Shown here: one piece after another, positions 1-64,000 of the stretch
How the letters are laid out: the number at the start of each line of letters is the position of its first letter
Numbering within the stretch: the stretch's first letter is position 1
Program-made: the position numbers and the translations under genes
Notes under the pieces: generated by a model
Told to the model about the DNA's origin: nothing
The model's database searches: none
What the model saw: only the letters and a program-made list of their open reading frames with translations
NCBI GenBank assembly: GCA_015066085.1
Contig: SVPA01000002.1
Span: 1-64,000, forward strand
DNA from: Oscillospiraceae bacterium
GTDB taxonomy: Bacteria; Bacillota; Clostridia; Oscillospirales; Acutalibacteraceae
Reading direction: 5' to 3'
DNA: 64,000 bases

Positions 1-139
1 GGAGAGGATTTTTGGCTGTGCGAAGAATAAAACACAGCAAATACTTTGTGTATTTGCGAGTATTTAAGCAAAGCAAAGGCGAAAATCCTCCCTCTAAAAT
101 CAGGTTTGGATTATTCGTGTTTGCTTAGGAGAAAAAATA

Positions 140-832
140 ATGTATTGTGTAAAATGTGGTGTTGAACTTGCTGACACCGAAAAAATATGTCCTCTTTGCA
201 AAACCGCCGTTTGCCATCCCGACTTTTTTGGCAAAACGGCAGAATCGGAGTATCCCTTAAAAAGTCTTCCCGACAAGGAAAAGCAAAGCCGAGTTGCCTG
301 TTTTATAATTTCGGCGGTCTTCCTTATTGCCCTGTTTATAATCCCCCTTTGCGACCTTCAATTTGACAAAACGGTTGACTGGGCAGGGTTTGCAACGGGA
401 GGAATCTTGCTTCTTTACGAAATTTTTGTTTTGCCTTTTTGGTTTAAAAAACCTAATCCCGTAATCTTCGTGCCTTGCGGTTTTGCGTCGGTTGCGGCAT
501 ACCTTTTTTATGTTTGTTTTGCAACATCGGGCAACTGGTTTTTAACCTTTGCTCTTCCCGTCGTTTTTGGCCTTTGCCTTATTGTCACTGCCGTTGTCGC
601 TCTTTTGCGATATGTCCGCAAAGGACGGCTCTTTATTTTCGGCGGTGCGGGAATTGCCCTTGGTGTGTTTATGTTTCCGATAGAGTTGCTAATAAATCTA
701 ACCTTTGGTATGACCTTTGTTGCCTGGTCAATGTATCCGCTTATCTGCCTTGTTTTAATTGGCGGTTTGCTTATTTTCCTTGGTATCTACCGACCCGCAA
801 GAGAACTTATGGAGCAAAAGTTCTTCTTTTAA
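140..832 (+). CDS. zinc-ribbon membrane protein
   Basis: N-terminal MYCVKCGVELADTEKICPLC double CxxC followed by several hydrophobic segments. Confidence 0.7.
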   Translation: MYCVKCGVELADTEKICPLCKTAVCHPDFFGKTAESEYPLKSLPDKEKQSRVACFIISAVFLIALFIIPLCDLQFDKTVDWAGFATGGILLLYEIFVLPFWFKKPNPVIFVPCGFASVAAYLFYVCFATSGNWFLTFALPVVFGLCLIVTAVVALLRYVRKGRLFIFGGAGIALGVFMFPIELLINLTFGMTFVAWSMYPLICLVLIGGLLIFLGIYRPARELMEQKFFF

Positions 833-842
833 GGAGTAAAAT

Positions 843-1865
843 ATGAAAGTGTTTAAAAAAGTTTTAAAGGTAACGGCACTTGTTTTAGCCTGTGTTCTGC
901 TCGTTTACTCGGTTATTGCCGTTTTCCCGAGATTTGATAATTATAAGGCAGAAAACCCAATGAGGACAACCGAAAAACTGCCTATTCTTATTGCCCACGG
1001 CGGCGGAAATAAGGAATTCCCCGACAACACCCTTGAGGCCTTTTATAATGCTTACAGTGTAGACAAAAAGGTTATGATGGAAACCGATGTCAGCATTACT
1101 AAAGACGGGGTTATAATTCTTTCCCACGACACAACCCTCGACCGCAAAACCAATGTAACGGGGGCTATTGCCGACTGGAATTATGCCGATTTAATGGCTC
1201 AAAAGGTTGACTTTGGCTATACTAACCCTACCGACGAAAACGAAACGCTTTGTGGCGAAAGGGAGCATTTTAAGGACGAAAACGGAAACGAAAAATATCC
1301 TACCGATGTTACATATCCTGAAGGTATTACCGCCAGAGATGAAAAGGTTTTCCTTGCTACAACTCTTGAGGAACTTATTCTTTCTTTCCCCGAAAACCGT
1401 ATAAATGTTGAAATAAAGCAACCCGGCGAACTAGGTATAAAGGCAATAAAAGAGGTTCTTCGTCTGCTTGAAAAACATAACGCCTTCGATAGGGTAGTTT
1501 TAGCCAGTTTCCACGAGGAACTTTATGATGAGTATGTTCGCCTTCAAAAGTCGGGCGAAGTTCCCGAAAACTTTATGTATTCCCCAAGTTATGACGCTAC
1601 AACCGCTTTTGTGGTTATGCAGATACTTAAAGTCGACCTTTTCTTCGGCGACGGTCTTTGCGTTTTCCAGGTTCCAATGGAGGAAAAAGGGGTTAACCTT
1701 GCTAATAAAAGTTTTGTAAAAACTGCCCACCGTCACAATATAGCGGTACACTTCTGGACCATAAATGACCCTAAAGAGATGAAACACCTAATAAGCATCG
1801 GTGCCGACGGAATTATGACCGACTACCCCCACCGCTTGAAAGAGGTTTATGAAGCCTATAAATAA
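843..1865 (+). CDS. glycerophosphodiester phosphodiesterase family protein
   Basis: AHGGGNKEFPDNTLEAF, METDVSITKDGVIILSHD, GIMTDYP motifs typical of GDPD. Confidence 0.9.
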   Translation: MKVFKKVLKVTALVLACVLLVYSVIAVFPRFDNYKAENPMRTTEKLPILIAHGGGNKEFPDNTLEAFYNAYSVDKKVMMETDVSITKDGVIILSHDTTLDRKTNVTGAIADWNYADLMAQKVDFGYTNPTDENETLCGEREHFKDENGNEKYPTDVTYPEGITARDEKVFLATTLEELILSFPENRINVEIKQPGELGIKAIKEVLRLLEKHNAFDRVVLASFHEELYDEYVRLQKSGEVPENFMYSPSYDATTAFVVMQILKVDLFFGDGLCVFQVPMEEKGVNLANKSFVKTAHRHNIAVHFWTINDPKEMKHLISIGADGIMTDYPHRLKEVYEAYK

Positions 1866-1877
1866 AAAGAAAAAATT

Positions 1878-1912
1878 AAAGCCATCCAAGTTAACTTGGA
1901 TGGCTTTTTATT
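1878..1912. terminator. bidirectional hairpin terminator between convergent genes
   Basis: aaagccatccaagttaacttggatggcttttt inverted repeat with A/T tracts. Confidence 0.8.
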
Positions 1913-1921
1913 TGTTGTAAA

Positions 1922-3007
1922 TTAAGCGTTTTCTGCTTCGAATTTTTTAATAAACTCGCAAAGAGCGGCTACGCCCTCGGTAGGCATTGCGTTATAGATA
2001 GAAGCACGCATACCGCCGACACTGCGGTGACCCTTAATATTAGCGAAACCTGCAGCGGTTGCTTCCTTAACGAATTTAGCGTTGATTTCGTCGTCTTCTG
2101 CTCTGAAGGTTACGTTCATCATAGAACGGCTTGCCTTGTCGTTGGGATTTTTGAAGAGTTTGCTGTTTTCAAGGCAATCATAAAGCATTTGAGCCTTTTT
2201 AGCGTTAATTTCTTTCATAGCCTCAAGTCCGCCAAGACTTTTAATCCAGTTAAGAACAAGACCGCAAACATAAATGGGGTAGCAAGGAGGAGTGTTGTAC
2301 ATAGACTCGTTTGCTGCCATGGTAGCATAGTTGCACATAGTGGGAACGCTCTTGTCAAGGTCTTCTGAAAGAAGGTCCTCTCTTGCAATAACTATTGTAA
2401 GTCCTGCGGGAGCAACGTTCTTCTGGGCACCGGCATAAATAAGACCGAACTTGCTAACGTCAACGGGTTCCGAAAGAATGCAGGAAGACATATCTGCAAC
2501 AAGGGGAACGTCGCCAGTGTCGGGGATATAGTCCCACTTGGTTCCGAAAATAGTGTTGTTAAAGCAGATATGAACATAGTCTGCATCAGGGCGAAGGTCA
2601 AGTTCTTCCTGACGGGGAATTCTTGTGAAGTTTTCGTCCTTGGTTGTAGCGGCAAGATGAGCATCGCCGAACTTTTGAGCCTCTTTATAAGCCTTGCCCG
2701 AGAACTGACCGGTAACAATATAGTCTGCCTTTCCGGTTTTCATAAGGTTCATTGCAACATTAGCAAACTGCATTGAAGCGCCGCCCTGAAGGAACATTAC
2801 CTTATAGTTGTCGGGAATGTTCATAACTTCACGAAGGTCAGCCTCTGCCTGCTTGATAATTGCATCATAAACTTTCGAACGATGGGACATTTCCATAACG
2901 CTCATACCCGAGCCTTGATAGTTCATCATTTCGTCTCTTGCCTGCTCTAAAACGGGAACAGGAAGCATAGAGGGACCTGCCGAAAAATTATAAATACGAT
3001 TATACAT
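1922..3007 (-). CDS. serC: phosphoserine aminotransferase
   Basis: NFSAGPSMLPVPVLEQARDEM, YAGAQKNVAPAGLTIVI, full-length 361 aa. Confidence 0.95.
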   Translation of the reverse strand: MYNRIYNFSAGPSMLPVPVLEQARDEMMNYQGSGMSVMEMSHRSKVYDAIIKQAEADLREVMNIPDNYKVMFLQGGASMQFANVAMNLMKTGKADYIVTGQFSGKAYKEAQKFGDAHLAATTKDENFTRIPRQEELDLRPDADYVHICFNNTIFGTKWDYIPDTGDVPLVADMSSCILSEPVDVSKFGLIYAGAQKNVAPAGLTIVIAREDLLSEDLDKSVPTMCNYATMAANESMYNTPPCYPIYVCGLVLNWIKSLGGLEAMKEINAKKAQMLYDCLENSKLFKNPNDKASRSMMNVTFRAEDDEINAKFVKEATAAGFANIKGHRSVGGMRASIYNAMPTEGVAALCEFIKKFEAENA

Positions 3008-3115
3008 AGATTATTCCTCCATAATATAAAACTTTTCATCTATTATACGCCAAAAGTTCAAGACTTGCAATAGGTTTTTGTGAAAAAATTATCAAAGGAA
3101 AGAATTTTTTTGCGT

Positions 3116-3526
3116 TCAGGCGCTTTTTGATTGACTGTAATGAATAAGAACCTTTTGCATAAAGTCCTCGGTAACTCCAAAACGGTCGGAAAGCGTAGAA
3201 AGGTCTTCGTCACCGTCTTTAAGAGCCTCAACAAGTTTTGGGTAGGGGACAAGCAGATTTATAGCCCATCTGTGTGCCGCCTGTTCGTTTTTTAAAATGG
3301 TTTTAGGGTCGTCGCTCGGGCAATATACCGCACCGGTCGCAAGATGGCCGAGTTCGTGCGCAAGGGCAACTCGCTCGGCGGCAGTTCTGCCGACAAGCCC
3401 TTTGTCAAGGGCAATAAAACCTTTGCCGTTAAGGTCTAAAGAAAAAGCAAGGTTTTCTTTGAGCGGCATAAAGTCGACGGTAATTCCGCTTTCTTCCGCA
3501 TAATTATATAGTTTGTTTATCTCCAT
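3116..3526 (-). CDS. ImmA/IrrE family metallo-endopeptidase
   Basis: HELGH zinc motif (ALAHELGHLATGAVY) plus RWAINLLVP; likely start at MEINKLYNYAEE inside the longer 162-aa ORF. Confidence 0.85.
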   Translation of the reverse strand: MEINKLYNYAEESGITVDFMPLKENLAFSLDLNGKGFIALDKGLVGRTAAERVALAHELGHLATGAVYCPSDDPKTILKNEQAAHRWAINLLVPYPKLVEALKDGDEDLSTLSDRFGVTEDFMQKVLIHYSQSKSA

Positions 3527-3845
3527 TTTCCCGTTCCTTAATATAAGTAGCATACCGTAGCACCTCTTGGAGCATTTCGTCGGTAATACCGTTTTCTCCG
3601 CCAAAAAGGGCTATTTTAAGATTGATATCGTTTGTATTTGCGTTTTCTCCTGTTAAAAGGTATTCGACACTTACCGAGAAGTATTCGGCAATTTTCTGCA
3701 GAGTGGAGGCGGAAACCGACCTTCTTCTCCCCATTTTAAAGTCGGTCAAAGACGCCCTTGGAATAGACAACCGTTTGCACATTTCGGTAACATTTATACC
3801 CCTTGATTTGCAAAGTGATTCAATTCGTAAATAAGTGTCGTTCAT
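3504..3845 (-). CDS. XRE-family HTH transcriptional regulator
   Basis: GINVTEMCKRLSIPRASLTDFKMGRRRSVSASTLQKIAEYFSVSVEYLL helix-turn-helix; overlaps start of ImmA-like gene. Confidence 0.9.
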   Translation of the reverse strand: MNDTYLRIESLCKSRGINVTEMCKRLSIPRASLTDFKMGRRRSVSASTLQKIAEYFSVSVEYLLTGENANTNDINLKIALFGGENGITDEMLQEVLRYATYIKERENGDKQTI

Positions 3846-3876
3846 AAAGACTCTCCTTTGTGTACTTTTAACAAAC

Positions 3877-3953
3877 TACTGAAATCAGTAAAATATGTCC
3901 TTGACAATTACTGAAACAAGTAATATAATAGGCTCACACTACTGAAAGCAGTA
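3877..3953. promoter_or_regulatory. three TACTGA-N2-nCAGTA palindromic operators
   Basis: TACTGAAATCAGTA (3877-3890), TACTGAAACAAGTA (3909-3922), TACTGAAAGCAGTA (3940-3953); centre spacing 32 and 31 bp. Confidence 0.8.
3901..3929 (+). promoter_or_regulatory. consensus sigma-A promoter with operator in spacer
   Basis: TTGACA (3901-3906), 17-bp spacer, TATAAT (3924-3929). Confidence 0.85.
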
Positions 3954-4027
3954 AATTTAACCTCTTTGAGAGGATTATATTACACAATTCAGTAAAAGTC
4001 AAGCATTTTATAAGGAGGACGATGTAA

Positions 4028-4399
4028 ATGTACTGTTGTACGGACTGTAAAAAAGAATTTGAGTTTGTTGAGGTGGTTTTTGAAAGCCACGGACTTGATA
4101 CCCCTCCTTATGAAAGGCGTCACCGCTGTCCTTTTTGTCATTCGGGCAATTTTTTCGAACTCCCCGATAATCACTGCCGTTTTTGCGGCTCGAAAATGGA
4201 AAAAGAGGGGGACTACTGCAGTGAGCGTTGCAGGGTAGCGGGAGAAAGTTATTTTGAAAAACAAAGGAAAAGTCGCGAAATTTTTGCTTCTTCCCCTGTC
4301 GCAAAGGCGGTAAGAGAGATTGCCGAGTATAACAAGAAAAATGGCACGAAATACTCCTACGGGCAGTATTTTTCGCTTAAAGGAGAGGGTAAAATATGA
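4028..4399 (+). CDS. cysteine-rich zinc-finger protein, phage/mobile-element-like
   Basis: multiple CxxC pairs: CCTDCKKEF, CPFCHSGNF, CRFCGSKM, CSERC. Confidence 0.6.
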   Translation: MYCCTDCKKEFEFVEVVFESHGLDTPPYERRHRCPFCHSGNFFELPDNHCRFCGSKMEKEGDYCSERCRVAGESYFEKQRKSREIFASSPVAKAVREIAEYNKKNGTKYSYGQYFSLKGEGKI

Positions 4400-4728
4400 C
4401 AAGAAAAGAAGTAAAAGCCTTTTTGTCTGAATATAGGGAGTGTATGGCAAAGGCCTACCGCCTGACCGATGAAATTAAGCGTTTAACCGCAAGCGCCGAC
4501 TGCATAAGAAGGGAAATCGAGGAGTGTAAATCCCGCTGTGAACTAATTGAAAGCATAATAAATTCTCATACCGATTTTACCCAACGAGAAATACTTATCC
4601 GAAGATTTATTTACGGAGATACCATTGAAAAGGTTGCCGAAAAACTTTGCTATTCCCCCCGCCATATCCAAAGACTGACCGATTTAGCCATAGTTTCTTT
4701 AACGGTTAAGGTCGAAAAGGCGGCATAA
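4396..4728 (+). CDS. sigma-70 region 4-like / phage-type transcriptional regulator (DUF1492-like)
   Basis: TQREILIRRFIYGDTIEKVAEKLCYSPRHIQRLTDLAI HTH; overlaps previous ORF by 4 nt. Confidence 0.65.
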   Translation: MTRKEVKAFLSEYRECMAKAYRLTDEIKRLTASADCIRREIEECKSRCELIESIINSHTDFTQREILIRRFIYGDTIEKVAEKLCYSPRHIQRLTDLAIVSLTVKVEKAA

Positions 4729-4732
4729 GATA

Positions 4733-4767
4733 AGCCTATGTACAAGGTTGTACATAGGCTTTTTTTA
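4733..4767. terminator. hairpin terminator
   Basis: agcctatgtacaaggttgtacataggcttttttt. Confidence 0.85.
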
Positions 4768-5169
4768 CATTTTTTTAAGTTCTTCAACAACATTTTGAAT
4801 AAGGGAAGAAAGGGTCAGGTCTTTCACTCCGACAATAAAATTATCGCAAAGGTTAATGGGAATAAGCAGTTTTTTTGCCCTGCTTTTTCCAATAGCAACC
4901 GCCATATCAGAGGTTACCTCTCCAAGCAGAGAGTCGGCAATAACAATTCCGATAGGACCGATAATTACATCGCATTTGTTGGCACAGACAATTGCAGAAT
5001 TTTCGCCTGTTGCAGCGGCGTTGGCGCCCCCTTTGAGCATTGCGGAGGTTGCAATACTGTTTGTGCCAACGGCTATTATTTCGGCGGTAATATCAGAGGC
5101 TTTGATTCCTTCAATAACGCTTTTTCCAATCTTTCCGCCCTGTCCGTCAATAACAAGAATTTTAAGCAT
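4765..5169 (-). CDS. DUF3842 family protein
   Basis: KILVIDGQGGKIGKSVIEGIK ... GANAAATGENSAIV ... DVIIGPIGIVIADSLLGE. Confidence 0.75.
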   Translation of the reverse strand: MLKILVIDGQGGKIGKSVIEGIKASDITAEIIAVGTNSIATSAMLKGGANAAATGENSAIVCANKCDVIIGPIGIVIADSLLGEVTSDMAVAIGKSRAKKLLIPINLCDNFIVGVKDLTLSSLIQNVVEELKKM

Positions 5170-5177
5170 TTTTCCTC

Positions 5178-6047
5178 CTATTTCGACCTAAACACAACGC
5201 CTACTGCCTCAGGTCCGGCATTTATCGCAACGGCGGCACCAATCTGATAGGCGTCGCTTGGCGGATAGCCTAAAACCTCGCTAAGCAAAGCGGCAAGTTG
5301 GTCACGAAGTTCACTGTCTTCTCCGCAGATTACACAGTAAGGGGAGTTTTTCTCAATGTTTTCGGCACACTTTTCGCTGATTTCGGGGATAACGGCGCTG
5401 TCGCCTCGAACCTTGTTTTCGAGAATGATTTCTCCGCTATCAATACGAAGAATGGGACGAAGTCCGATAAGTTCGCCTACAAAAGCGGCTGCGGCAGGAA
5501 TTCTGCCCGATTTTTTGGCGTATTTAAGACTGTAGATGCCAAAATAAATGACACAGTGTTCAAACCAATCTTCAAGATACTCTGCAATCTTTTCGGCACT
5601 AACGCCCTTGTGGGCCATTTTAGCCGACTCAACAACGGGAAATCCGTATCCTGCCGAATAGGTTTTAGAGTCAATACAGTATATATTGAAAGTTCCGACA
5701 GCGTCCGGGTTATCCTCAAAAAACTGCTCTTTAGCCTGAACCGAGTTATAGTATGTTGCCGAGCCGTTTGAATTTAAAGAAACATAAATAATATCGGTAT
5801 AACCTTGCTCAAAATAGTCGCCGAACAGTTCGCCGAACTCAAAAGCGGTAATCTGACTGGTCTTGGGAATTTCGTCCGCATTTTCCATCATCTCGAAGAA
5901 TTCGGCGTTGTCAAAATCAACTCTGCTTAAATAAGATTCATCGCCTATGGCTATCTTAAAGGGGAGAACATCAATATCGTACAGGTCCTCATGTTTTCGG
6001 GCGATATCGCTGCCTGAGTCTGTAACGATTTTAATTTTAGACATCAA
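5178..6047 (-). CDS. DegV family protein (fatty-acid binding)
   Basis: KIVTDSGSDIARKHEDLYDIDVLPFKI, TSQITAFEFGELF. Confidence 0.9.
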   Translation of the reverse strand: MMSKIKIVTDSGSDIARKHEDLYDIDVLPFKIAIGDESYLSRVDFDNAEFFEMMENADEIPKTSQITAFEFGELFGDYFEQGYTDIIYVSLNSNGSATYYNSVQAKEQFFEDNPDAVGTFNIYCIDSKTYSAGYGFPVVESAKMAHKGVSAEKIAEYLEDWFEHCVIYFGIYSLKYAKKSGRIPAAAAFVGELIGLRPILRIDSGEIILENKVRGDSAVIPEISEKCAENIEKNSPYCVICGEDSELRDQLAALLSEVLGYPPSDAYQIGAAVAINAGPEAVGVVFRSK

Positions 6048-6189
6048 ATAACTCCTTTTGAAACAAATGAATTATGTTTTGTTAAATTATACTATACTCA
6101 ATACCGCAAATCAACAAAAAGTTTAAAAATAGAAAAATGTTCTTGTAATTATATTATTATAGGATTATAATCAAAATATAAAAGTGTTT

Positions 6190-6226
6190 AGGACGAAAGA
6201 CCTCTGGTTAGCCTTGTGCTAGGCAG
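6190..6226 (+). other. possible structured 5' leader of the giant surface protein gene
   Basis: two adjacent hairpins: AGGAC-GAAA-GACCT and CTGGTTAGC-CTTGT-GCTAGGCAG, followed by an aacggagg RBS. Confidence 0.35.
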
Positions 6227-6259
6227 TTCCAATTTCGCAAATCATAACGGAGGTTTCGC

Positions 6260-9200
6260 ATGAAAACAAGAACTAAAATTCCTAACAGACTTATTAGCCT
6301 GCTTCTTTGTCTTGCTGTGCTTTCAACCTGTCTGCCTCTGACCGTATTGGCGGCAGATTCAGGAAATACTGCGTTTAACCGAGAAGTCGACGCTAATACT
6401 ATGGACGGTTGGCAAGATTACTTCGATTTAGAAAATCTTGACACCTCAAACGCGGGCGGTGTTTGGACCGATAAATCGGTCTTTCCTAATGCGGACGCCT
6501 TTCCCGATAGCATCAATATGATTGACGACGGAAAAAACTTCCTAACCGCTTTATCAGCAATAGCCGCCAACAAAGAGGTTATCGGTTATTCTACCGTTCC
6601 TACCGATACGGTCTTTGTGCTTGACCTTTCAAATTCAATGTCGGTAAGTTCAATGACCCAACTTATTGAGGCAACCAACCAGGCAATAAACACTCTTCAA
6701 GGAATAAATAACAATAACCGTGTTGGTGTTGTTCTATATTCGGGTAAAAGTGCAAACCGCACCTATTCAACTGCGGTTTCTCGCCTCATGCCTATCGACC
6801 GCTATACAACTACCGACAGAAACGGTGCCTTTATCAACTATTCAAGCGACAATGTTTGGGTAGATGAAACAAAGGTTAGCGGAACAAAGGCTAATATAGA
6901 ATTCCAAACAAAACAACACGACGGCGCTACCTATATTCAGGCAGGGCTTTGGGAAGCCTATAAAATGTTTAATGAGGTGCCCGATTCCGAAGTTATAATC
7001 GGGGGCAACAACTGGCAACGTGGCGAATACCGTATGCCAATAGTTGTTCTTATGTCCGACGGCGCTCCAACCCTTGGTGCCAGCAAATATGATGATGTTG
7101 AAAATCAAACCTATGGCAACAATTCTTTTGGCGCCGATGTCGGCGACGGAAACGATACCGGAATTACGGCGGGGCAAGGTTTCCTTGTTCAACTTACCGC
7201 CTCTTATATCAAAACTCAAATCGAAAATAAATATAAGGTTAAAGATGAAAACGGTGCAGGACGAAGCCTGTTCTACACCCTCGGCTTCAATATTTCTAAT
7301 GATAATAACCCAGATACCGTAACTTCGGGTGATATTGCATACAGCGTACTTAATCCAAACGGTTCAAATATTACCGACGCTATGTGGAGCACCTATAACG
7401 ACTCCAACTCCAACACAATGCAGGTAACCGTTGAGTCAAGAACTTCAAACAGAACAACAAATGTTACAATTACTAAGAATTCTTATGTAACAAACAAAAA
7501 CTATGTAGACGAATATTATTCGGCTTCGGGCGACGGCCTTAGCGGAGCCTTTATCGAAATCGTAAATGAAATTGTTCTTCAGTCCCGTTACTATCCAACC
7601 CATCTTGAAGGCGGAAATCCTGACTTTTCGGGTTATGTTGAGTTTACCGATACTCTCGGCCAGTATATGGAAGTAAAACACATAAACGGAATTCTTTTAG
7701 GAAACACCCTTTTTGACGGTCATATGATGGCATCGAAGTTTGCCGACACTTCATCAAGCGGACTTGGAACGGTAGAAAACCCCACCGAACTTGGCGACGA
7801 GTTTATCCGTTCAGTAAAAACCCGTCTTGGAATTGCAAATACCGCAGACGCTCAACTGCTTGTAAGCAAGGCCTTTGCAGATGGTCAACTTAAATATAAC
7901 GGTGAAAACGACTGGTCTAACTATATCGCGTGGTATGCCGATGTTGACAACAACTATTTAGGCTTCTATGACGAGGACAAAACCGAGCCCGTTCCCGCCG
8001 ATGCTGTTTACATAAATCGCTCTTACGGATTTTTAGGAGCAACTGATGGGCATATAAGAAGCAGCGATATGATGCACGTGTCGGTTCAGGTAAAAACTAA
8101 TATTCAAACAAGAATGCAAACCGTTTCCTGGAAAATTCCCGCCGCCCTTATTCCGATGATTACCTATGAGGTAGCCCTTCAGGGAATAAATGTCGACCTT
8201 GCAAGTGATGTTAAACTTACCGTTAAAGATGCTGATAAAATTTCTCCCATACGCCTTATCTACGAAACAGGCCTTAGGTCTGACATTAACGAGTTTAATG
8301 TTACAAGCATTATGGGCGATATAGTCACCGATTCTCCAAAGAACGACAAAAATCATATAGATAAGGATGGTTATACCCGACTTTTCTGGAACAATTCTTT
8401 TGATATTTCGGCTCCTTCCCACGACCAGCATATTACTGCTATTTCTGAATTTGTTCCCAATAAAGAAAACGAGAGATTTTACTATACCTTTGATTCGGCT
8501 GTCTATACAAAACAAGGCTCTTCCTATGTCTTTGTCAGCACGGATGAAACTTTAAACCCCGATGGAGAGTATTACCATCGTCGTTATGTCTTTAAAGAAG
8601 GGGTTTCAAAACCTGAGTTTTTCTATGAGCCAATGTCTAAGGAATCTATTCTTTCGGCTAAAATAGTGGAAAACTTTGAAACCCTTGACCACCAGACAAC
8701 AGGCGCCTGGGTTGTTCCCAAGGGAACTCCCGCGCGTGAACTTCAAATGTATGATAGGCAAAAAGAGGAGAACCTAACTCGTTCGGCACATATGGTTTTC
8801 CATCCCTACATTTCCGAGCAAAACAATTTTGTTTATGTTGATATGAACCTTGGAAATAACGGCCTTTTGTCCGTAACCCCGGCAACAGGACTTAAAATTT
8901 CCAAAACGGTTGATGTTTTTGAAACAGGAACTTCTGATACCTTTAAATTCCGTATAACCCTATCTAAATCGGGAAGTTTCGATTACTGGATAACCGACCT
9001 TGACAAAATTCCGAGTGCAGACCCTCAAAAAGCAAACTTTACAAACGGCGTTTTCGAATTTGAAATGAAAAAAGACCAGACTTTCTGGCTTTCGGGAATC
9101 TCGGCGGGAACGGATTATGCGGTTGAAGAAATTCCCTTCAATGCCGACTACAAAATAAAGTCTGTTCAAATTAACGGTGTTTCGGCGCAAGATGTTGCAA

Positions 9201-12200
9201 GCGGAACAATAACCCAAAGTCTTATTGAAGATATTGATTTTGAAAATACCGCAATCGGCGAAGGAAATCTTACCGTTACCAAACAAGTTGTCGACAAAGA
9301 CTCAAATTCTGTTGATATCAGCGATAGCGTTAAGTTTACCGCTGAAATATATCTTACAGATGCTTTAGGCACCGCTTTAAGCGGAACCTTTGAATCTTCG
9401 GACGGTAATATCACGCTTGAAAATGGTAAATATACCGCAACTATTGCCGAGGGCGAGTCTTTCGTAATCAGAAATCTGCCCGAAGAAACAAGGTTCTTTG
9501 TTACCGAAAAGAATATTCCAAGCGGATTTACTCTAAACGGCGAAAAGAGTTCTCTTTCGGGAAAAATCAACTCGGAACAGAATAATCAAGCAATTATTTT
9601 CAACACATACGAGCCAGTTTCGGTTAGTGGAGAGGACATTGGAATCGATATCATTAAGGAAATTACAGGTAACCGAACAAACTGGTTAATCGGCGAAAAT
9701 TATTCCTTTAATATTGAAAAACTTACCGACCTTACCTCAAACGGAACCCTGCTTGATTCGGTAACTATTCATTATAACGATACCGATAAGACCCACCTTT
9801 TCAGACTTTCGGGCGAAAACTTTACTAAAGCGGGAATTTATTATTACTGCGTAACCGAACAACAGGGAACGCAGGGCGGTGTGACCTATGACACTGCCAA
9901 GCATATTTTCTCGGTAGAGGTTTCAGATACCGATATGAACGGTAGTTTGGAAATTGTTTCGGTTAAAAACGAAATGAATACCTCGGTTGAAGGGAACTGG
10001 ACCGTAAGTGCACGGTTTAATAATATCTATGCACCCAAAGGTGTTGCAACCGCAACAATCAATATTAAAAAGGAAATAGGTCAAAACTACGCCCTTAGCG
10101 GATATCAGTTTGCTCTTTATGACTCTAACCCGGCAACTAATTCGGGTGCTAACGAAGTAACAAGGTCAAACCTTACAAATTCTCAAGGTCAGGCCGTAAT
10201 AACCCTTAACTACCCCGCAAGTGAAGTTGGAAAAACTTTTAACTATTTCCTTGCCGAAATAAATAGCGGAAAGATAATAAATAATATCAAGTACTCAGAT
10301 AAGGTTTACCCTGTGACAGTTACTGTTATCGACAATCTCGACGGAACTGTTTCTGCAAATCTGCAGATATCGGGTCTTGCTCAAGGAACTACAACTCCTA
10401 CCTTTGTAAATGAGTATATTCCCTCGGCTTCCGACTTTGTAACTATTTCGGGTAAAAAAGAAATTATCGGCGACCGAATTCTCAACGCCAATGAGTTCGA
10501 GTTTAAGTTAACTCCCGTTACCGCAGGTGCGCCTATGCCCGCAGACGATACTGTTAAAAACTTGGCAAGTGGCTCGTTCAGTTTCGGTGCAATAGAGTTT
10601 AAAGACGCTCATAAAGGTCAAACCTTCGTTTATACCGTAACCGAACTTGATGAGCATAAAATCGGCGGTTTTACCTCGTACGACAATTCAGTATATACGG
10701 TTACCGTAACAGTTGTCGACAATGGAAACCAAACCCTGACCGCCACCGCTGTTACAACTAAAAACTCGTCGGCTGTGAGCGATATTGTATTTGAAAACAC
10801 ATACGATGCAACCGACGCAGAAGTTACCCTTAAAGGAACAAAAATACTTGAAGGCAAAACTCTTCAGGCAAATGAATTCGAATTTAAACTAACCGCCGTT
10901 ACAAGCGGTGCCCCAATGCCTCAAAGCAGTCTTGCTAAAAACGCCTCAAACGGAGAATTTGCTTTCGGTAAAATTACCTTCTCCAAGGCGGGTACCTATG
11001 TATATAATGTTACCGAAGTAAACGGCGGAATTCTAAATTACGGTTATGATAGTTCAGTTTATACCGTAACCATAACCGTAACCGATAATGCGCAAGGTTT
11101 GCTTTCGGCTAAAGTAGAACTTTTAAAGAATGACTATCTTGCGAGTCAAATTGTCTTTAAAAACACCTTTGTTCCAACTCCGATTTCATATAACGACCTT
11201 TATACCGACTTTGGCGGAACAAAAATCCTTGAAGGAAGAAATATGTCGCCCGGCGAGTTTGCCTTTGCCCTTATTAACGAAAGCAACGGCCAACAGATTG
11301 GAGAATATGTTTTAAACAACTCAAACGGAAACTTTAAATTCCCCCCAATAACCCTTTCCGGTCCCGGTTCTTACGGCTTTAAGATTGTTGAAGAAAATGG
11401 AATACTTCTTGGTGTTACCTATGATAGAACTTCTTATCATATTCGTCTTGAGGTTGTTCAGGACGATAACGGAATTCTCTCAATTTCCGATAAGCAACTT
11501 ATAAAGGGCACCCCGGTAAAACAAGACATCGGCGGAGTTTTAACCGAAGTCATTTCCTACGAGAATATTACCGATAGCGGTAAAATTGTCTTTACAAATA
11601 CTTATTCTGCTAAACCCGTAAACCTTACCCTTGAGGCAACAAAGGTACTGACCGGCAGAGACCTTGTCGACGGCGAGTTTAAGTTCGACCTACACAAAAC
11701 CGACAGCACCTTTGCCTATTCAAGTTCAACCCTTGTTCAAAATGATGTTGTTTTAACCTTAAATCCGGATAAAACGGGCAGAATAACCTTTACTGAACAG
11801 GAGTTTGACAAAGAGGGAATCTACTACTATGTTATTCTTGAAGATGAGCAAAGCGAAAAGGGTATAACGGTTGACCAAACCGAATATAAGGTTCAAATTT
11901 CGGTTGTAGATGACCTTATCGGAAATCTTAAAATCTCTGATATAAAGGTTAACGGAAATACTGTTTCGGGCGATATCTTTGATAGCGTTGTTTTCCGAAA
12001 CACTTATGAGGCAGCCGCTACTGGAATTGTGATTAAAGGAACTAAAACCCTAAACGGCCGCGACCTTAAAGACGGCGAGTTCTCGTTTGAACTTTATAGC
12101 CAAAGCGGTCAAAAAATTGAAACGGTTAAGAACGCCCAAAACGGAAGTTTCGAGTTTAGTGAGATTCCCGTGCAGCAAGCAGGGGAGTACACCTATACCG

Positions 12201-12502
12201 TCCGCGAGTTAAAGGGCGAAGCCGAAGGCATAACCTATGACTCGGCGGTTTATACCGTTAAGGTAACCGTAACCGATAATCTCGACGGAACCTTTAAGGT
12301 AGAATATGACTACTTAAAGGGAACAAAAACGGAAGAAAGCATAATCTTTGTTAACGCCTATGCTGAGCCCGTTGTGCCCGAAATACCCGAAACGGGCGAC
12401 AATACAAATATTCTTCTTTGGATAGCCCTTCTTCTCGTTAGCGGCGCCGGAGTGATAACCACAACCGTTTACACGGTTAAAAGAAAATCCAAAGAAAAAT
12501 AA
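6260..12502 (+). CDS. giant LPXTG-anchored surface protein: VWA domain plus tandem Spy0128/FctA-type isopeptide pilin domains
   Basis: signal peptide; VFVLDLSNSMS MIDAS (DxSxS); at least seven repeats such as VTLKGTKILEGKTLQANEFEFKL; C-terminal IPETGDN + TM + KRKSKEK. Confidence 0.9.
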   Translation: MKTRTKIPNRLISLLLCLAVLSTCLPLTVLAADSGNTAFNREVDANTMDGWQDYFDLENLDTSNAGGVWTDKSVFPNADAFPDSINMIDDGKNFLTALSAIAANKEVIGYSTVPTDTVFVLDLSNSMSVSSMTQLIEATNQAINTLQGINNNNRVGVVLYSGKSANRTYSTAVSRLMPIDRYTTTDRNGAFINYSSDNVWVDETKVSGTKANIEFQTKQHDGATYIQAGLWEAYKMFNEVPDSEVIIGGNNWQRGEYRMPIVVLMSDGAPTLGASKYDDVENQTYGNNSFGADVGDGNDTGITAGQGFLVQLTASYIKTQIENKYKVKDENGAGRSLFYTLGFNISNDNNPDTVTSGDIAYSVLNPNGSNITDAMWSTYNDSNSNTMQVTVESRTSNRTTNVTITKNSYVTNKNYVDEYYSASGDGLSGAFIEIVNEIVLQSRYYPTHLEGGNPDFSGYVEFTDTLGQYMEVKHINGILLGNTLFDGHMMASKFADTSSSGLGTVENPTELGDEFIRSVKTRLGIANTADAQLLVSKAFADGQLKYNGENDWSNYIAWYADVDNNYLGFYDEDKTEPVPADAVYINRSYGFLGATDGHIRSSDMMHVSVQVKTNIQTRMQTVSWKIPAALIPMITYEVALQGINVDLASDVKLTVKDADKISPIRLIYETGLRSDINEFNVTSIMGDIVTDSPKNDKNHIDKDGYTRLFWNNSFDISAPSHDQHITAISEFVPNKENERFYYTFDSAVYTKQGSSYVFVSTDETLNPDGEYYHRRYVFKEGVSKPEFFYEPMSKESILSAKIVENFETLDHQTTGAWVVPKGTPARELQMYDRQKEENLTRSAHMVFHPYISEQNNFVYVDMNLGNNGLLSVTPATGLKISKTVDVFETGTSDTFKFRITLSKSGSFDYWITDLDKIPSADPQKANFTNGVFEFEMKKDQTFWLSGISAGTDYAVEEIPFNADYKIKSVQINGVSAQDVASGTITQSLIEDIDFENTAIGEGNLTVTKQVVDKDSNSVDISDSVKFTAEIYLTDALGTALSGTFESSDGNITLENGKYTATIAEGESFVIRNLPEETRFFVTEKNIPSGFTLNGEKSSLSGKINSEQNNQAIIFNTYEPVSVSGEDIGIDIIKEITGNRTNWLIGENYSFNIEKLTDLTSNGTLLDSVTIHYNDTDKTHLFRLSGENFTKAGIYYYCVTEQQGTQGGVTYDTAKHIFSVEVSDTDMNGSLEIVSVKNEMNTSVEGNWTVSARFNNIYAPKGVATATINIKKEIGQNYALSGYQFALYDSNPATNSGANEVTRSNLTNSQGQAVITLNYPASEVGKTFNYFLAEINSGKIINNIKYSDKVYPVTVTVIDNLDGTVSANLQISGLAQGTTTPTFVNEYIPSASDFVTISGKKEIIGDRILNANEFEFKLTPVTAGAPMPADDTVKNLASGSFSFGAIEFKDAHKGQTFVYTVTELDEHKIGGFTSYDNSVYTVTVTVVDNGNQTLTATAVTTKNSSAVSDIVFENTYDATDAEVTLKGTKILEGKTLQANEFEFKLTAVTSGAPMPQSSLAKNASNGEFAFGKITFSKAGTYVYNVTEVNGGILNYGYDSSVYTVTITVTDNAQGLLSAKVELLKNDYLASQIVFKNTFVPTPISYNDLYTDFGGTKILEGRNMSPGEFAFALINESNGQQIGEYVLNNSNGNFKFPPITLSGPGSYGFKIVEENGILLGVTYDRTSYHIRLEVVQDDNGILSISDKQLIKGTPVKQDIGGVLTEVISYENITDSGKIVFTNTYSAKPVNLTLEATKVLTGRDLVDGEFKFDLHKTDSTFAYSSSTLVQNDVVLTLNPDKTGRITFTEQEFDKEGIYYYVILEDEQSEKGITVDQTEYKVQISVVDDLIGNLKISDIKVNGNTVSGDIFDSVVFRNTYEAAATGIVIKGTKTLNGRDLKDGEFSFELYSQSGQKIETVKNAQNGSFEFSEIPVQQAGEYTYTVRELKGEAEGITYDSAVYTVKVTVTDNLDGTFKVEYDYLKGTKTEESIIFVNAYAEPVVPEIPETGDNTNILLWIALLLVSGAGVITTTVYTVKRKSKEK

Positions 12503-12510
12503 CTAACTGA

Positions 12511-12543
12511 AAAACGCCCTCTCTGATATCAGAGAGGGCGTTG
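12511..12543 (+). terminator. terminator of giant surface protein gene
   Basis: aacgccctctctgatatcagagagggcgttgatttt. Confidence 0.8.
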
Positions 12544-12588
12544 ATTTTATTTCGGTAAACGCCGAACCTTATGTGGTTCAAGTCCTAC

Positions 12589-12871
12589 TTCACAGGTTCT
12601 CGTCCTGCCATATACAAAAAAGATATTTTGGATAAGTTTGCGAACAGATTCGAACTCTCGTAAAAATGAAATCCTTGCTGATGCAAGGATGAAATCAGCT
12701 AACGCTGATGAAATCTTCGGCTTTGCCTCAGATGAAATTAAATCCACCCACTCGCCGTCGAGGCGAATTTCATCCAACGAAGTTGGATTTCATCGTCGAA
12801 AACGATTTCACCCACCCGCAAGGGTGGATTTAGTTGAAAACGACAAGTTTCTGTCGAAACTTGTCGTTTTC
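12589..12871 (-). repeat. hairpin-array element downstream of tRNA-Leu (outer copy)
   Basis: many small inverted repeats separated by gaaatc-type spacers; head hairpin AACGACAAGTTTCGACAGAAACTTGTCGTT and tail GAGTTCGAATCTGTTCGCAAA...AAAATATCTTTTTTGTA. Confidence 0.7.
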
Positions 12872-12893
12872 TGGTGCGGGTGACAGGACTTGA
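12872..12893 (-). repeat. 22-bp duplicate of the tRNA-Leu 3' end
   Basis: tggtgcgggtgacaggacttga identical to 13076-13097. Confidence 0.9.
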
Positions 12894-13075
12894 CCGCCTG
12901 CTTCGCATACTATCCGCTTGTCGACCCAAGGCTACGCCTTCGGTACCCGACTGCACGCTCTGGCTAAAAAACAGTACACTGTACTGTTTTTCTAAACGCC
13001 AGACCTTCACAGGTTCAAGTCCTGCCATATACAAAAATTAAGAGGAACCAACCTTGCGGTCGATTCCTCTTAATT
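12894..13075 (-). repeat. inner element between tRNA-Leu and the duplicated tRNA 3' end
   Basis: flanked by 22-bp direct repeats; contains ttcacaggttcaagtcctgccatatacaaaaa (13006-13037), 30/32 identical to 12589-12620. Confidence 0.65.
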
Positions 13076-13158
13076 TGGTGCGGGTGACAGGACTTGAACC
13101 TGCAAGCACGAGGCACTGGTTCCTAAGACCAGCGTGTCTGCCATTCCACCACACCCGC
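13076..13158 (-). tRNA. tRNA-Leu (anticodon UAG)
   Basis: GCGGGTG acceptor, CTGGT-CTTAGGA-ACCAG anticodon arm, GGTTCAAGTCC T-arm, encoded CCA. Confidence 0.93.
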
Positions 13159-13321
13159 ATATTAAGTTTTAAAGTTTTGACACATATTAGCGTGTTTATT
13201 CATTTTATTATAATTATGGCAAAAAGTCAAGCGGTATTTAGTATTTTTTCCTTTTAAATTCTTGACTTGATTTAGTCAGTAGTGTATTATAAAAATATAA
13301 TAAAAACTAGGAGAAAACATT

Positions 13322-14926
13322 ATGTCATTTTGCCCTAATTGCAGAACTGAACTTCCTCAAAATGTTGAATTTTGCGAAGTTTGCGGAACAAAGGCGGTTA
13401 AAAACCTTGAGCCTAAATCACATGTTGCGCAAAAAAAATCCCGCTTCGCACAATCTTCTTTTAAAATACCGTCTAAATATTTAAAATTTGGTGTCGGAGC
13501 AGTTGCCGTATTTATTGCGGTTTTAATTCTTTTTTCGTTTATCGTTCCAAAAGGTACGCCTAACGGCTTTCTTTATACAAAAAATGAGGCGCTTTACTTT
13601 TTAGATACAGACAGTAAAAGCGTAAAGGTGGCGGACGAAGAAATAGTCGCTGGCGCTGACGCAAAATTTTCTTCAGACGGCAAAAAAATCTTCTATAAAG
13701 AGCAAGATGGCGGAAAACTTTTATACAAAAATACTTTTAATCTTGAAAAAGAACCTGTTTTACTCTCTGTAAACGCTATCGACTTTTCTGTCAATAAAAA
13801 GGGTAACCTTGTTACATATATTAAGGGAAGCGACAGAGACCTTTACCAAAACGACCTTAAAAAGCAGGGCGATAAAATAGACGAATCTGTAATATGGTTT
13901 ATAACCAATGATAACGGCAAGAGAATTTTATATTGCAAACAGAATACGGTCGGTTCATTAGAACTTTGGATTTATAAAGCAGGTAAAAAACCCGAAAAAA
14001 TTGTAACAGGATATGAAGAGTATTACGCTGTATCTGATGATTTAAAGTCATTTTACTTTACAAAAAACAGTACAGTTTATAAATACACTTGGGGCAAAGA
14101 AGCCCAAAAGGTTATAGAAAACTATTCAGAAATCGTTGCAGCATATAAAACGGGTGAGATATATTATTCAGCCGAGTCAGAAGATAATACCCAACTGTGT
14201 TACTATAACGGAAAAACCTCAAAAACAATTGCAGACAGGTTTACTTCAAGAATATGCTCTGCGGTTGACCGACCTGTTGTTGTCTTCAGTTTTAGAGACC
14301 CCGAGAGAATGACAACCTCCAACTATATAGCGGTTAAAGACAATATTACTGAACTTGACTATGATATTTCAGAGGCTCATCTTGATGCTACGGGAGATGA
14401 ACTCCGTTTCATTTGCGATGTAAATACCGTTTCGCTTGAAGGAACTCTTTATAAGGCGACCGTAAGCGACAAGACGGTTAAATCAGTAAAAGATATTGAA
14501 GCGAATGTGTTTAGAGGCTTCTTTGTAAATGACGGCGAGTTTGTCTATTTTGCTAATCACGATAAAGATACAAATACGGCGGAGTTATATAAGAACGAAA
14601 AGAAAATTGATGCTGATGTTAATGTAGATTCTATAATTTACATTCCTCAAAAAAATAGAATTATCTATTTTAAGGATATTGATATAACAAACGGAACAAT
14701 GTATTTGTTTGACGGCAAAAAAACCTTAAAGGTTGACGATAATGTTCGGGAAAATGAAGTTTTTGTCGATGAAAGCGGAGAGGTTGCTTATATCCGTAAT
14801 ATAGGTTCAGACCTTTACATACTGAAAAATAGAAAGCCAAAACTTATAGAAGAAAATGTTAAATCAATATTAAAGATTTCAACCTATACTAAAGAACAAC
14901 TCAAAGAGCGCGGATATCTTTATTAA
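13322..14926 (+). CDS. zinc-ribbon, single-TM protein with extracellular beta-propeller-like (DUF5050/TolB-like) region
   Basis: MSFCPNCRTELPQNVEFCEVCGT, one TM helix, repeated xxLYxYxxGKK-type blades. Confidence 0.6.
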   Translation: MSFCPNCRTELPQNVEFCEVCGTKAVKNLEPKSHVAQKKSRFAQSSFKIPSKYLKFGVGAVAVFIAVLILFSFIVPKGTPNGFLYTKNEALYFLDTDSKSVKVADEEIVAGADAKFSSDGKKIFYKEQDGGKLLYKNTFNLEKEPVLLSVNAIDFSVNKKGNLVTYIKGSDRDLYQNDLKKQGDKIDESVIWFITNDNGKRILYCKQNTVGSLELWIYKAGKKPEKIVTGYEEYYAVSDDLKSFYFTKNSTVYKYTWGKEAQKVIENYSEIVAAYKTGEIYYSAESEDNTQLCYYNGKTSKTIADRFTSRICSAVDRPVVVFSFRDPERMTTSNYIAVKDNITELDYDISEAHLDATGDELRFICDVNTVSLEGTLYKATVSDKTVKSVKDIEANVFRGFFVNDGEFVYFANHDKDTNTAELYKNEKKIDADVNVDSIIYIPQKNRIIYFKDIDITNGTMYLFDGKKTLKVDDNVRENEVFVDESGEVAYIRNIGSDLYILKNRKPKLIEENVKSILKISTYTKEQLKERGYLY

Positions 14927-14935
14927 AAAGAAAAT

Positions 14936-14970
14936 GCTGGAGGTTCGTAAAAGAACCTCCAGCATTTTTA
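14936..14970. terminator. hairpin terminator between convergent genes
   Basis: aaatgctggaggttcgtaaaagaacctccagcattttt. Confidence 0.85.
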
Positions 14971-14981
14971 TGCTTTTTTAA

Positions 14982-16190
14982 CTAGTCGATGAATTTGTCG
15001 TGAACCGCAATGACTGCTCTGTCAGCATCCTTCTCATCAATAAGAACCGAAATCTTGATTTCGCTTGTAGAGATGTTCTGAATGTTGATATTGGCGTCAG
15101 AAAGGGCTTCAAACATTTTAGAAGCAACGCCGGGGTGTGTTTCCATTCCTGCACCAACAATAGAAACCTTGCTGATAGAATTGTCGGCAGAAACGCTCTT
15201 GAAGGTAAGAACATCACGCATAGCCTCGATTGCTTCAACAGCCTCTTGTGCCTGGTCTTCGGTTACCGTAAAGGTAATATCCTTTGTTCCGTCACGGCCT
15301 ACAGACTGAAGGATAATATCTATGTTAACCTTAGCCTGAGCAAGTTTGTTAAAGATTTTAAAGGCAACGCCGGGGGTATCATCAAGACCTACAATTGCAA
15401 TTCTTGAAACATTATTATCTTTTGCGACACCGCTTATAAGCATTTTTTCCATAGTAACTTTCTCCTTTACGATTGTTCCGGGTTTGGCTTCAAGGCTTGA
15501 AAGAACCTCAAGTTGAACGCCGTATTTTTTAGCCATTTCTACCGAACGGTTGTTAAGAACCTGAGCACCGAGAGATGCAAGTTCAAGCATTTCGGAATAG
15601 GTAATCTGGTCCATCTTTTTTGCCTTTGGTACTTTTCTCGGGTCGGCGGTGTAAACGCCGTCAACATCGGTATAAATCTGACAAAGGTCTGCGTGCATGG
15701 AAGCGGCAATAGCAACCGCACTTGTGTCGGAGCCTCCGCGTCCGAGTGTTGTTAAGTCGTCGTGTTTGTTAAGTCCCTGGAAACCGGCAACAACAACAAT
15801 TCGTCTTTTGTCAAGTTCGTTTCTGATTCTTTCGGGGTCAATACGCTTAATTCTTGCAAGAGAGTGTGTTGAGTTGGTCTGGAAACCGGCCTGCCAACCA
15901 AGCAGGGAAGTAGCGGGACAGCCAAGTTTCTCAATTGCCATAGCAAGAAGAGCAATCGAAATCTGTTCGCCCGCACACAGAAGCATATCCATCTCTCTCT
16001 TAGATGCTCCGCTTGGGTTAATTTCTTTTGCTTTTGCAATCAGGTCGTCGGTTGTATCGCCCTGTGCGGAAACAACAACGACAACATCGTTGCCTTTTTT
16101 GTAGTCCTCAATGATAATGTTTGCAACATTAAAGACTCTTTCGGCGTTTGCAACAGAACTTCCGCCGAATTTTTTTACCATAAGTGCCAT
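14982..16190 (-). CDS. lysC: aspartate kinase
   Basis: VKKFGGSSVANAERVFNVA, GRGGSDTSAVAIAA, two ACT domains. Confidence 0.95.
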   Translation of the reverse strand: MALMVKKFGGSSVANAERVFNVANIIIEDYKKGNDVVVVVSAQGDTTDDLIAKAKEINPSGASKREMDMLLCAGEQISIALLAMAIEKLGCPATSLLGWQAGFQTNSTHSLARIKRIDPERIRNELDKRRIVVVAGFQGLNKHDDLTTLGRGGSDTSAVAIAASMHADLCQIYTDVDGVYTADPRKVPKAKKMDQITYSEMLELASLGAQVLNNRSVEMAKKYGVQLEVLSSLEAKPGTIVKEKVTMEKMLISGVAKDNNVSRIAIVGLDDTPGVAFKIFNKLAQAKVNIDIILQSVGRDGTKDITFTVTEDQAQEAVEAIEAMRDVLTFKSVSADNSISKVSIVGAGMETHPGVASKMFEALSDANINIQNISTSEIKISVLIDEKDADRAVIAVHDKFID

Positions 16191-16214
16191 AATGTTCCTC
16201 CAATATAGAGCAGT

Positions 16215-17444
16215 TTAGTCGATTGCGTGAAGGGTTTTAACTACTTCACTGCAAGACAAACTGTTAATTTGTTCTCTTAAGTTTCTTTCAATATCCGTTT
16301 CGGTAAGGATTGCAACTTCGCTGTTATCCTTACTAACTATATATGAAGCACCGCTGAAAGTGGTTTCAATCTCTTTAATTGCTTCGGCCAGATTGTCGGT
16401 TTTAACAAGAACATAAAGTCTTGTAATATCATCTATTGAATCGGCAACATAGTCTTTTTCGCCGTCAATCCAGTGAAGATATTTTCTGGCGGACAGATGT
16501 TTTGCACAGTCGATAACATCGCCGACTACCGCACTTGCGGTCGGGAATTTACCTGCACCTCTGCCGTAGAACATAACATCGCCGACCTCGTCGCCTCTAA
16601 CCATAATAGCGTTGAAAACATCGTTAACGCCTGCAAGCATATTCTTTCTGCTGACAAGGGCAGGGTAGACGTTAGCGGTAATTTTTCCGTTATCTAATTT
16701 TCTTGTTCTGCCGATAAGTTTAATTACCGAGTCGAAAGCGTCGGCATACTCAACATCAACAAGAGAAATGTTTGTAATTCCTTCGGTTTTAACCTGGTTT
16801 GGATAAACATGTTTTCCAAAACCTAAGGAGGCGAGAATGCATATCTTTCTGCAAGCGTCGTGACCCTCAACATCAGCGGTCGGGTCTTTTTCTGCGTAAC
16901 CGAGTTCCTGAGCGAGTTTTAAAGCGTCGTCAAAGGACATATTTTCGGATATCATTTTCGTAAGAATGAAGTTGGTAGTTCCGTTTAAAATACCCGTAAC
17001 TTCGGTAATTTCGTTTGCGGTAAGACACTGCGCCATAGGACGAAGCACCGGAATTCCTCCGCCAACACTTGCTTCAAAAAGGAAGTTGACATTCTTTTCA
17101 AGAGCAATATCCAAAAGTTCCGAGCCTTTTGCCGCAACCAACTCTTTGTTAGAGGTGCAAACGCTTTTCCCTGCGAGAAGACAAGCCTTAACATAGTCGT
17201 ATGCAAAGGTGCATCCGCCCATAACTTCAACAACGATTTTTACATCAGGGTCATTTAAAATGACACTGAAATCCTTTGTGAACTTATCGGAATATTCAAG
17301 CCCCTCAAAATCACGAAGGTCAAGAATATATTTAACATTAATATTCTCTTTTGCTTTTTCTGCTATTCGTTTTGAATGATTATGTAAAATTTCGGCAACA
17401 CCCGAGCCAACGACTCCGTGTCCCATAATTGCTACATCTATCAT
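16215..17444 (-). CDS. hom: homoserine dehydrogenase
   Basis: MGHGVVGSGVAEIL, GILNGTTNFILTKM, ADVEGHDACRK, C-terminal ACT. Confidence 0.95.
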   Translation of the reverse strand: MIDVAIMGHGVVGSGVAEILHNHSKRIAEKAKENINVKYILDLRDFEGLEYSDKFTKDFSVILNDPDVKIVVEVMGGCTFAYDYVKACLLAGKSVCTSNKELVAAKGSELLDIALEKNVNFLFEASVGGGIPVLRPMAQCLTANEITEVTGILNGTTNFILTKMISENMSFDDALKLAQELGYAEKDPTADVEGHDACRKICILASLGFGKHVYPNQVKTEGITNISLVDVEYADAFDSVIKLIGRTRKLDNGKITANVYPALVSRKNMLAGVNDVFNAIMVRGDEVGDVMFYGRGAGKFPTASAVVGDVIDCAKHLSARKYLHWIDGEKDYVADSIDDITRLYVLVKTDNLAEAIKEIETTFSGASYIVSKDNSEVAILTETDIERNLREQINSLSCSEVVKTLHAID

Positions 17445-17454
17445 AAATAACCTC

Positions 17455-17934
17455 CTAAAGGGTGTTGACGAAAATTACTCCGTCAAGGTTTTCAATATTT
17501 TCAACAAGATTGTCAAGCGGATTTTTAAGCATATCAATACCAATCACGAAAGAAATGGTTGCGAGTCCGTTTTTAGGCTCGGTCTGATTTACCGTAATTA
17601 TATTTGCTCCGCTTTCGAAAAGGGTATTGCTGACCGCCGACAAGACGCCGGCTTTATCGGCAAGAACAGCCTGAATCTCAACCTTTTCGGGGTCGTTGTT
17701 TTTAGCCACAAAGACCGAATCTTTGTATTTGTAAAAAGCGCTGCGGGACAGACCGCACATTTTAATTGCCGTACTGATATTTTTTGCGGTTTTGTTTTCA
17801 AGAAGTTCTTTAGCGGCAACAACCTTGTTAAAAACTTCGGGAAGCACCTGAGCGTCTACAATATAATAGGTTTTCTTTTCCAAACTGTTCACCCCTCGCA
17901 TACACTTGTTTTTGTACTTGATACAATATACCAC
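17455..17934 (-). CDS. ACT domain-containing protein (PheB/UPF0735-like)
   Basis: YYIVDAQVLPEVFNKVVAAKELL, ISTAIKMCGLSRSAFYKYKDSVF, C-terminal ACT; true start probably internal. Confidence 0.85.
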   Translation of the reverse strand: MVYCIKYKNKCMRGVNSLEKKTYYIVDAQVLPEVFNKVVAAKELLENKTAKNISTAIKMCGLSRSAFYKYKDSVFVAKNNDPEKVEIQAVLADKAGVLSAVSNTLFESGANIITVNQTEPKNGLATISFVIGIDMLKNPLDNLVENIENLDGVIFVNTL

Positions 17935-18041
17935 ATATTACGGGTATAAATCAACACTTTTTTGCGTAAAATATAAATATTGTCATTTTGCTTAATAGTA
18001 CTTAATTTTCATTAACGTTTTTTGTTAGAAAGGAGCAAATA

Positions 18042-19103
18042 GTGACAAAGGCCAGCAAAATAAATTTTCTTGTGAATGCAGCGTTCTATACTATTGTTGC
18101 CCTCATTCTTTATTTTACCTTCCGTTTTCTTTTTATTTACCTTTTTCCCTTTTTAATCGGACTTTTTATAACCATTGCCGTTCAGAAACCCGCAACCGTT
18201 TTATCAAAAAGGATTAAAACCCGAAAGGGCTATTGTGCTTTATTTCTTGTAATTCTTTTTTATCTTCTGCTTGTCGGAGTAGTTGCGCTTGTTGTCTTTC
18301 TTGCGGGGCGCTATCTTTCGGGGGTAGCGATTTGGCAAAAGGATTTTATCGGTCACATTACCGATTTGTTAACCGCCTATACAGCCGATATAGAAGAGAT
18401 AATAAAAAAACTTCCCGAAAGTATTGAAAAACAACTTTCAACAGGTTTTAATTCTCTGATAAACGGAATAACCGCCTATATTTCTGATTTTGCCGCCAAA
18501 ACCGCAAAAGCGGCGCCCATGTTTTTTACAAGCACGGTCGTTACCGTTATTGCCTCTTGCTATATTGCCAAAGACTTTGAAAGATTTAAAGACAGTATTT
18601 ACAGCGTCTTACCCCAAAAGTTTCAAGAAGCAATCGGACAGATAAATATTCTTATTAAGGAAAAAATCCTGAAAATAATTGTCGGCTACGGCAAGATACT
18701 CGCTATTACTTTTTTAGAACTTAGTATCGGGCTTTTGCTTTTCAAAGTGCCAAACGCTGTTTTAATTGCTTCAGGAATTGCCCTGCTTGACCTTCTGCCC
18801 GTCTTGGGAACGGGAACGGTGCTTGTGCCCTGGGCGGTAGTCAGTCTGCTTTCTTCAAAGGTGTATTTAGGAATTGGGCTTATTATAATCTATGTAATAA
18901 TTATAGTTGTAAGGAATATAATCGAGCCGAAAATTATCGGAAAACAGATAGGACTCCATCCGCTAATCGCTCTAATATCGGTTTTTATCGGGCTAAAGGT
19001 GGTCGGAGTAATCGGAATTTTCCTAGCCCCGCTTACAGTAATTCTTATATATAATATGTTCGAAAGAGGAATTTTCGATATGCTTCTTTCGAAAAATGAA
19101 TAA
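18042..19103 (+). CDS. YtvI-like sporulation membrane protein / AI-2E family transporter
   Basis: eight or so TM segments, DLLPVLGTGTVLVPWA, GTG start. Confidence 0.85.
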   Translation: MTKASKINFLVNAAFYTIVALILYFTFRFLFIYLFPFLIGLFITIAVQKPATVLSKRIKTRKGYCALFLVILFYLLLVGVVALVVFLAGRYLSGVAIWQKDFIGHITDLLTAYTADIEEIIKKLPESIEKQLSTGFNSLINGITAYISDFAAKTAKAAPMFFTSTVVTVIASCYIAKDFERFKDSIYSVLPQKFQEAIGQINILIKEKILKIIVGYGKILAITFLELSIGLLLFKVPNAVLIASGIALLDLLPVLGTGTVLVPWAVVSLLSSKVYLGIGLIIIYVIIIVVRNIIEPKIIGKQIGLHPLIALISVFIGLKVVGVIGIFLAPLTVILIYNMFERGIFDMLLSKNE

Positions 19104-19127
19104 GGGAGAGCCTCGCTCTCCCTTGTT

Positions 19128-19412
19128 TTATTGTTTGTTTTTTCTACATTCTTCTACCGCTAACGCAATCTGGGCGTTTGAAAGGATAGGTTCGCCCTTG
19201 TTAGTGTTGTGCAGTTTCTCATAACAGGACAAACATAATTGACCGCACCCGATTTCGTAACATTCTCTAATCTCAATCGGGGTCGAAACGGCAACAACCG
19301 TTCTTTTTTTACATAAAACACACTGTTCAAATTCGTCTAAAACCGAAGAACTCTTATTTGTTTTCTTTTTTCTGAAAAGGGAGAACCTTTTTTTGTTTTT
19401 ATCCAAAATCAC
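19128..19412 (-). CDS. small cysteine-rich hypothetical protein
   Basis: CVLCKKRTVV ... CGQLCLSCYEKLHNTNKGE. Confidence 0.55.
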   Translation of the reverse strand: MILDKNKKRFSLFRKKKTNKSSSVLDEFEQCVLCKKRTVVAVSTPIEIRECYEIGCGQLCLSCYEKLHNTNKGEPILSNAQIALAVEECRKNKQ

Positions 19413-19432
19413 ACCACGCCAAACCTTTTTTA

Positions 19433-20872
19433 TTACTTTTTATTTTTGCGGGGGAGAAAAATAAGTACAATACATACAGTAAGACTTATAATCATAACAA
19501 CAAACCAAAACCAAACGTTACTGTTATCGCCCGTAGGGGGAGGGTTTGTTTTATCAGAGTTATATGTGTTTATAAACTTAGCGGTAGCGTTATCGGTAAT
19601 ATTTCCGTCTAAAGCAACGGCATAAACAAGATTACCTTCATCGCTTATGTCAATCGTTACTGTAATGCTGTATTCTTTTTGGTCATAAATAACATCTTTA
19701 AGACCGCCGTTTATTTCAAAAAGTCTGTAAGAATAAACTTTTCCGACGTCAGCACAAGTGAAAGGCAGACAAAATACGGCAGAACCGTTTTCGTCGGTTT
19801 TAAGCGAAAGTTTTTCAAAACTTTGGGTGTTTTCCAAAACAAACTCAAAACCCTTGGGAGATAGAGTATTGTCGCCGGTGTTTTTAACCTCTTTATCAAC
19901 CTCAATCTTAACTTCAATTTCTTCCTCGCTCGGTATAACGGGAACAAAGGTGTTATTAAAGGTTACAAATATGCTAAAACCGCCGTTTTCTTCCCTTACG
20001 GTTGCGTTCTGTGAGGCGGTTACACTGCCGATTTCAAGTTTTCCGTCCATATCGGTGTCACTAACTCTGACAGAAAAGTAATTAACGCTCTTGTCGTAAT
20101 GTACATTTTCAAGATTTCCCGCCACCTCGGTCATACGGAAACTGTAAACGCCTACCTTTTTAAAGGAGAGCGAATGAATCAAATCGCTGAAATCAAAATG
20201 GTTAAAGGTAGAATTGTTTGCGTTGTATTCAACCGTTTTTGTGTCTATAACTTCAAAAACGCCATCGCTGTTTTTCTGTTCTAAAGCAAAGGAGAAAGTA
20301 TCTCCTTCTTGCCAATCTCGGCCTTCAAGAATTTTTTCTCCGCTAACAAATATATTTGTCGGCTTAACGCTTTGCGGGGTATATACATTTATGTAATCAA
20401 ATTCTAAACTGCCGTCTTCACAGACGATTCCGTTTACTGTAACAGCATCGTCTTTAACATTAAATCCACTGTCGGTCTTTTGGATTTCGGTAACGGTTAC
20501 CTTTGTTCCCGTGTCTATACCCTTAAGGGCAAAGGTTTCGCCGGGTTTTACCGAAACAACAAGAGAACCGTTTGGGTCAGCAACCATATCTTCTTTTGTT
20601 GTTTTTATTGTTGTGTTTGCGTAAAGAGAACCGAGTTCAACCTTAAAATCAAAAGAGATGTTCTCGGGGATTACATATCCGTCCCCTAAAGAGTGTTCAA
20701 CTGTTTTGTTTATAATAAGGTTATTTATAATGCTTTCAAACGGAATAAAGGTGTTTATAAGACTGTCCGTTTTGGTTACAATAAATCCAAGGGTAGTGTT
20801 TACGGCAGAAGTCAGCAATATAATTAAGGAAAGGGCAAGGGCTATTCTTCGCAAAAGTTTATTCTTAATCAT
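19433..20872 (-). CDS. LPXTG-like anchored protein with Spy0128/FctA-type isopeptide domains
   Basis: FVSGEKILEGRDWQEGDTFSFALEQ, repeated domain; C-terminal PPPTGDNSNVWFW + TM + RKNKK; start placed at MIKNKLLRR after ggagg. Confidence 0.85.
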   Translation of the reverse strand: MIKNKLLRRIALALSLIILLTSAVNTTLGFIVTKTDSLINTFIPFESIINNLIINKTVEHSLGDGYVIPENISFDFKVELGSLYANTTIKTTKEDMVADPNGSLVVSVKPGETFALKGIDTGTKVTVTEIQKTDSGFNVKDDAVTVNGIVCEDGSLEFDYINVYTPQSVKPTNIFVSGEKILEGRDWQEGDTFSFALEQKNSDGVFEVIDTKTVEYNANNSTFNHFDFSDLIHSLSFKKVGVYSFRMTEVAGNLENVHYDKSVNYFSVRVSDTDMDGKLEIGSVTASQNATVREENGGFSIFVTFNNTFVPVIPSEEEIEVKIEVDKEVKNTGDNTLSPKGFEFVLENTQSFEKLSLKTDENGSAVFCLPFTCADVGKVYSYRLFEINGGLKDVIYDQKEYSITVTIDISDEGNLVYAVALDGNITDNATAKFINTYNSDKTNPPPTGDNSNVWFWFVVMIISLTVCIVLIFLPRKNKK

Positions 20873-20901
20873 TAAGTTGCCTCCGAGCAAACAAGGTAAA
20901 A

Positions 20902-20980
20902 GCAATCAAAAAGCACAAGCGACTTTGCTTATGCTCTTTGATTGCCGCCTATCCCTCATAGAGAGGGATAGAACGGACTT
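20902..20980 (-). ncRNA. candidate leader RNA motif, copy 1
   Basis: AAGTCCGTTC-[TATCCCTC/GAGGGATA]-GGCG-GCAATCAAA...TTTGATTGC two-hairpin arrangement upstream of RBS. Confidence 0.6.
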
Positions 20981-20997
20981 AAAATGAACAAAACAGA

Positions 20998-22902
20998 TTA
21001 ATCTTTGATAACAGTTACACCATTAAAGGAACTAATACCATAAATTCCTTTTCCGTCACGGGCACCAAATAGAAAATCAAATGCAATCAGTTGATTATGT
21101 GTTTCATCAGCATCGTGGTCGCAAGCGGAAAGGTCGATACCGCCGTAGCCAAGACCTGCTTCAACACGTCTAAACTTGTATTCGCCGGCCTCTGCATAGC
21201 TGGGCGTGCCATAGCTTGCATCTTCACAGTAGTGATAGTTTGCCCAATCGCCGAAGATTACCTCAACGTTTTCGCAAATAACACGTGCGGGATTTGCTTC
21301 TGTTCTATCATTTACCGTATGATTGTCGCGAACGTCTGCTACAACCATACCGCAAGTTCTATAGTTATACCATTGATAGTTAGAAGTTGCGTCGTTGTAA
21401 ACGTCTAATTTACATGCAATTTTACTGTTTTTAATAACAACATAGTTTCCTGTGTTCATTGCACCTACAACACCACCTACACGAGTGTCGTAAGAGCCCC
21501 ACCATGAGCCGATGGTAGTGGTATCTTCAATGTTGATTCCATCGAAGGTTGTGGTTGTGCCATTATTGGAGCACCATGCAACAATACCCCCTGTGTTGTG
21601 ATTATAGTTTACAACGGTTGAGTTTTTAAGGGTAATATTTTCAAAGTTAGAAGCGCCTGCATAAGCTGCGATACCGCCTGCATAACCCGAACCGTCATTT
21701 TCAATTAATGCACCGTCTAAAACAAGGTTTTTAACAGTACCTTCATAAACTGCGCCAAACAAAGCTACATGTTTAGAGTTACAGTCTTGGCGCAAATTGA
21801 AAATGGTTTTATTATTTCCGTCGAAAATACCGCTGAAATCTGCGTTTGATGCATCACCGATAGGCTCAAAGAGAACTCTGTTTCCGTTTTCATCAAGAGC
21901 ATAAAGGTCGATGTTCTTTGTAAGGGCAATAGTTTTACCTGCAAATGTATTGCCTTCATCAACAAGCTTAGCAAGACCTGCAAGCTGTTCTGCAGAGGTC
22001 AGTGAGAATTCTGTATCGGTGTCATTATACCAAGAGGTATCAGCTGTGCCGTCCCAGGCATCAACCAAGCTTGCTTCATAATTATCAATTGCACCGGTAA
22101 ACCATTCAACACAATAAACTTCGCCTGTTTCTGTGTTGGTAGTCTCGGGCACACCGAAGGATGTGTCAAGAGCGTTCTTAGCAGCGGCGTAAGATGTAGT
22201 CGTTCTTTGGAAAGCGTCGTTTGCATTTTCAAAACCTGCGGTCTGAGTGGCCTGAGAAAGAACTAAGATATCATATTTTCCGTTTCCGTTTCCATCAAGT
22301 CTTTCAACGTCTTCGTTGGTTGCATCTTTGCTTAAATAAACCTGAAGAAGCGAAGGAATTGTAGTCTCGCCGGGTTTTACGGGAGCAGCATGAACGAACT
22401 CCATTATGTTGTACTTGTAACCGTCAATTTCCTCTACGAAATCGTTTGCAATGTTCCAAGCACCGGGGAAAGAAAATTCGCTTCCGTTTTCCGAGTTAAT
22501 GGAAATGCCTATCTTGTTGAATTCTTCGTAAGTAAAATCACCCATTTCAAATGCGATAAGTGTACGAACGTATGCATCGCTTTTGCCGGTGTTTTTTACT
22601 GAAACATACTTGTCAACAACATTATTCATTGTAAATTGACGATATGCACCATCGGCATTTTCGGTATTTTTCCAACCGAGTGTACCAACATAAGGGTAGA
22701 GAGGCTTATCTTGTTCGAAATCAACAAGATTTCCGTTTTCATCATATTGTTGCTCAATTTGCTCAATTTTAACGTTGCCCATAGTCATAACGTTAACATC
22801 GCTGTCTTCGCTGGTTAAAAAAGCCAAAGTTCCGCCAATAGCGAGTGCGGCAACTAATACATAAGCGACGCCCATTAAAAGAACCTTTTTCATTTTTGAC
22901 AT
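20998..22902 (-). CDS. SipW-dependent-type (TasA/CalY-like) secreted protein with C-terminal beta-helix/GLUG-like region
   Basis: N-term VALAIGGTLAFLTSEDSDVNVMTMGNV; later GIFDGNNKTIFNL ... GAVYEGTVKNLVLDGALI ... GGIAAYAGASNFENITLKNSTV. Confidence 0.8.
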   Translation of the reverse strand: MSKMKKVLLMGVAYVLVAALAIGGTLAFLTSEDSDVNVMTMGNVKIEQIEQQYDENGNLVDFEQDKPLYPYVGTLGWKNTENADGAYRQFTMNNVVDKYVSVKNTGKSDAYVRTLIAFEMGDFTYEEFNKIGISINSENGSEFSFPGAWNIANDFVEEIDGYKYNIMEFVHAAPVKPGETTIPSLLQVYLSKDATNEDVERLDGNGNGKYDILVLSQATQTAGFENANDAFQRTTTSYAAAKNALDTSFGVPETTNTETGEVYCVEWFTGAIDNYEASLVDAWDGTADTSWYNDTDTEFSLTSAEQLAGLAKLVDEGNTFAGKTIALTKNIDLYALDENGNRVLFEPIGDASNADFSGIFDGNNKTIFNLRQDCNSKHVALFGAVYEGTVKNLVLDGALIENDGSGYAGGIAAYAGASNFENITLKNSTVVNYNHNTGGIVAWCSNNGTTTTFDGINIEDTTTIGSWWGSYDTRVGGVVGAMNTGNYVVIKNSKIACKLDVYNDATSNYQWYNYRTCGMVVADVRDNHTVNDRTEANPARVICENVEVIFGDWANYHYCEDASYGTPSYAEAGEYKFRRVEAGLGYGGIDLSACDHDADETHNQLIAFDFLFGARDGKGIYGISSFNGVTVIKD

Positions 22903-22935
22903 ATGTATGCCTCCTTAGTTTGCTTTTGCCAAACG

Positions 22936-23010
22936 GCAATCAAAAGACAAAAACTGCTTCGAGTTTTTGCCCTTTGATTGCCGCCCACTATCCTCTCATT
23001 AGTGGACGGC
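22936..23010 (-). ncRNA. candidate leader RNA motif, copy 2
   Basis: GCCGTCCACT/AGTGGGCGGC stem followed by GCAATCAAA...TTTGATTGC stem, upstream of aaggagg. Confidence 0.6.
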
Positions 23011-23092
23011 GCGAGGAAAAAGGATGAAGACAAGAAACCTTCTTGTTCTCGCTTTACCTAAGCAGTTATAAACTGCGGGTAAACAAAATAAA

Positions 23093-23302
23093 TTAGCGTT
23101 TAACAAAAGGAATCAGAGAAAGCCATAGCCTTCGTCGTTTTTTAAGCCAAAAGCGTCTTTCCTGTCCTTTTGCTCTTCTGACTTCCATATTCAAATATTT
23201 AAGTTCTCTTGTAAATTCGCCTAAAAATTCAATAAAAACAATCAGAATCAAGACCAAAATAAATAATGATAGTAAAATAATTAAGCCGGGGGAATTATTC
23301 AT
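23093..23302 (-). CDS. small membrane protein
   Basis: MNNSPGLIILLSLFILVLILIVFIEFLGEF; ATG overlaps the stop of the upstream 55-aa ORF. Confidence 0.6.
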   Translation of the reverse strand: MNNSPGLIILLSLFILVLILIVFIEFLGEFTRELKYLNMEVRRAKGQERRFWLKKRRRLWLSLIPFVKR

Positions 23303-23462
23303 CAAATGTGCAACCTATAGTAACTTCGCTTTCATGTGTGTTTGTTTTTATATCTGCAAATCTTCTTTTAACCGATTTAGCCTTTTTTGTTCTTTTAACA
23401 ATCACAAAAATGCAAACCGCTAAAACTCCGCCAACGGCAGCGCCTATAATAAAGGGTAGCAT
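23295..23462 (-). CDS. small single-TM protein (55 aa, below ORF-track cutoff)
   Basis: MLPFIIGAAVGGVLAVCIFVIVKRTKKAKSVKRRFADIKTNTHESEVTIGCTFDE, tggagg RBS. Confidence 0.65.
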   Translation of the reverse strand: MLPFIIGAAVGGVLAVCIFVIVKRTKKAKSVKRRFADIKTNTHESEVTIGCTFDE

Positions 23463-23497
23463 AGCGTTCCTCCATTTTAAAAATCTAATTTATATCA

Positions 23498-23566
23498 GCA
23501 ATCAAAACATATAAATTCAAACTTATATGCTTTGATTGCCGCCCGACATAGTGTCGGAACGGACTT
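23498..23566 (-). ncRNA. candidate leader RNA motif, copy 3
   Basis: AAGTCCGTTC-[CGACA/TGTCG]-GGCG-GCAATCAAA[GCATATAAG..TTTATATGT]TTTGATTGC. Confidence 0.6.
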
Positions 23567-23582
23567 AATTTAATGTTGTTTA

Positions 23583-25007
23583 TTATTCAACAATGTTGCC
23601 GGCAGCATCATAGTAAACAGAACTGCTGAATCCATAACGGATGGGAGATTTAGCAGTACCGAGAAGAACAAAGGTATTATTGTTGTTATAAATATCTAAG
23701 TTTAAGCGATTGTTTATGGCATCATTGCTATGGGTGTTGCTGTTTAAATCACCAATGTAGTTGTGTACCCAGAAAGCACGGGTATTTCCAATTAAAGTAC
23801 TGTTGGTAATTTTAACGTTATTCATATCAAATCCTGAGTTGAATACACGAACAGCACAGTAATTTGAATCAATAGTACAATTATTCATATTCAGGGTTAC
23901 TTCGCCCCAGTTATTCAAATGAACACCAAAAGTCATATCGGTACCGTCAACCTTCAGGGTTACATTTTCCATATTGAGAACACCGCCTGCGGTGACATCA
24001 AAAATGGCTGCCATATAGTTCCAACCTTGATTCTTGGTGGCAACAAGTTCGAACTTGCCGTTTTGAACAGTCATAGAACCTTTTACAACAAATGCTTCGC
24101 GGTTTCCTGTTCCGTTTGCAACAGCAGAAACAGAATGTCCGTTAAGGTTTAATGTTACATTTTTTCCTGCTGCAACGGTAATGGCGTTGTCTGTGTTAAA
24201 GTCAGAAATGTCTTTATTTACAATTACTTCGCCTCCGTTTGCAATAGCAGAGGCTAATTCGTCAGCAGTATTAACAATAACGGGAATTTCTGCATCGCCA
24301 AACCATTCGGAAACTTTTGCTTCGTCAACTGCGCCGAAAGCGGTGTCAAGAGCAGTAGTTGCGTTTGCAAAACCTTCGGTCTGAACGGCCTGGGACATTA
24401 CAAGAATTTCCCAAGCATCACCGAATTTTGCACAGTCTTCGTTAGTTGCTTTTTTGTCAAGGAATACCTGCATTAAAGAGGGAGCAGATTTTTCGTTTGC
24501 GGCAATGGCCTCGTTGTATGTGCAGCACATAACATAGTAGGTAATATTATTAATGTCGGTTAAGAAACTTTTTGTTACAGTTACATCTGTACTGTTAAAA
24601 TTGATGTGAATTAAATTATTGGGGTCGCCTTCGGGTGCTTCAATAGCAATAAGGGTACGAACAAAGGCATCTGATTTACCGGTGTTATTAACGGTAACGA
24701 TTTTGTCAACGACATTCTTCATATCGTTTGAGAAAACCTTATATTCGTCTCCGTTTACATTAACCCCTTCTTCTGCCCAGGCTTCAGTGTCATAAACTGC
24801 GGGGAAAGCGGGTTTTGCCTGAGAGAACTCTACAAGATTTCCGTTCTCGTCACGCTCGTACTCAACCTGCTCGATAGAAACATTACCGAGGGTCATTACA
24901 TTGACATCTGAGTCTTCGCTTGTAAGGTATGCTAAAGTTGAGCCGATAGCAACTGCACCAACAAGAACAAAACTTAAACCTGTAAGCAATACATTTTTGA
25001 TTTTCAT
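23583..25007 (-). CDS. SipW-dependent-type (TasA/CalY-like) secreted protein with C-terminal pectate-lyase-like beta-helix
   Basis: VGAVAIGSTLAYLTSEDSDVNVMTLGNV; VTLNLNGHSVSAV ... MTVQNGKFELVA ... VLNMENVTLKV ... VTLNMNNCTI. Confidence 0.8.
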   Translation of the reverse strand: MKIKNVLLTGLSFVLVGAVAIGSTLAYLTSEDSDVNVMTLGNVSIEQVEYERDENGNLVEFSQAKPAFPAVYDTEAWAEEGVNVNGDEYKVFSNDMKNVVDKIVTVNNTGKSDAFVRTLIAIEAPEGDPNNLIHINFNSTDVTVTKSFLTDINNITYYVMCCTYNEAIAANEKSAPSLMQVFLDKKATNEDCAKFGDAWEILVMSQAVQTEGFANATTALDTAFGAVDEAKVSEWFGDAEIPVIVNTADELASAIANGGEVIVNKDISDFNTDNAITVAAGKNVTLNLNGHSVSAVANGTGNREAFVVKGSMTVQNGKFELVATKNQGWNYMAAIFDVTAGGVLNMENVTLKVDGTDMTFGVHLNNWGEVTLNMNNCTIDSNYCAVRVFNSGFDMNNVKITNSTLIGNTRAFWVHNYIGDLNSNTHSNDAINNRLNLDIYNNNNTFVLLGTAKSPIRYGFSSSVYYDAAGNIVE

Positions 25008-25059
25008 AATCTATTGTTTCCTTTCAAAAATTTTATTATGCAACGGTTTTCCGTTTACA

Positions 25060-25662
25060 TTAGGGGTTAGTTCTGCTTGGAATTTTTGACCATGCGTCTG
25101 CAGCGGTTGTGATATTATCATCACGCTGAACTGCATAAGCGGTAACGGTGAGTTTAGGATAAGAATCGTTTTGGTCAAGTGCGTTAAGCATCTGCTTGGT
25201 AACGGTTTCCTTAACCGTAACAGCGTTATCCTTAATAACAACAAATTCAGCGTCGGTATCTGCCTTGTCTACCGCTCTGTAATAAACGCCGTCGGTGTTT
25301 TCAAGTGCGGTCCAACCGTCTGCGATTTCATAGGTCATAAAATCATCAAAATTAGCGGTTTTTTCAAGTTTTACAAAAAGCCAGGAATTCTCGCTGTCCG
25401 CCTTAACGGTTACAAGCGGGTCCTTGGTAACTGTTTTACCGGGAATCATTGTATATTCGTTTGTGTTAGCGTCGCCGTCGCCATCAAGACCTGTATCGGT
25501 TTCGTGGAGGGTGATATTGATATCGCCGTAGGTGAAAGTGTTTACTACAGGTGCAGTGTCGGCAATAAGCCAAGCAACCGTTGTGCCGATAATACCGCAA
25601 ACCACAAGGGTAATAGCGGTCAGTAAAAGTGCAAGTTTGGTTTTAGAAAGTTTTTGCTTCAT
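25060..25662 (-). CDS. TasA/CalY-like SipW-dependent secreted protein
   Basis: ICGTT-type N-terminus: VCGIIGTTVAWLIADTAPVVNTFTYGDINITLHETD. Confidence 0.8.
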   Translation of the reverse strand: MKQKLSKTKLALLLTAITLVVCGIIGTTVAWLIADTAPVVNTFTYGDINITLHETDTGLDGDGDANTNEYTMIPGKTVTKDPLVTVKADSENSWLFVKLEKTANFDDFMTYEIADGWTALENTDGVYYRAVDKADTDAEFVVIKDNAVTVKETVTKQMLNALDQNDSYPKLTVTAYAVQRDDNITTAADAWSKIPSRTNP

Positions 25663-25686
25663 ATTTGTTTTCCTTCTTTCTTAAAA

Positions 25687-26340
25687 CTAGTTCATTTGTT
25701 GGTCAAAAGAGTTCCAAGCCGTTTGGGCATTTTCAAAACCTCCCGCTTGAATAGCGTGACCAACAGCAACTATCTCAAGGTCGGCAATTGCTTTCATATC
25801 GTCTCGGTCAAAAAAAGCGGGAACGGTAATGGAATTAAATAAGGGCTCAAGAACAATGTCGGCATTTTCTAAAGCCGTAACCTTATTTATATAACGGAAT
25901 TCGTAAGTAACGGTGTTTTCGGTTTCGTTTCTAACTTCGGTCTGATAAACCCATTTTGAGCCGTCAAAACCGTTGAAAATTGAGGTGAGTTCGGCTCCGC
26001 TCGGAGCAAAAATTTCGTCAAGTTCTTTAAGGCAGTTTACCTTAATGAGCATACGAACATAGGCCTCTTCGCTACCCTTAACAACGGTTAGAGTAGGGTC
26101 CTTTGTATAGGTCATACCGGGCACAAGATGATAGTTGTTTTCTTTTACTCTCTCGGCGTTTTCTACAGGTTTTCCGTCTGCGGTAACCTTTGTTTCATCA
26201 AGGGTAATTTCAACATCGCCCACTGTAAATGTGTTAACAACGGTATCCTGGCTTGTAAGATAAGCGAAGGTACCAAGAGTTGCGCCTATTAAAATTGAAG
26301 CAAGGCAAACCGATAAAATTAAAATTTTACTCTTTTTCAT
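25687..26340 (-). CDS. TasA/CalY-like SipW-dependent secreted protein
   Basis: ILIGATLGTFAYLTSQDTVVNTFTVGDVEITLDETKV; start placed at MKKSKILI. Confidence 0.8.
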   Translation of the reverse strand: MKKSKILILSVCLASILIGATLGTFAYLTSQDTVVNTFTVGDVEITLDETKVTADGKPVENAERVKENNYHLVPGMTYTKDPTLTVVKGSEEAYVRMLIKVNCLKELDEIFAPSGAELTSIFNGFDGSKWVYQTEVRNETENTVTYEFRYINKVTALENADIVLEPLFNSITVPAFFDRDDMKAIADLEIVAVGHAIQAGGFENAQTAWNSFDQQMN

Positions 26341-26854
26341 AAGATAACCTCTTTCTGGTTTGATTTTTTGAACTTGAAACAATAATGCTTGTTACAAGTT
26401 CAAAAAGAATAAGAATTCCTGAAACTGCAAGTGCTACATATTTCCCGGGAGGGTATGATATATAGGTTGCTAAAAACCCAAGAAGCGGAATACAGAATAC
26501 AGGCTTTCCGATTACACTCTCAAATGTTACCAAAGTGCCGTCGGCTATGTTGTTTTCGTCGCCTTTGGTTCTAAAAAGAACCTTTGTATTGGTTTCGTCC
26601 GGAACCAGTTCAATAATTCGGTGGGTTGCTACTCCGCCGTTTGGCATTCTAAAGGTTATCGCGTCGCCCGTTTTCAGACCTTCGGGATTAACCTTGTCAA
26701 CATATATCATTGAGCCTGTCGGATAAACCGATTCCATTGACCCCGACAGTACGCAGTAGGGTTTAAGTCCAAAAATGTTAAAACCGTAAAGCAAAAAGGC
26801 TAAAACGGCAACAATAGTCACAAGCGTATTCGAGACTATTTTTAGTGCTTTCAT
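26327..26854 (-). CDS. sipW: SipW-type (ER-like) signal peptidase I
   Basis: VLSGSMESVYPTGSMIYVDKV catalytic Ser, GGVATHRIIEL catalytic His, RTKGDENNIADG. Confidence 0.88.
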   Translation of the reverse strand: MKALKIVSNTLVTIVAVLAFLLYGFNIFGLKPYCVLSGSMESVYPTGSMIYVDKVNPEGLKTGDAITFRMPNGGVATHRIIELVPDETNTKVLFRTKGDENNIADGTLVTFESVIGKPVFCIPLLGFLATYISYPPGKYVALAVSGILILFELVTSIIVSSSKNQTRKRLSYEKE

Positions 26855-26864
26855 TAAATTATCC

Positions 26865-27455
26865 TCAGTTGGTTGGTCTTTCTTTAAAATACTGTTTTAT
26901 AGAAGTGTAAATCACTCTGAAAACATGCTCTGCAAAAATTTCTTTGTCAGGCATCTGGTTGTTATGCACCTTTATCGCGAAGTCAAGAATTACATTAAGG
27001 ATATGATTAAGTATAAGCCAAGTGTCCGCCTCTTCTATTAAGGCGTCGTCAAATTTGCTGACAAGCGGGGCAAATCTTTCTTTATGAATATCGGCTGAAT
27101 ACTTAATAAAGTAAGTCGAGTAGAAATAACGCATATATGTTAGGCATTTCTCGCGATTTGAAAGTAAAAATTTCCATACCGCGAAAAAATATACACGGCA
27201 TCTCGTTTCATACTCTATTTCGGACATATACATTACTTCAACAAACTGCATTGTCTTTGCAAGAAGTTCTTCATCTAAAGAGTCAAAGGTCTTTGCAAGA
27301 AGGTCCTCTTTATCTTTAAAACAACGGTAAATATATGCTTCATTTACTGAAGTTGTCAGTCCGATTTGTTTGGTAGAGGCCTTGTCAAGCCCCTCGTTTG
27401 CAATAACAGTGATAGTACCTTCAATCAGTTTCTGACGGATTTCGGCTTTTTTCAT
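26865..27455 (-). CDS. TetR/AcrR family transcriptional regulator
   Basis: MKKAEIRQKLIEGTITVIANEGLDKASTKQIGLTTSVNEAYIYRCFKDKEDLL HTH. Confidence 0.85.
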   Translation of the reverse strand: MKKAEIRQKLIEGTITVIANEGLDKASTKQIGLTTSVNEAYIYRCFKDKEDLLAKTFDSLDEELLAKTMQFVEVMYMSEIEYETRCRVYFFAVWKFLLSNREKCLTYMRYFYSTYFIKYSADIHKERFAPLVSKFDDALIEEADTWLILNHILNVILDFAIKVHNNQMPDKEIFAEHVFRVIYTSIKQYFKERPTN

Positions 27456-27609
27456 TTTTATCCTTCTTTCTTGCTGTAAGTGTTTACTACACTTTTTGGC
27501 AAAATAATGCAAACGCCGAGCGTTTGCGCAGGCGGACAATTTTTGCAGTTGTCCGTAGGTTTGAAAAAATAAAAATCCGCGCCGAAATTTAAATGCTGTG
27601 AAACGAAGT

Positions 27610-27804
27610 TTAGTCTTCTTCTAAAGGCAATATGTTCACGACGCTCTCTTTACCGCATCGTTTACATTTAATAGGTAGGTCCTTGATTTCGGTAGTGGGA
27701 AGAAGCCAAAGTACCGTGTGTTTGTTACATATTGGACAGAAAAAGCGTCGTTGATTGGTTGAGTTTTCCTTGTCTTGCAATTTGTTTTGTAAGATTTCTA
27801 ACAA
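27610..27804 (-). CDS. cysteine-rich KTR-domain-like protein
   Basis: FFCPICNKHTVLWLLPTTEIKDLPIKCKRCGKESVVNIL, TTG start after gaggtgat. Confidence 0.7.
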   Translation of the reverse strand: MLEILQNKLQDKENSTNQRRFFCPICNKHTVLWLLPTTEIKDLPIKCKRCGKESVVNILPLEED

Positions 27805-27852
27805 TGGATATCACCTCGATTTTATGCCTTTTAGTGCAAGGCTAACAAAAAA

Positions 27853-27894
27853 AGCCTGCACCATAATCGCTTTCGCGATTAAATGGCACAGGCT
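27853..27894 (-). terminator. intrinsic terminator inside the 5' leader of the KTR-like gene (attenuator)
   Basis: AGCCTGTGCCATTTAATCGCGAAAGCGATTATGGTGCAGGCT followed by TTTTTTT on the minus strand. Confidence 0.75.
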
Positions 27895-27967
27895 CTTAGG
27901 CGCAGGCGCAGATTAAATTTTAGAACAAAATGCTAAAAAATAAGAATCACATAAATGATTTTGGTTT

Positions 27968-27996
27968 ATTATACACGCTGTTTTTATCTATGTCAA
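27968..27996 (-). promoter_or_regulatory. consensus promoter of the KTR-like gene
   Basis: TTGACA - 17 bp - TATAAT on minus strand. Confidence 0.8.
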
Positions 27997-28229
27997 TTGA
28001 CAAATTGTAAAAAAACAATAAGTTTTCGGTGCTTTTTTGTGCAACTTGTTAAACTTTTCACAAAAACATCACTATTTTATATAAAGATGAAGTTGAATTT
28101 TCGTGTTAGGACATGCCGTATATATAAATGAATGTTTTCCGGTTAATTATCGCTTTTGCCGTCTAATTATATCTGTATTAAAGATAAAAGTCAATATCTT
28201 TATTACAGATAACACATAATAATCATGAG

Positions 28230-28451
28230 GTGATTATTGTGCAGTTCAAGAATTTGAGAGGAATCAGAGAAGATAAAGATATTAAACAAAAAGATATCGC
28301 TAAATATTTAAATGTATCGCAAAACACCTATTCCCAGTATGAAACAGGGGTAATTTCCCTGACCGCCGAAGTGTTAATAAAACTTGCCGATTATTATAAT
28401 GTAAGTATCGACTTTCTGCTTGACAGAACAAACGACCCCAATACAAAATAA
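28230..28451 (+). CDS. XRE-family HTH regulator
   Basis: LRGIREDKDIKQKDIAKYLNVSQNTYSQYETGVISLTAEVLIKLADYYNVSIDFLL. Confidence 0.85.
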   Translation: MIIVQFKNLRGIREDKDIKQKDIAKYLNVSQNTYSQYETGVISLTAEVLIKLADYYNVSIDFLLDRTNDPNTK

Positions 28452-28478
28452 AAGGACTGCATTGCAGTCCTTTTATTT

Positions 28479-28565
28479 TGGTGCGGATAACAGGAATCGA
28501 ACCTGCACCGAGTTGCCCCGACTAGAACCTGAATCTAGCGCGTCTGCCAGTTCCGCCATATCCGC
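28479..28565 (-). tRNA. tRNA-Leu (anticodon CAG)
   Basis: GCGGATA acceptor, CTAGA-TTCAGGT-TCTAG anticodon arm, long variable arm, CCA. Confidence 0.93.
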
Positions 28566-28624
28566 ATATTTACTTTCGCGGTGTAAAACCGCAAGAGTTA
28601 TTATACCTTTTGACCGTTATATTG

Positions 28625-29047
28625 TCAAGAGGGGTTTCTCTTTCTGAAAGCAAGATAATCTTCTAAAATCATAACCGCCGCAACTGCGTCAACCGTTGCT
28701 TTTCTTTTTTTGCCTGAAACATCATTCATAGTAAGAACGGTATGGGCAGAAAGGGTAGTAAGGCGCTCGTCCCAAAGGGCAACTTCAAGACCCGAATCGG
28801 CAGAAATTTTACCTGCAATTTCCCGACATTCTTCCGCTCTGAAGCCTTCGCTTCCGTCCATATTTTTAGGAAGACCCGCAACAATCAGTTCGGCTTCGAG
28901 TTCTTTTGCCGTGTCGCATATTTTTTTGACTAATTTGTCCTTGTTATATTCGGTAATAACGCCTTTGGGAAAGGCGAAATTCTCGTCGGGACTGCTAATT
29001 GCAATTCCCGTTCTGGCATTGCCCAAATCTACTGACATAATCTTCAT
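28625..29047 (-). CDS. ruvX: Holliday junction resolvase RuvX (YqgF)
   Basis: IMSVDLGNARTGIAISSPD, VAGLPKNMDGSEG, WDERLTT. Confidence 0.93.
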   Translation of the reverse strand: MKIMSVDLGNARTGIAISSPDENFAFPKGVITEYNKDKLVKKICDTAKELEAELIVAGLPKNMDGSEGFRAEECREIAGKISADSGLEVALWDERLTTLSAHTVLTMNDVSGKKRKATVDAVAAVMILEDYLAFRKRNPS

Positions 29048-29049
29048 CG

Positions 29050-29721
29050 TTAGTCCTCTTTTTTCCACATTCTTGTAACGCTTCGTTTTTCGGGAGGTAT
29101 TAACTCATCGGGGATATGACTGTCGTCATTTAAAAGTTCAATTTTAAACTTGTTGTCCTTATAAACAACCAGCGAAACTGCGGTGTTAAACGCCCAGGGA
29201 ACATCTCTGAGTTTTTCTATATCATTATATAATAGGTAACAAAAAAGGCACCTCGTTGCTATCCCGTGGGAAGCGACAAGCAAGGTTTTCCCTTCGTTTT
29301 TAGGGTCTTTTGCAATATTGTTGATGCCGTTTTTAACCCTTTCATAGACCGCCCTCATACCCTCACTCTTTTCGGGGGCAAAATTTTGCGGTTCGTCGTT
29401 CCAAATCTTTTCAAACTTGGAATTTTCTCCGAAAATTTCACTAAAGGGTCTGCCCTCAACAACACCCCCGTGCATTTCGGCAAAATCGCTGTTCGGCTCA
29501 ACCTCAATACCTTTTGAGTCTACGGCGGCAAGGGCGGTTTTATACGCACGGATTAAAGGGCTTGAATAAGCCCTGTCAATATGTATGTTTTCAAAACGCT
29601 TTTTTAAAAACTCTAACTGTTTTGTGCCGTTTGCGCTTATATCGCAGTCGGTAGAGCCTTGAAATATTTTTCTTATATTACCCTCGGCTTCGCAGTGGCG
29701 AACAAGATAAATTTTTACCAA
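29050..29721 (-). CDS. histidine phosphatase family protein
   Basis: IYLVRHCEAEGNIRKIFQG, SPLIRAYKTA, LLVASHG. Confidence 0.88.
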   Translation of the reverse strand: MVKIYLVRHCEAEGNIRKIFQGSTDCDISANGTKQLEFLKKRFENIHIDRAYSSPLIRAYKTALAAVDSKGIEVEPNSDFAEMHGGVVEGRPFSEIFGENSKFEKIWNDEPQNFAPEKSEGMRAVYERVKNGINNIAKDPKNEGKTLLVASHGIATRCLFCYLLYNDIEKLRDVPWAFNTAVSLVVYKDNKFKIELLNDDSHIPDELIPPEKRSVTRMWKKED

Positions 29722-29848
29722 AAATTTTCAACTCCAAAGAATTATATATGTGATTATACAACGATATTTACCCCTTTTCAAGAACGAATCTTGTATTTAG
29801 GCAAAAAAGGTGGTATTATATATTAAAATTTTAAAGGGGGAGAATATT

Positions 29849-30880
29849 ATGAAAAAAATATTCAGTAGAATTTTCATAGACGGCCTTTCGGGTATGGCGT
29901 CGGGCCTTTTTGCCACTTTAATTGTCGGTACAATTATTGCCCAGGTTGGAAAACTGGTTCCCGGAGAAATCGGAGAATATCTAACCGTTATCGGTAGTAT
30001 TGCCAAAACCATTACGGGTGCCGGAATAGGTGTTGGTGTTGCGGCAAAACTCGGCGCATCTGCGCTTGTTACGGTTTCTTCTGCTGTTGTGGGAATGATA
30101 GGGGCTTTCCCTGTTGTAGAAAAGTTTGCCCTCGGCGCTCCGGGAGAGCCTCTCGGCGCTTTTATTGCGGCATATGTAGCGGTTGAACTTGGCGGGCTTG
30201 TTTCGGGAAAAACCAAGGTGGATATTATTCTTACCCCCCTCGTTTGCGTTTTAACAGGAAGCGCTGCAGGTTTTCTTGTAGGCCCCCCTATCTCAAAACT
30301 TATGAGTTGGATTGGCGTAATTGTTAATCAGAATGTTGAAGCAAACCCAATTATCGGCGGACTTATCGTTTCGGTCGTAATGGGTATCTGCTTAACCCTT
30401 CCTATATCCTCGGCGGCAATCGGCGTTTCGCTCGGCCTTTCGGGTCTTGCCGCAGGAGCCGCAGTAGTTGGCTGTTGCTGTAATATGGTTGGCTTTGCGG
30501 TCGCCTCTTTCCGTGAAAACAAATGGGGCGGACTTGTAGCCCAGGGACTTGGAACTTCAATGCTTCAGATGCCTAATATCGTCCGCCGTCCTCTTATCTG
30601 GATACCCGCAATAGTTTCAAGCGCTGTTTTAGGTCCCGTAGCCGCTGCTGTCTTTAAAATAAGCAGTTCTGCAATCGGTTCGGGAATGGGAACCTCGGGT
30701 CTTATCGGTCCTATTGAAACCTATTTTACAATGGTGGAAGCGGGAACCGACCCCGTTATAGTCCTTGTTTTGGTTGTTCTTATGCTAATCGTTCTTCCGG
30801 GAGCCTTAACCCTTGCTATTAGCGAGGGAATGCGTAAGGCGGGCTGGATTAAAAAGGGCGATATGAAACTTACGGTATAA
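29849..30880 (+). CDS. PTS EIIC-type membrane transporter (PTS_IIC, PF13303-like)
   Basis: IFIDGLSGMASGLFATLIVGTI, multi-TM Gly/Ala-rich; start at ATG after gggggag. Confidence 0.75.
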   Translation: MKKIFSRIFIDGLSGMASGLFATLIVGTIIAQVGKLVPGEIGEYLTVIGSIAKTITGAGIGVGVAAKLGASALVTVSSAVVGMIGAFPVVEKFALGAPGEPLGAFIAAYVAVELGGLVSGKTKVDIILTPLVCVLTGSAAGFLVGPPISKLMSWIGVIVNQNVEANPIIGGLIVSVVMGICLTLPISSAAIGVSLGLSGLAAGAAVVGCCCNMVGFAVASFRENKWGGLVAQGLGTSMLQMPNIVRRPLIWIPAIVSSAVLGPVAAAVFKISSSAIGSGMGTSGLIGPIETYFTMVEAGTDPVIVLVLVVLMLIVLPGALTLAISEGMRKAGWIKKGDMKLTV

Positions 30881-31512
30881 TGACTAAAAAAGAACGGGCA
30901 ACAAAAGCGGTTGAACTCCTTAAAGCCGAGTATCCGACCGCCATCTGCTCACTTAACTATACCGACCCTTTCCAGTTGCTTGTGGCGACAAGGCTTTCTG
31001 CCCAGTGTACTGATGCAAGGGTAAATATGGTAACCCCCGAACTTTTTAAAGAGTTTCCTACCGCCGAGAAAATGGCTAATGCCGAACTGTCAAAGGTCGA
31101 AGAACTTATAAAAACCTGCGGTCTTTACAAAACCAAGGCAAAGGACCTTATAGAAATCGGAAAGGGAATAACCGAGCGTTTCGGCGGAAAAGTCCCCGAC
31201 ACGATAGAGGAACTTATAACCCTTTCGGGCGTTGGCAGAAAAACGGCAAACCTCGTTGTCGGTGATGTTTACGGGAAACCTGCCGTTGTAACCGATACTC
31301 ATTTTATCCGCCTTGTTAACCGCATAGGCCTTACCAAACAGAAAGAGCCCTTTAAGGTTGAAAAGGAACTTAAAGCCCTTTTACCCGAAGATGAGTCCAA
31401 CGACTTTTGCCACCGCACCGTGCTTCACGGAAGGGCGGTTTGCACGGCAAGACACGCCTTTTGTGAGAAATGCGTACTTAACAAAATATGTGAAAAGGTT
31501 AATGTAAAATAA
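30880..31512 (+). CDS. nth: endonuclease III
   Basis: LSAQCTDARVN, LSGVGRKTANLV, VVTDTHFIRL, C-x6-C-x2-C-x5-C iron-sulfur motif. Confidence 0.94.
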   Translation: MTKKERATKAVELLKAEYPTAICSLNYTDPFQLLVATRLSAQCTDARVNMVTPELFKEFPTAEKMANAELSKVEELIKTCGLYKTKAKDLIEIGKGITERFGGKVPDTIEELITLSGVGRKTANLVVGDVYGKPAVVTDTHFIRLVNRIGLTKQKEPFKVEKELKALLPEDESNDFCHRTVLHGRAVCTARHAFCEKCVLNKICEKVNVK

Positions 31513-32219
31513 TGAATGAAATATTCTCCCGAACAAAAGCCCTTTTAGGCGAAGACGCAATGAAAAAACTTAAAAATTCAAGGGTTGCTCTTTTCGGGCT
31601 TGGCGGAGTTGGTTCTGCCGCCTTCGAGGCTCTGCTTCGAAGCGGGGTTGGAAAAATTGATGTTTTCGACTATGACAAGGTTTCAAAAACCAACCTTAAC
31701 CGCCAACTTCTCGCAACGCTTGATACGGTTGGAATGGATAAAACCGAGGCGGCGGTGCTTAAAGGAAAAATAGTCTGTCCCGAAACCGAAATAATAGTTC
31801 ATAATATGTTCTATCTGCCCGAAAACTCGGGGGAGATTGATATGAGTGAGTTTGACTGTGTTATTGATGCGGTCGACACCGTAACCGCAAAACTTGAAAT
31901 TGTCCAAAACTGCTCAAAAACAGGAACTCCGCTAATAAGTTCAATGGGAACGGGGAACAAAACCGACATAACAAGACTTGCTGTTTCGGATATTTCAAAG
32001 ACAAAAGACTGCCCCCTTGCCCGTGTTATGCGAAAGGAACTTAAAAAGAGAGGAATAGAGAATTTAAGGGTTGTCTTCAGCGACGAAAAACCTTTTTCTA
32101 AAGACTCTACGGGCGACCTTAAGGGAAATCGTCCCGCCCCTGCGAGTGCAATTTTCGTTCCTTGTGCCGCAGGACTGATTTTAGCACAGGAAGCGGTAAA
32201 AATAATAATAGAAAAATAA
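31512..32219 (+). CDS. ThiF/TcdA family tRNA threonylcarbamoyladenosine dehydratase
   Basis: VALFGLGGVGSAAFEALLRSGVGKIDVFDYD, CVIDAVDTVTAK. Confidence 0.88.
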   Translation: MNEIFSRTKALLGEDAMKKLKNSRVALFGLGGVGSAAFEALLRSGVGKIDVFDYDKVSKTNLNRQLLATLDTVGMDKTEAAVLKGKIVCPETEIIVHNMFYLPENSGEIDMSEFDCVIDAVDTVTAKLEIVQNCSKTGTPLISSMGTGNKTDITRLAVSDISKTKDCPLARVMRKELKKRGIENLRVVFSDEKPFSKDSTGDLKGNRPAPASAIFVPCAAGLILAQEAVKIIIEK

Positions 32220-32220
32220 A

Positions 32221-32254
32221 GAATCCTCTTTAACTAAAGAGGATTCTTTTTATA
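32221..32254 (+). terminator. hairpin terminator
   Basis: aatcctctttaactaaagaggattcttttt. Confidence 0.8.
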
Positions 32255-32340
32255 TATCGCAAGATGTGACAAATTTCGACAAGAGAAAAATGCTATAATC
32301 AATATGTAATTACAAAAACTACATATTTAGGAGAATAAAA

Positions 32341-32817
32341 ATGAAAAAAATAGCAGTTATTTCGGCAACCCCTGAGAATTGGTCAAAATTTGAAACTACA
32401 TATCAGTCGGATATATTGTTCGATAAACTGAAAAATATAATAACCCTTTGTGTAAAAAGGGGGGAGGCGGACTGCCTTGTAACCTCAATGAATATAGGTC
32501 TTGAAACAATGGCGGCTCAAATAGCCCTTGCGGTAAGGCAGGAAACGGGGCTTAAACTCGAGTGTGCTCTGCCCTTCGAGGAACAGGCAAAATATTTTTC
32601 AGAGCCAAACCGTGACCGTTATTTTGATATAGTCGCCCAATGTGATACCGAAACGCTTATTGACACCAAAAGAACAAACAACAGCAGAGTCAAATGCTAT
32701 AAGTATATGATTGACTCATCTGATATAATTATCGTCGGTCTTACAGGTAATGTGCAGATAGAACGACTTTTAAATCAATCGGATAAACAGATAATCAGAA
32801 TGGATATTGGTGCATAA
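32341..32817 (+). CDS. SLOG/DUF1273-like (YpsA-like) protein
   Basis: DCLVTSMNIGLETMAAQIALAVRQETGLKLECALPFEEQAKYF. Confidence 0.6.
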   Translation: MKKIAVISATPENWSKFETTYQSDILFDKLKNIITLCVKRGEADCLVTSMNIGLETMAAQIALAVRQETGLKLECALPFEEQAKYFSEPNRDRYFDIVAQCDTETLIDTKRTNNSRVKCYKYMIDSSDIIIVGLTGNVQIERLLNQSDKQIIRMDIGA

Positions 32818-32827
32818 AAAAAGAGCC

Positions 32828-33535
32828 TTACGGCTCTTTTTTTAATGCTTTTTTATTAAGTATGGCTCGGTAGATAATCATTCCAAGTAAACTAACTGCT
32901 CCCGTAATAAGAAAGAGAAATATCCCTTCAAGATATTTTCCGTTTGAGAAGAAATCGCCTCCGATAATTGAGGAGATTACCGACGGAATACGGGCAAGAA
33001 GCGAAATTGTAAGAAACTCGGAAAGTTTAATTCGGGTAAGCGGAACAACATAGGTAAGAAGGTCTTTTGGTGTCCCGGGAATCAGAAAAAGAAGAAAAAC
33101 AAGGGTATAAAGTTTTTTCTCGCTGTTAATAAATTTCAGTTGGTCGATTTTTTTGGGGTCAACAAAAAGTTCAACCGCCTTGATGCCAAACTTTTTAACA
33201 ATAAGAAAAACAATAGTTGAGGCAAGGGCAACGCCTATGTAACAAAGAATAGTGCCCTCTATGTAACCAAACGCCATTCCAAGTCCGACCTCTACGAACT
33301 CGCCCGGAATAATCGCAATAAAAACCTGTAAAAACTGAATACCTAAAGCAACACCTCTGCCCCAAATTCCGTAACCCTCAATAAAGTCCTTAAAACTTTC
33401 GGCGGTGTTTTCAATGCTTAAAAACTTGTAAATTACAAAATAGGCAATAAGGAAGAAAATTACCGCAACCGCAAATAAAGAAACAAGAGCGATAATCCGT
33501 TTTTGCCAAAGCCTTTTTTTCTCATTTGTTTTCAT
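32828..33535 (-). CDS. TVP38/TMEM64 family membrane protein
   Basis: IIPGEFVEVGLGMAFGYIEGTILCYIGVALASTIVFLIVKKFG, FLIPGTPKDLLTY. Confidence 0.87.
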   Translation of the reverse strand: MKTNEKKRLWQKRIIALVSLFAVAVIFFLIAYFVIYKFLSIENTAESFKDFIEGYGIWGRGVALGIQFLQVFIAIIPGEFVEVGLGMAFGYIEGTILCYIGVALASTIVFLIVKKFGIKAVELFVDPKKIDQLKFINSEKKLYTLVFLLFLIPGTPKDLLTYVVPLTRIKLSEFLTISLLARIPSVISSIIGGDFFSNGKYLEGIFLFLITGAVSLLGMIIYRAILNKKALKKEP

Positions 33536-33543
33536 TTTCTCAT

Positions 33544-34221
33544 TTACAGAAAAATTTTTCTAATCTCCTCAAAATTTTTAGCATGGTATGTAGGGGCGTA
33601 TGTAAATTCATTCGTCGTGTTAAAATAACAGGTATCAATTCCTGCGTTTATACCTCCTAAAATGTCTGAAGACATACTATCCCCGATAATGCAGATGTTT
33701 TTTAGGTCTTTCTCGTCAATAAGGTTGAAAACCGCCTCAAAAAACCGCTTTTCAGGTTTGGTTGAGCCGAATTTCTCCGAAATAAAAACATCTTTAAAAT
33801 AGGGCAGAAGACCTGACCTTTCAAGACGGCTTTCCTGAACGGCGGTAATACCGTTTGTAACGATATAAAGAGTATATTTTTGGGATAAATCTCTGCAGAG
33901 TTCTTTTGCTCCGTCTAAAACCATTCCGCCACGGCTTAGCGCTTCAACATAGTCCCTTGCCATACAAACAGGGTCGGCGTCGGTGCCGATATAAAGAGCA
34001 AATTCTATAAAACGCCTAAGTTGAATTTCCTTTCTTGTAATAAGCCCTTTTTCAAGTTTTTTCCAAAGATTTAGGTTTATTGCCGAATAGGTTTTTCGAA
34101 CTTCTTCGCTATATGGAATATTATATTTTTCGCAAACGGTTTTTATAGCAGACGCTTCGGCGCTTATAAAATCAAGCAGAGTATCGTCGGCGTCAAGCAG
34201 AAGAGTTGTATATTTTTTCAT
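33544..34221 (-). CDS. HAD family hydrolase (YjjG-like nucleotidase)
   Basis: LLLDADDTLLDF, IVTNGI, GSTKPEKRFFE, IGDSMSSDILGGINAGID. Confidence 0.88.
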   Translation of the reverse strand: MKKYTTLLLDADDTLLDFISAEASAIKTVCEKYNIPYSEEVRKTYSAINLNLWKKLEKGLITRKEIQLRRFIEFALYIGTDADPVCMARDYVEALSRGGMVLDGAKELCRDLSQKYTLYIVTNGITAVQESRLERSGLLPYFKDVFISEKFGSTKPEKRFFEAVFNLIDEKDLKNICIIGDSMSSDILGGINAGIDTCYFNTTNEFTYAPTYHAKNFEEIRKIFL

Positions 34222-35033
34222 ATAATCACCAAAACAGTGTATATAATTCCCATAATCAGATTTACCGCAATAGGAATAAACAGCGTTGCAATCGAAACCC
34301 CGCCAAAAGAGGCGATTTTTTGGCTTATATCAGGACCGTCACCGAATTCAAGTTTGGCCTTTTTAATCCGTTTGTTTGCCGAAAGATAATAAAAATAATT
34401 TGTAAAACCCGATAAAAAAACGGGAAGAGCCGAGCGTACAAACCACAAATCAGCAAAGTACATTATATTTCCAAGAAGGGTGTTGCCGCTATCTTCACGC
34501 TTTTCTAAAATACTTAAAAGAGCGTTATTCGGGTTTACTGCGTCTTCGCCCAAATATTTTTCTGTGTTCTCTATAATGTCTTCAACAAGCGTTTTATATT
34601 CGTTAAAGAACACTTTATCCGTATTATAGTTTAAGACATAGTTTACCGAAGTGAATGCCACACCGCAAAGGGTAAGAGCAATAGCGACAGGGAACATTTT
34701 TCGGTAAAAAAAGTAGACCGCCATTCCGAAAAAGCCAAATAGAAAGCCTAAAATCAAAACGGGAAAAGACCAGTTAAGTTTTCTGCCAAACAATTTAAAA
34801 TTTATAAGTTTGGGTAAAACGTTATGGGAATTTTTGCCTATATAGGTTTCAAGTTCGCCGTAGGTTACGCCGTCAAAATCAATTTCGGTCGCCCTGTCTT
34901 CAAAAGAGGAGGGGGCAGCCGAAAAACTTTGGTCGCTATATCTGTCTACAATCGGAAGGGAAGCGCCACAGTATTTACAAAAGGAAAAATTATCTTCATT
35001 TTCTGTTGAACACTTCACACAGATTTTACTCAT
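34218..35033 (-). CDS. zinc-ribbon DUF2628-like membrane protein
   Basis: CVKCSTENEDNFSFCKYCG, hydrophobic segments. Confidence 0.6.
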   Translation of the reverse strand: MSKICVKCSTENEDNFSFCKYCGASLPIVDRYSDQSFSAAPSSFEDRATEIDFDGVTYGELETYIGKNSHNVLPKLINFKLFGRKLNWSFPVLILGFLFGFFGMAVYFFYRKMFPVAIALTLCGVAFTSVNYVLNYNTDKVFFNEYKTLVEDIIENTEKYLGEDAVNPNNALLSILEKREDSGNTLLGNIMYFADLWFVRSALPVFLSGFTNYFYYLSANKRIKKAKLEFGDGPDISQKIASFGGVSIATLFIPIAVNLIMGIIYTVLVII

Positions 35034-35042
35034 AAAACTCTC

Positions 35043-35969
35043 CTATAATGTAATCAGTATAGAAATAAGATTAGGCAAGAACTCAAAGGCCGCAAAAGCA
35101 ATTAAAAAGCCTATAAAACTTGTGCCGGAATATTTGGCCTCGGCAAACTCTGGATTATCGGCGGCCTTAATTTTTCTGACAGCCTCAACAACATACTGTT
35201 TGTATATCCAGTCGCCGTATACTGCCGTTATAATATGAACGGCGGCGGACATTAAAACTCCTATAAAAACAAGCAGAATCGGCAGTAAGCCTATTTGCTG
35301 AATATATTCGGGTTGTTGCTCTAACAAACCGAATATACTTGTACCCTCGGGAGAAACGGGCAACCCCTGTAAAGCGAGGTTAAAAGGTATGTTAAATATA
35401 TTCGAAATTATAAGAAAGGCGGTAGCAATAACGCTTTCTTTATACATTTTGCGCCAGGCAAGCCAAGCGCCCGGAACTAAAAAAGCCGCCCAATTCCAAG
35501 AGAGTTTGTGCTTGTCGTTTAGTTTTAGAAATTTTGCTATATATCTAAACGGGTTAACAAAAACAACCTTCGCTGCGTCAACCGCTTTAATATCCTTTTC
35601 AATTTCGGCGTTATCTTCTATTTTAGGGGTCTGAAATATAACCGTTTCTGCTGTGGGCATGCCACAGAAAGGACAAAACCTTGTATCAAAAGGTATCTCT
35701 TTTTTGCAAGAAGGACAAAGCCGTCTTGCAAAAGGCGGCTGTTTTTCTTTTTTATCCGTCGGTTCGGTTTCTTCCTTGTGGGTTGCCTTATCTTCGCGGG
35801 AAAACTCCCCGTCTGTCCCGTGAAGATGTTCAAGACCACAGTGACCGACCGAGTTATAACACTCTCTGTGATGAGGAGCGCTGCAAACAGGACAGTAAAC
35901 GATGTCGTCCTTTTCGCCAAGTTCGGCGTTACAGACAACGCATTTTTGTCCTTTAATTTCTAAACTCAT
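35043..35969 (-). CDS. RING-like/zinc-ribbon DUF2628-like membrane protein
   Basis: CVVCNAELGEKDDIVYCPVCSAPHHRECYNSVGHCG, CPSCKKEIPFDTRFCPFCG, TM helices. Confidence 0.65.
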   Translation of the reverse strand: MSLEIKGQKCVVCNAELGEKDDIVYCPVCSAPHHRECYNSVGHCGLEHLHGTDGEFSREDKATHKEETEPTDKKEKQPPFARRLCPSCKKEIPFDTRFCPFCGMPTAETVIFQTPKIEDNAEIEKDIKAVDAAKVVFVNPFRYIAKFLKLNDKHKLSWNWAAFLVPGAWLAWRKMYKESVIATAFLIISNIFNIPFNLALQGLPVSPEGTSIFGLLEQQPEYIQQIGLLPILLVFIGVLMSAAVHIITAVYGDWIYKQYVVEAVRKIKAADNPEFAEAKYSGTSFIGFLIAFAAFEFLPNLISILITL

Positions 35970-36508
35970 TAGGGTTGCTCCTTTTGCGCGGTTTCAAAAC
36001 CACGGCGCATTTTTTCTGCATAATCAAATACAGACTTAAAATATTCCCTGCCGTAGTTGTGGTATTTTCTTTCTTCAATCATTTTTTTAAGTTCGTCTTC
36101 GGTAACCCATTTTACCTCGGCAACTTCGCTTTTTTGAAGACGAAGTCTTGTTATATCGGCGTCGCACCGTATAAACCATACGTCCAAAAAGGAATTGCGG
36201 CGCTTAAGTCGTCCCATAAGTTTGAGTGAGCCTTTAGGGGCGCAAATGCCAAGTTCTTCCTGAAGTTCCCTCGCCGCAGCGGTAAGAGAACTCTCGCCCG
36301 ATATTGCCGAACCGCCCGTTGAAGCCCATTCTCCCGGCATAAGCCGTCTTTTTTCGCTTCGGCGCTGAATAAGGAAATCGCCGTTTGAGGACATCACCCA
36401 GATATGCACTACAAGATGATATTCTCCGTGGCGAAGCACCGTTCTGCCTCTTACAGCGGTTTTTCCGGTTACCCGACCGTTTTCATTCATTATGTCCCAA
36501 AGTTCCAT
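35969..36508 (-). CDS. NUDIX hydrolase
   Basis: GEWASTGGSAISGESSLTAAARELQEELGI Nudix box. Confidence 0.92.
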   Translation of the reverse strand: MELWDIMNENGRVTGKTAVRGRTVLRHGEYHLVVHIWVMSSNGDFLIQRRSEKRRLMPGEWASTGGSAISGESSLTAAARELQEELGICAPKGSLKLMGRLKRRNSFLDVWFIRCDADITRLRLQKSEVAEVKWVTEDELKKMIEERKYHNYGREYFKSVFDYAEKMRRGFETAQKEQP

Positions 36509-36546
36509 AACAAACTGACGGCAAAAGCCGTCTTTCCACCCCTCAA

Positions 36547-37269
36547 CTAAATTCGTTTTGCAATTTCGCCTTGCTTTTTGTAAATGCTCTTTTCGGGAAC
36601 ACAGCCTCGAACGGAAGAAAGAGGATATACCGAAGACTCTCTTCCGATAATTGTACCGGGATTTAAGATGCTTCCGCAGCCAACTTCAACAAAGTCGCCA
36701 AGGAAAGCGCCAACCTTTTTAAGATTGGTTTCAATCTTCTCGTCGCTTTTGATAACAACAAGGGTCTTGTCGGATTTTACATTTGAGGTAATACTTCCCG
36801 CACCCATGTGAGATTTAAAGCCAAGCACCGAGTCGCCGATATAGTTGTAGTGGGGAACCTGAACGCTGTCAAAAAGAATAACATTTTTAAGTTCGGTAGA
36901 GTTTCCTACAACACAGCCCTCGCCTATAAGAGCGTTGCCTCTTATAAAGGCGCAGTGGCGCACTTCGGTTTTACTGCCTATAATGCAAGGACCGTTTATA
37001 TTAGCAGTGGGAGCAACAACGGCGTCCTTTGCAATCCAAACATCTTGACCAACCTTATTAAATTTTTCGGGGTCAAGGGTTGCGCCAACCTCAAGAATAA
37101 TATTTTTTATACTGGGTAAAATTTCGAAAGGATATACTGTTTTTTCAAGATATTTTCCCGCTACAGAGTGGGATAAGTCAAAAAGTTCAATTGTTTTTGG
37201 GCATTTCATAAACATTCCTCCATTATACTTTTTTATAATTGTACCAAACTTATAATCAATATACAACAC
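36547..37269 (-). CDS. left-handed beta-helix acyltransferase/nucleotidyltransferase-like protein
   Basis: hexapeptide repeats AVVAPTANINGPCIIGSKTEVRHCAFIRGNALIGEGCVVGNSTELKN. Confidence 0.75.
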   Translation of the reverse strand: MLYIDYKFGTIIKKYNGGMFMKCPKTIELFDLSHSVAGKYLEKTVYPFEILPSIKNIILEVGATLDPEKFNKVGQDVWIAKDAVVAPTANINGPCIIGSKTEVRHCAFIRGNALIGEGCVVGNSTELKNVILFDSVQVPHYNYIGDSVLGFKSHMGAGSITSNVKSDKTLVVIKSDEKIETNLKKVGAFLGDFVEVGCGSILNPGTIIGRESSVYPLSSVRGCVPEKSIYKKQGEIAKRI

Positions 37270-37356
37270 TTTTTTGATGAATATAGTATGAACAAAAATA
37301 AGTCTTGTAATCCTTTAAGAAATATATTATAATATAATGCAGTTGTAATCACTTTA

Positions 37357-37505
37357 TCTGTGTGATAAGGTGTGCGAATGGGCTGGTCCTGTGCGACGGG
37401 TCGCTGTGAACCATGTCAGGCGGGGAACCGAGCAGCATTAAGCGGTTGTTTCCGTGCGCCGCAGTCAATCGGTTCATTCGTACGCCTTATTACACAGATT
37501 TTTTA
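37357..37505 (+). ncRNA. ffs: signal recognition particle RNA
   Basis: long terminal helix TCTGTGTGATAAGGTGTGCGAATG/CATTCGTACGCCTTATTACACAGA, GTCAGGCGGGGAACCGAGCAGC domain IV loop, T-tract; directly upstream of dnaX. Confidence 0.9.
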
Positions 37506-37549
37506 AAATAGTAGGCTCGCTTTCATTATTTAACTTTTCGGAGGATTTT

Positions 37550-39142
37550 ATGGCTTATAAAGCGTTATACCGAAAATACCGTCCTAAAACCTTCTTGGAG
37601 GTTTACGGTCAGGGTCATATTGTAGAAACTCTTAAAGGAGAACTGCGAGAGGGTAAAATTTCTCACGCTTATCTTTTTACGGGAACAAGAGGAACGGGAA
37701 AAACCACCTGCGCAAAAATTCTTGCAAAGGCGGTAAACTGTCTTTCTCCCGTAAACGGAGAGCCTTGTCTTGAGTGTGAAAACTGCCGTCTTGTTGCAAG
37801 GGAAGAGGCTACCGATATTGTCGAACTTGATGCCGCTTCTAATAACGGTATTGACCACGTGCGAGTTCTTCGTGACCAAATTGCCTTTTCGCCAAGCCAA
37901 CTTAAATACCGGGTTTATATAATAGACGAGGTTCATATGCTTTCACTTCAGGCGTTTAACGCTCTTCTTAAAACCCTTGAAGAACCGCCTGAACATGCGG
38001 TATTTATTCTTGCAACTACCGAAGTTCATAAACTCCCTGCGACAATTCTTTCCCGTTGTCAGCGCTTTGATTTTAAGAGAATTGAAGCCGAGCAGATTGT
38101 TGCCAGAATAAATGATGTCGCTAAAGATGAGGGCTTTACTGTAAGTAAACAGGCTGCGGCTCTTATCGCCTCCGCTGCCGACGGCGGAATGCGTGACGCC
38201 CTTTCTATTTTAGACCTTTGCGTTTCGGTTTCCAAAGATATAACCGAAGAAATCGTTACCGATGTCTGCGGAATGTCGGGCAATCTCCATCTTAACAGTC
38301 TGTCCGACGCTATTATTTCGGGCGACGCCTCAAAGGCGCTTGAAATTATTGACCAACTTTACACAGGCTCGGTTGATATGCTCCGCCTTGCAAACGACCT
38401 TTCTGTGCATTTTCGTGATATTATGGTCTTCAAGACGGTTTCTGCCGACAAAAAGCCTATAATCTGTTCGTCCGAGCAACTTGAGGTTTACCGCAAAAAA
38501 GCAGAAACCTTTGAAATAAAGGATATAATGCGCTGTCTTGATAAACTTTCAGTCTGTATTTCCTCAATGCAGAATGCTAACCGAAGAAGTCTGCTTGAAA
38601 TGACGATAATTGAACTGTGCAATCCCGAACTTTGCTGTGATATTTTGTCGCTTGAAAAAAGGGTAAGAGCCCTTGAACTTGGCGGCGTTAGTGCCCCTAA
38701 AAAGAACGAAAAGAAAGAAACTGAACCTAAACCGCAACAAAAGGTTCAGCCCGTTTTGCCAAAAGAACCTGAAGTTTTAAAAGAAGAAAAGAGAGAAGAA
38801 AAGAAAGAGCCCGGTTTAGATGAAACTCCGGTTGAAGAGTGGGGCGAGGTAATGAAGATTCTTGCCGCCACCTGTCCTCCAATCTGCGGAGTGTTAAACG
38901 GCTCAAGAGCGTTTGTAAAGGGTCAGTTTCTTCTTATAGATGCTCCTAATCCAATGTTTAAAGGTATGATAAACTCTTCAAGCAGCACCTTCCGTGACGC
39001 TATTCGCAAAGCGGCAGAAAATGTGCTCGGAGAGGTTTATAAATTAGGCCCTTATATTGCTAAAAAAACGGGCGATGACCAAGACCCCTTAAAAGACCTT
39101 GCGGAAAAACTCCGCCAATTTGAAATTCCAAGTAACCGGTAA
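37550..39142 (+). CDS. dnaX: DNA polymerase III subunit gamma/tau
   Basis: ALYRKYRPKTFLEVYGQGHIVETL, GTRGTGKTTCAKILAKAVNC, IIDEVHMLS; start after ggagg. Confidence 0.96.
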   Translation: MAYKALYRKYRPKTFLEVYGQGHIVETLKGELREGKISHAYLFTGTRGTGKTTCAKILAKAVNCLSPVNGEPCLECENCRLVAREEATDIVELDAASNNGIDHVRVLRDQIAFSPSQLKYRVYIIDEVHMLSLQAFNALLKTLEEPPEHAVFILATTEVHKLPATILSRCQRFDFKRIEAEQIVARINDVAKDEGFTVSKQAAALIASAADGGMRDALSILDLCVSVSKDITEEIVTDVCGMSGNLHLNSLSDAIISGDASKALEIIDQLYTGSVDMLRLANDLSVHFRDIMVFKTVSADKKPIICSSEQLEVYRKKAETFEIKDIMRCLDKLSVCISSMQNANRRSLLEMTIIELCNPELCCDILSLEKRVRALELGGVSAPKKNEKKETEPKPQQKVQPVLPKEPEVLKEEKREEKKEPGLDETPVEEWGEVMKILAATCPPICGVLNGSRAFVKGQFLLIDAPNPMFKGMINSSSSTFRDAIRKAAENVLGEVYKLGPYIAKKTGDDQDPLKDLAEKLRQFEIPSNR

Positions 39143-39155
39143 AGGAGAAAATATA

Positions 39156-39512
39156 ATGAAGGTAAGAATTCCTAACGCTAACGGCGGTATGAGCCAACAG
39201 CAAATGCTTAAAAAGGTTCAGCAAATGCAAGAAGATATGGCAACCTTGCAAGAGGACCTCGATAACCGTGAATATACCGCAACTGCGGGTGGCGGAATGG
39301 TAAGCGTTACCGTAACGGGCAAACACGAGGTTAAGTCTATAACAATAAAACCCGAAGCCCTTGCCGAATGTGACGGTGACCCCGAAATGCTTGAAGATTT
39401 TCTGACTATTGCGGTAAACGAGGCAATAAATACCGCTGCTCAGACAAGCCAAAAAGAAATGGACGCTTTAACCAGCGGCCTTAATATTCCCGGTCTTCCA
39501 GGTATGTTCTAA
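39156..39512 (+). CDS. YbaB/EbfC family nucleoid-associated protein
   Basis: QQMLKKVQQMQEDMATLQEDLDNREYTATAGGGMVSVTVTGKHEVKSITIKPE. Confidence 0.95.
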   Translation: MKVRIPNANGGMSQQQMLKKVQQMQEDMATLQEDLDNREYTATAGGGMVSVTVTGKHEVKSITIKPEALAECDGDPEMLEDFLTIAVNEAINTAAQTSQKEMDALTSGLNIPGLPGMF

Positions 39513-40112
39513 ATGGCATACAGTATAACTTCGCTTAACGAACTCACGGCCCAGTTTGAAAAACTGCCCGGAATAGGAAAGAAAACGGCTCAAAGGTTGG
39601 CGTTTTATGTTATAACCGCCCCCGAGGAGTACGCAACCCGTTTTGCCTCGGCTCTGACTACCGCAAGAAGCAAGGTTCATCTTTGCTCGGTTTGTCAGTC
39701 ACTGACCGACAGTGCCCTTTGCGGTGTTTGCGATGACCCTCTTCGTGACAAGAGCATAATCTGCGTGGTAAGCGACCCTAAAGATGTTCTTGCTTTTGAA
39801 AGAACAAGGGAATATAAAGGGGTTTACCATGTGCTTCACGGCGTAATTTCTCCGCTTGACGGAGTAGGCCCCGAAAAACTTAAAATAAGGGAACTTCTTG
39901 CCCGTCTTTCAGACGGCGGGGTTAAAGAGGTAATAATGGCTACCGACCCCACCGTAGAGGGCGAGGCAACCGCGAGTTATATTTCCCGTTTTATAAAACC
40001 GATGGGAATTAAAATTACCCGCCTTGCCTACGGTGTGCCTGTCGGAGGCGACCTTGAATATGCCGACGAGGTGACTTTAAAGCGAGCCCTCGACGGAAGA
40101 AACGAAATTTAG
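39513..40112 (+). CDS. recR: recombination protein RecR
   Basis: LNELTAQFEKLPGIGKKTAQRLAFY, CSVCQSLTDSALCGVC, YHVLHGVISPLDGVGPE. Confidence 0.97.
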   Translation: MAYSITSLNELTAQFEKLPGIGKKTAQRLAFYVITAPEEYATRFASALTTARSKVHLCSVCQSLTDSALCGVCDDPLRDKSIICVVSDPKDVLAFERTREYKGVYHVLHGVISPLDGVGPEKLKIRELLARLSDGGVKEVIMATDPTVEGEATASYISRFIKPMGIKITRLAYGVPVGGDLEYADEVTLKRALDGRNEI

Positions 40113-40120
40113 GAGAATTT

Positions 40121-40345
40121 ATGGTAACTCAAAAGGATATTGACAGAATAAACGAACTTGCCCGTAAATCCAAAACGGCAGAGGGCTTAACCGACGAGGA
40201 AAAGGCTGAACAAAAGGAACTGAGGGTAAAATATATCAACTCCTTTAAAGAAAGCCTTGAAAGTCAACTTAGCGGTATAACTATAGTTGAGCCCGACGGA
40301 AGTAAGCATAAGGTTAAGAAAAAAGATGAAAATAGTCGTTCTTGA
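40121..40345 (+). CDS. DUF896 (YnzC-like) domain protein
   Basis: DRINELARKSKTAEGLTDEEKAEQKELRVKYINSFKESLESQL. Confidence 0.9.
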   Translation: MVTQKDIDRINELARKSKTAEGLTDEEKAEQKELRVKYINSFKESLESQLSGITIVEPDGSKHKVKKKDENSRS

Positions 40346-41276
40346 AGCGGGCGTAATGACCCCGGGCGGACTTTCTCTTGATGTTTATAATCAGTTTGGC
40401 GAGGTGGTCCTTTACCACACCACTAAACAAAATCAGGTAATTGAAAGAATAGGCGACGCCGACATAATTCTTCTCAATAAACTTATAATTGACAAAGAGG
40501 TAATGGACGCCTGTAAAAACCTTAAATATATAGGTCTTTTTGCTACGGGTTTTAATACTATTGATGTTAAATATGCCGCAAAAAAGGGAATAACCGTCTG
40601 TAATGCGGGGAACTACTCTACAAATGCCGTTGCCCAGCATACTATGGCTCTTATTCTTAATCATTTCAGTCAGATTGCCAACTATCATAACGCTGTGCAG
40701 TCGGGACTCTGGGACAAAAGCGAACTTACAACCCTTTATGATTTTCCTACCGACGAACTTTTCGGCAAAACTATCGGAATAATCGGATACGGAAATATCG
40801 GCAAAAGGGTCTCGGACCTTTGTCTTGCCTTTGGAATGAAGGTAATAATTTATACCAGAACGCCAAAACAGGACGAAAATGTTGAGTTTGTGTCTTTTGA
40901 AAGTCTGCTTGAGAGAAGCGATATAATTTCGCTTCATTGCCCCCTGACCGACCAAAACAGACTTATGATGAACGAAACCGCCTTTAATAAATGTAAAAAA
41001 GGAGCCCTTCTTATAAATACCGCAAGGGGAGGCCTTGTTGATGAAAACGCCCTTAAAAATGCGGTAGAAAGCGGAAGACTTTCGGGCGCTGCGCTCGACG
41101 CAATAACGGTTGAGCCAATGCGAAACTGCGTACTTAAGGGTGTAAATAATATCGTTATCACGCCCCACTGCGCCTGGGCACCAATGTCGACAAGAATCAA
41201 ACTTTTAAATATTACGGTAGACTGTATTAAAGGTTGGCTAAACGGCAACCCTGTAAATGTTGTTTCAAAACTATAA
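40326..41276 (+). CDS. D-2-hydroxyacid dehydrogenase
   Basis: KTIGIIGYGNIGKRVSDLCLAFGMKVI, INTARGGLVDENAL, TPHCAWAP. Confidence 0.92.
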   Translation: MKIVVLEAGVMTPGGLSLDVYNQFGEVVLYHTTKQNQVIERIGDADIILLNKLIIDKEVMDACKNLKYIGLFATGFNTIDVKYAAKKGITVCNAGNYSTNAVAQHTMALILNHFSQIANYHNAVQSGLWDKSELTTLYDFPTDELFGKTIGIIGYGNIGKRVSDLCLAFGMKVIIYTRTPKQDENVEFVSFESLLERSDIISLHCPLTDQNRLMMNETAFNKCKKGALLINTARGGLVDENALKNAVESGRLSGAALDAITVEPMRNCVLKGVNNIVITPHCAWAPMSTRIKLLNITVDCIKGWLNGNPVNVVSKL

Positions 41277-41407
41277 AAAGCGTCCGAAGGGAGACACTCT
41301 GTAAGGAAGTTGTCTCCTTTTTTGTATATAAAAATGACACTTTCAGAATATGAAAGTGTCATAGTGGGTTACATACTTTGTCTTGTATTATTCAAAGAAT
41401 GTTCGTA

Positions 41408-42226
41408 TTATTGTTCTTCCGAATGAAACACAGTTTCGATATACTTGAAATCATCAACAATTTCTGCGTGGAGTATTTCGTCTGCGTCTACAGAGAGTTC
41501 AAGATAATGCGTTTTACTATTTTTATTTGACAATTCGTAGTAAACAAATATATTTTCAGCATTCGGCTCACCAAATCTGATTTTAAATTTTGAAAAACTA
41601 TTTGAATTCTCAAAGAAGTTTTTTACATCATCTATGTTGAGTGTGTCAGTTGATGATGAATATTTGTGTGGTTGCCCGTGAATACAGCGTATTTCTTCAG
41701 TTACTAACTGTTCTGTATAAACTTTAAGTCCAACAGAATCTTCGATTTTTGCATCTTCATCATAACATAAGGCACAGTACTCATCAGAAGTGTAAAACTC
41801 TAATTGCGTTATACCAATTTGTTTTTTATTCGTTGTGTTTTCATACATTAGGTTTAAATAGCACCAAAAATATGTATTACCGGATCGAATAGGAAACACT
41901 GCATTTGCAGACTTGTATTTTTCACCATATTCATAACTTGCTTCACCAGCTAACAAACCATCCCAACCGATTTCGTCAGTAGGTCCTTTATATACTAATA
42001 GCAGTTTATCTATCTGTTCTTTCAATTCTTTGTCCTGTTCCCTGACAGAAGGAGAAAATAAATCATACACAGCATCTGCATTCCCATTATCTAAAGCATT
42101 AAACAAAGAAGTAATGGTTTCAGTATATGCTTTCTGTTCTTTGGTGTCATCTACATAAATTCCATTGCAACTACAAAAACACACTGTACAAACAAGCAAA
42201 AGAAGCAAACAGAACAGTTTTTTCAT
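41408..42226 (-). CDS. DUF5104-like lipoprotein
   Basis: LLLLVCTVCFCSCNG lipobox; YTETITSLFNALDNGNADAVYDLFSPSVRE. Confidence 0.7.
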   Translation of the reverse strand: MKKLFCLLLLLVCTVCFCSCNGIYVDDTKEQKAYTETITSLFNALDNGNADAVYDLFSPSVREQDKELKEQIDKLLLVYKGPTDEIGWDGLLAGEASYEYGEKYKSANAVFPIRSGNTYFWCYLNLMYENTTNKKQIGITQLEFYTSDEYCALCYDEDAKIEDSVGLKVYTEQLVTEEIRCIHGQPHKYSSSTDTLNIDDVKNFFENSNSFSKFKIRFGEPNAENIFVYYELSNKNSKTHYLELSVDADEILHAEIVDDFKYIETVFHSEEQ

Positions 42227-42371
42227 AATTTAAACCTCCATTAGCAATTTTTCTATGACAAGCATATCATAATGGTGGTATATTTGCAAGATTACGCTTG
42301 GATTTACAACATTATCTTGCTAAATGCCTTTGTGGCACCTTCCTTACGGAGGGTGCCCCAAAGGATGCTTT

Positions 42372-43241
42372 TTATATATCTTCCAATTCTTTATTTATGT
42401 AGTTTAAAACAGTTTTCTTATCAGAACTCCAAAGAGGTGCTACCAAAAGCCGTTTATCTCCGTCGCCGGTTAGGCGGTGAATTATAATTTTTTGGTCTAG
42501 CGCTAAAAGGCAATTTTTTAGTATTTTCGTATACTCTTCTAAACTTAAAACCGAAATATTGCCCTTTAAATATTCGGCTTCAAGGTCGGTTCCTTTTAAA
42601 ATATGTAAAAGATGAAATTTAACCCCGTCTACCCCTAAACTTGAAACGAATCTTGCCGTTTCTATGGGGTTATCGTTCGGTAAACCTATAATAATATGGG
42701 CAACCGTTTCAATATTTGCGGCCTTAAGCCGTTTTACTGCATCGGTAAAAACGCTTGTGTTAAAACCGCGCCTAATATACTGCCCAACACTGTCATCGGC
42801 CGTTTGAAGACCTAGTTCAATCCAAACGGGTTTTATCTTATTTATCTCTTTAATAAGGGCTATTACCTCGTCGCCTAAACAGTCGGGCCTGGTGGCTATG
42901 GCGAGCCCTACAACATCGGGGTGCGACAAAGCGCCTAAATATATTTTTTTAAGGTAATCTATGGGGGCGTAGGTGTTGGTAAAAGACTGAAAATAGGCTA
43001 TATATTTTCCGCCTTTGTTTTTAGCCTCTACCCTTGTCTTTGCGCGTTCTATTTGGGCAAAAATATCGGTAGAATATTTTTCGGCAAACTCTCCGCTACC
43101 CCCACTGCTGCAAAAAATACAACCTTTATTTCCAAGGCTGCCGTCACGGTTAGGGCAGGTCATACCGCCATCAAGTGCCAGTTTATAAACCTTAACGCCA
43201 AATTTTTCTTTAAGATATTGGTTTACAGTTTTTCTTTTCAT
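42372..43241 (-). CDS. TIGR01212-like radical SAM protein
   Basis: MTCPNRDGSLGNKGCIFCSSGGSGEFA, YFQSFTNTYAPIDYL. Confidence 0.92.
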   Translation of the reverse strand: MKRKTVNQYLKEKFGVKVYKLALDGGMTCPNRDGSLGNKGCIFCSSGGSGEFAEKYSTDIFAQIERAKTRVEAKNKGGKYIAYFQSFTNTYAPIDYLKKIYLGALSHPDVVGLAIATRPDCLGDEVIALIKEINKIKPVWIELGLQTADDSVGQYIRRGFNTSVFTDAVKRLKAANIETVAHIIIGLPNDNPIETARFVSSLGVDGVKFHLLHILKGTDLEAEYLKGNISVLSLEEYTKILKNCLLALDQKIIIHRLTGDGDKRLLVAPLWSSDKKTVLNYINKELEDI

Positions 43242-43435
43242 ACCCTTAAAACCCTCGGCCTCCTTTGTTGTTTTCTTAATTTTAGCACTCAAAAATAAGG
43301 GTGTCAACTTGTAAAAACAATAAAATTTTGGTTGACAAAACAGGGGGTATTAGGTTATAATCTTAAACTGATAGGCTATGTATAAGGGAAACTATCCCTA
43401 TCTATATGCCAATACTATATTAAGGAGGGTTCAAG

Positions 43436-43570
43436 ATGAAAAGAACTTACCAGCCTAAGAAACTCCATCGCAAGAAGGAACATGGCTTCATGAAGAGAAT
43501 GGCTACCGCCAACGGACGCAAGGTACTTGCCCGCCGCAGAGCAAAGGGCAGAAAGCAGCTCACATACTAA
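43436..43570 (+). CDS. rpmH: 50S ribosomal protein L34 (below ORF-track cutoff)
   Basis: [44 protein letters not shown]. Confidence 0.98.
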
Positions 43571-43576
43571 TTTCTT

Positions 43577-43921
43577 ATGTACTGTTTTAAAAAACTGAAA
43601 CTCAGTTCTGATTTCAGACGAATTTACGGACGCGGAGAGGCCCTTGTGAGCCCCGCGTTCGTAGCCTATGCGCTCAAGAATCGCACCAATAATATCAGAC
43701 TTGGAATAACGGTCACCAAAAAAATCGGCGGCGCAGTAGAGCGTAACCGTGCCAAACGGGTGCTAACGGCCGCTTTTGCCGAAATTGTGGGAAAACTACC
43801 CTCAGGCTATGACTTTGTGCTTGTTGCCCGAACCAGACTGCTTAAACTTAAAAGCAATGATGTTGCCACTTTGCTCGAAAAAGATTTTCGCAAAGCGGGT
43901 ATAATTAAAAATGATGCGTAA
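43577..43921 (+). CDS. rnpA: ribonuclease P protein component
   Basis: [26 protein letters not shown]. Confidence 0.96.
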
Positions 43922-44189
43922 AATTCTTATATCCTTAATAAGATTTTATAGGCGGTGTATTTCGCCTACCAAAGCCCCTTGCTGTCGTTTTTATCCAACC
44001 TGTTCAGCCTATGCTGTTGAGGCTTTAGAAGTTCACGGCGCTTTAAAGGGCACCTTTTTTGCAATATGGAGAATACTCAGGTGCAATCCGTTTTGTAAAG
44101 GCGGTTGGGACCCTGTCCCACCCAAAATAAATAAAAAGAAAAGTCGTGTTTTTCTGCCAAAAGATAGGGCAGACACGAATGGTGAATAA
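43911..44189 (+). CDS. yidD: membrane protein insertion efficiency factor YidD
   Basis: [38 protein letters not shown]. Confidence 0.96.
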
Positions 44190-45137
44190 ATGGGATTCTT
44201 AAATGTACTTTTTGAGATTATAAATATACCGCTCAGTTATATTCTCGGTTTCTTTTCGGATATTTTCGGAAACAGTTTTGCTTGGGCGGTTTTCGTGTTT
44301 ACTGTTTTTATAAACCTTGCGTTTATTCCGCTTACTATTAAAAGCCAGAAAGCCTCTGTTAATCAGATGCGTATAAAACCCAAACTTGACGAACTTAAAA
44401 AGAAATACGGCGACGATAAACAACGTTACAGCCAGGAAATGCAGAAACTCTACCAGGAAGAGAATATCTCTATGTCGGGTGGTTGCCTTCCTCTTCTTAT
44501 TCGTACGCCCATTATGTTCTCAATCTACTATCTTGTAACCAAGCCCATCACTTATCTTATGAAAAGTGTTCCGGCTACGGCTATTGATAGTGTTTGGGAA
44601 AACCTTAAGGGACTTGAACTGTACTCCAAGGTTCCGGAAAATCTCCGTGAACTTTCAATAATTGAGGCGGTTTCTGCTAACCCCTCGCTTTCCCCCGAAA
44701 TTGCGAAAGAAATCGGCTCAATCGACTTTAATCTTTTCGGCTTTATCGACCTTACTGAGACCCCGAGTTTCAGCATAAACATTTTTGAGGGTTATCAGCA
44801 TGTTTGGCTTATTCCTATAATGGCGTTTGCCGCTCAGATGTTAACCTCTGTACTTTCTATGCAAATGCAAAAGAAACTCAATCCCGATGCTCCAAGCATG
44901 GGCTTTATGTTGCTTTCAATGCCTCTAATCTCGCTCTTTATCGGCTTTACCGTTCCCGCAGGTGTTGGTTTCTACTGGGTTTGCTCAAGTCTTATTGCGG
45001 GTGGAATCCAACTTGCTACCCAGTATTTCTACGGTCCGCATAAAATGCTTGCCGCAGAACGTGCTAAAGAGATTGTGGCAGTATATAACGAAGAACAGAA
45101 ATTTATAAACAAACGAGTTTCCGACGGCAAGAAGTAA
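44190..45137 (+). CDS. yidC: YidC/Oxa1 family membrane insertase
   Basis: NLAFIPLTIKSQKASVNQMRIKPKLDELKKKYGDDKQRYSQEMQKLYQEENISMSGGCLPLLI. Confidence 0.96.
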   Translation: MGFLNVLFEIINIPLSYILGFFSDIFGNSFAWAVFVFTVFINLAFIPLTIKSQKASVNQMRIKPKLDELKKKYGDDKQRYSQEMQKLYQEENISMSGGCLPLLIRTPIMFSIYYLVTKPITYLMKSVPATAIDSVWENLKGLELYSKVPENLRELSIIEAVSANPSLSPEIAKEIGSIDFNLFGFIDLTETPSFSINIFEGYQHVWLIPIMAFAAQMLTSVLSMQMQKKLNPDAPSMGFMLLSMPLISLFIGFTVPAGVGFYWVCSSLIAGGIQLATQYFYGPHKMLAAERAKEIVAVYNEEQKFINKRVSDGKK

Positions 45138-45166
45138 GTCGGACTTAAAGAAAGAGGGCAATTCCT

Positions 45167-46084
45167 TTGATTAAAGAATATATAGGAGAGGGTAAAGACC
45201 TTTTGGAAGCCACCTCTGTGGCTAAAGAGGGCCTTATCCTTGAAAATAACCTAAAAAATGAAGATGATATTAAAATTGAAGTAGTTTCTGATTTTAAAAA
45301 GAAAACTTTAGGCCTTTTCGGCGGCTCAATGGCAAAGGTTCGTGCCTTTGTTGAACTGCCCGACCCCAAACCTGTAAAAAAGGTTGAAAAGAAGACCGAA
45401 AAGGTAGAGAAAAAGGCCGAAAAGAAAACCCAAAAGGTCGAGAAAAAGGTTGAATCCGCAACTCCCGAACTTAAACTTATTCCCGCTGAAGAACTTAAAG
45501 AGGGTACAAGTGCCGCAAAGGCCGCTGCCTATATTAAGGAAGTAATGACCAAACTCGGCTGTGAAAATGTTTCGGTTTCCGCCGCAGAAAACGACGGTGT
45601 TATCTATCTTCATTTAGACGGAGAAAAACTCGGAGTTGTTATCGGAAGAAGAGGCGAAACTCTTGATGCTCTTCAGTATTTAACAAGCCTTGCCGCCAAC
45701 ACAGGAAACGGCTACCAAAAGGTAACCCTTAATATCGGAAACTATCGTGAAAAGCGTGAGCAAACCTTAACCGCCCTTGCAAAGCGTGTGTCGGCTCAGG
45801 TTATCTCAAACGGCAGAAGCCGTACACTCGAGCCTATGAACCCCTATGAACGCCGCATAATTCATACCGCCGTTCAGGAAATCGATGGTGTTGTTTCAAG
45901 TTCGATTGGTGAGGGAAGCGGAAGACGGGTTGTAATAAGTCCCGAAGGTGGCGACAAACGCCCCCCAAGAAATAATGACCGCCGTTCCCGTGGTTCAAGA
46001 CCCGCACAAACCGTAAAAGCGGACCCCGCTCGTGAGCCTAAAAAAGACGCTCCCGACCTACCCCTTTACGGAAGAATTAACTAA
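45167..46084 (+). CDS. jag: RNA-binding protein Jag/SpoIIIJ-associated (KH-R3H)
   Basis: GEKLGVVIGRRGETLDALQYLTSLAAN, LEPMNPYERRIIHTAVQ. Confidence 0.95.
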   Translation: MIKEYIGEGKDLLEATSVAKEGLILENNLKNEDDIKIEVVSDFKKKTLGLFGGSMAKVRAFVELPDPKPVKKVEKKTEKVEKKAEKKTQKVEKKVESATPELKLIPAEELKEGTSAAKAAAYIKEVMTKLGCENVSVSAAENDGVIYLHLDGEKLGVVIGRRGETLDALQYLTSLAANTGNGYQKVTLNIGNYREKREQTLTALAKRVSAQVISNGRSRTLEPMNPYERRIIHTAVQEIDGVVSSSIGEGSGRRVVISPEGGDKRPPRNNDRRSRGSRPAQTVKADPAREPKKDAPDLPLYGRIN

Positions 46085-46089
46085 TTTAA

Positions 46090-46118
46090 AAGCGTTGTGC
46101 TAAGCACAACGCTTTTTT
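46090..46118 (+). terminator. terminator of the rpmH-jag operon
   Basis: aagcgttgtgctaagcacaacgctttttt. Confidence 0.85.
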
Positions 46119-46122
46119 CAAT

Positions 46123-46215
46123 TGCCGAAGGCAATATCACTCGGCTTTTAGCCGAATATAACTGCGAAGCAATACAACTCGCCTTTAGGCGAATAAAACT
46201 GAAAAAACAGAAGGC
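46123..46215. repeat. 93-bp hairpin-array repeat, copy 1
   Basis: tgccgaaggcaatatcactcggcttttagccgaatataactgcgaagcaatacaactcgcctttaggcgaataaaactgaaaaaacagaaggc. Confidence 0.9.
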
Positions 46216-46363
46216 GTTCACACTGTATTTTTAATGCTCTTAAGCATTAAAAAACAAACAAAAACAGTGATATTGTGAGACGGACGTCTCACAGTGATAT
46301 TTTTGATAAATCAAAAGTGATATTAAAACCTGCGGTTTTAGTTATATTTTATTCACCTTAAAC

Positions 46364-46456
46364 TGCCGAAGGCAATATCACTCGGCTTTTAGCCGAATAC
46401 AACTGCGAAGCAATACAACTCGCCTTTAGGCGAATAAAACTGAAAAAACAGAAGGC
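46364..46456. repeat. 93-bp hairpin-array repeat, copy 2
   Basis: identical to copy 1 except one t/c difference. Confidence 0.9.
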
Positions 46457-46479
46457 AAACGCCTTCTGTTTTTTCATAC

Positions 46480-46827
46480 CCACTCGGTCTGTAAGCCGGG
46501 TTCTGTACGGAAAATTCCGTGACGGTCATCTATCTCGATTTGCCGTTGCCGACAAACTCCAGCCGCTTTTCGAAACACATCGGGCAAATGTATCGTTTCA
46601 CTTAGCGTTGCATCGGATAGAGTTTACAGACGGGAGATGTCTCCATTCCCGTGGTGAGCTCTTACCTCGCCTTTCCACCCTTACCACAAAAAGTGGCGGT
46701 ATATCTCTGTTGCACTATTCCTAAGGTCACCCTCGGCGGCCGTTAGCCGTTATCCTGCCCTTTGAAGCCCGGACTTTCCTCAGACAGTCGAATAAATCCG
46801 CTGTCCGCAACCGTCCAACCGACTGAG
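46480..46827 (-). ncRNA. rnpB: RNase P RNA
   Basis: minus strand CUCAGUCGGUUGGACGGUUGCGG ... GAGGAAAGUCCGGGCU ... CCUUAGGAAUAGUGC ... ACAGAACCCGGCUUACAGACCGAGU. Confidence 0.93.
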
Positions 46828-46896
46828 CAATATGTATTCTATCATAATAAAGCCTTTTTGTCAAACAAAGTGATAGAATAAAGAATTTTAAATGGC

Positions 46897-47628
46897 TTAT
46901 TGTCTTTTCATTTGTCTTATGAATAGTAAAATTGCAATGAGCATCAGTACTGCCGAATACCCGAGCACCCACCAAAGATGAGGGAAAATGCCCGAAAAAT
47001 TACCCGAAAGTACCGCCCGCTCAAGTTGAACGGCGTGAACAAACGGAAGCATATAAGCAATCTTTTTAAATGCTCCGCCAACAAGGTCAAGGTCGAACCA
47101 TATTCCCGAAAGCCAGGCTGAAAGGTTTGTAAGAAGTGCTCCGCAAATTCCGCCAACCTGTTTAATGTTTAAAAAACTTCCAAAAAGAAGTCCAAGTGAA
47201 ATAAAGAGTACTGAAATCGGAAGGATAAACAAAACGGCATATAAAATATTAACCGTAATATCGAGCCCTAGAAAAATAGCAACAATATAGCATACAACAC
47301 TTTGTGCAACAGAAATAGGTATAATCGGCAGGGTATAGCCAATTATAAAATCGGCAGGAGTCAGAGGTGTTGTATAAAGACGGCAAAGAAGCGAACTGTC
47401 CCTGTCTTTTGAGATAGTTGTTGCCGAAAAGAGGGTCATAAACGAAAGCCCAAATACCACAATTCCCGGAGTTAAACGCTCTATTACAAATAGTTCTACG
47501 GGGATATTTGCCTGAATTACGCTAAGCAGTAAAATCAGAACAAGCGGAAAACCAAGCCCAAAAGAAAGGTTTAAAGGGTCTCTTAGAATTTCTTTTGCGT
47601 TTTTTGCAGCGAGAGTGAGCATCTTCAT
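46897..47628 (-). CDS. ABC transporter permease (ABC-2 type)
   Basis: six TM helices, FGLSFMTLFSATTISKDRDSSLLCRLYTTPL. Confidence 0.85.
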   Translation of the reverse strand: MKMLTLAAKNAKEILRDPLNLSFGLGFPLVLILLLSVIQANIPVELFVIERLTPGIVVFGLSFMTLFSATTISKDRDSSLLCRLYTTPLTPADFIIGYTLPIIPISVAQSVVCYIVAIFLGLDITVNILYAVLFILPISVLFISLGLLFGSFLNIKQVGGICGALLTNLSAWLSGIWFDLDLVGGAFKKIAYMLPFVHAVQLERAVLSGNFSGIFPHLWWVLGYSAVLMLIAILLFIRQMKRQ

Positions 47629-48353
47629 TTTTTTGCCCCCTTTACAATGCGAATAAAAGCCTCTTCAAAATTATCTGTACCTGCCGTCTTTTTAATATTC
47701 TCGGTAGTGTCGCAGATAAGAAGTTGTCCGTCTTTCATAATTCCGACACGGTCGGAAAGAGCCTCTGCTTCTTCCATATAATGGGTTGTAAGAATAATCG
47801 TAACTCTATCTTTAAAGGAAAGAATTAAATCCCAAAGTTCGCTTCGTGCAATTACGTCAAGCCCCAAAGTAGGCTCGTCTAAAAAAAGAATTTCGGGCTC
47901 ACTTATAAGAGCCAGAGCGATACTGAGTCTTCGTTTAAAACCGCCCGAAAGTTTTCCTGCCTTTTTGTTTAAAACCGACTCAAGTCCTAAAAGACCTGCA
48001 AGTTCGGTTATTTTAGCCTTTGTCTTTTCTTTTGAAAAGCCGTGAACCCCGCAGAAAAATTCAAGATTTTCTAAAACCGAAAGTCCCGTCGCTACCGCCG
48101 TTTCCTGAGGGGATACGGCAATAATCTTCTTAATGTCAGACGAGTCTTTACTAATACTTTTCCCGTTTAGAAAAGCGTCACCGCTTGTCGCCTCGGTAAG
48201 ACAGGACAACATTTTAATGGTGGTTGTTTTACCCGCCCCGTTTATACCAAGCAGAGAAAAGAGTTCGCCCTTTTTAACCGAAAGGTTAAGGCGGTCGACA
48301 GCAAGAGTATCTTTATATTTTTTGGTTAAATCTACTGTTCTTATAGCGTCCAA
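47625..48353 (-). CDS. ABC transporter ATP-binding protein
   Basis: LLGINGAGKTTTIKML, LSGGFKRRLSIALAL, ILFLDEPTLGLD. Confidence 0.95.
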   Translation of the reverse strand: MDAIRTVDLTKKYKDTLAVDRLNLSVKKGELFSLLGINGAGKTTTIKMLSCLTEATSGDAFLNGKSISKDSSDIKKIIAVSPQETAVATGLSVLENLEFFCGVHGFSKEKTKAKITELAGLLGLESVLNKKAGKLSGGFKRRLSIALALISEPEILFLDEPTLGLDVIARSELWDLILSFKDRVTIILTTHYMEEAEALSDRVGIMKDGQLLICDTTENIKKTAGTDNFEEAFIRIVKGAKK

Positions 48354-48356
48354 ACT

Positions 48357-48914
48357 TTATCGCTCCAATCTATTTACTAAACCTTTATAACAATCTGTGA
48401 GCATTTTGCTGACCAGACTCCAGTCAAGGTCAAGAAAACCCGTCGCAAACATGGTAGCAATTCCGTGAACAAAAGCCCAAGTCTCGAGGTGAAGCAGTTT
48501 TGCCTCGCTTTCGTTTAGCCCCGTATTGTTTTTTACAATGTCTTCCATCTGCTCTGTAAGTTTTGACTCTTCAGTTTCGGTTTCTTTAGTCCTGTCGCGC
48601 ATATAAAGGAGTTTAAAAAGTTCTTTTTCTTCCTTTGCAAAAAGGATATATGCCATTCCGTTTGCCTTGTAAACGGGAAACTCGCCACGCTGCACCTCTT
48701 TTTGCATATATTCCTGACAAAGCATATCGGCTTTTTCAATAACCGCAACTTTAAGTTCATCCATTGAAGAAAAGTTTGAAAATATAGGCTGGGTGGAACA
48801 CTCAAGATATGATGCTACAGTTCTTGCGTTAAGAGCCTCTGCTCCGTTTTGTTGAACAATTTTAACAGCAGCGTTTACAATGTCATCTTTTGTTATTTTT
48901 ATTTTAGGCGGCAT
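48357..48914 (-). CDS. TetR/AcrR family regulator
   Basis: ITKDDIVNAAVKIVQQNGAEALNARTVASYLECSTQPIFSNFSSMDEL. Confidence 0.88.
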   Translation of the reverse strand: MPPKIKITKDDIVNAAVKIVQQNGAEALNARTVASYLECSTQPIFSNFSSMDELKVAVIEKADMLCQEYMQKEVQRGEFPVYKANGMAYILFAKEEKELFKLLYMRDRTKETETEESKLTEQMEDIVKNNTGLNESEAKLLHLETWAFVHGIATMFATGFLDLDWSLVSKMLTDCYKGLVNRLER

Positions 48915-49013
48915 GTTACATCTCCTAAATATTTCATATGTTATATATCAAGTGTTATATTAACACAAAAATATCCAAAAGTCAATAAAAAAAACAGATG
49001 CATTTGCATCTGT

Positions 49014-49682
49014 TTAAAGAAGATAAATTCCCGATTTTAAAACGGCAATTTCATATTTGTTTATAAATTTATAATCCAGAACAGGCTCTTCAAATTGGTA
49101 GTAAACTTCGCTCTGGTAGGAGGAGGTGTCCATTTTCATTATAGCGTTGTTACCTTTGCAACAGATAAACAGTTTACTTCCCGCCGAAAAAAGCCCCGTT
49201 GCTCTCATAAGAGGAGAATTGTCCGAACCAATACGGAGTTCTTCACGCAAGGTCTTAAGGTTATAACGAATAAGTACGCTATATTTAGGATAGGATACCC
49301 AAAGAACATTATTATCAACCGAAACCCCGCCGGGCGCAGTATCTTTGTAAAGCATTTTTCCGTGCCATAAATCAAGCCCGTCGGTATCGAAAAGGGTAGC
49401 CGAGCCGTCGCTTTCGATAATAAAAGTCTGCCCGTTTTCAAGAGGAATGCTGAAACAGGTAAGATAGTTCTTAATGCTTCCTATAAAGCGTTTATATTCC
49501 GCACCGAACTTTGTTAGCATATATATGCTTTTAGTAACCCTTGAAACCTTTCCCGTTTCAAAGGAAACCATTTTATATCCGACTATATAACGGTTATCTT
49601 CCTTTTCAATAAGATAGGAATATAAGAAACCGTCGGGCAGTGGGTGGAGTGAATAAACCTTATCTCCCGTAATTTTTTCCAT
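49014..49682 (-). CDS. hypothetical beta-propeller-like protein
   Basis: repeat-rich beta sequence, no catalytic motif recognised. Confidence 0.45.
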   Translation of the reverse strand: MEKITGDKVYSLHPLPDGFLYSYLIEKEDNRYIVGYKMVSFETGKVSRVTKSIYMLTKFGAEYKRFIGSIKNYLTCFSIPLENGQTFIIESDGSATLFDTDGLDLWHGKMLYKDTAPGGVSVDNNVLWVSYPKYSVLIRYNLKTLREELRIGSDNSPLMRATGLFSAGSKLFICCKGNNAIMKMDTSSYQSEVYYQFEEPVLDYKFINKYEIAVLKSGIYLL

Positions 49683-49694
49683 TTTTATAATCCT

Positions 49695-50966
49695 TTATAA
49701 TTTAATAATTTCTTTATCTACCATACTTTGTGCGCCAAGTAAAACTCCCGCTTGTCCGCTATGGAAATTAAGGCCCCCTTGAAGCCAGGCGGCATAGGGC
49801 TCACGAAGCGGAGCGTCGGCGGAAAGTTCAATAGAAGCCCCAAGCGTAAACGCACCCGCCGCCATAATAACCTGGTCGTCATACCCCGGCATATCCCAAG
49901 GTTCGGGGGTAACAAAAGAGTCAACCGGAGCCCCCTTTTGCATTCCCTGACAAAAAGCAATAAGTGCTTCGGGGGTTTTAAGCAGTACGCTTTCAATAAT
50001 ATCGGCTCGTTTTTCGTCAAATTTAGGGGTTGACTCATAACCTAAAAGTTCGAATAATGCGCCTGCATAGGTGGCGGTTTTAAGGGCTTCGCCTACCGTG
50101 TGCGGTGCGGCAAAAAGGCCCATATAAAGTTCTCGGTTGTGACCGAGAGAAGCCCCAACCTCTCTTCCGACACCGGGGGCAGTAAGCCTATAGCCACAGG
50201 CTTCAACAAGGTCGTGTCTTCCCGCAATATATCCGCCCGTCGGCGCAATTCCGCCGCCGGGATTTTTAATAAGCGAACCTGCAATAAGGTCAGCACCAAC
50301 GCTTGTCGGCTCAATAGTATCAACAAATTCTCCGTAACAGTTGTCGACTAAAATAAGGGTTTCGGGAGAAACCTCCTTAACCGCTTTGCAAATCTCTCCT
50401 ATTTTTTCTACCGTGAGGGAGGGACGAAGAGAATAACCGCGCGAACGCTGTATGTAAGCGACCTTGTATTTCTTCTCTTTAAGACGGCGTTTAGCCTCGG
50501 CTATATCAACCTCACCGTTACCGTCAAGGTCAACCTGTTCATAGTTTACGCCGAAATCTTTAAGAGAACCGTCGCTGTGAGAGTCAATTCCCAAAACGCC
50601 TATAAGGGTGTCGTAAGGTCTGCCTGTAAGACAAAGCATAGTATCATTTGGGCGAAGAACACCAAACAGCATAACCGTAAGGGTATGAGTACCCGAAACA
50701 AAATTGTGTCTTATAAGACTATCTTCTGCGCCAACACAGTCGGCAAAAACCTTTTCAAGCGTATCTCGTCCTCGGTCGCCGTAACCGTAACCGGTCGAAA
50801 GTCCTAAATGGGATTCACTGACCCCGTTTTTAATAAAGGCAGAAAGCACCTTGTGCTGATTGTGCATAGCGATAGCGTCTATCTTCTCAAAAGTCTCTTT
50901 GCACATCTGCCTTGCCTTAATATCAAGTTCAATTAGTTTTGGATGAATGTCAAAAAATTGTTGCAT
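49695..50966 (-). CDS. methionine gamma-lyase family protein (aluminium-resistance/YnbB-like, PLP)
   Basis: RHNFVSGTHTLTVMLFGVLRPNDTML, AGSLIKNPGGGIAPTGGYIAG. Confidence 0.9.
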   Translation of the reverse strand: MQQFFDIHPKLIELDIKARQMCKETFEKIDAIAMHNQHKVLSAFIKNGVSESHLGLSTGYGYGDRGRDTLEKVFADCVGAEDSLIRHNFVSGTHTLTVMLFGVLRPNDTMLCLTGRPYDTLIGVLGIDSHSDGSLKDFGVNYEQVDLDGNGEVDIAEAKRRLKEKKYKVAYIQRSRGYSLRPSLTVEKIGEICKAVKEVSPETLILVDNCYGEFVDTIEPTSVGADLIAGSLIKNPGGGIAPTGGYIAGRHDLVEACGYRLTAPGVGREVGASLGHNRELYMGLFAAPHTVGEALKTATYAGALFELLGYESTPKFDEKRADIIESVLLKTPEALIAFCQGMQKGAPVDSFVTPEPWDMPGYDDQVIMAAGAFTLGASIELSADAPLREPYAAWLQGGLNFHSGQAGVLLGAQSMVDKEIIKL

Positions 50967-51668
50967 TTAGTTTCTCCTGGCAATAACGGCGTTATTTAAA
51001 AAACTAAAGCCGTTTTTAATATAGAATTCAAGGGCTTTTTTACCCGAACAAACAAAAATATCCTGCCCTATAAGTTCGCAAAGTTCAAAAAGTAAAGAGG
51101 AGCCGAAACCTTTGCCCCTTTTTTCGTTTTCTACCGAAATCCCGTTAATAATACCTCCGTAAGGGCTTAAAAAGGCAAGAGCCGAGCCTTTTTCGTTTAC
51201 GATTGCCGCCGCTCCGCCGTGTCTTAAACGGTGGGAAACATCGGGGGCAAACTCGTCAAAAGAGGGAAGGACTATATCCCCGTCTTCTCCTGCTTTTAGT
51301 CCTTTATAAAGAGCCGAAAGGGAAACTTGCTCGGTTTGCTTTTGCCTTTGTTCTGCCCTTAAAAACAAGACCGAAAACTCCTTTTTCGGTTTAAGGTCAA
51401 GTTCTAAAGCAACCTCTTTATCGCAGAAAATTTCGCTAAATCCTATAAGATTTATAAACTCTTTAATCTCGCCTAAATTTTTCTTGTCCGAATAAATATA
51501 TATCCGTCCGCCAAAACGGGCTAAAACCGAGCAAACCTCGTTTTCTTCGGTCTGAACCCAAATTTCAGGGGCTAAAACCGTGCCGCCAAAAGCGACCTTC
51601 AGACTGTGAATATGAGCAAGAGCAATATCCTTTTTGTAGAAACTCAGGTTCTCTGAAAGGGTAATCAT
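50967..51668 (-). CDS. GNAT family N-acetyltransferase
   Basis: C-terminal GGIINGISVENEKRGKGFGSSLLFELCELIGQDIFVCSGKKALEFYIKNGF. Confidence 0.75.
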   Translation of the reverse strand: MITLSENLSFYKKDIALAHIHSLKVAFGGTVLAPEIWVQTEENEVCSVLARFGGRIYIYSDKKNLGEIKEFINLIGFSEIFCDKEVALELDLKPKKEFSVLFLRAEQRQKQTEQVSLSALYKGLKAGEDGDIVLPSFDEFAPDVSHRLRHGGAAAIVNEKGSALAFLSPYGGIINGISVENEKRGKGFGSSLLFELCELIGQDIFVCSGKKALEFYIKNGFSFLNNAVIARRN

Positions 51669-52678
51669 AAAACTTCGCCCAAGCCTATTTTATAGGTTAG
51701 TTCCTTTACGAGCAGAAGCATATTTTCAAGGTCGCCTAAATCGGCAACACAACAGGGGGAGTGTATATATCTGCAGGGAAGAGAAACCGCAATCGTAGCC
51801 ACACCCGATTTAGAAAGACTTATAGCGTGACTGTTATTTCCTCCCGCAACAAAGTTTTTGGTTTGGTGTAAAACCTTGCTTGTCCTTGCGGCGTCAAACA
51901 GTTTTCGGTTATACAAAGTGCCGTTGTCCATAAAAGAAACAGCAGGACCGCTGCCCAAAAGGCAAACTCGGTTTTCTTCGTCGGTGCCGTGTATATCTGC
52001 CGCAGTAGTTGCTTCAAGGATAATAGCAAAGTCGGGCTGAACTTCAAAAGTGGCGGGTCCGGCCCCTCTGCAACCAATCTCTTCTTGCACGGTAAAGGTC
52101 GCATAAAAGTCAAATTCAGCCTCTTCTTTTAAAAGGGTTATAAGACAGGCAACCCCCGCTCTGTCGTCAATCGCACGGGCTTTTATTTTGTCTTGGCCTA
52201 AAAGGGTTACCTTGCTGTCAAACACCGCAACATCACCCGGTTTAATAACTTCTTCGGCTTGTTCTTTTGAAGTTGCACCGATATCAATATAAAGTGCTTC
52301 TTCGCCTGGGAATTTTTTTCTCTCGTCGGCGTTTGAAAGATGAACGGGTTTCATTCCGACAACGCCTTTTACGCCGTTTTCGAAGGTTACCCCCTTGCAA
52401 AGCATTACGCCGACCTCAATTCCGCCAACCGTCTGAAATTTAATAAAACCGTCGTCGGTAATTAAGGTCGCTATAATTCCAACCTCGTCCATATGAGCGT
52501 CGAGCATAATCTTTTTAAGAGGGGTCTTTTTTCCTTTTTTAAAACAAATAATGTTTCCGTTTATATCGGTTTTTGCCTCGCAGTAAGGGGAAACCTCGTT
52601 TAAGATAAATTCTCTTAATTTGTCCTCTCTTCCCGAAACGGCAGGAATTTCACAAAGGGTTTTTAGAAGTTTTATCAT
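51665..52678 (-). CDS. M42 family metallopeptidase
   Basis: LDAHMDEVGIIATLITDDGFIKFQTVGGIE, VQEEIGCRGA, ARAIDDRAGV. Confidence 0.92.
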   Translation of the reverse strand: MIKLLKTLCEIPAVSGREDKLREFILNEVSPYCEAKTDINGNIICFKKGKKTPLKKIMLDAHMDEVGIIATLITDDGFIKFQTVGGIEVGVMLCKGVTFENGVKGVVGMKPVHLSNADERKKFPGEEALYIDIGATSKEQAEEVIKPGDVAVFDSKVTLLGQDKIKARAIDDRAGVACLITLLKEEAEFDFYATFTVQEEIGCRGAGPATFEVQPDFAIILEATTAADIHGTDEENRVCLLGSGPAVSFMDNGTLYNRKLFDAARTSKVLHQTKNFVAGGNNSHAISLSKSGVATIAVSLPCRYIHSPCCVADLGDLENMLLLVKELTYKIGLGEVL

Positions 52679-53676
52679 AACGCACCCCCTGAAATTATAT
52701 AGTTTTCAAGAATATCGCAAACCGAGTCTAAATCCGAAAGGTCAACAACTTCTAAACAGGTGTGCATATTGCGAAGCGGAATAGAAACAAGTCCGCAACC
52801 GATTCCCGTTTTCGAAACAGAAATAACATCTGCGTCTGTACCGGTACTGCCGCCCATTACCTCAAACTGATGAGGAATTTCTTTTTCCTTTGCAATAAGG
52901 CAGAGTTTGTCGGAAATTTTTCGGTTTAAAATGGGGGATATACCAATCATAGCCCCGCCACCGAGTTTACCGCATTTTGAAGACGGAACATCTGGAGCGT
53001 CGCCGAAACTGACATCAAGACAGACAGCCTCGTCACAGTCTATCTCAAAAGAGGCACAACGAGCCCCCCTTGTGCCGAGTTCTTCCTGCTCTGAAAGGCA
53101 GAAAACAACATTAACGGGAAGTTCTTTGCTATATAGTCTTGAAGCCACTTCAATAAGACAGGCAACGGCAACTCGGTCGTCTAACGATTTTGAGCAAATT
53201 CTGTTTTTCCCAAGGGGTGTAAACTCGCTGTCAAAGGTTGCAAAATCGCCCGGGGACACAATCTCTTTAGCCTTTTCTCCAAGACCCGTATCCGCAAAGG
53301 TGTCGTCAATGGATAAAGCCCCGTTGTCCTTGTTAAGATGCGGCGGGGTAGAAACAAAAACCGCAGGGGTTTTTGTCTTTGCGTGAATAACAATAGGCAA
53401 AGCGGGAAGAATTCTACAGTCGTTTCCGCCGACATTTTTAAGTTTCACAAAACCGTCATCAAAAACATAGGTCACAATAAAACCTACCTCATCAATATGA
53501 GCCTCCAACATAACGGTTTTTTCTTTGTTTTGGTTTATTTCTCCAATAAGGCCAATACTTCCAAAATCTCTGACAGCACAGTATTTGCCAAGTTCCTCTT
53601 TTGCAACCGCTTTAGCACCGTCTAAATGGCCTATACCGACAGCCTCGCTGAGTTTTTTAATAATTTCAGTGTTCAT
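52675..53676 (-). CDS. M42 family metallopeptidase (second, tandem)
   Basis: LEAHIDEVGFIVTYVFDDGFVKLKNVGG, SKSLDDRVAVACL, LSEQEELGTRGA. Confidence 0.92.
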   Translation of the reverse strand: MNTEIIKKLSEAVGIGHLDGAKAVAKEELGKYCAVRDFGSIGLIGEINQNKEKTVMLEAHIDEVGFIVTYVFDDGFVKLKNVGGNDCRILPALPIVIHAKTKTPAVFVSTPPHLNKDNGALSIDDTFADTGLGEKAKEIVSPGDFATFDSEFTPLGKNRICSKSLDDRVAVACLIEVASRLYSKELPVNVVFCLSEQEELGTRGARCASFEIDCDEAVCLDVSFGDAPDVPSSKCGKLGGGAMIGISPILNRKISDKLCLIAKEKEIPHQFEVMGGSTGTDADVISVSKTGIGCGLVSIPLRNMHTCLEVVDLSDLDSVCDILENYIISGGAL

Positions 53677-55058
53677 TAAAGTTTCATAACCTTTTCTTTA
53701 AAGAATTTGCCCCTTGCGGCAAAGTTGGGGAAAGCGTCGAAAGAGGCACAGGCAGGGGATAAAGCAACAATATCTCCGCTTTTAGCCGAGTTGTGCGCCA
53801 ATTCAATCGACTCGCCAAGGTTTTTAGTGCGAACAATTTCGGGTGAGCCCTCTTTATAGTCGGGGTCGGCTTTAACCGCCTTTTCAATAGCGTCGGCGGT
53901 CGGACCGCAAAGATAAAGGGTCTTAACCTTGTCTACAACATAGGGGGTCATAGGCTCAAAAGGAATATGCTTGTCGTAACCACCCGCCAAAAGAATAATT
54001 TTCTCTTCAAAGGCTTTAAGACAGGCGATAGTTCTTGTCGGGCTTGAAGCAATTGAGTCGTTATAGTATTTTACGCCGTCTTTCTCTCTTACAAACTCAA
54101 TTCGGTGTTCAACCCCTCTGAACTCTTTTGCAACCTTTCTGATGTTTTCGGCGCTAACATAGCCCCAAACGGCAGCAATGGCCGTAAGATAATTTTCAAC
54201 ATTGTGGTCGCCGAGAATAGTAATATCTTTTTTGGACATAATCGGAGCGTCAATTCCTCGGTAGGACATATGAAGGGTTCCGTTTTGGTCAAGCCAGGCT
54301 CCGTTTTTAACCCTTCTCTCCATCGAAAAGCCTAATGACTGACCTCGAACATAGTCCCTGAAATCGTTTGTAATATCGTTATCATAGTTTAAAACAGTAC
54401 GGGAAAAAGCGTTTTGGTGAAGAATAATATTCTTTTTCGCCTCAACATATTCGTCCATATCCTTGTGAATGTCAAGGTGGTTGGGAGCAACGTTTGTAAC
54501 TACCGCAACATCGGGACTTTTTCTCATAGAAATAAGTTGGAAAGAAGAAAGTTCAACAACAACGAAATCTTCGGGTTTAATGTTATCAATTTCGGGAAGA
54601 AGAGGGTTTCCTATGTTTCCGCCGACATGAACCGTTTTACCCTGCGCTTTAAGCATTTCGGCAATAAGGGTGGTGGTTGTCGTTTTTCCGTCAGAACCCG
54701 TAACGGCAAAAATCGTTGCGGGGCAAAGGTCGAAGAAAACCTCCATCTCGCTTGTTACCGCAATTCCTTTTTTACGCGCTGCGGTAAGTTCGGGAAGATG
54801 AAAACTCATTCCGGGCGTTCTGAAAATAATATCAACCTCAAGGTCGCTAAGATAGTCTTCTCCCAGACGGAGTTCTGCTCCTGCTGCTTCAATTCGGTCG
54901 GCAAGTTCGCCAATCTGTTCTCTGGTTCTGCGGTCACAAGCGTAAACACGAGCACCTTTATTTAAAAAATTCATTATAAGCGGAGTGTTGCTTATTCCAA
55001 TTCCAAGCATTGCAACTTTCTTTGAAGAAATATTTTCCCAGAAGTGTCTAATATCCAA
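53676..55058 (-). CDS. murD: UDP-N-acetylmuramoyl-L-alanine--D-glutamate ligase
   Basis: AVTGSDGKTTTTTLIAEML, VVELSSFQL, NVAPNHLDIHKDMDEY, LLAGGYDKHIPFE. Confidence 0.95.
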   Translation of the reverse strand: MDIRHFWENISSKKVAMLGIGISNTPLIMNFLNKGARVYACDRRTREQIGELADRIEAAGAELRLGEDYLSDLEVDIIFRTPGMSFHLPELTAARKKGIAVTSEMEVFFDLCPATIFAVTGSDGKTTTTTLIAEMLKAQGKTVHVGGNIGNPLLPEIDNIKPEDFVVVELSSFQLISMRKSPDVAVVTNVAPNHLDIHKDMDEYVEAKKNIILHQNAFSRTVLNYDNDITNDFRDYVRGQSLGFSMERRVKNGAWLDQNGTLHMSYRGIDAPIMSKKDITILGDHNVENYLTAIAAVWGYVSAENIRKVAKEFRGVEHRIEFVREKDGVKYYNDSIASSPTRTIACLKAFEEKIILLAGGYDKHIPFEPMTPYVVDKVKTLYLCGPTADAIEKAVKADPDYKEGSPEIVRTKNLGESIELAHNSAKSGDIVALSPACASFDAFPNFAARGKFFKEKVMKL

Positions 55059-55169
55059 ACTACTTCCTCCTCAACAAGATATATCTATTTTATTATACTT
55101 ATAAATAATAAAAATATCAATAATCTTTAATAAAAAAATTGCCCAACATCCAAAGATGCTGGGCAAAAA

Positions 55170-56450
55170 TCAGTTACACTTAAAACAGGTGCTGTCGGCT
55201 GCGTCCTTAATTCTTCCAACCGAGGTGTTGTCACAGTTACGGCAGCGAAGTTCGGGTACAGGATTTTCCTTACATTCAAATCTGTAATCTCTACCCGTTT
55301 TGTTTATATGGGTGCAGATTACGTTGTGCGAGGGAACTATATCTTCACAGGGTGCGATTATCTTTTGGAATTTAAAGAAATCGGCACCGTCTTTCAGATT
55401 TTCAACCCTTTCATAGTCTTCTCTGTATCCCGTAAACTGAACGGTATTTTTAAGAACGTCACGAACGTAGCTTACGTTTTCGTGCAAACAAAGAGGAGCA
55501 GGGAAGTTGCCGTCGGGAATAACCTGTTGCCACTCCTTGTTTTCATACTTTTTAAGCAGTTCTGCCGCCTTGTGAAGATGGGAGATTTCCTCTTCTAAAC
55601 ACTCTTCCCAAATGCATTTAACATATTTGTCGGTTTCGGTCATATAACAAGACCAATAGAGGTAACACTCGGTATACTCGTGCCAAAGCAGCATCTCAAG
55701 CCAGGTAGCGTTAGAGTCAACAAGTGCGCCATACTGGGTAACGTGCTCTTCTTCAACAAGGGCAATTTCCTGATAAAGTCGGCGGAGTGCGTCGTTTGTG
55801 GCAAGATTTGTGATGTTCATATAGTAGTTCATGGTCTGCTGTTCTGCCGCCGTAATAATCATAGTTGAAAGAACGGTCTCTTTGCTCGCCGTTTTGGAAT
55901 TTATATTCCGTTTTACATTGTCAAGAGGGCAACGGTGGTGAGCAATTGTCGGCCTTCCGGGCATAACTTCGGTGTATTTTCCGACAAGGCGTTCTGCTCT
56001 GAGCCCCTGCTCCATTTCAAGTTGATTTGCGTACCTGTAAAGGTGGTCAAAGTCTTCAAGAAGTGCGAAATCAAGAGCCTTTTTGACATAGCAGTCGCAC
56101 TCTCTTTTGGCAAGTTCTGCCGTAAGGTCAACGGCAAGTTGTTCGTAACTTATTGTGTGTTCAAGGGGCGACTCGTTACAGGGCTTTAGAAGAGAAATTT
56201 TAAGTTGTTGCTGTTTTTCAACCTCTCTTGTCATAGCAAGTTCTCGCCTTAAATCACAGTTTGAGATATGACGCTGAAACTGGTGCGAAAACCAGTTTGC
56301 CTCAAATTCGGTTCCGTTCATAAGAATAATTCGGCATTTGGTATAGGGGTCAACCGTGTTTTTATCGTAACTTTTCGGATACATTTCCTTAAAACTTTTA
56401 AACCCTTCATAAATCGGCTTCGGTTTTTGTGTAAATGGATTCATAAACAA
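55170..56450 (-). CDS. ferritin-like domain protein with C-terminal zinc-ribbon
   Basis: Glu/His-rich helices AAEQQTMNYYM ... ALVEEEHVTQY ... LWHEYTECYLYWSCY ... EEEISHLHKAAELL; C-terminal CRNCDN...CFKC. Confidence 0.65.
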   Translation of the reverse strand: MFMNPFTQKPKPIYEGFKSFKEMYPKSYDKNTVDPYTKCRIILMNGTEFEANWFSHQFQRHISNCDLRRELAMTREVEKQQQLKISLLKPCNESPLEHTISYEQLAVDLTAELAKRECDCYVKKALDFALLEDFDHLYRYANQLEMEQGLRAERLVGKYTEVMPGRPTIAHHRCPLDNVKRNINSKTASKETVLSTMIITAAEQQTMNYYMNITNLATNDALRRLYQEIALVEEEHVTQYGALVDSNATWLEMLLWHEYTECYLYWSCYMTETDKYVKCIWEECLEEEISHLHKAAELLKKYENKEWQQVIPDGNFPAPLCLHENVSYVRDVLKNTVQFTGYREDYERVENLKDGADFFKFQKIIAPCEDIVPSHNVICTHINKTGRDYRFECKENPVPELRCRNCDNTSVGRIKDAADSTCFKCN

Positions 56451-56552
56451 TTCCTCCTTTAATCGTGCAATTATATTGTATGCGTAAGATTAGTTGTTTA
56501 TGAAGGTATAACTGAGCGATAAGAGAAAATCATAATAAAAGGCGGTGGTAAA

Positions 56553-57851
56553 ATGTTAAATGAATCGGTTTTCAGAAATGTCGAATTGCCCTCTTTTGAA
56601 GGTCTTTCGTCGGACAAAACGACCGATGTTCTTATAATCGGCGCAGGAATTGCGGGAATACTGACGGCATATTTTCTTGACTCAGCAGGAGTAGATTATA
56701 TACTGGTCGAAAAGGATAGAATATGTTCTCACACAACGGGGAACACAACGGCAAAAATAACCCTTCAGCACGGGCTTATTTACAGTAAAATCTTAAAATC
56801 ATCAGGAAAAGAAGAGACACAAAAATACCTTTTAGCAAATAAAAAAGCCCTTGAAAATTATAGGGAACTTTGCAAAAATATTGACTGTGATTTTTCGGCA
56901 CAGGACAATTTTGTTTATTCGACTGTAAGCCGTAAAAAACTTGAGGACGAAATAAAAGCCCTTGAAATAATCGGTCAGCCTGCAGAGTTCTGTGAAAAAA
57001 TTCCGTTACCCGTAAAAACGGTTGGTGCGGTGTTCATCAGGGACCAGGCACAGTTTCACCCGCTTAAGTTTATAAAGGAAATCTCCAAAAATTTAAATAT
57101 TCTTGAAAACACCTTTGTAAAGGAAATAAGGGGCACAACGGCGATTTGTGAAAAGGGTAAAATAAAGGCGAAACGGGTTGTTGTTACTACCCATTTTCCC
57201 TTTATAAACAAACACGGGAGTTACTTTTTAAAACTCTATCAACACCGCAGTTATGAGATTGCCCTTAAAACGAGCGAGAAAATAAGCGGAATGTATGTTG
57301 ATGAGGATAAAAAGGGACTATCTTTCAGAATGGCGGATGACCTGTTTCTTCTCGGCGGCGGCGGTCACCGTACAGGCAAAAAGGGGGGAAGTTACAGCGA
57401 ACTTTTCGCCTTTGCAAAAGAAAACTATCCAAAAGCCGAAATACTGAACAAATGGGCGGCGCAGGACTGTATAAGCCTTGACTCAGTCCCTTATATCGGG
57501 CAGTATTCGGCGTCCACGCCCAACCTTTATGTTATAACAGGCTTTAATAAATGGGGAATGACCTCCTCTATGGTGGCGGCGGATATCCTCTGTTCGCTTT
57601 TAACCGAAAAAACCCCCGAATACGCCTCGGTCTTTTCCCCCTCAAGAAGCATCTTAAAACCGCAACTTGCCCTAAACGGGCTTGAAACGGGGCTTAATAT
57701 GCTTACCCCAACAACCAAACGCTGTTCTCATCTTGGCTGTGCGCTTAAGTGGAACAAGGCGGAGCATTCCTGGGACTGCGCTTGTCATGGCTCGCGTTTT
57801 ACGGAGAATGGCAAATGCCTTGACAACCCCGCAAATACCGATTTAAACTAA
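56553..57851 (+). CDS. FAD-dependent oxidoreductase with C-terminal Rieske [2Fe-2S] domain
   Basis: VLIIGAGIAGILTAYFLDSAG; CSHLGCALKWNKAEHSWDCACHGSRF. Confidence 0.92.
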   Translation: MLNESVFRNVELPSFEGLSSDKTTDVLIIGAGIAGILTAYFLDSAGVDYILVEKDRICSHTTGNTTAKITLQHGLIYSKILKSSGKEETQKYLLANKKALENYRELCKNIDCDFSAQDNFVYSTVSRKKLEDEIKALEIIGQPAEFCEKIPLPVKTVGAVFIRDQAQFHPLKFIKEISKNLNILENTFVKEIRGTTAICEKGKIKAKRVVVTTHFPFINKHGSYFLKLYQHRSYEIALKTSEKISGMYVDEDKKGLSFRMADDLFLLGGGGHRTGKKGGSYSELFAFAKENYPKAEILNKWAAQDCISLDSVPYIGQYSASTPNLYVITGFNKWGMTSSMVAADILCSLLTEKTPEYASVFSPSRSILKPQLALNGLETGLNMLTPTTKRCSHLGCALKWNKAEHSWDCACHGSRFTENGKCLDNPANTDLN

Positions 57852-57911
57852 AACTCTGTTGACTTTTTTGTAGCCTATTTGTTATCATATAAAAAAACAA
57901 TAGGTGACTTT

Positions 57912-58715
57912 ATGAATATAATCGAAATTACAGACTTTAAAGCCAAAGAGTTAGACATATATGCAAGGCTAACCGAGGCGCAACTGCTTAATCATCATTT
58001 GCAAAAAGAAGGGCTTTTTATTGCCGAAAGTCCAAAGGTTATAATGAGAGCCCTTGAGGACGGTTATGAGCCGGTTTCTTTCCTTGCTGAAAAGTCAAAT
58101 ATGACCGGGGAAACCCTTGAGGTAATAGAAAAATGCGGTGATATACCCGTTTATACGGCGGAGTTTGATGTGCTTACAAATCTTACGGGTTATATGCTAA
58201 CCCGAGGAATGCTTTGTGCAATGAAGAGAAAACCTCTGATAGACCTTCAAGAACTACTCGATAAATGCGAAAGGGTAGTTGTTCTTGAAGATGTTATGAA
58301 TCCGACAAACCTCGGTGCAATTTTCCGCTCTGCCGCCGCTTTAGGCATGGAAGCCGTTCTTCTGACTCCCGGTTGCAGCAACCCTCTATACAGACGCTCC
58401 TCCCGTGTTAGTATGGGAACGGTTTTCCAGGTTCCTTGGACCCACCTTGAAGACGATTGGCAAATAAAACTTAAAGATGCAGGTTTTAAAACGGCGGCAA
58501 TGGCGTTAACCGATGAATCGGTTCCTATTGACCACCCCGACCTTATAAAAGAGAAAAAACTCGCAATCGTCCTTGGAACCGAGGGGGACGGACTAAAACC
58601 AACAACAATAGCAAATTGCGATTACACCGTAAAGATTCCAATGTCCAACGGTGTCGATTCGCTTAATGTTGCCGCTGCGGGCGCAGTAGCCTTCTGGCAA
58701 CTTTCGAAAAAATAA
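57912..58715 (+). CDS. TrmH/SpoU family RNA 2'-O-methyltransferase
   Basis: EDVMNPTNLGAIFRSAAALGMEAVLLTPGCSNPLYRRSSRVSMGTVFQVPW, LAIVLGTEGDGL. Confidence 0.93.
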   Translation: MNIIEITDFKAKELDIYARLTEAQLLNHHLQKEGLFIAESPKVIMRALEDGYEPVSFLAEKSNMTGETLEVIEKCGDIPVYTAEFDVLTNLTGYMLTRGMLCAMKRKPLIDLQELLDKCERVVVLEDVMNPTNLGAIFRSAAALGMEAVLLTPGCSNPLYRRSSRVSMGTVFQVPWTHLEDDWQIKLKDAGFKTAAMALTDESVPIDHPDLIKEKKLAIVLGTEGDGLKPTTIANCDYTVKIPMSNGVDSLNVAAAGAVAFWQLSKK

Positions 58716-58736
58716 AAGAGAGCCTAAGGGCTCTCT

Positions 58737-59114
58737 TTATTTTTTTGGATATCTTTCTTTTTTTACAAAGATTGTGTCTTTTGGATATGTTTCAAAGGTT
58801 TGATAAGGCATATTCTCAATTCTGTTGTCAACAACTATAAACTGCTCCTCTTCAAAGTCGGGTTCATCAACATGTACGCGTTTATGGGTCGTTTTATAGC
58901 GTCTTTCTATACTACTGTAGCGGCGTTTTTTTCTTTTTAAGTGTTTAATTCTTAATAAAACAAGACACCCCAGAGAAAGGGCTAATAAAATCCATCCTAT
59001 AATAGTAAGAACGCTTCCCAGTCCGTCGGTAATTGTATAACCAAAAAAGAAAAAAACAAAAGAAGCGAAAAAACAAACCGAACCGATAGCGTTAAAATTA
59101 TATTTGCGTAGCAT
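58737..59114 (-). CDS. small membrane protein, hypothetical
   Basis: two TM helices followed by basic/charged tail. Confidence 0.5.
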   Translation of the reverse strand: MLRKYNFNAIGSVCFFASFVFFFFGYTITDGLGSVLTIIGWILLALSLGCLVLLRIKHLKRKKRRYSSIERRYKTTHKRVHVDEPDFEEEQFIVVDNRIENMPYQTFETYPKDTIFVKKERYPKK

Positions 59115-59214
59115 TGCCTTTAATTACTCCAACCAAATGAAATATTCGTGTTAAATCAGGGGAAATCCCTACATGTCATTATATCACAGCAAAATTTGAA
59201 ATTCAAGGCTAAAA

Positions 59215-59805
59215 TTAGCCATTTTTGAGTTCTTTTACTGAGGAAAAACTAATCTGAGGACCTTCAATATATTTTATAATCTCCTCGGTATCTTCCGATA
59301 CAAGATAAAGTTTACGGCAATTATCTTTTATAAAGCCTTTTTCAATAGCACCGTCAACCGCTTTTTGCATATCGTTATAAAAACCCATAATGTTATAAAC
59401 GGCAATCGGTTTTGTGTGACGGCAAAGTTGTTTTAATGTCAGAATTTCAAAATATTCTTCATAGGTTCCAATACCGCCGGGGGTAACAATAAATGCTTCG
59501 GCAGCATCTTCCATAATCTGCTTTCTTTCCCTCATGGTATCAGGGGTAAAAACCTGGTCGCAAAAATCGCAAAGTTCTTCAACTTCGGACTCGAAAAAGA
59601 ATTTAGGGATAACCCCGATAATGTGTCCTCTGCCTTTCTTAAAACCTCTTGCGGCGGCGCCCATAAGACCGCCTGCGCCTCCCCCGAAAACAAGGGAATG
59701 ACCCTTCTCTGCAAGGTGGCAGCACAGGTCTTCAACCCTTTTTATATATTCAGGGTCAATAGAAGATGAAGCCGCTCCGTATACACAAATTCTCATACAA
59801 TGCAC
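59215..59805 (-). CDS. LOG family protein (TIGR00730-like)
   Basis: GGGAGGLMGAAARG, MRERKQIM, PGGIGTYEEYFEILTLKQL (PGGxGTxxE). Confidence 0.93.
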   Translation of the reverse strand: MHCMRICVYGAASSSIDPEYIKRVEDLCCHLAEKGHSLVFGGGAGGLMGAAARGFKKGRGHIIGVIPKFFFESEVEELCDFCDQVFTPDTMRERKQIMEDAAEAFIVTPGGIGTYEEYFEILTLKQLCRHTKPIAVYNIMGFYNDMQKAVDGAIEKGFIKDNCRKLYLVSEDTEEIIKYIEGPQISFSSVKELKNG

Positions 59806-59857
59806 CTCCGATGCAATCTTTATTATATGGATAATGTGTGACTAATATAACACGGGT

Positions 59858-60838
59858 TTAATGATTATCAAGAAGTGCCTTATAGAATTCCGAATAGTCG
59901 GTTCGGTTATCGTTTGTAAATTCAATAGCCTCTCTCGGATGTCGGTTTAAAAGCCCTGTAAACATATACTGCAGGTCATATCCCCAGTGAACGCCTTGTT
60001 CTCGGAGTACAGGCATATGTTTTTCAATAAATTTAAGAAGATGATAGATATTGTATTTTGGATTTTTAAGAAAACCAACAAGCAGTTCGATTGAGCAGTT
60101 TCCTGCCCCTCTGCCAATGCCCTGCATAGTAGCGTCCATAAAGGACAAACCGTATGACATGGTTTCAATAGTATTTGCAAACGCAAGATTCTGATTGTTG
60201 TGAGCGTGAAAACCGATTTGTTTTCCCGTTCCTTCTACCGCCGCAATGTATTTTTTAGCAAGTTCCGAAGCGTTTTCGGGGTAGAGTGAGCCATAACTGT
60301 CAACAAGATAAATTACGTCAACGCTTGACTTTGCCAACATTTCGAGCGCCTGCATAAGTTGGTCGTTGTTTACCTGGGATACCGCCATTATGTTACAGGC
60401 GGTTTCATATCCTAAAGAATGAAAATGTTCAACCATTTCAATTCCCGCAGGAATCTGATGAATATAACAGGCAACCCGCACCATATCTATAACGCTTTCG
60501 CTTTTGGGAAGAAAATCTGTCTTATAGTCGCATCTGCCAACATCTGCCATAACCGAAATCTTCATATCCGAATGATTTTCGCCTACAATCGCACGAATGT
60601 CTTCTTCCTTGCAGAATTTCCACTTTCCGTATTTGGTTTCGTCAAACATTGATTTACTGGCTTTATAGCCGAATTCCATATAATCAATTCCCGATTTTAC
60701 ATTTGCTCTGTAAAGGTCGGAAACAAACTCGTCTGAAAAATCGAAATTATTGCAAAGTCCGCCGTCACGGATGGTTGCGTCAAGAACCTTAATGTCCTGT
60801 CTGACATCCATCAGGTTTCCTTTTCTTGGCATAGTCAT
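59858..60838 (-). CDS. HMGL-like aldolase catalytic domain protein
   Basis: VLDATIRDGGLCNNFDFSDEFV, GFHAHNNQNLAFANT, GIGRGAGNCSIELLVGF. Confidence 0.85.
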   Translation of the reverse strand: MTMPRKGNLMDVRQDIKVLDATIRDGGLCNNFDFSDEFVSDLYRANVKSGIDYMEFGYKASKSMFDETKYGKWKFCKEEDIRAIVGENHSDMKISVMADVGRCDYKTDFLPKSESVIDMVRVACYIHQIPAGIEMVEHFHSLGYETACNIMAVSQVNNDQLMQALEMLAKSSVDVIYLVDSYGSLYPENASELAKKYIAAVEGTGKQIGFHAHNNQNLAFANTIETMSYGLSFMDATMQGIGRGAGNCSIELLVGFLKNPKYNIYHLLKFIEKHMPVLREQGVHWGYDLQYMFTGLLNRHPREAIEFTNDNRTDYSEFYKALLDNH

Positions 60839-60850
60839 ATATAAAACTCC

Positions 60851-61723
60851 TTAGAATTTACACTTTTTAAAAATATAGGGGTATAAACCGAACAAGATAA
60901 ATACAAAAGCGAGATACTTTAAAGCGTCTGAAACAAATATTAACTGAACATACTCTTTCGGGTCAATTAGGTCGATTGCACATTTAACAACAAGAGCAAG
61001 TAAAAGGCCCGTAATAACTCGAAGCGCCTTTTTCCACCAAACAATATTATAGTCAATAGGCGCAAATTTTTCTTCAAATTTAACCGCTAAAACAATTCCC
61101 CAGAACATACCGTAAAACTTGTAAAGGTCGGCAAAGAGAGGGTCGTCGCTGAAGACAAATAAAACAACGAACGGGGTAAGGCAAAGAATTGTCATCAGAA
61201 AAAGACGCTGTTTGTTTTCGAAAAGGTCGTAAATAAAGTTGCCTACAAAAGCCCAGAAAACGCCAAGAGTAACCCCCACAAAAACATCGGTAGGGTAGTG
61301 CGCTCCAAGAAAAACTCTGGAAAAAGCAACAAGAAATATAACAAAACCAATTAAAACCCAAAACAAAGGCTTTTTAATGTGACTGGCCAAAACCGTGCCC
61401 CAGGTTGAAACATTTTGAGTGTGTCCGCTTGGAAAAGAATATCCCGTTGCGGTCTGCGGTCTGACGCAAGAAACCTTTCCGCTTTCCCACGGCCGTTCAA
61501 TTCTGACGCAGTTTTTAATAATACTGTTAATGGAAAGGGAGGTGGCGGTAACGAAGAAAACTCTTTGAGCAAGACGCTTGTCAAAAGCGAACCAAAGAAC
61601 TGCCAAAAGAATCATCATAGGTACATCTTCGCCAATAAAGGTAACAAACTCAAAAAAGGCATTCAGAAAATCGTTTCTGAAGCCCTCTAAAAATCTTAAA
61701 ATGTCGGTTTCAAAAGCAAACAT
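60851..61723 (-). CDS. PAP2 family phosphatase
   Basis: YSFPSGHTQNVSTWGTV, SRVFLGAHYPTDVFVG. Confidence 0.92.
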   Translation of the reverse strand: MFAFETDILRFLEGFRNDFLNAFFEFVTFIGEDVPMMILLAVLWFAFDKRLAQRVFFVTATSLSINSIIKNCVRIERPWESGKVSCVRPQTATGYSFPSGHTQNVSTWGTVLASHIKKPLFWVLIGFVIFLVAFSRVFLGAHYPTDVFVGVTLGVFWAFVGNFIYDLFENKQRLFLMTILCLTPFVVLFVFSDDPLFADLYKFYGMFWGIVLAVKFEEKFAPIDYNIVWWKKALRVITGLLLALVVKCAIDLIDPKEYVQLIFVSDALKYLAFVFILFGLYPYIFKKCKF

Positions 61724-61861
61724 AATGCTTTCCTCACATTACTAATTATAAGCGGTACATTTTGCCGAAAAACCTCGAAAAAACATCTGTACAGTATTGT
61801 AACACTTTTTAAGGTAAAATACAATAAGAAAAATAAAAACCACCTAGTGTTCTTAAAAGGT

Positions 61862-61937
<76 letters not shown>

Positions 61938-62110
61938 GTAAGTTAAGAAACACTAAGTGATTTATTTGAAAAACAATTTCGGAAAAGATATCCTCTAAAC
62001 CGATGTTGATAATATACCACATAAGAAGAAGAAAATCAAGAACAAAATTATTTTTTTGCTAATTTCTTCTTGACTTTAATAAAAATTGGTATATAATAAT
62101 ATCGTTGCAT

Positions 62111-62185
62111 TGGGGCATCGCCAAGCGGTAAGGCAACGGACTCTGACTCCGTCATTCCTAGGTTCGAATCCTAGTGCCCCAGCCA
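62111..62185 (+). tRNA. tRNA-Gln (anticodon CUG)
   Basis: TGGGGCA/TGCCCCA acceptor, ACGGA-CTCTGAC-TCCGT anticodon arm, GGTTCGAATCC, encoded CCA. Confidence 0.94.
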
Positions 62186-62461
62186 AGAAAAACGACAAGT
62201 TTCGACAGAAACTTGTCGTTTTTCAATGATATCCGTTCTTCCGAGAACGGATGATATATCTTCGATATGATATCCACCTTCGGTGGACGATATATGCCTG
62301 CGGCATATGAAGGAACGGATATTATATCATACTTGCGAAGCAAGTATATCACTCGGCAACGCCGTATATCATATCGTGCAAGCGATATATCATTATTTAT
62401 GCAAGAGTTCGAATTCATACGCAATAATACCGAAAATATCTTTTTTGTAGCCCCCAGCCAA
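62186..62461 (+). repeat. hairpin-array element abutting tRNA-Gln 3' end
   Basis: head AACGACAAGTTTCGACAGAAACTTGTCGTT, about seven small hairpins with gatatat/atatcat spacers, tail GAGTTCGAATTC..ACGCAA..AAAATATCTTTTTTGTA, then GCCCCCAGCCAA resembling the tRNA 3' end. Confidence 0.75.
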
Positions 62462-62500
62462 AAAAACAAAAGCCAACCGTCGCGGTTGGCTTTTGTTTTT
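62460..62500. terminator. strong hairpin terminator
   Basis: aaaaacaaaagccaaccgtcgcggttggcttttgtttttt. Confidence 0.85.
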
Positions 62501-62601
62501 TGTTTGTGGCGTTAATCGGAGGCGAATCGTTTTGCCAAAGGCAAAACGGTCGTCGAAGCAGTCCGAAACGCGCGTTAGCGTTTTGCGGTCATTATGTTGT
62601 A

Positions 62602-63048
62602 TTATTTTTCCTGTAAATTTTTATAATAAGATACTGCAAGGGTGTCACAACGCTCGTTTTCCGGGTGCCCTGCGTGTCCTTTAACCCAACAAAACTCAAC
62701 CTCGTGAACTTCGAGTAAGGGCAGCAGTTTCTCCCATAAATCAACATTAAGCGCGGGTTTCTTGTCAGCCTTTTTCCAACCGTTTTTCTGCCAGGAATAA
62801 ACCCATTTTTGAAGAACGGCATCACAAACATACTTTGAGTCGGTCGTGAGCCTTACCTTGCAAGGCTCTTTAAGTGCCGAAAGCGCCTCAATAACGGCGG
62901 TCAGTTCCATTCGGTTGTTTGTAGTGTCCTTTTCTCCGCCGAAAAGTTCCTTTTCTTTTCCGCCAAAGCGAAGCACCGCGCCCCACCCGCCCGGGCCGGG
63001 GTTTCCCGAACAGGCGCCGTCAGTAAAAATTTCAACAAACTTTTTCAT
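62602..63048 (-). CDS. rnhA: ribonuclease HI
   Basis: [52 protein letters not shown]. Confidence 0.96.
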
Positions 63049-63050
63049 AA

Positions 63051-63638
63051 TCAGTACTTCCTGTAACTTCCGATAACTTTACCCAGTATCGAAGGATTTT
63101 CGGGATAAATCGGGTCAAAGTCGGGATTTTCGGGCATAAATATTATCTGTTTATCCCTTATAACAAGGCGTTTAACGGTAGCCTCGTCGCCGTCCATACC
63201 AATTATAATATCCCCGTTTTTAGAAACGGCGTCTTTATCGGCAATAACAATATCTCCGTCCAATATGCCGACATCCTTCATACTGTACCCCACAACCTTA
63301 AGAGCAAAAAGCCCTTCGGCGCTTGAGGTAGCGTAAGGGATATAGTCCTCAATTTCGTGAACCGCAAGAATCGGCTGACCTGCCGTAACTCTGCCGATAA
63401 CGGGAATTTGTGCGGTAGAAGAAGCCCCCGCAATTCTTATTGAACGGGAATATCTGGGGTCACGCTCAATATACCCGTTTTCCTCTAAAACATTCAAAAT
63501 TGCATGTACCGTAGAGGTAGATTTTATCCCCGTATCTTTACAGATTTCTCTGACAGAGGGGGGAACTCCGTTTGCAAGAGTTTTAACAAGAAAGTTATAA
63601 ACCTTAAGTTGTTTTTCGGTAAGTTGGGGCCTTGACAA
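63051..63638 (-). CDS. lexA: LexA repressor (TTG start proposed)
   Basis: [55 protein letters not shown] cleavage region; [14 protein letters not shown] preceded by ggaggag. Confidence 0.93.
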
Positions 63639-63654
63639 AGAGGACTCCTCCAAT

Positions 63655-63693
63655 CGAACAAATATTCTTTTCATATAATAGCACAAATGTTCG
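63655..63693 (-). promoter_or_regulatory. candidate LexA (SOS) operators
   Basis: CGAACAAATATTC (63655-63667) and CGAACATTTGTG (revcomp 63682-63693), similar to Gram-positive CGAACRNRYGTTYG box. Confidence 0.6.
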
Positions 63694-63710
63694 CCTTTTG
63701 CAACAAAAAA

Positions 63711-63741
63711 GATGTATTGACAAATTTCTTGTCAATACATC
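63711..63741. terminator. hairpin terminator
   Basis: gatgtattgacaaatttcttgtcaatacatc flanked by A/T tracts. Confidence 0.75.
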
Positions 63742-63751
63742 TTTAAAAATT

Positions 63752-64000
63752 CTACTCAAGATAATTGTGCGTTGTACAATAATCGCCGGCGTATGCTATA
63801 TTAAAGCATCCGTAAGCGTCACAATATTTATAGTAGGAAGTCTCTGTATGCGTTGAGCAATATTCACCAGAGGCATAATTAAAACAACCGTCTTTTTGAC
63901 AAATATCGTTATTGTTACGATAACCTATAGCATCGAATTCGCCAAGGGTAACGGTACGGCCTTCTTTATCTATTACTATCATGTTTTTATTTGTGTTCAT
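63752..64000 (-). CDS. small cysteine/histidine-rich hypothetical protein (may extend beyond window)
   Basis: repeated CxxxxCF..A..xYCxTH units: CQKDGCFNYASGEYCSTH and CDAYGCFNIAYAGDYCTTH. Confidence 0.5.
   Translation of the reverse strand: MNTNKNMIVIDKEGRTVTLGEFDAIGYRNNNDICQKDGCFNYASGEYCSTHTETSYYKYCDAYGCFNIAYAGDYCTTHNYLE

What the first reader, a model, noticed from the sequence alone, without database searches (positions are those of the whole stretch)
12589..13158. Nested hairpin elements stacked on the 3' end of tRNA-Leu(UAG), with a 22-bp duplication of the tRNA end
Reading away from tRNA-Leu on the minus strand: the tRNA, a terminator-like hairpin, a 180-bp element, an exact 22-bp copy of the tRNA 3' end (12872-12893 versus 13076-13097), and then a second element made of many small hairpins. 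The two elements end in nearly the same sequence, ttcacaggttcNNgtcctgccatatacaaaaa (30/32 identity, 12589-12620 and 13006-13037), which itself looks like a T-arm in opposite orientation. This is what two successive site-specific insertions into a tRNA 3' end would leave, but the elements are too short to encode an integrase.
Basis: seen in the sequence. Interest (0 to 1): 0.85.

Follow-up and report, generated by a model that had tools for sequence, protein, structure and literature searches.

The report
Self-matching antisense elements at tRNA ends
Downstream of this leucine tRNA gene lies a small non-coding element that, like dozens of relatives at other tRNA genes in gut Clostridia, carries a 13-letter antisense copy of its own insertion site plus a spare copy of the tRNA's end, which suggests an undescribed family of tiny mobile elements that read or rewrite their own address.

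Summary
The 22-bp copy is exact, and the "T-arm in opposite orientation" is the key to it. Element A (12894-13075, minus strand) reads: terminator hairpin, antisense of the host T-arm, GNRA loop, mimic of the 5' T-stem strand, a ~100-nt structured core unknown to Rfam, then a copy of the tRNA 3' end. A covariance model of the core finds copies in 38 of 121 genera of the family and 36 of 40 species of a sister genus. In 66 element/host pairs the antisense arm is complementary to its own tRNA at positions 51-63 with sharp borders. Shuffling hosts never reproduces the fit. The 3' copy covers positions 55/59-76.

Syntenic empty sites exist: Arg-His spacing is 6-8 nt empty versus 241-441 nt filled; Ser-Ser is 70-76 nt versus 240-591 nt, with 1-3 elements. 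Cores cluster by genome across different host tRNAs, so the elements appear to spread while their arms are re-matched (concerted evolution is not excluded). At tRNA-Pro(GGG) the whole architecture moves to the anticodon arm. At least three other core types share the layout. No reverse transcriptase is present in three carrier genomes, and no mobilising enzyme was identified. The second element is a Gut-1 (RF01706) hairpin array.

Mobility: likely. Guide-directed insertion: plausible, unproven.

The parts
13076..13158 (-). tRNA-Leu(UAG), host gene; T-loop at the insertion junction
   Evidence: ARAGORN; RF00005
13035..13075 (-). terminator-like hairpin directly after CCA (aattaagaggaatcgaccgcaaggttggttcctcttaattt)
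   Evidence: sequence; hairpin score
13011..13023 (-). 13-nt antisense arm (aggacttgaacct), exact complement of host tRNA positions 51-63; first part of element A proper
   Evidence: footprint over 66 loci
13002..13010 (-). GNRA loop (gtga) and mimic of the host 5' T-stem strand (aggtc), pairing with the antisense arm
   Evidence: helix 1; host-specific mimic
12894..13017 (-). structured core of element A (covariance model R1; starts inside the antisense arm), no Rfam family
12872..12893 (-). exact 22-nt copy of the host tRNA 3' end (T55-A76)
12836..12871 (-). start of second element (B): hairpin gaaaacgacaagtttcgacagaaacttgtcgttttc directly after CCA; near-identical hairpin at tRNA-Gln 62185-62223 (+)
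12762..12836 (-). Gut-1 RNA (RF01706), 75.3 bits
12664..12743 (+). second, inverted Gut-1-like hairpin run (41 bits, below cut-off)
12612..12661 (-). conserved right end of B (gagttcgaat...ccaaaatatcttttttgta)
   Evidence: same end at tRNA-Gln, Pro, Ser-derived, Trp, Leu(GAG) loci
12589..12620 (-). remnant of an A-type left module (ggcaggacgagaacctgtgaag), variant arm also seen at tRNA-Pro(TGG) of relatives
12545..12588 (-). second A-type left-module remnant (taggacttgaaccacataaggttcggcgttta) whose arm fits tRNA-Leu(UAG)

Best explanation
Element A is one copy of a family of non-autonomous, non-coding elements of about 180-210 bp that insert at the T-loop of tRNA and tmRNA genes (at tRNA-Pro(GGG), in the anticodon arm). 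Shown: layout, host-matched arms, copied tRNA 3' end, empty sites, and clustering of cores by genome. Inferred: the element is transcribed in the tRNA direction and folds (GNRA loop, G-U pairs, covariation). Inferred: its 13-nt antisense arm recognises the target strand 5 nt upstream and 8 nt downstream of the junction, while the core binds an enzyme supplied in trans. Insertion leaves tRNA positions ~55/59-76 and often the trailer duplicated, so the host tRNA stays intact and units can stack in tandem. Because copies with closely related cores carry different arms that each fit their own tRNA, the arm must be renewed from the new target during or soon after insertion, probably by copying the target strand. 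The enzyme is unknown. The neighbouring element B is a different, Gut-1-type hairpin repeat that inserted directly after a CCA end.
For: Arm complementary to own host at tRNA 51-63 in 92-100% of 66 pairs, falling to 32% at 50 and 59% at 64; at variable positions 51/57/59/63 own host 94/94/97/92% versus 66/52/36/55% for other hosts. Host shuffles never reach the fit (965 versus at most 836 in 5000). T5 mimic also host-specific (47/70, shuffled mean 29, max 38). Copy of tRNA 3' end at least 16/20 in 56 of 70. 71 of 113 copies lie 27-69 nt after an intact tRNA/tmRNA on the same strand, most at 40-69. Empty and filled syntenic sites. Copy number 0-14 among 40 congeneric species. Cores cluster by genome across different tRNAs, and near-identical cores occur in different genera. 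Covariation 0.441 versus 0.152 in shuffles; G-T wobbles 154/123/83 versus A-C 24/10/12, so the tRNA-sense strand folds. At tRNA-Pro(GGG) the arm, mimic and copy all shift to the anticodon arm.
Against: No enzyme identified; no excised form or transcript shown. Arm renewal is inferred; concerted evolution of cores between old loci, or selection for arms that fit, could produce part of the pattern. The permutation and footprint tests use related elements and related tRNAs, so the pairs are not fully independent. Empty versus filled sites are between species, not strains. No carrier phage, plasmid or virus found.
Confidence: 0.5

Rival explanations
1. DNA-level site-specific recombination: a tyrosine recombinase in trans (Xer or integron-like) uses the T-arm as attachment site. 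The antisense arm makes a folded single strand into a double-stranded site, as in integron attC, and the core is only a compact spacer.
For: T-loop junction is a usual sublocation for tyrosine integrases (own knowledge); tandem cassette-like arrays; several unrelated cores share the same flanks; Xer-type recombinases in G000, and PF00589 proteins of similar size in G131 and G140.
Against: G002 carries several elements but no Xer-sized recombinase was found in it; conserved unpaired positions and GNRA loops in the core suggest more than a spacer; at tRNA-Pro(GGG) the junction is not at an equivalent place in the stem-loop.
Confidence: 0.22
2. The elements are antisense regulators or processing modules of their own tRNA (RNA function), multiplied by tandem duplication and gene conversion rather than mobile; the arm is kept complementary by selection for binding the T-arm.
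For: Precise 13-nt complementarity to the host tRNA, strand-specific RNA-like folding, position right behind the tRNA or inside tRNA operons.
Against: Sporadic presence, empty sites, 0-14 copies among congeners, decayed outer copies and truncated units; G153 has a different core type where G131 and G191 have A at tRNA-Arg(ACG).
Confidence: 0.15
3. HUH (Y1) transposase in trans, of the REP-associated tyrosine transposase kind, moves the hairpin elements as single strands.
For: REP-associated tyrosine transposase-like genes in G000 (two; one just above, one just below the NCBIfam cut-off) and in G131 (below cut-off); hairpin-rich elements.
Against: No Y1 match in G191 and G002, which carry elements (the model may miss distant ones). 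The two G000 genes contain another palindromic repeat (gtagggcg...), a more likely partner, inside their own reading frames. REPINs are not known to copy target sequence into themselves (own knowledge).
Confidence: 0.08
4. Reverse transcription of a pre-tRNA 3' end (T-loop to terminator) joined to the element RNA.
For: Copied segment runs from the T-loop to the end of the terminator in several loci, like a cDNA of the transcript 3' end.
Against: No RVT_1 match in G000, G002 or G131, all carriers.
Confidence: 0.03

Closest known systems
Integrative elements (phages, ICEs, islands) in tRNA 3' ends
   Same: Direct repeat of the tRNA 3' end, junction in the T-loop, host gene restored by the element, tandem accretion
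   Different: About 200 bp, no integrase gene, antisense copy of the site in every unit, many different tRNAs served by one core family within a genome
IS110/IS1111 bridge RNA
   Same: A structured non-coding RNA with a guide that spans the insertion junction (own knowledge)
   Different: Here one contiguous 13-nt antisense arm that differs in every copy and fits the present site; no transposase in the element; presence of an IS110 transposase in trans not tested
Group I intron internal guide sequence
   Same: Antisense strand ordered 5'-(3' exon complement)(5' exon complement)-3' across the junction (own knowledge)
   Different: No group I family hit in Rfam, core only ~100 nt, a terminator or spacer lies between tRNA and element, mimic of the 5' exon lies after the arm
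Integron attC cassettes
   Same: Tandem cassettes, arms that pair across the crossover, variable inner parts
   Different: No integron integrase identified; multi-branched conserved core; arm differs with each host tRNA
REPIN/RAYT
   Same: Short hairpin repeats that spread without own enzyme; RAYT-like genes are present in some carriers
   Different: Site-specific in tRNA genes with target-derived arms
Gut-1 RNA (RF01706)
   Same: Element B contains one full-scoring Gut-1
   Different: Gut-1 was described as a gut-metagenome ncRNA (PMC2864571). In this genome all 5 hits over the cut-off lie just behind a tRNA CCA end or a copy of one, and each is paired with an inverted lower-scoring copy

Membership tests
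tRNA-targeted integrative elements (tyrosine integrase type) | direct repeat of tRNA 3' end flanking the insert | tested here: met
   (56 of 70 copies at least 16/20)
tRNA-targeted integrative elements (tyrosine integrase type) | element-borne integrase gene | tested here: not met
   units of ~180-210 bp; only open frames under 100 aa, overlapping the repeats
tRNA-targeted integrative elements (tyrosine integrase type) | empty sites in relatives | tested here: met
Integron cassettes | IntI-type integrase in carrier genome | tested here: inconclusive
   the three G000 recombinases score far below the integron-integrase cut-offs; other carriers' recombinases not typed
Integron cassettes | attC folding as a single hairpin with R/L boxes | tested here: not met
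   multi-branched fold
Group I intron | conserved catalytic core (Rfam Intron_gpI) | tested here: not met
   no match at E up to 5
IS110 bridge RNA system | IS110 transposase (DEDD + serine) in carrier | not tested
Retroelement | reverse transcriptase in carrier genome | tested here: not met
   absent from G000, G002, G131; present in G140
REPIN/RAYT | RAYT gene in carrier genome | tested here: inconclusive
   found in G000 and G131 (mostly just below cut-off), no hit in G002 and G191
Gut-1 RNA RF01706 (element B only) | covariance-model score over the gathering cut-off | tested here: met
   75.3 bits versus 50
Gut-1 RNA RF01706 (element A) | covariance-model score over the gathering cut-off | tested here: not met
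   no Gut-1 match in 12894-13075

The most novel reading that the evidence does not exclude
A class of self-retargeting mobile RNAs: each ~200-bp non-coding element carries a 13-nt antisense guide for its own insertion site, inserts into tRNA genes with an enzyme borrowed from the host, and acquires a new guide copied from each new target.
Probability: 0.3. Interest if true: 0.95.

Novelty: categorically new. Interest (0 to 1): 0.85.

Why it matters
Known guide-bearing elements keep one guide per lineage. Here elements with closely related cores sit at different tRNAs with arms that each fit their own site to a sharp 13-nt window, which points to a way of renewing the guide at each move. If so it would be a new principle of targeted insertion, with an unknown enzyme to be found in small (1.3-2 Mb) genomes where the candidates are few. 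If instead the RNAs act on their tRNA, it would be a widespread unknown layer of tRNA control in gut Clostridia. It also re-reads Rfam's Gut-1 as a hairpin repeat tied to tRNA ends in this genome.

Tried and rejected
Rfam with lax threshold for element A: only tRNA, Gut-1 and chance miRNA-type hits. Orthologues of the neighbouring 534-aa protein to find the same tRNA-Leu locus in relatives: only distant matches; the best (G003) has tRNA-Leu with no element, but synteny is not the same. Carriers among viral contigs (two exact patterns), phages and plasmids: none. Reverse transcription: no RVT_1 in three carriers. Exact mirror symmetry of T-arm and antisense arm around the terminator: distances are equal on average (39.3 versus 39.8 nt) but scatter by 3.7 nt with weak correlation 0.34, so not claimed as a rule. 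Aminopeptidase flank of tRNA-Ser(GGA) as a probe for empty sites: homologues not next to tRNAs. Literature searches for tRNA-end non-coding elements gave no description (the library is open-access only).

Full report
Check of the observation. On the minus strand the window reads tRNA-Leu(UAG) (13158-13076), a terminator-like hairpin, a 182-nt stretch up to an exact 22-nt copy of the tRNA 3' end (12893-12872), then a hairpin-rich second element. Both elements fold far better than dinucleotide shuffles (z -5.1 and -7.6). The 30/32 repeat is also real. It is the left module of an A-type element, present once at the start of element A (13006-13037) and once as a remnant beyond the second element (12589-12620). 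A further remnant (12545-12588) carries an arm that fits tRNA-Leu(UAG).

Anatomy of element A. Behind the terminator comes an antisense of the host T-arm (aggacttgaacct for positions 51-63), a GNRA tetraloop, a mimic of the 5' T-stem strand (aggtc), a ~100-nt core, and then positions 55-76 of the same tRNA. An alignment of 15 copies gives 38 base pairs, 21 of them with compensatory changes and 97.7% of cells paired; sliding the partner by 1-3 columns drops this to about 40%. On three larger alignments G-T wobbles outnumber A-C mismatches 6- to 12-fold, so the strand that folds is the tRNA-sense strand. Nothing in Rfam matches the core.

The arm is specific to the host. A covariance model found 113 usable copies. 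Of these, 71 lie 27-69 nt behind an intact tRNA or tmRNA on the same strand, most at 40-69 nt: Leu, Pro, Arg, Ser, Lys, Trp, Glu, Thr, Val, Gln, Met, Ala, Asn and tmRNA. Many of the rest are second or third units, sit behind tRNA 3' halves, or start at a contig edge. In 71 non-redundant pairs the arm matches its own host at 13.6 of 17 positions against 11.2 for other hosts, and 5000 host shuffles never come near. By position, complementarity is 92-100% from tRNA nucleotide 51 to 63 and collapses outside (32% at 50, 59% at 64). At the positions where tRNAs differ it is 92-97% for the own host against 36-80% for others. The copied tRNA end is at least 94% identical from nucleotide 59 to 76 and partly so from 55 to 58. 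These pairs share ancestry, so the tests are not on independent events; the footprint is nevertheless sharp.

An informative exception. At tRNA-Pro(GGG) of three genomes the arm is antisense to GGGTCAAGAGGTC in the anticodon arm, and the copied end starts at CAAGAGGTC. The whole layout has moved with the insertion site. T-loop and anticodon sites share GG-N-TCAAG. The arm therefore follows the site and not the T-arm as such.

Other cores, same layout. A survey of all tRNA genes in G131 and most of those in the window's genome shows at least three further, unrelated cores between an antisense arm and a copied tRNA end, for example at Glu, Thr, Gly and Ala in G131 and at Arg(ACG), Glu, Pro(GGG) and Ser(GCT) in the window's genome. 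tRNA-Arg(ACG) of the window's genome has an unusual T-stem (GGGTG), and both its arm and its mimic follow it.

Mobility. In the genus of G131, 40 species carry 0 to 14 copies. Between tRNA-Arg(TCT) and tRNA-His there are 8 nt in G153 and 6 nt in G131, but 241, 441, 251 and 241 nt with elements in G191, G159, G177 and G189. Between tRNA-Ser(TGA) and tRNA-Ser(GCT) there are 76 and 70 nt in G153 and G131, but 245, 240 and 591 nt in G161, G162 and G191, with 1, 1 and 3 units. At tRNA-Arg(ACG) G153 has a type-2 array where G131 and G191 have type A. A tree of 74 cores with the arms removed clusters copies by genome across different host tRNAs: the six of the window's genome at five different identified hosts plus one host-less copy, and likewise in G191 and G140. 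Near-identical or nested cores in different genera (G127/G002; G140 within the window genus) suggest horizontal transfer. The alignment is short and deep branches are weak. Concerted evolution could mimic part of the genome clustering; empty sites, truncated units and swapped core types argue against that alone.

Enzyme. No RVT_1 protein in G000, G002 or G131. G000 has two Xer-type recombinases and one unplaced tyrosine recombinase; G131 and G140 have PF00589 proteins of similar size; only two long recombinases were found in G002, which is 93% complete. REP-associated tyrosine transposase-like genes occur in G000 and G131, but the G000 genes hold a different palindromic repeat inside their own frames. 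None is linked to the elements. No copies were found in viral contigs, phages or plasmids.

Element B. It contains Gut-1 RNA (RF01706) and an inverted Gut-1-like run. All five Gut-1 hits above cut-off in this genome start about 40-65 nt behind a tRNA CCA end or a copy of one: Pro, Leu and a Ser-derived 3' end behind element A, Thr, and Gln. Weaker hits lie in other intergenic regions, including next to RNase P. Gut-1 was published as a human-gut-metagenome ncRNA (PMC2864571). Here it behaves as a hairpin repeat.

How it probably works, and what is inferred. Shown: layout, host match, copied end, empty sites, clustering by genome. Inferred: transcription (supported by elements lying inside what were 6-8-nt tRNA spacers, hence probably co-transcribed), recognition of the target by the 13-nt arm, supply of the enzyme in trans, and renewal of the arm at each move. 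The strongest rivals are an attC-like DNA recombination site and an antisense regulator of the tRNA.

Verdict. The pattern is well supported; the mechanism is open.

Noticed in passing
window 46129-46442 (minus): Two weak Gut-1-like hairpin runs, near copies of each other, directly behind the RNase P RNA gene (46476-46826).
   Followed up: partly
window 62185-62460 (+): A B-type (Gut-1) array directly behind tRNA-Gln(CUG), with a near-identical terminator hairpin to 12836-12871 and a displaced tRNA-like end (gcccccagcca) at its far side.
   Followed up: partly
window 62500-62600: A further hairpin-rich stretch behind the tRNA-Gln terminator that resembles the type-3 cores at other tRNAs of this genome.
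   Followed up: no
L061, L071, L077, L086: tmRNA genes are also targets: A-type elements behind tmRNA in G000 and G097, Gut-1 arrays behind tmRNA in G047 and G058.
   Followed up: yes
L114, L117, L003: Elements behind isolated tRNA 3' halves, as left when a larger element has integrated into the anticodon arm of the tRNA.
   Followed up: no
L130: An A-type element for tRNA-Leu(GAG) lies directly behind an open frame whose end resembles a site-specific recombinase, running into a GCACCA end instead of a tRNA.
   Followed up: no
L299:1542-2057, L300:1458-1955: REP-associated tyrosine transposase-like genes of the window's genome; L300 contains inverted palindromic repeats (gtagggcggggg...) inside its reading frame, and L299 a similar pair (gtagggcgcgacgtc...).
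   Followed up: partly
window 6260-12502 (+): 2080-aa surface protein with repeated domains and an IPETG cell-wall sorting signal just upstream of the array's far end.
   Followed up: no

Follow-up and report, generated by a model that had tools for sequence, protein, structure and literature searches.

The gaps between the genes of a surface-fibre operon in an Oscillospiraceae bacterium hold three copies of a two-hairpin element that is a structured RNA under selection and represents a new RNA family, absent from Rfam 15. About 90 further copies were found by a pattern scan and covariance models beyond the window (the whole 64-kb stretch of DNA that was analysed), in several dozen (∼60) other Clostridia species. 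The element is restricted to surface-fibre operons, where its flanks encode fibre subunits, SipW peptidases or pilin-like proteins. With a confidence somewhat short of even, we read it as an intercistronic mRNA punctuation of SipW/TasA-type fibre operons that would set subunit ratios chiefly through transcript processing and the protection of ends. Intercistronic punctuation as such is already known; what is new is a conserved family with two hairpins whose members are associated with surface-fibre operons.

Three copies in one fibre operon

The host operon (Table 1) runs from a SipW-type signal peptidase through the 217-aa and 200-aa exported proteins and the 474-aa TasA-like protein to copy 3 and two small membrane proteins, and continues with copy 2, the 634-aa TasA-like protein, copy 1, a pilin-like protein with FctA/isopeptide domains and a 94-aa zinc-ribbon protein. 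No match to the minus-strand promoter consensus was found in the three copy-bearing intergenic gaps. The three two-hairpin copies described in a first-pass annotation of this DNA were all located where it had placed them, on the minus strand, and extend over positions 20902-20979, 22936-23009 and 23498-23562. Each follows closely on a stop codon (20998, 23093 and 23583) and is flanked on both sides by genes of its own direction. It consists of a short hairpin A, a gap of 1-2 nt and a long stem B whose base reads GGCAATCAAAG...TTTTGATTGC. Their folding energies range from -34 to -48 kcal/mol, with z-scores of -9.6, -6.6 and -7.1 and none of the shuffled sequences as stable.

Table 1. Coordinates of the element copies and of the genes of the fibre operon within the window.
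Feature	Position	Strand	Remarks
Copy 1, stem B	20902..20946	minus	GGCAATCAAAGAGCATAAGC-loop-GCTTGTGCTTTTTGATTGC
Copy 1, hairpin A	20949..20971	minus	CTATCCCTC-TCTAT-GAGGGATAG
Copy 2, stem B	22936..22982	minus	GGCAATCAAAGGGCAAAAACT-loop-AGTTTTTGTCTTTTGATTGC
Copy 2, hairpin A	22985..23005	minus	CCACT-11 nt-AGTGG; absent from RNAfold minimum
Copy 3, stem B	23498..23540	minus	GGCAATCAAAGCATATAAG-loop-TTTATATGTTTTGATTGC
Copy 3, hairpin A	23543..23557	minus	CCGACA-CTA-TGTCGG
Candidate operon promoter TTGACA-17-TATAAT	27968..27996	minus	12/12 consensus match only
SipW-type signal peptidase I	26327..26854	minus	TIGR02228 above cut-off
Two shorter exported proteins (217 aa, 200 aa)	25060..26340	minus	217-aa protein: SipW-cognate signal, TIGR04088 above cut-off
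TasA-like fibre protein, 474 aa, on the 5' side of copy 3	23583..25007	minus	SipW-cognate signal just sub-threshold
Genes for two small membrane proteins (55 and 70 aa), flanked by copies 3 and 2	23093..23462	minus	
634-aa TasA-like fibre protein	20998..22902	minus	Copy 2 on 5' side, copy 1 on 3' side; SipW-cognate signal just sub-threshold
Pilin-like surface protein, downstream of copy 1	19433..20878	minus	FctA / isopeptide-linkage domains; LPXTG-like PPTGD end
94-aa cysteine-rich, zinc-ribbon-like protein, operon end	19128..19412	minus	

Some details of the earlier description had to be amended. The leader sequence AAGTCCGTTC, thought to be common to all copies, is present in two of them (20980-20971 and 23566-23557) but not in the middle one, which has CGCGCCGTCC. 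The outer CCG/CGG closure of hairpin A draws on a GG that is also able to close stem B, and the two pairings compete because both need this same GG. In the RNAfold minimum of copy 2, another small hairpin takes the place of CCACT/AGTGG, so that hairpin A of this copy rests on the comparison with the other copies.

Two further observations concern the window. The 70-aa membrane protein (23093-23305, minus strand) has the C-terminal sequence RLWLSLIPFVK; relatives of it adjoin the element at loci L010, L015 and L039, and a similar motif is found in larger proteins at L092 and L057. Two RNAs of the small RNA family Gut-1 (RF01706) also lie in the window, at 12762-12836 on the minus strand and at 62224-62298 on the plus strand.

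Covariation and strand bias of the element

The first-pass annotation took the paired but changing stems of the three window copies as the mark of a selected RNA structure. While three sequences are insufficient for this on their own, selection is proven by an alignment of 83 distinct copies. In this alignment, which was made with covariance model R1 and is fitted to the model structure, standard pairs fill 93.3% of the pair cells, compared with 84.2% in shuffles that keep the relatedness among the copies and 40-52% in controls with the partners slid by 1-3 columns. Double-sided changes affect 18 of the 26 pairs and 209 cells; shuffling gave 66 such cells on average, and none of 500 shuffles reached the observed level. 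All seven pairs of hairpin A covary. As 68 of the 83 sequences have the exact stem B base by construction, the fairer test of the base lies in copies found without the pattern, and these show compensatory changes to GGGAACC/GGTTCCC (L093), GGCAAGC/GCTTGCC (L096), GGCGGAC/GTCCGCC (L118), GCAATTAAAG/TTTTAATTGC (L011), GGTAATC/GATTAC (L018) and CCTCTTTC/GAAAGAGG (L136). Independent folds of L093, L096 and L133 recover stem B, with z-scores between -6.5 and -9.5. A perfect-stem search found hairpin A in 67 of 68 copies, the exception (L008) having an imperfect stem, with 57 distinct 5' arms that are pyrimidine-rich in 65 of the 67; with shuffled flanks, the median score was never reached.

The pairing of stem B is better on the transcript strand (97.0% of cells) than on the opposite one (86.0%), with 197 G-U cells against 24 A-C cells. 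The element is therefore an RNA structure, as a DNA palindrome would not show such a bias. A dispersed palindromic DNA repeat of the REP type, which the annotation named as the finding that would overturn its own, is rejected on copy number and orientation: the oriented pattern matches three times in the 1.32-Mb genome, always at the fibre locus of this one operon and in one orientation, and the covariance model found no further copies elsewhere in that genome. Although the base of stem B is a near-perfect palindrome, it is not strand-neutral, its G-U pairs favouring one strand, and the exact pattern is absent from viral contigs, which leaves a repeat or binding site at the DNA level with next to no probability.

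Rfam 15 returned no match at the three window copies, in agreement with the earlier statement that the motif is not a known riboswitch, nor did Rfam match any of eight related loci, divergent ones included, at E-values up to 1. No published RNA of SipW/TasA or pilin operons was found in the openly searchable papers; in the accessible part of a human-microbiome RNA survey (PMC8040213), 'sortase' is mentioned only in passing.

The conserved columns are confined to the helices, and both loops vary in length and sequence. Nearly invariant is the core CAAA/UUUG with its flanking GG/CY, and a G-U wobble (columns 59-107) is conserved in 77 of the 83 copies. A core that persists while flanking pairs change, this wobble and the strand bias of hairpin A, with its pyrimidine-rich 5' arm in 65 of 67 copies, are features that a binding site of a trans-acting RNA-binding protein, a dedicated RNase or a small RNA could have, through which fibre production would respond to a signal. 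We regard such a site as improbable, given loops without conservation and no consistently co-located candidate protein: in a tblastn search of 62 element loci, relatives of the 94-aa zinc-ribbon protein were found at 6 and relatives of the 70-aa membrane protein at 3. It is similarly doubtful that the CAAAGG...CYUUUG core and the strand-biased hairpin A together form the recognition site of a putative dedicated RNA-binding protein or RNase.

Genomic position and distribution

Scanned across 85,488 species genomes, the oriented pattern GGCAATCAAAG-N(8-36)-TTTTGATTGC returned 73 stretches. Fifteen pattern loci were set aside as chance matches, with no clear hairpin A by inspection and many of them from outside the Clostridia (L012, L013, L014, L029, L031, L032, L037, L050, L053, L056, L062, L066, L073, L074 and L078). 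The remaining loci all belong to Clostridia, nearly all of them to gut metagenome genomes (from ruminants, rabbit, chicken and others), and the carriers include an isolate, Cuneatibacter caecimuris DSM 29486. A phage origin was dropped, as the exact pattern was not found in viral contigs. Covariance model R1 matched 15 of 392 genomes of the class at E ≤ 0.001, several weak matches being ordinary terminators (L099-L103, which resemble these, were not counted), and model R2 matched 8 of 392 at E ≤ 1e-6. In a phylum-wide sample of 399 genomes, with stricter filters and few Clostridia, the element's own genome was the sole match. Among nine genomes of the same genus, none carries the element, and a relative of the 474-aa protein is recognisable in just one. 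The share of sampled Clostridia genomes with the element amounts to a few percent or less, and most fibre operons may therefore work without it, a point against the punctuation reading.

In 81 of the 83 copies, hairpin A starts 7-124 nt (median 24) past the stop codon of a co-directional ORF; of the two exceptions, one lies at the end of its contig (L019) and the other comes second in a tandem pair (L057). The distance from the end of stem B to the next start codon has a median of 37 nt and a long tail reaching 369 nt. With its tight spacing to the stop codon and loose spacing downstream, the element is anchored to the end of the upstream gene, more tightly than to the ribosome-binding site that follows. 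The upstream gene usually encodes a SipW-type/TasA-like fibre protein. Downstream genes were readable in 79 cases and, in an approximate classification by simple motif search, 58 have SipW-type signals and 9 encode signal peptidases (67 of 79 together), while most of the other 12 encode membrane or exported proteins, of small or larger size, that belong to the same operons. Twelve of 19 pairs of neighbouring copies bracket exactly one ORF.

This placement speaks against the 'leaders' of the first-pass annotation, and we consider it highly improbable that the element is a riboswitch or 5' leader responding to c-di-GMP, c-di-AMP or another ligand. A ribosome-binding site does follow within tens of nucleotides in most copies, and the genes are of a biofilm type, but the stop codon of another gene precedes 81 of the 83 copies, several copies occur per operon, the loops vary freely, and we found nothing aptamer-like: no conserved unpaired bases, no platform for alternative folds and no match in Rfam. 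Barely more probable is antitermination in cis, by a put-, EAR- or LoaP-like signal that would support processivity through a long operon. The put RNA of phage HK022 has two adjacent hairpins, which the two hairpins here, 0-2 nt apart, resemble, and EAR RNA belongs to a biofilm-matrix operon. The element, however, has no match in Rfam, to EAR or otherwise, and its copies fill many successive gaps of an operon rather than standing once near the promoter; moreover, the 97%-complete genome has a single NusG-family gene (PF02357) and no second, LoaP-like copy.

Related or diverged elements also occur between genes for surface proteins that are not of the SipW type, in genomes G289, G492, G1048 and G406, so that the association is with surface-protein operons and not strictly with SipW. 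At L142 and L146 (G1048), L091 (G492) and L094 (G289), similar two-hairpin elements lie between repeat proteins of ∼500 aa and other exported proteins outside the SipW type. Locus L136 (G406:C23:42500-62000) is an array of paralogous surface proteins of ∼1200-1440 aa. Its gaps carry diverged two-hairpin elements, whose outer hairpin A pairs (GAGG/CCTC) could compete with the stem B base.

Variation was also seen at other loci. A single gap at L057:6421-6808 (minus strand) holds two to three tandem copies within 400 nt. At L137:10777-10830, between two fibre genes, hairpin A is followed by the 5' half of stem B alone, as in a decayed or A-only element. At L138:3039-8300 (G052), a 1753-aa SipW-type fibre protein, whose C-terminal part appears Hint/intein-like by eye (CVTPDTLITLADGSQKRV...), directly precedes the element.

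A possible role in setting subunit amounts

In the punctuation reading that we tentatively favour, a polycistronic RNA would be made first, and hairpin A and the adjoining stem B of 16-24 bp would then fold just past the stop codon, where they could serve as a guide for cleavage and as a block to exonucleases. Each fibre-subunit gene would thereby gain a structured transcript end of its own, a gene bracketed by two copies would have structure at both ends of its transcript, and the outcome would be unequal amounts of subunits from one operon. Stem B may additionally cause partial termination of transcription. The genome contains a gene for RNase Y.

A precedent is the cip-cel operon of Clostridium cellulolyticum, where intergenic stem-loops guide cleavage, stabilise transcript ends and set the stoichiometry of the cellulosome (PMC4423207, PMC10311766). 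Like these stem-loops of selective RNA processing and stabilisation (SRPS), the element occupies intercistronic sites behind genes of an operon for an extracellular multi-subunit complex, has long, stable stems and occurs several times per operon (PMC4423207, PMC10311766). On the other hand, the cip-cel stem-loops vary from gap to gap and are not sequence-conserved, with GC1 having no sequence specificity (PMC10311766), whereas the element has the same two hairpins and a core of conserved sequence in many families and is associated with SipW/TasA-type fibre operons, in which cleavage is what we would predict. In this contrast to cip-cel, the conserved core hints at a specific binder, which the punctuation model does not need.

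The main rival, which we judge possible but unlikely, is that stem B works as an intrinsic terminator inside the operon, with a weak U-tract, at which some polymerases would stop after the fibre gene, so that read-through would yield less downstream mRNA and hairpin A would merely stabilise the end. The core AAAGGGCAUAAG...CUUGUGCCUUUU is terminator-like, four U are kept in 78 of the 83 copies, and 77 of the 83 have six U within 9 nt; as the conserved CAAAGG...CYUUUG core resembles a U-poor terminator, termination could be the main activity. Relevant parallels are the ABC-transporter operons of R. cellulolyticum, in which stoichiometry is set by internal terminators whose stems are long and whose tracts are low in U and paired (PMC9045158), and the sipW-bsaABCRSD operon of C. 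perfringens, in which a terminator predicted after bsaA gives rise to a sipW-bsaA mRNA and a read-through transcript (PMC7395162). The former resemble the element in their place after a gene presumably needed in excess and in a low-U tract within a long stem, but are single hairpins of transporter operons that form no conserved family and have no hairpin A (PMC9045158). The latter is likewise a fibre system with the site directly after the fibre gene and a read-through transcript, but it has been described solely as a predicted terminator, and the likeness is one of system and position (PMC7395162).

Several features fit termination poorly. In nearly all copies the U-run is interrupted by a G after U4, and stem B is followed by 5-6 U in 9 nt, compared with mostly 6-8 in the terminator-like hairpins of the 64-kb window, which served as the comparison set. 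Only three U are found in 5 of the 83 copies and in several distant ones. At L137:15213-15385, a full element has a stem B that encloses an AT-rich loop of ∼100 nt and is followed by UUC, which is unlike an intrinsic terminator, as one would not be expected to tolerate such a loop. At L051, a separate, ordinary terminator stands ∼75 nt downstream of the element. Termination also leaves unexplained the conserved hairpin A and a clamp that covaries beyond the U-run. It is because of the L137 loop and UUC, this clamp, hairpin A and the separate terminator at L051 that we favour a post-transcriptional role. Processing and partial termination may nonetheless act together, as they are reported to do at the IR5 stem-loop of cip-cel (PMC10311766).

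Stem-loops that set ratios between cistrons have so far been described one case at a time, and their sequences are as a rule not conserved. Here they form a covarying family placed between the genes of one machine, the SipW-exported surface fibres, in many families of gut Clostridia. In common with TasA, SipW and camelysin-type systems, the flanks of the element encode SipW-type peptidases and cognate exported proteins, but the papers searched describe no conserved RNA element for those systems. The covariance model provides a sequence handle for finding surface-fibre operons. The element itself yields a rule of subunit stoichiometry that can be put to the test, and it could serve as an orthogonal part with which to adjust expression inside clostridial operons. 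If the core and hairpin A were indeed a recognition site, Clostridia would tune the subunit composition of their fibres post-transcriptionally, through one shared RNA code behind each subunit gene, and a specific factor reading the element would define a new post-transcriptional regulon.

Follow-up and report, generated by a model that had tools for sequence, protein, structure and literature searches.

A hairpin cassette behind tRNA-Gln(CUG) as a probable member of a mobile cassette family at tRNA 3' ends in gut Clostridia

Gut-1 (RF01706) was introduced as one of 104 candidate RNAs, was found in the human gut only and was regarded as likely noncoding RNA (Weinberg 2010, PMC2864571). In the main text of that report it is treated solely as a probable noncoding RNA whose known sources are gut metagenomes, and no mention of RF01706 beyond that report was found in the open-access literature searched. 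Intervening sequences (IVSs) of 23S rRNA are selfish hairpin elements with an open reading frame for the S23 protein, and are subject to horizontal spread (PMC4990558). Here, the hairpin-rich sequence that abuts a tRNA-Gln(CUG) gene was examined within a 64-kb window, i.e. the whole stretch of DNA analysed, from an Oscillospiraceae genome. The feature is interpreted, with a probability of roughly three in four, as a non-coding member of a mobile cassette family that inserts at the 3' ends of tRNA and tmRNA genes.

Anatomy of the cassette

The features of the locus, together with a second cassette in the window, are as follows.

62111–62185, + strand: tRNA-Gln(CUG), the target gene (ARAGORN; Rfam tRNA, 62.6 bits), encoded CCA at 62183–62185
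62186–62460, + strand: whole cassette, 275 bp, between the tRNA CCA and the native terminator (from the empty site in genome G003 and the 95.9% identical cassette L223)
62187–62224, + strand: the cassette's own intrinsic terminator, 17-bp arms (from reading of the sequence; an inverted repeat after the CCA is common in sister cassettes)
62224–62298, + strand: Gut-1 unit 1, three hairpins with TGATAT spacers (RF01706, 51.5 bits, above the gathering score)
62292–62322, + strand: centre, where hairpin ATATGCC/GGCATAT precedes GGAACGGATAT, which is another complement to the hairpin-1 arm ATATCCGTTC
62319–62395, − strand: Gut-1 unit 2, inverted relative to unit 1 (RF01706, 43.2 bits, below the gathering score)
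62397–62460, + strand: conserved tail, with T-arm-like GAGTTCGAATTC, an A-rich stretch, AATATCTTTTTTGTAG and the tRNA-3'-end-like end CCCCCAGCCA (215 unique copies)
62450–62461, + strand: right junction, with the tRNA-Gln 3' end copy CCCCAGCCAA (shuffle test across 68 loci)
62461–62515, + strand: native tRNA-Gln terminator, shifted 275 bp downstream (alignment to the G003 terminator, which directly follows the CCA)
12613–12869, − strand: second cassette of the same family, behind a 24-nt copy of a tRNA-Leu end

The initial annotation had described an array of hairpins directly behind the tRNA, and those hairpins are indeed present at that place, forming seven short stems (62231–62252, 62256–62268, 62274–62286, 62292–62308, 62329–62347, 62354–62364 and 62371–62388). 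The element said to abut the tRNA proved to be one cassette that fills the interval between the CCA and the native terminator, and that is 275 bp long without a coding gene. The sequence that had been placed right after the CCA is AG followed by the terminator. The AT-only spacers are likewise present and can be assigned a polarity, TGATAT preceding the first three stems and ATATCA following the last three, because the array consists of two Gut-1 units arranged head to head. The element also has a further part that had not been singled out, namely the conserved tail of approximately 60 bp (GCAAGAGTTCGAATTCATACGC...AATATCTTTTTTGTAGCCCCCAGCCA) between the array and the right edge. The right edge itself reads GCCCCCAGCCAA, of which a 10-mer is common to the tRNA end. 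Folding of the region gave a z-score of −7.25, with 0 of 100 shuffles as good, and a z-score of −4.5 was obtained for the hairpin array alone. The cassette terminator stands in for the displaced native tRNA-Gln terminator, and so strong a terminator immediately behind the CCA makes it less likely that the tRNA and the array are routinely co-transcribed.

The empty site, related cassettes and the right junction

Gene order around rnhA was not conserved among the genomes compared, and provided no route to an empty site, which was located with the tRNA-Gln gene itself as the query. In the congeneric genome G003, tRNA-Gln(CUG) has a closely similar promoter and its CCA runs straight into AAAATAAAACACCAACC-TTTT-GGTTGGTGTTTTATTTTTTGTTTGTGG. 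The terminator in the window is homologous to this one, having the same core and the same TTTTTTGTTTGTGG end, and is located after the cassette; when positions 62186–62460 are removed in silico, the window and G003 align continuously across the join. This cassette-free orthologous locus supplies the presence/absence variation among relatives on which the initial annotation had been made to depend. The cassette is inserted at the 3' end of the tRNA gene, with the tRNA intact. Insertion, together with membership of a widespread family of tRNA-end cassettes, is well supported and considered highly probable. A cassette behind tRNA-Gln(UUG) is similarly present in G008 and absent from the window's own genome (G000) and G002, the downstream sequences at that site not being comparable.

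In a comparison of individual cassettes, 268 of the 275 nt of the window cassette matched a cassette in L223 at 95.9% identity. The match breaks off precisely where the final 7 nt begin, and these read CCAGCCA in the window, as in its tRNA, versus ATAGACA in L223. The array type seen in the window also occurs behind tRNA-Pro, tmRNA, Leu, Ser, Trp and Glu genes. Cassettes behind different genes can be nearly the same, with 96.2% identity between L003 (family f12, tmRNA) and L071 (f1, tRNA-Ser) and 98.5% between L233 (tRNA-Tyr) and L249 (tRNA-Ser). Two otherwise similar cassettes, L300 and L246, have a different terminator, indicating that left modules are exchangeable.

A 66-nt tail query found matches in 15 of 40 relatives, those weaker than about 1e-5 being possibly due to chance. 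At E values up to 1e-7 the tail occurs in at least 69 of 396 genomes of the order, a lower bound because two candidates were scored per genome. A scan of named genomes returned at least 117 tail stretches; among the matches listed were Oscillospiraceae, Ruminococcaceae, Clostridiales or Clostridia assemblies and one 'uncultured bacterium', mostly from herbivore gut sources. At least 215 unique tails were collected from the fetched Oscillospiraceae and Clostridia sequences, and the genomes compared are mostly metagenome assemblies. A same-strand tRNA or tmRNA gene lies within 600 bp upstream of 85 of the 215, an opposite-strand one was found in a single case, and 25 more tails are 0.6–4 kb behind such a gene; the corresponding value for random positions in the same loci was 2.9%. 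The 110 tails within 4 kb follow genes of 12 isotypes (Ser, Leu, Gln, Trp, Tyr, Pro, Ala, Val, Thr, Gly, Glu and Arg) and tmRNA. For about half of all tails the available sequence contains no tRNA; many of these tails stop at contig ends (assembly breaks), and others sit behind long cassettes or degraded tRNA ends. Among cassettes bounded by a tRNA, 95 of 100 begin flush with the CCA and open with an inverted repeat whose arms are 9 nt or longer, versus 3 of 100 random positions. The usual right end is GTAGCCCATAG(A/C)CA, followed by another terminator or by the next cassette. Both borders are in view for 121 cassettes, the main size class being 255–300 bp, and Gut-1 arrays are present in 50 of the 56 cassettes of that class. 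Tandem arrangements are also found, in that 20 tails have a tail as left neighbour and locus L171 has three cassettes behind one tRNA-Trp. These cassettes form a large and apparently undescribed family at tRNA 3' ends in gut Clostridia (Oscillospiraceae and relatives), and no matching description of tRNA-anchored cassette arrays was found in the open-access papers searched.

Several other arrangements at tRNA genes were observed. On the minus strand of the window, positions 13158–12560 comprise tRNA-Leu(UAG), an insertion of a type designated X, and then the cassette with Gut-1 and tail. The X element consists of a terminator, an inverted T-arm-like sequence, a hairpin and the 24-nt copy of the tRNA 3' end; elements resembling it are present at tRNA-Gln UUG in L098 (G002) and downstream of tRNA-Gln CUG in L089 (G003), and the sequence at about 62512–62600, behind the window's tRNA-Gln, may be a decayed example. 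In L090 (G009:C69) a contig ends inside the tRNA-Gln(CUG) T-loop, as would happen if that genome contained repeats of the tRNA 3' end. Upstream of tRNA-Trp in L064 (G034:C47), a second, disrupted tRNA-Trp copy with approximately 110 bp inserted in the anticodon-arm region adjoins the intact gene.

The right junction was examined in the 68 tRNA-bounded cassettes with readable right ends, partners being shuffled to derive expectations. The exact last 9 nt of the cassette's own tRNA are found at the right end in three of these loci (Gln in the window, Gln in L213 and Trp in L256), compared with a shuffled mean of approximately 0.2 (0.21; p=0.0003), while a match to the last 5 nt occurs in 7 versus 1.9 expected (p=0.0002). 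The block of identity with the tRNA spans 10 nt in the window, and loci other than these three have the generic end. The boundary had been proposed to be a copy of the tRNA end, and by the shuffle test the resemblance is locus-specific; most sister cassettes end instead in the generic CCCATAG(A/C)CA. The notion that the copy is only the generic ending of the tail was abandoned in view of the same test. Strand exchange inside the last 7–9 nt of the tRNA gene would be the simplest account of the junction, since selection would presumably keep the left copy matched to the tRNA and either version could persist in the right copy.

The 9–11-nt copy could also be viewed as a target-site duplication, a direct 9-nt copy being present at three loci, and the cassette as a non-autonomous, MITE-like element descended from a DDE transposon such as an IS3-like element. 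An IS3-like element does abut the CCA in L155, L167, L197 and L231, where it is accompanied by cargo, and an rve transposase lies between the tRNA and the cargo in several cassettes. However, the duplication is missing at 65 of the 68 loci, the tail is the sole conserved end, left ends differ and terminal inverted repeats are absent. The transposase is, furthermore, absent from most tail-bearing genomes, and the end of this same IS interrupts a tail in L163, as expected of independent insertion. A transposon derivative is therefore considered improbable. The IS3-like element, whose end reads TAAAGACACCATTGAAATCTGAACC, is positioned immediately after the tRNA CCA, with cargo reaching to a tail; the interrupted tail is at G111:C9.

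Gut-1 hairpins and their S23 partner

With the covariance-model cut-off for Rfam Gut-1 membership at 50 bits, the plus-strand unit at 62224–62298 qualifies and the inverted half falls under the cut-off. The window's genome has 17 Gut-1 half copies, mostly as plus/minus pairs about 20 bp apart, and Gut-1 matches are present in 23 of 40 relative genomes. The spacer word varies by dialect (TGAAAT, TGATAT, GTTATAT or TGATGT). Copies that were read share a layout A-A'...A'', in which the 5' arm of hairpin 1 (A) can meet A' as a hairpin or A'' at the centre; in the window these are ATATCCGTTC, GAACGGAT and GGAACGGATAT. Tail-less Gut-1 arrays remote from tRNAs exist as well (L013, L023, L024, and behind rnpB at 46129–46442), indicating that array and tail are separable modules. 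The arrays behind rnpB are two near-identical, tail-less, Gut-1-like half arrays on the minus strand (46129–46201 and 46370–46442), 241 bp apart and directly 3' of the RNase P RNA gene (46476–46826).

Covariation was tested in the close subfamily of the window cassette (10 cassettes, 43 hairpin pairs, 500 shuffles). Standard pairs account for 96.9% of the total, and two-sided changes occur at 9 pairs (23 cells), neither value being reached in any of the 500 shuffles; the conservation of structure anticipated in the initial annotation is borne out by these changes, which show that pairing is kept, whether the hairpins are read as RNA or as DNA. These compensatory changes, the strong folding, the Rfam match and the original description of Gut-1 as a likely noncoding RNA (PMC2864571) are what would be expected if the array were a structured non-coding RNA gene, expressed alone or with the tRNA, and the tRNA linkage a matter of convenient transcription. 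Complete copies that were read, however, are composed of two units head to head, so that a transcript of either strand would contain one unit in the orientation of the Rfam model and another in the opposite orientation. A terminator separates the tRNA from the array, and the copies move, are dispersed and vary in number. Template switching is another process by which stems can stay paired, or perfect stems can change on both sides (PMC8794818). A dedicated RNA gene is accordingly thought very improbable.

BIMEs are composed of head-to-head hairpins with a conserved foot sequence. The arrangement seen here looks similar in both respects, and spread as REP/BIME-like palindromes by a Y1 (RAYT) transposase was considered for this reason. 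Y1 transposases did not accompany the repeats, their occurrence being uncorrelated with Gut-1 numbers over 40 genomes: no Y1 match was found in G027, G035 and G012, which have 34, 30 and 21 Gut-1 copies, respectively, whereas G032 and G011, with five and three Y1 genes, have no Gut-1. RAYT was rejected as the mover, and this reading, already disfavoured, is deemed extremely unlikely.

Relatives of the window cassette carry genes between the left module and the tail, including those for an XRE regulator (L150), N6-methylase and restriction-type proteins (L151, L156), a caspase-like protein (L155), sigma/anti-sigma-like pairs (L167, L248) and acetyltransferase-like proteins, annotations without a Pfam match being from reading of the sequence. 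The most regular cargo module is an S23/IVP-family gene (PF05635, E 1.9e-24). Near-identical S23 genes occupy the leading position in about a dozen tail cassettes, whose tRNAs and second genes differ, and at seven loci (L014 in the window's genome, L007, L198, L305, L287, L239 and L226) an S23 relative immediately follows a Gut-1-like array. In L014 (1501–2064, G000:C23), a tail-less Gut-1 array is followed by an S23/IVP-family gene and a methyltransferase-like gene.

The recurrence of S23/IVP-family genes as partners of Gut-1 arrays and tail cassettes, the window's genome included, raises the prospect of an IVS-like, RNA-level parasite of stable RNA genes, excised by RNase III, carried by the S23 (Avd-like) protein and perhaps involving a reverse transcriptase. 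The targets, tRNA and tmRNA genes, are stable RNA genes, arrays also lie behind rnpB, and IVSs are themselves horizontally spreading hairpin elements with an S23 ORF (PMC4990558). On the other hand, the cassette sits after the RNA gene as opposed to inside it, has its own terminator and, in the window copy, is without an S23 gene. An RNA-level parasite is regarded as unlikely, albeit less so than the other alternatives. In the preferred reading, that of a mobile cassette inserting at tRNA and tmRNA 3' ends, the Gut-1 hairpins would constitute the structural left module of the element, for which an S23/IVP-family protein would be the most likely ligand, the S23 gene being directly behind the hairpins in coding relatives.

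A possible route of movement and comparison with known systems

None of the recombinases compared, from the tyrosine, large serine, IS3-like and Y1 families, was linked to the tail. A dedicated tyrosine recombinase was discounted: a PF00589 survey revealed one near-universal Xer-like enzyme plus scattered others, and the Xer-like enzyme is found in nearly all genomes compared, tail-bearing or not. No complete integrase gene was recognised in the gene-bearing cassettes read, a fragment being present only in L149. A 3' fragment of a large serine recombinase does recur beside tails (L058, L059, L132/L149 and L139). The truncated enzyme was rejected as a helper, as just its C-terminal part occurs near tails, the query matched only one relative genome, G008, and a search of the tail-bearing genomes G034, G059 (86% complete) and G174 (83% complete) found no large serine recombinase. 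An IS3-like transposase was dismissed as the mover, being present in only 4 of 18 genomes. The remaining candidates may include a host enzyme that acts in trans, a helper that is itself absent, or a route assisted by S23. A large serine and a tyrosine recombinase were also observed at L077 (6889–10653, G000:C14), beside the apparent 5' part of a sigK-like gene, this locus possibly being a skin-type element.

A single-site, trans-acting mode of recombination is put forward as a hypothesis, its likelihood being judged a little short of even. The cassette would move as a circle or linear donor with a single site, the tail, which would imitate a tRNA 3' end through a T-loop-like GTTCGAAT and a terminal N-CA. 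The strand exchange envisaged above would put the cassette after the CCA; selection would retain the tRNA version at the left end, and the right end would keep the cassette's CCCATAGACA or, as in the window, the tRNA's own end. Since the tail again ends like a tRNA, a new landing site would be created, leading to arrays, and since the recombinase is not encoded in the cassette it would have to act in trans. An excised circle would be expected to contain the tail-to-terminator junction CCCATAGACA|GAAAACGAC.

Taken as a whole, these features may describe a mobile-cassette class that has not been reported previously, which lands on universal features of tRNA genes (the T-loop and CCA end), brings a replacement terminator and a tail mimicking the tRNA end, forms arrays behind almost any tRNA, shuttles genes (S23/Avd-like, acetyltransferases, methyltransferases, restriction-modification, caspase-like and sigma/anti-sigma) and depends on a trans-acting recombinase; this joint claim is advanced tentatively, as somewhat less than an even proposition. 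It would amount to a new class of element if the enzyme proves new. Gut-1, an orphan Rfam 'sRNA' of 2010, would become half of a mobile element, S23/IVP proteins would be tied to a hairpin element with exchangeable cargo, and a family of hundreds of copies would be available for studying tRNA genes as sites of gene capture without isotype-specific integrases. The findings also serve as a warning that hairpins flanking tRNA genes in gut metagenome-assembled genomes break assemblies and risk being wrongly annotated as ncRNAs.

Each half of the array corresponds to a Gut-1 unit, the left one passing the gathering score; unlike the Rfam entry, the form in the window makes up one half of a head-to-head array that lies in a mobile cassette. 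The S23 IVSs (PMC4990558) are alike in being hairpin elements at stable RNA genes, with an S23/IVP gene in the coding relatives and horizontal spread. The cassette departs from them in its target, the 3' end of tRNA or tmRNA genes, as well as its terminator, conserved tail and varied cargo; the window copy is S23-less and is not an insertion inside 23S rRNA with an S23 ORF, although relatives carry PF05635 genes. MITEs and REP/BIME elements are similarly short, non-coding, hairpin-rich and dispersed, whereas the cassettes have no terminal inverted repeats, one conserved end and, in the tail form, strong tRNA linkage. Integron cassettes resemble this family in having one conserved site at the cassette 3' end, tandem arrays and exchangeable cargo, but here the site is not attC-like (no paired core sites, GTTRRRY / RYYYAAC, occur in 62397–62460), the anchor is a tRNA gene as opposed to attI, and no linked integrase was found among the PF00589 genes surveyed. 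Integrative elements that target tRNA genes, i.e. tyrosine integrase islands and tycheposons, share insertion at the tRNA 3' end, an intact tRNA and, at some loci, a partial tRNA copy at the far end. The cassettes differ in using one tail for the 12 isotypes and tmRNA, in having a short or absent copy, and in being integrase-free, the window element included, and 190–300 bp long in most cases. On balance, the window cassette is rated as a variant of the tRNA-targeting mobile cassettes.
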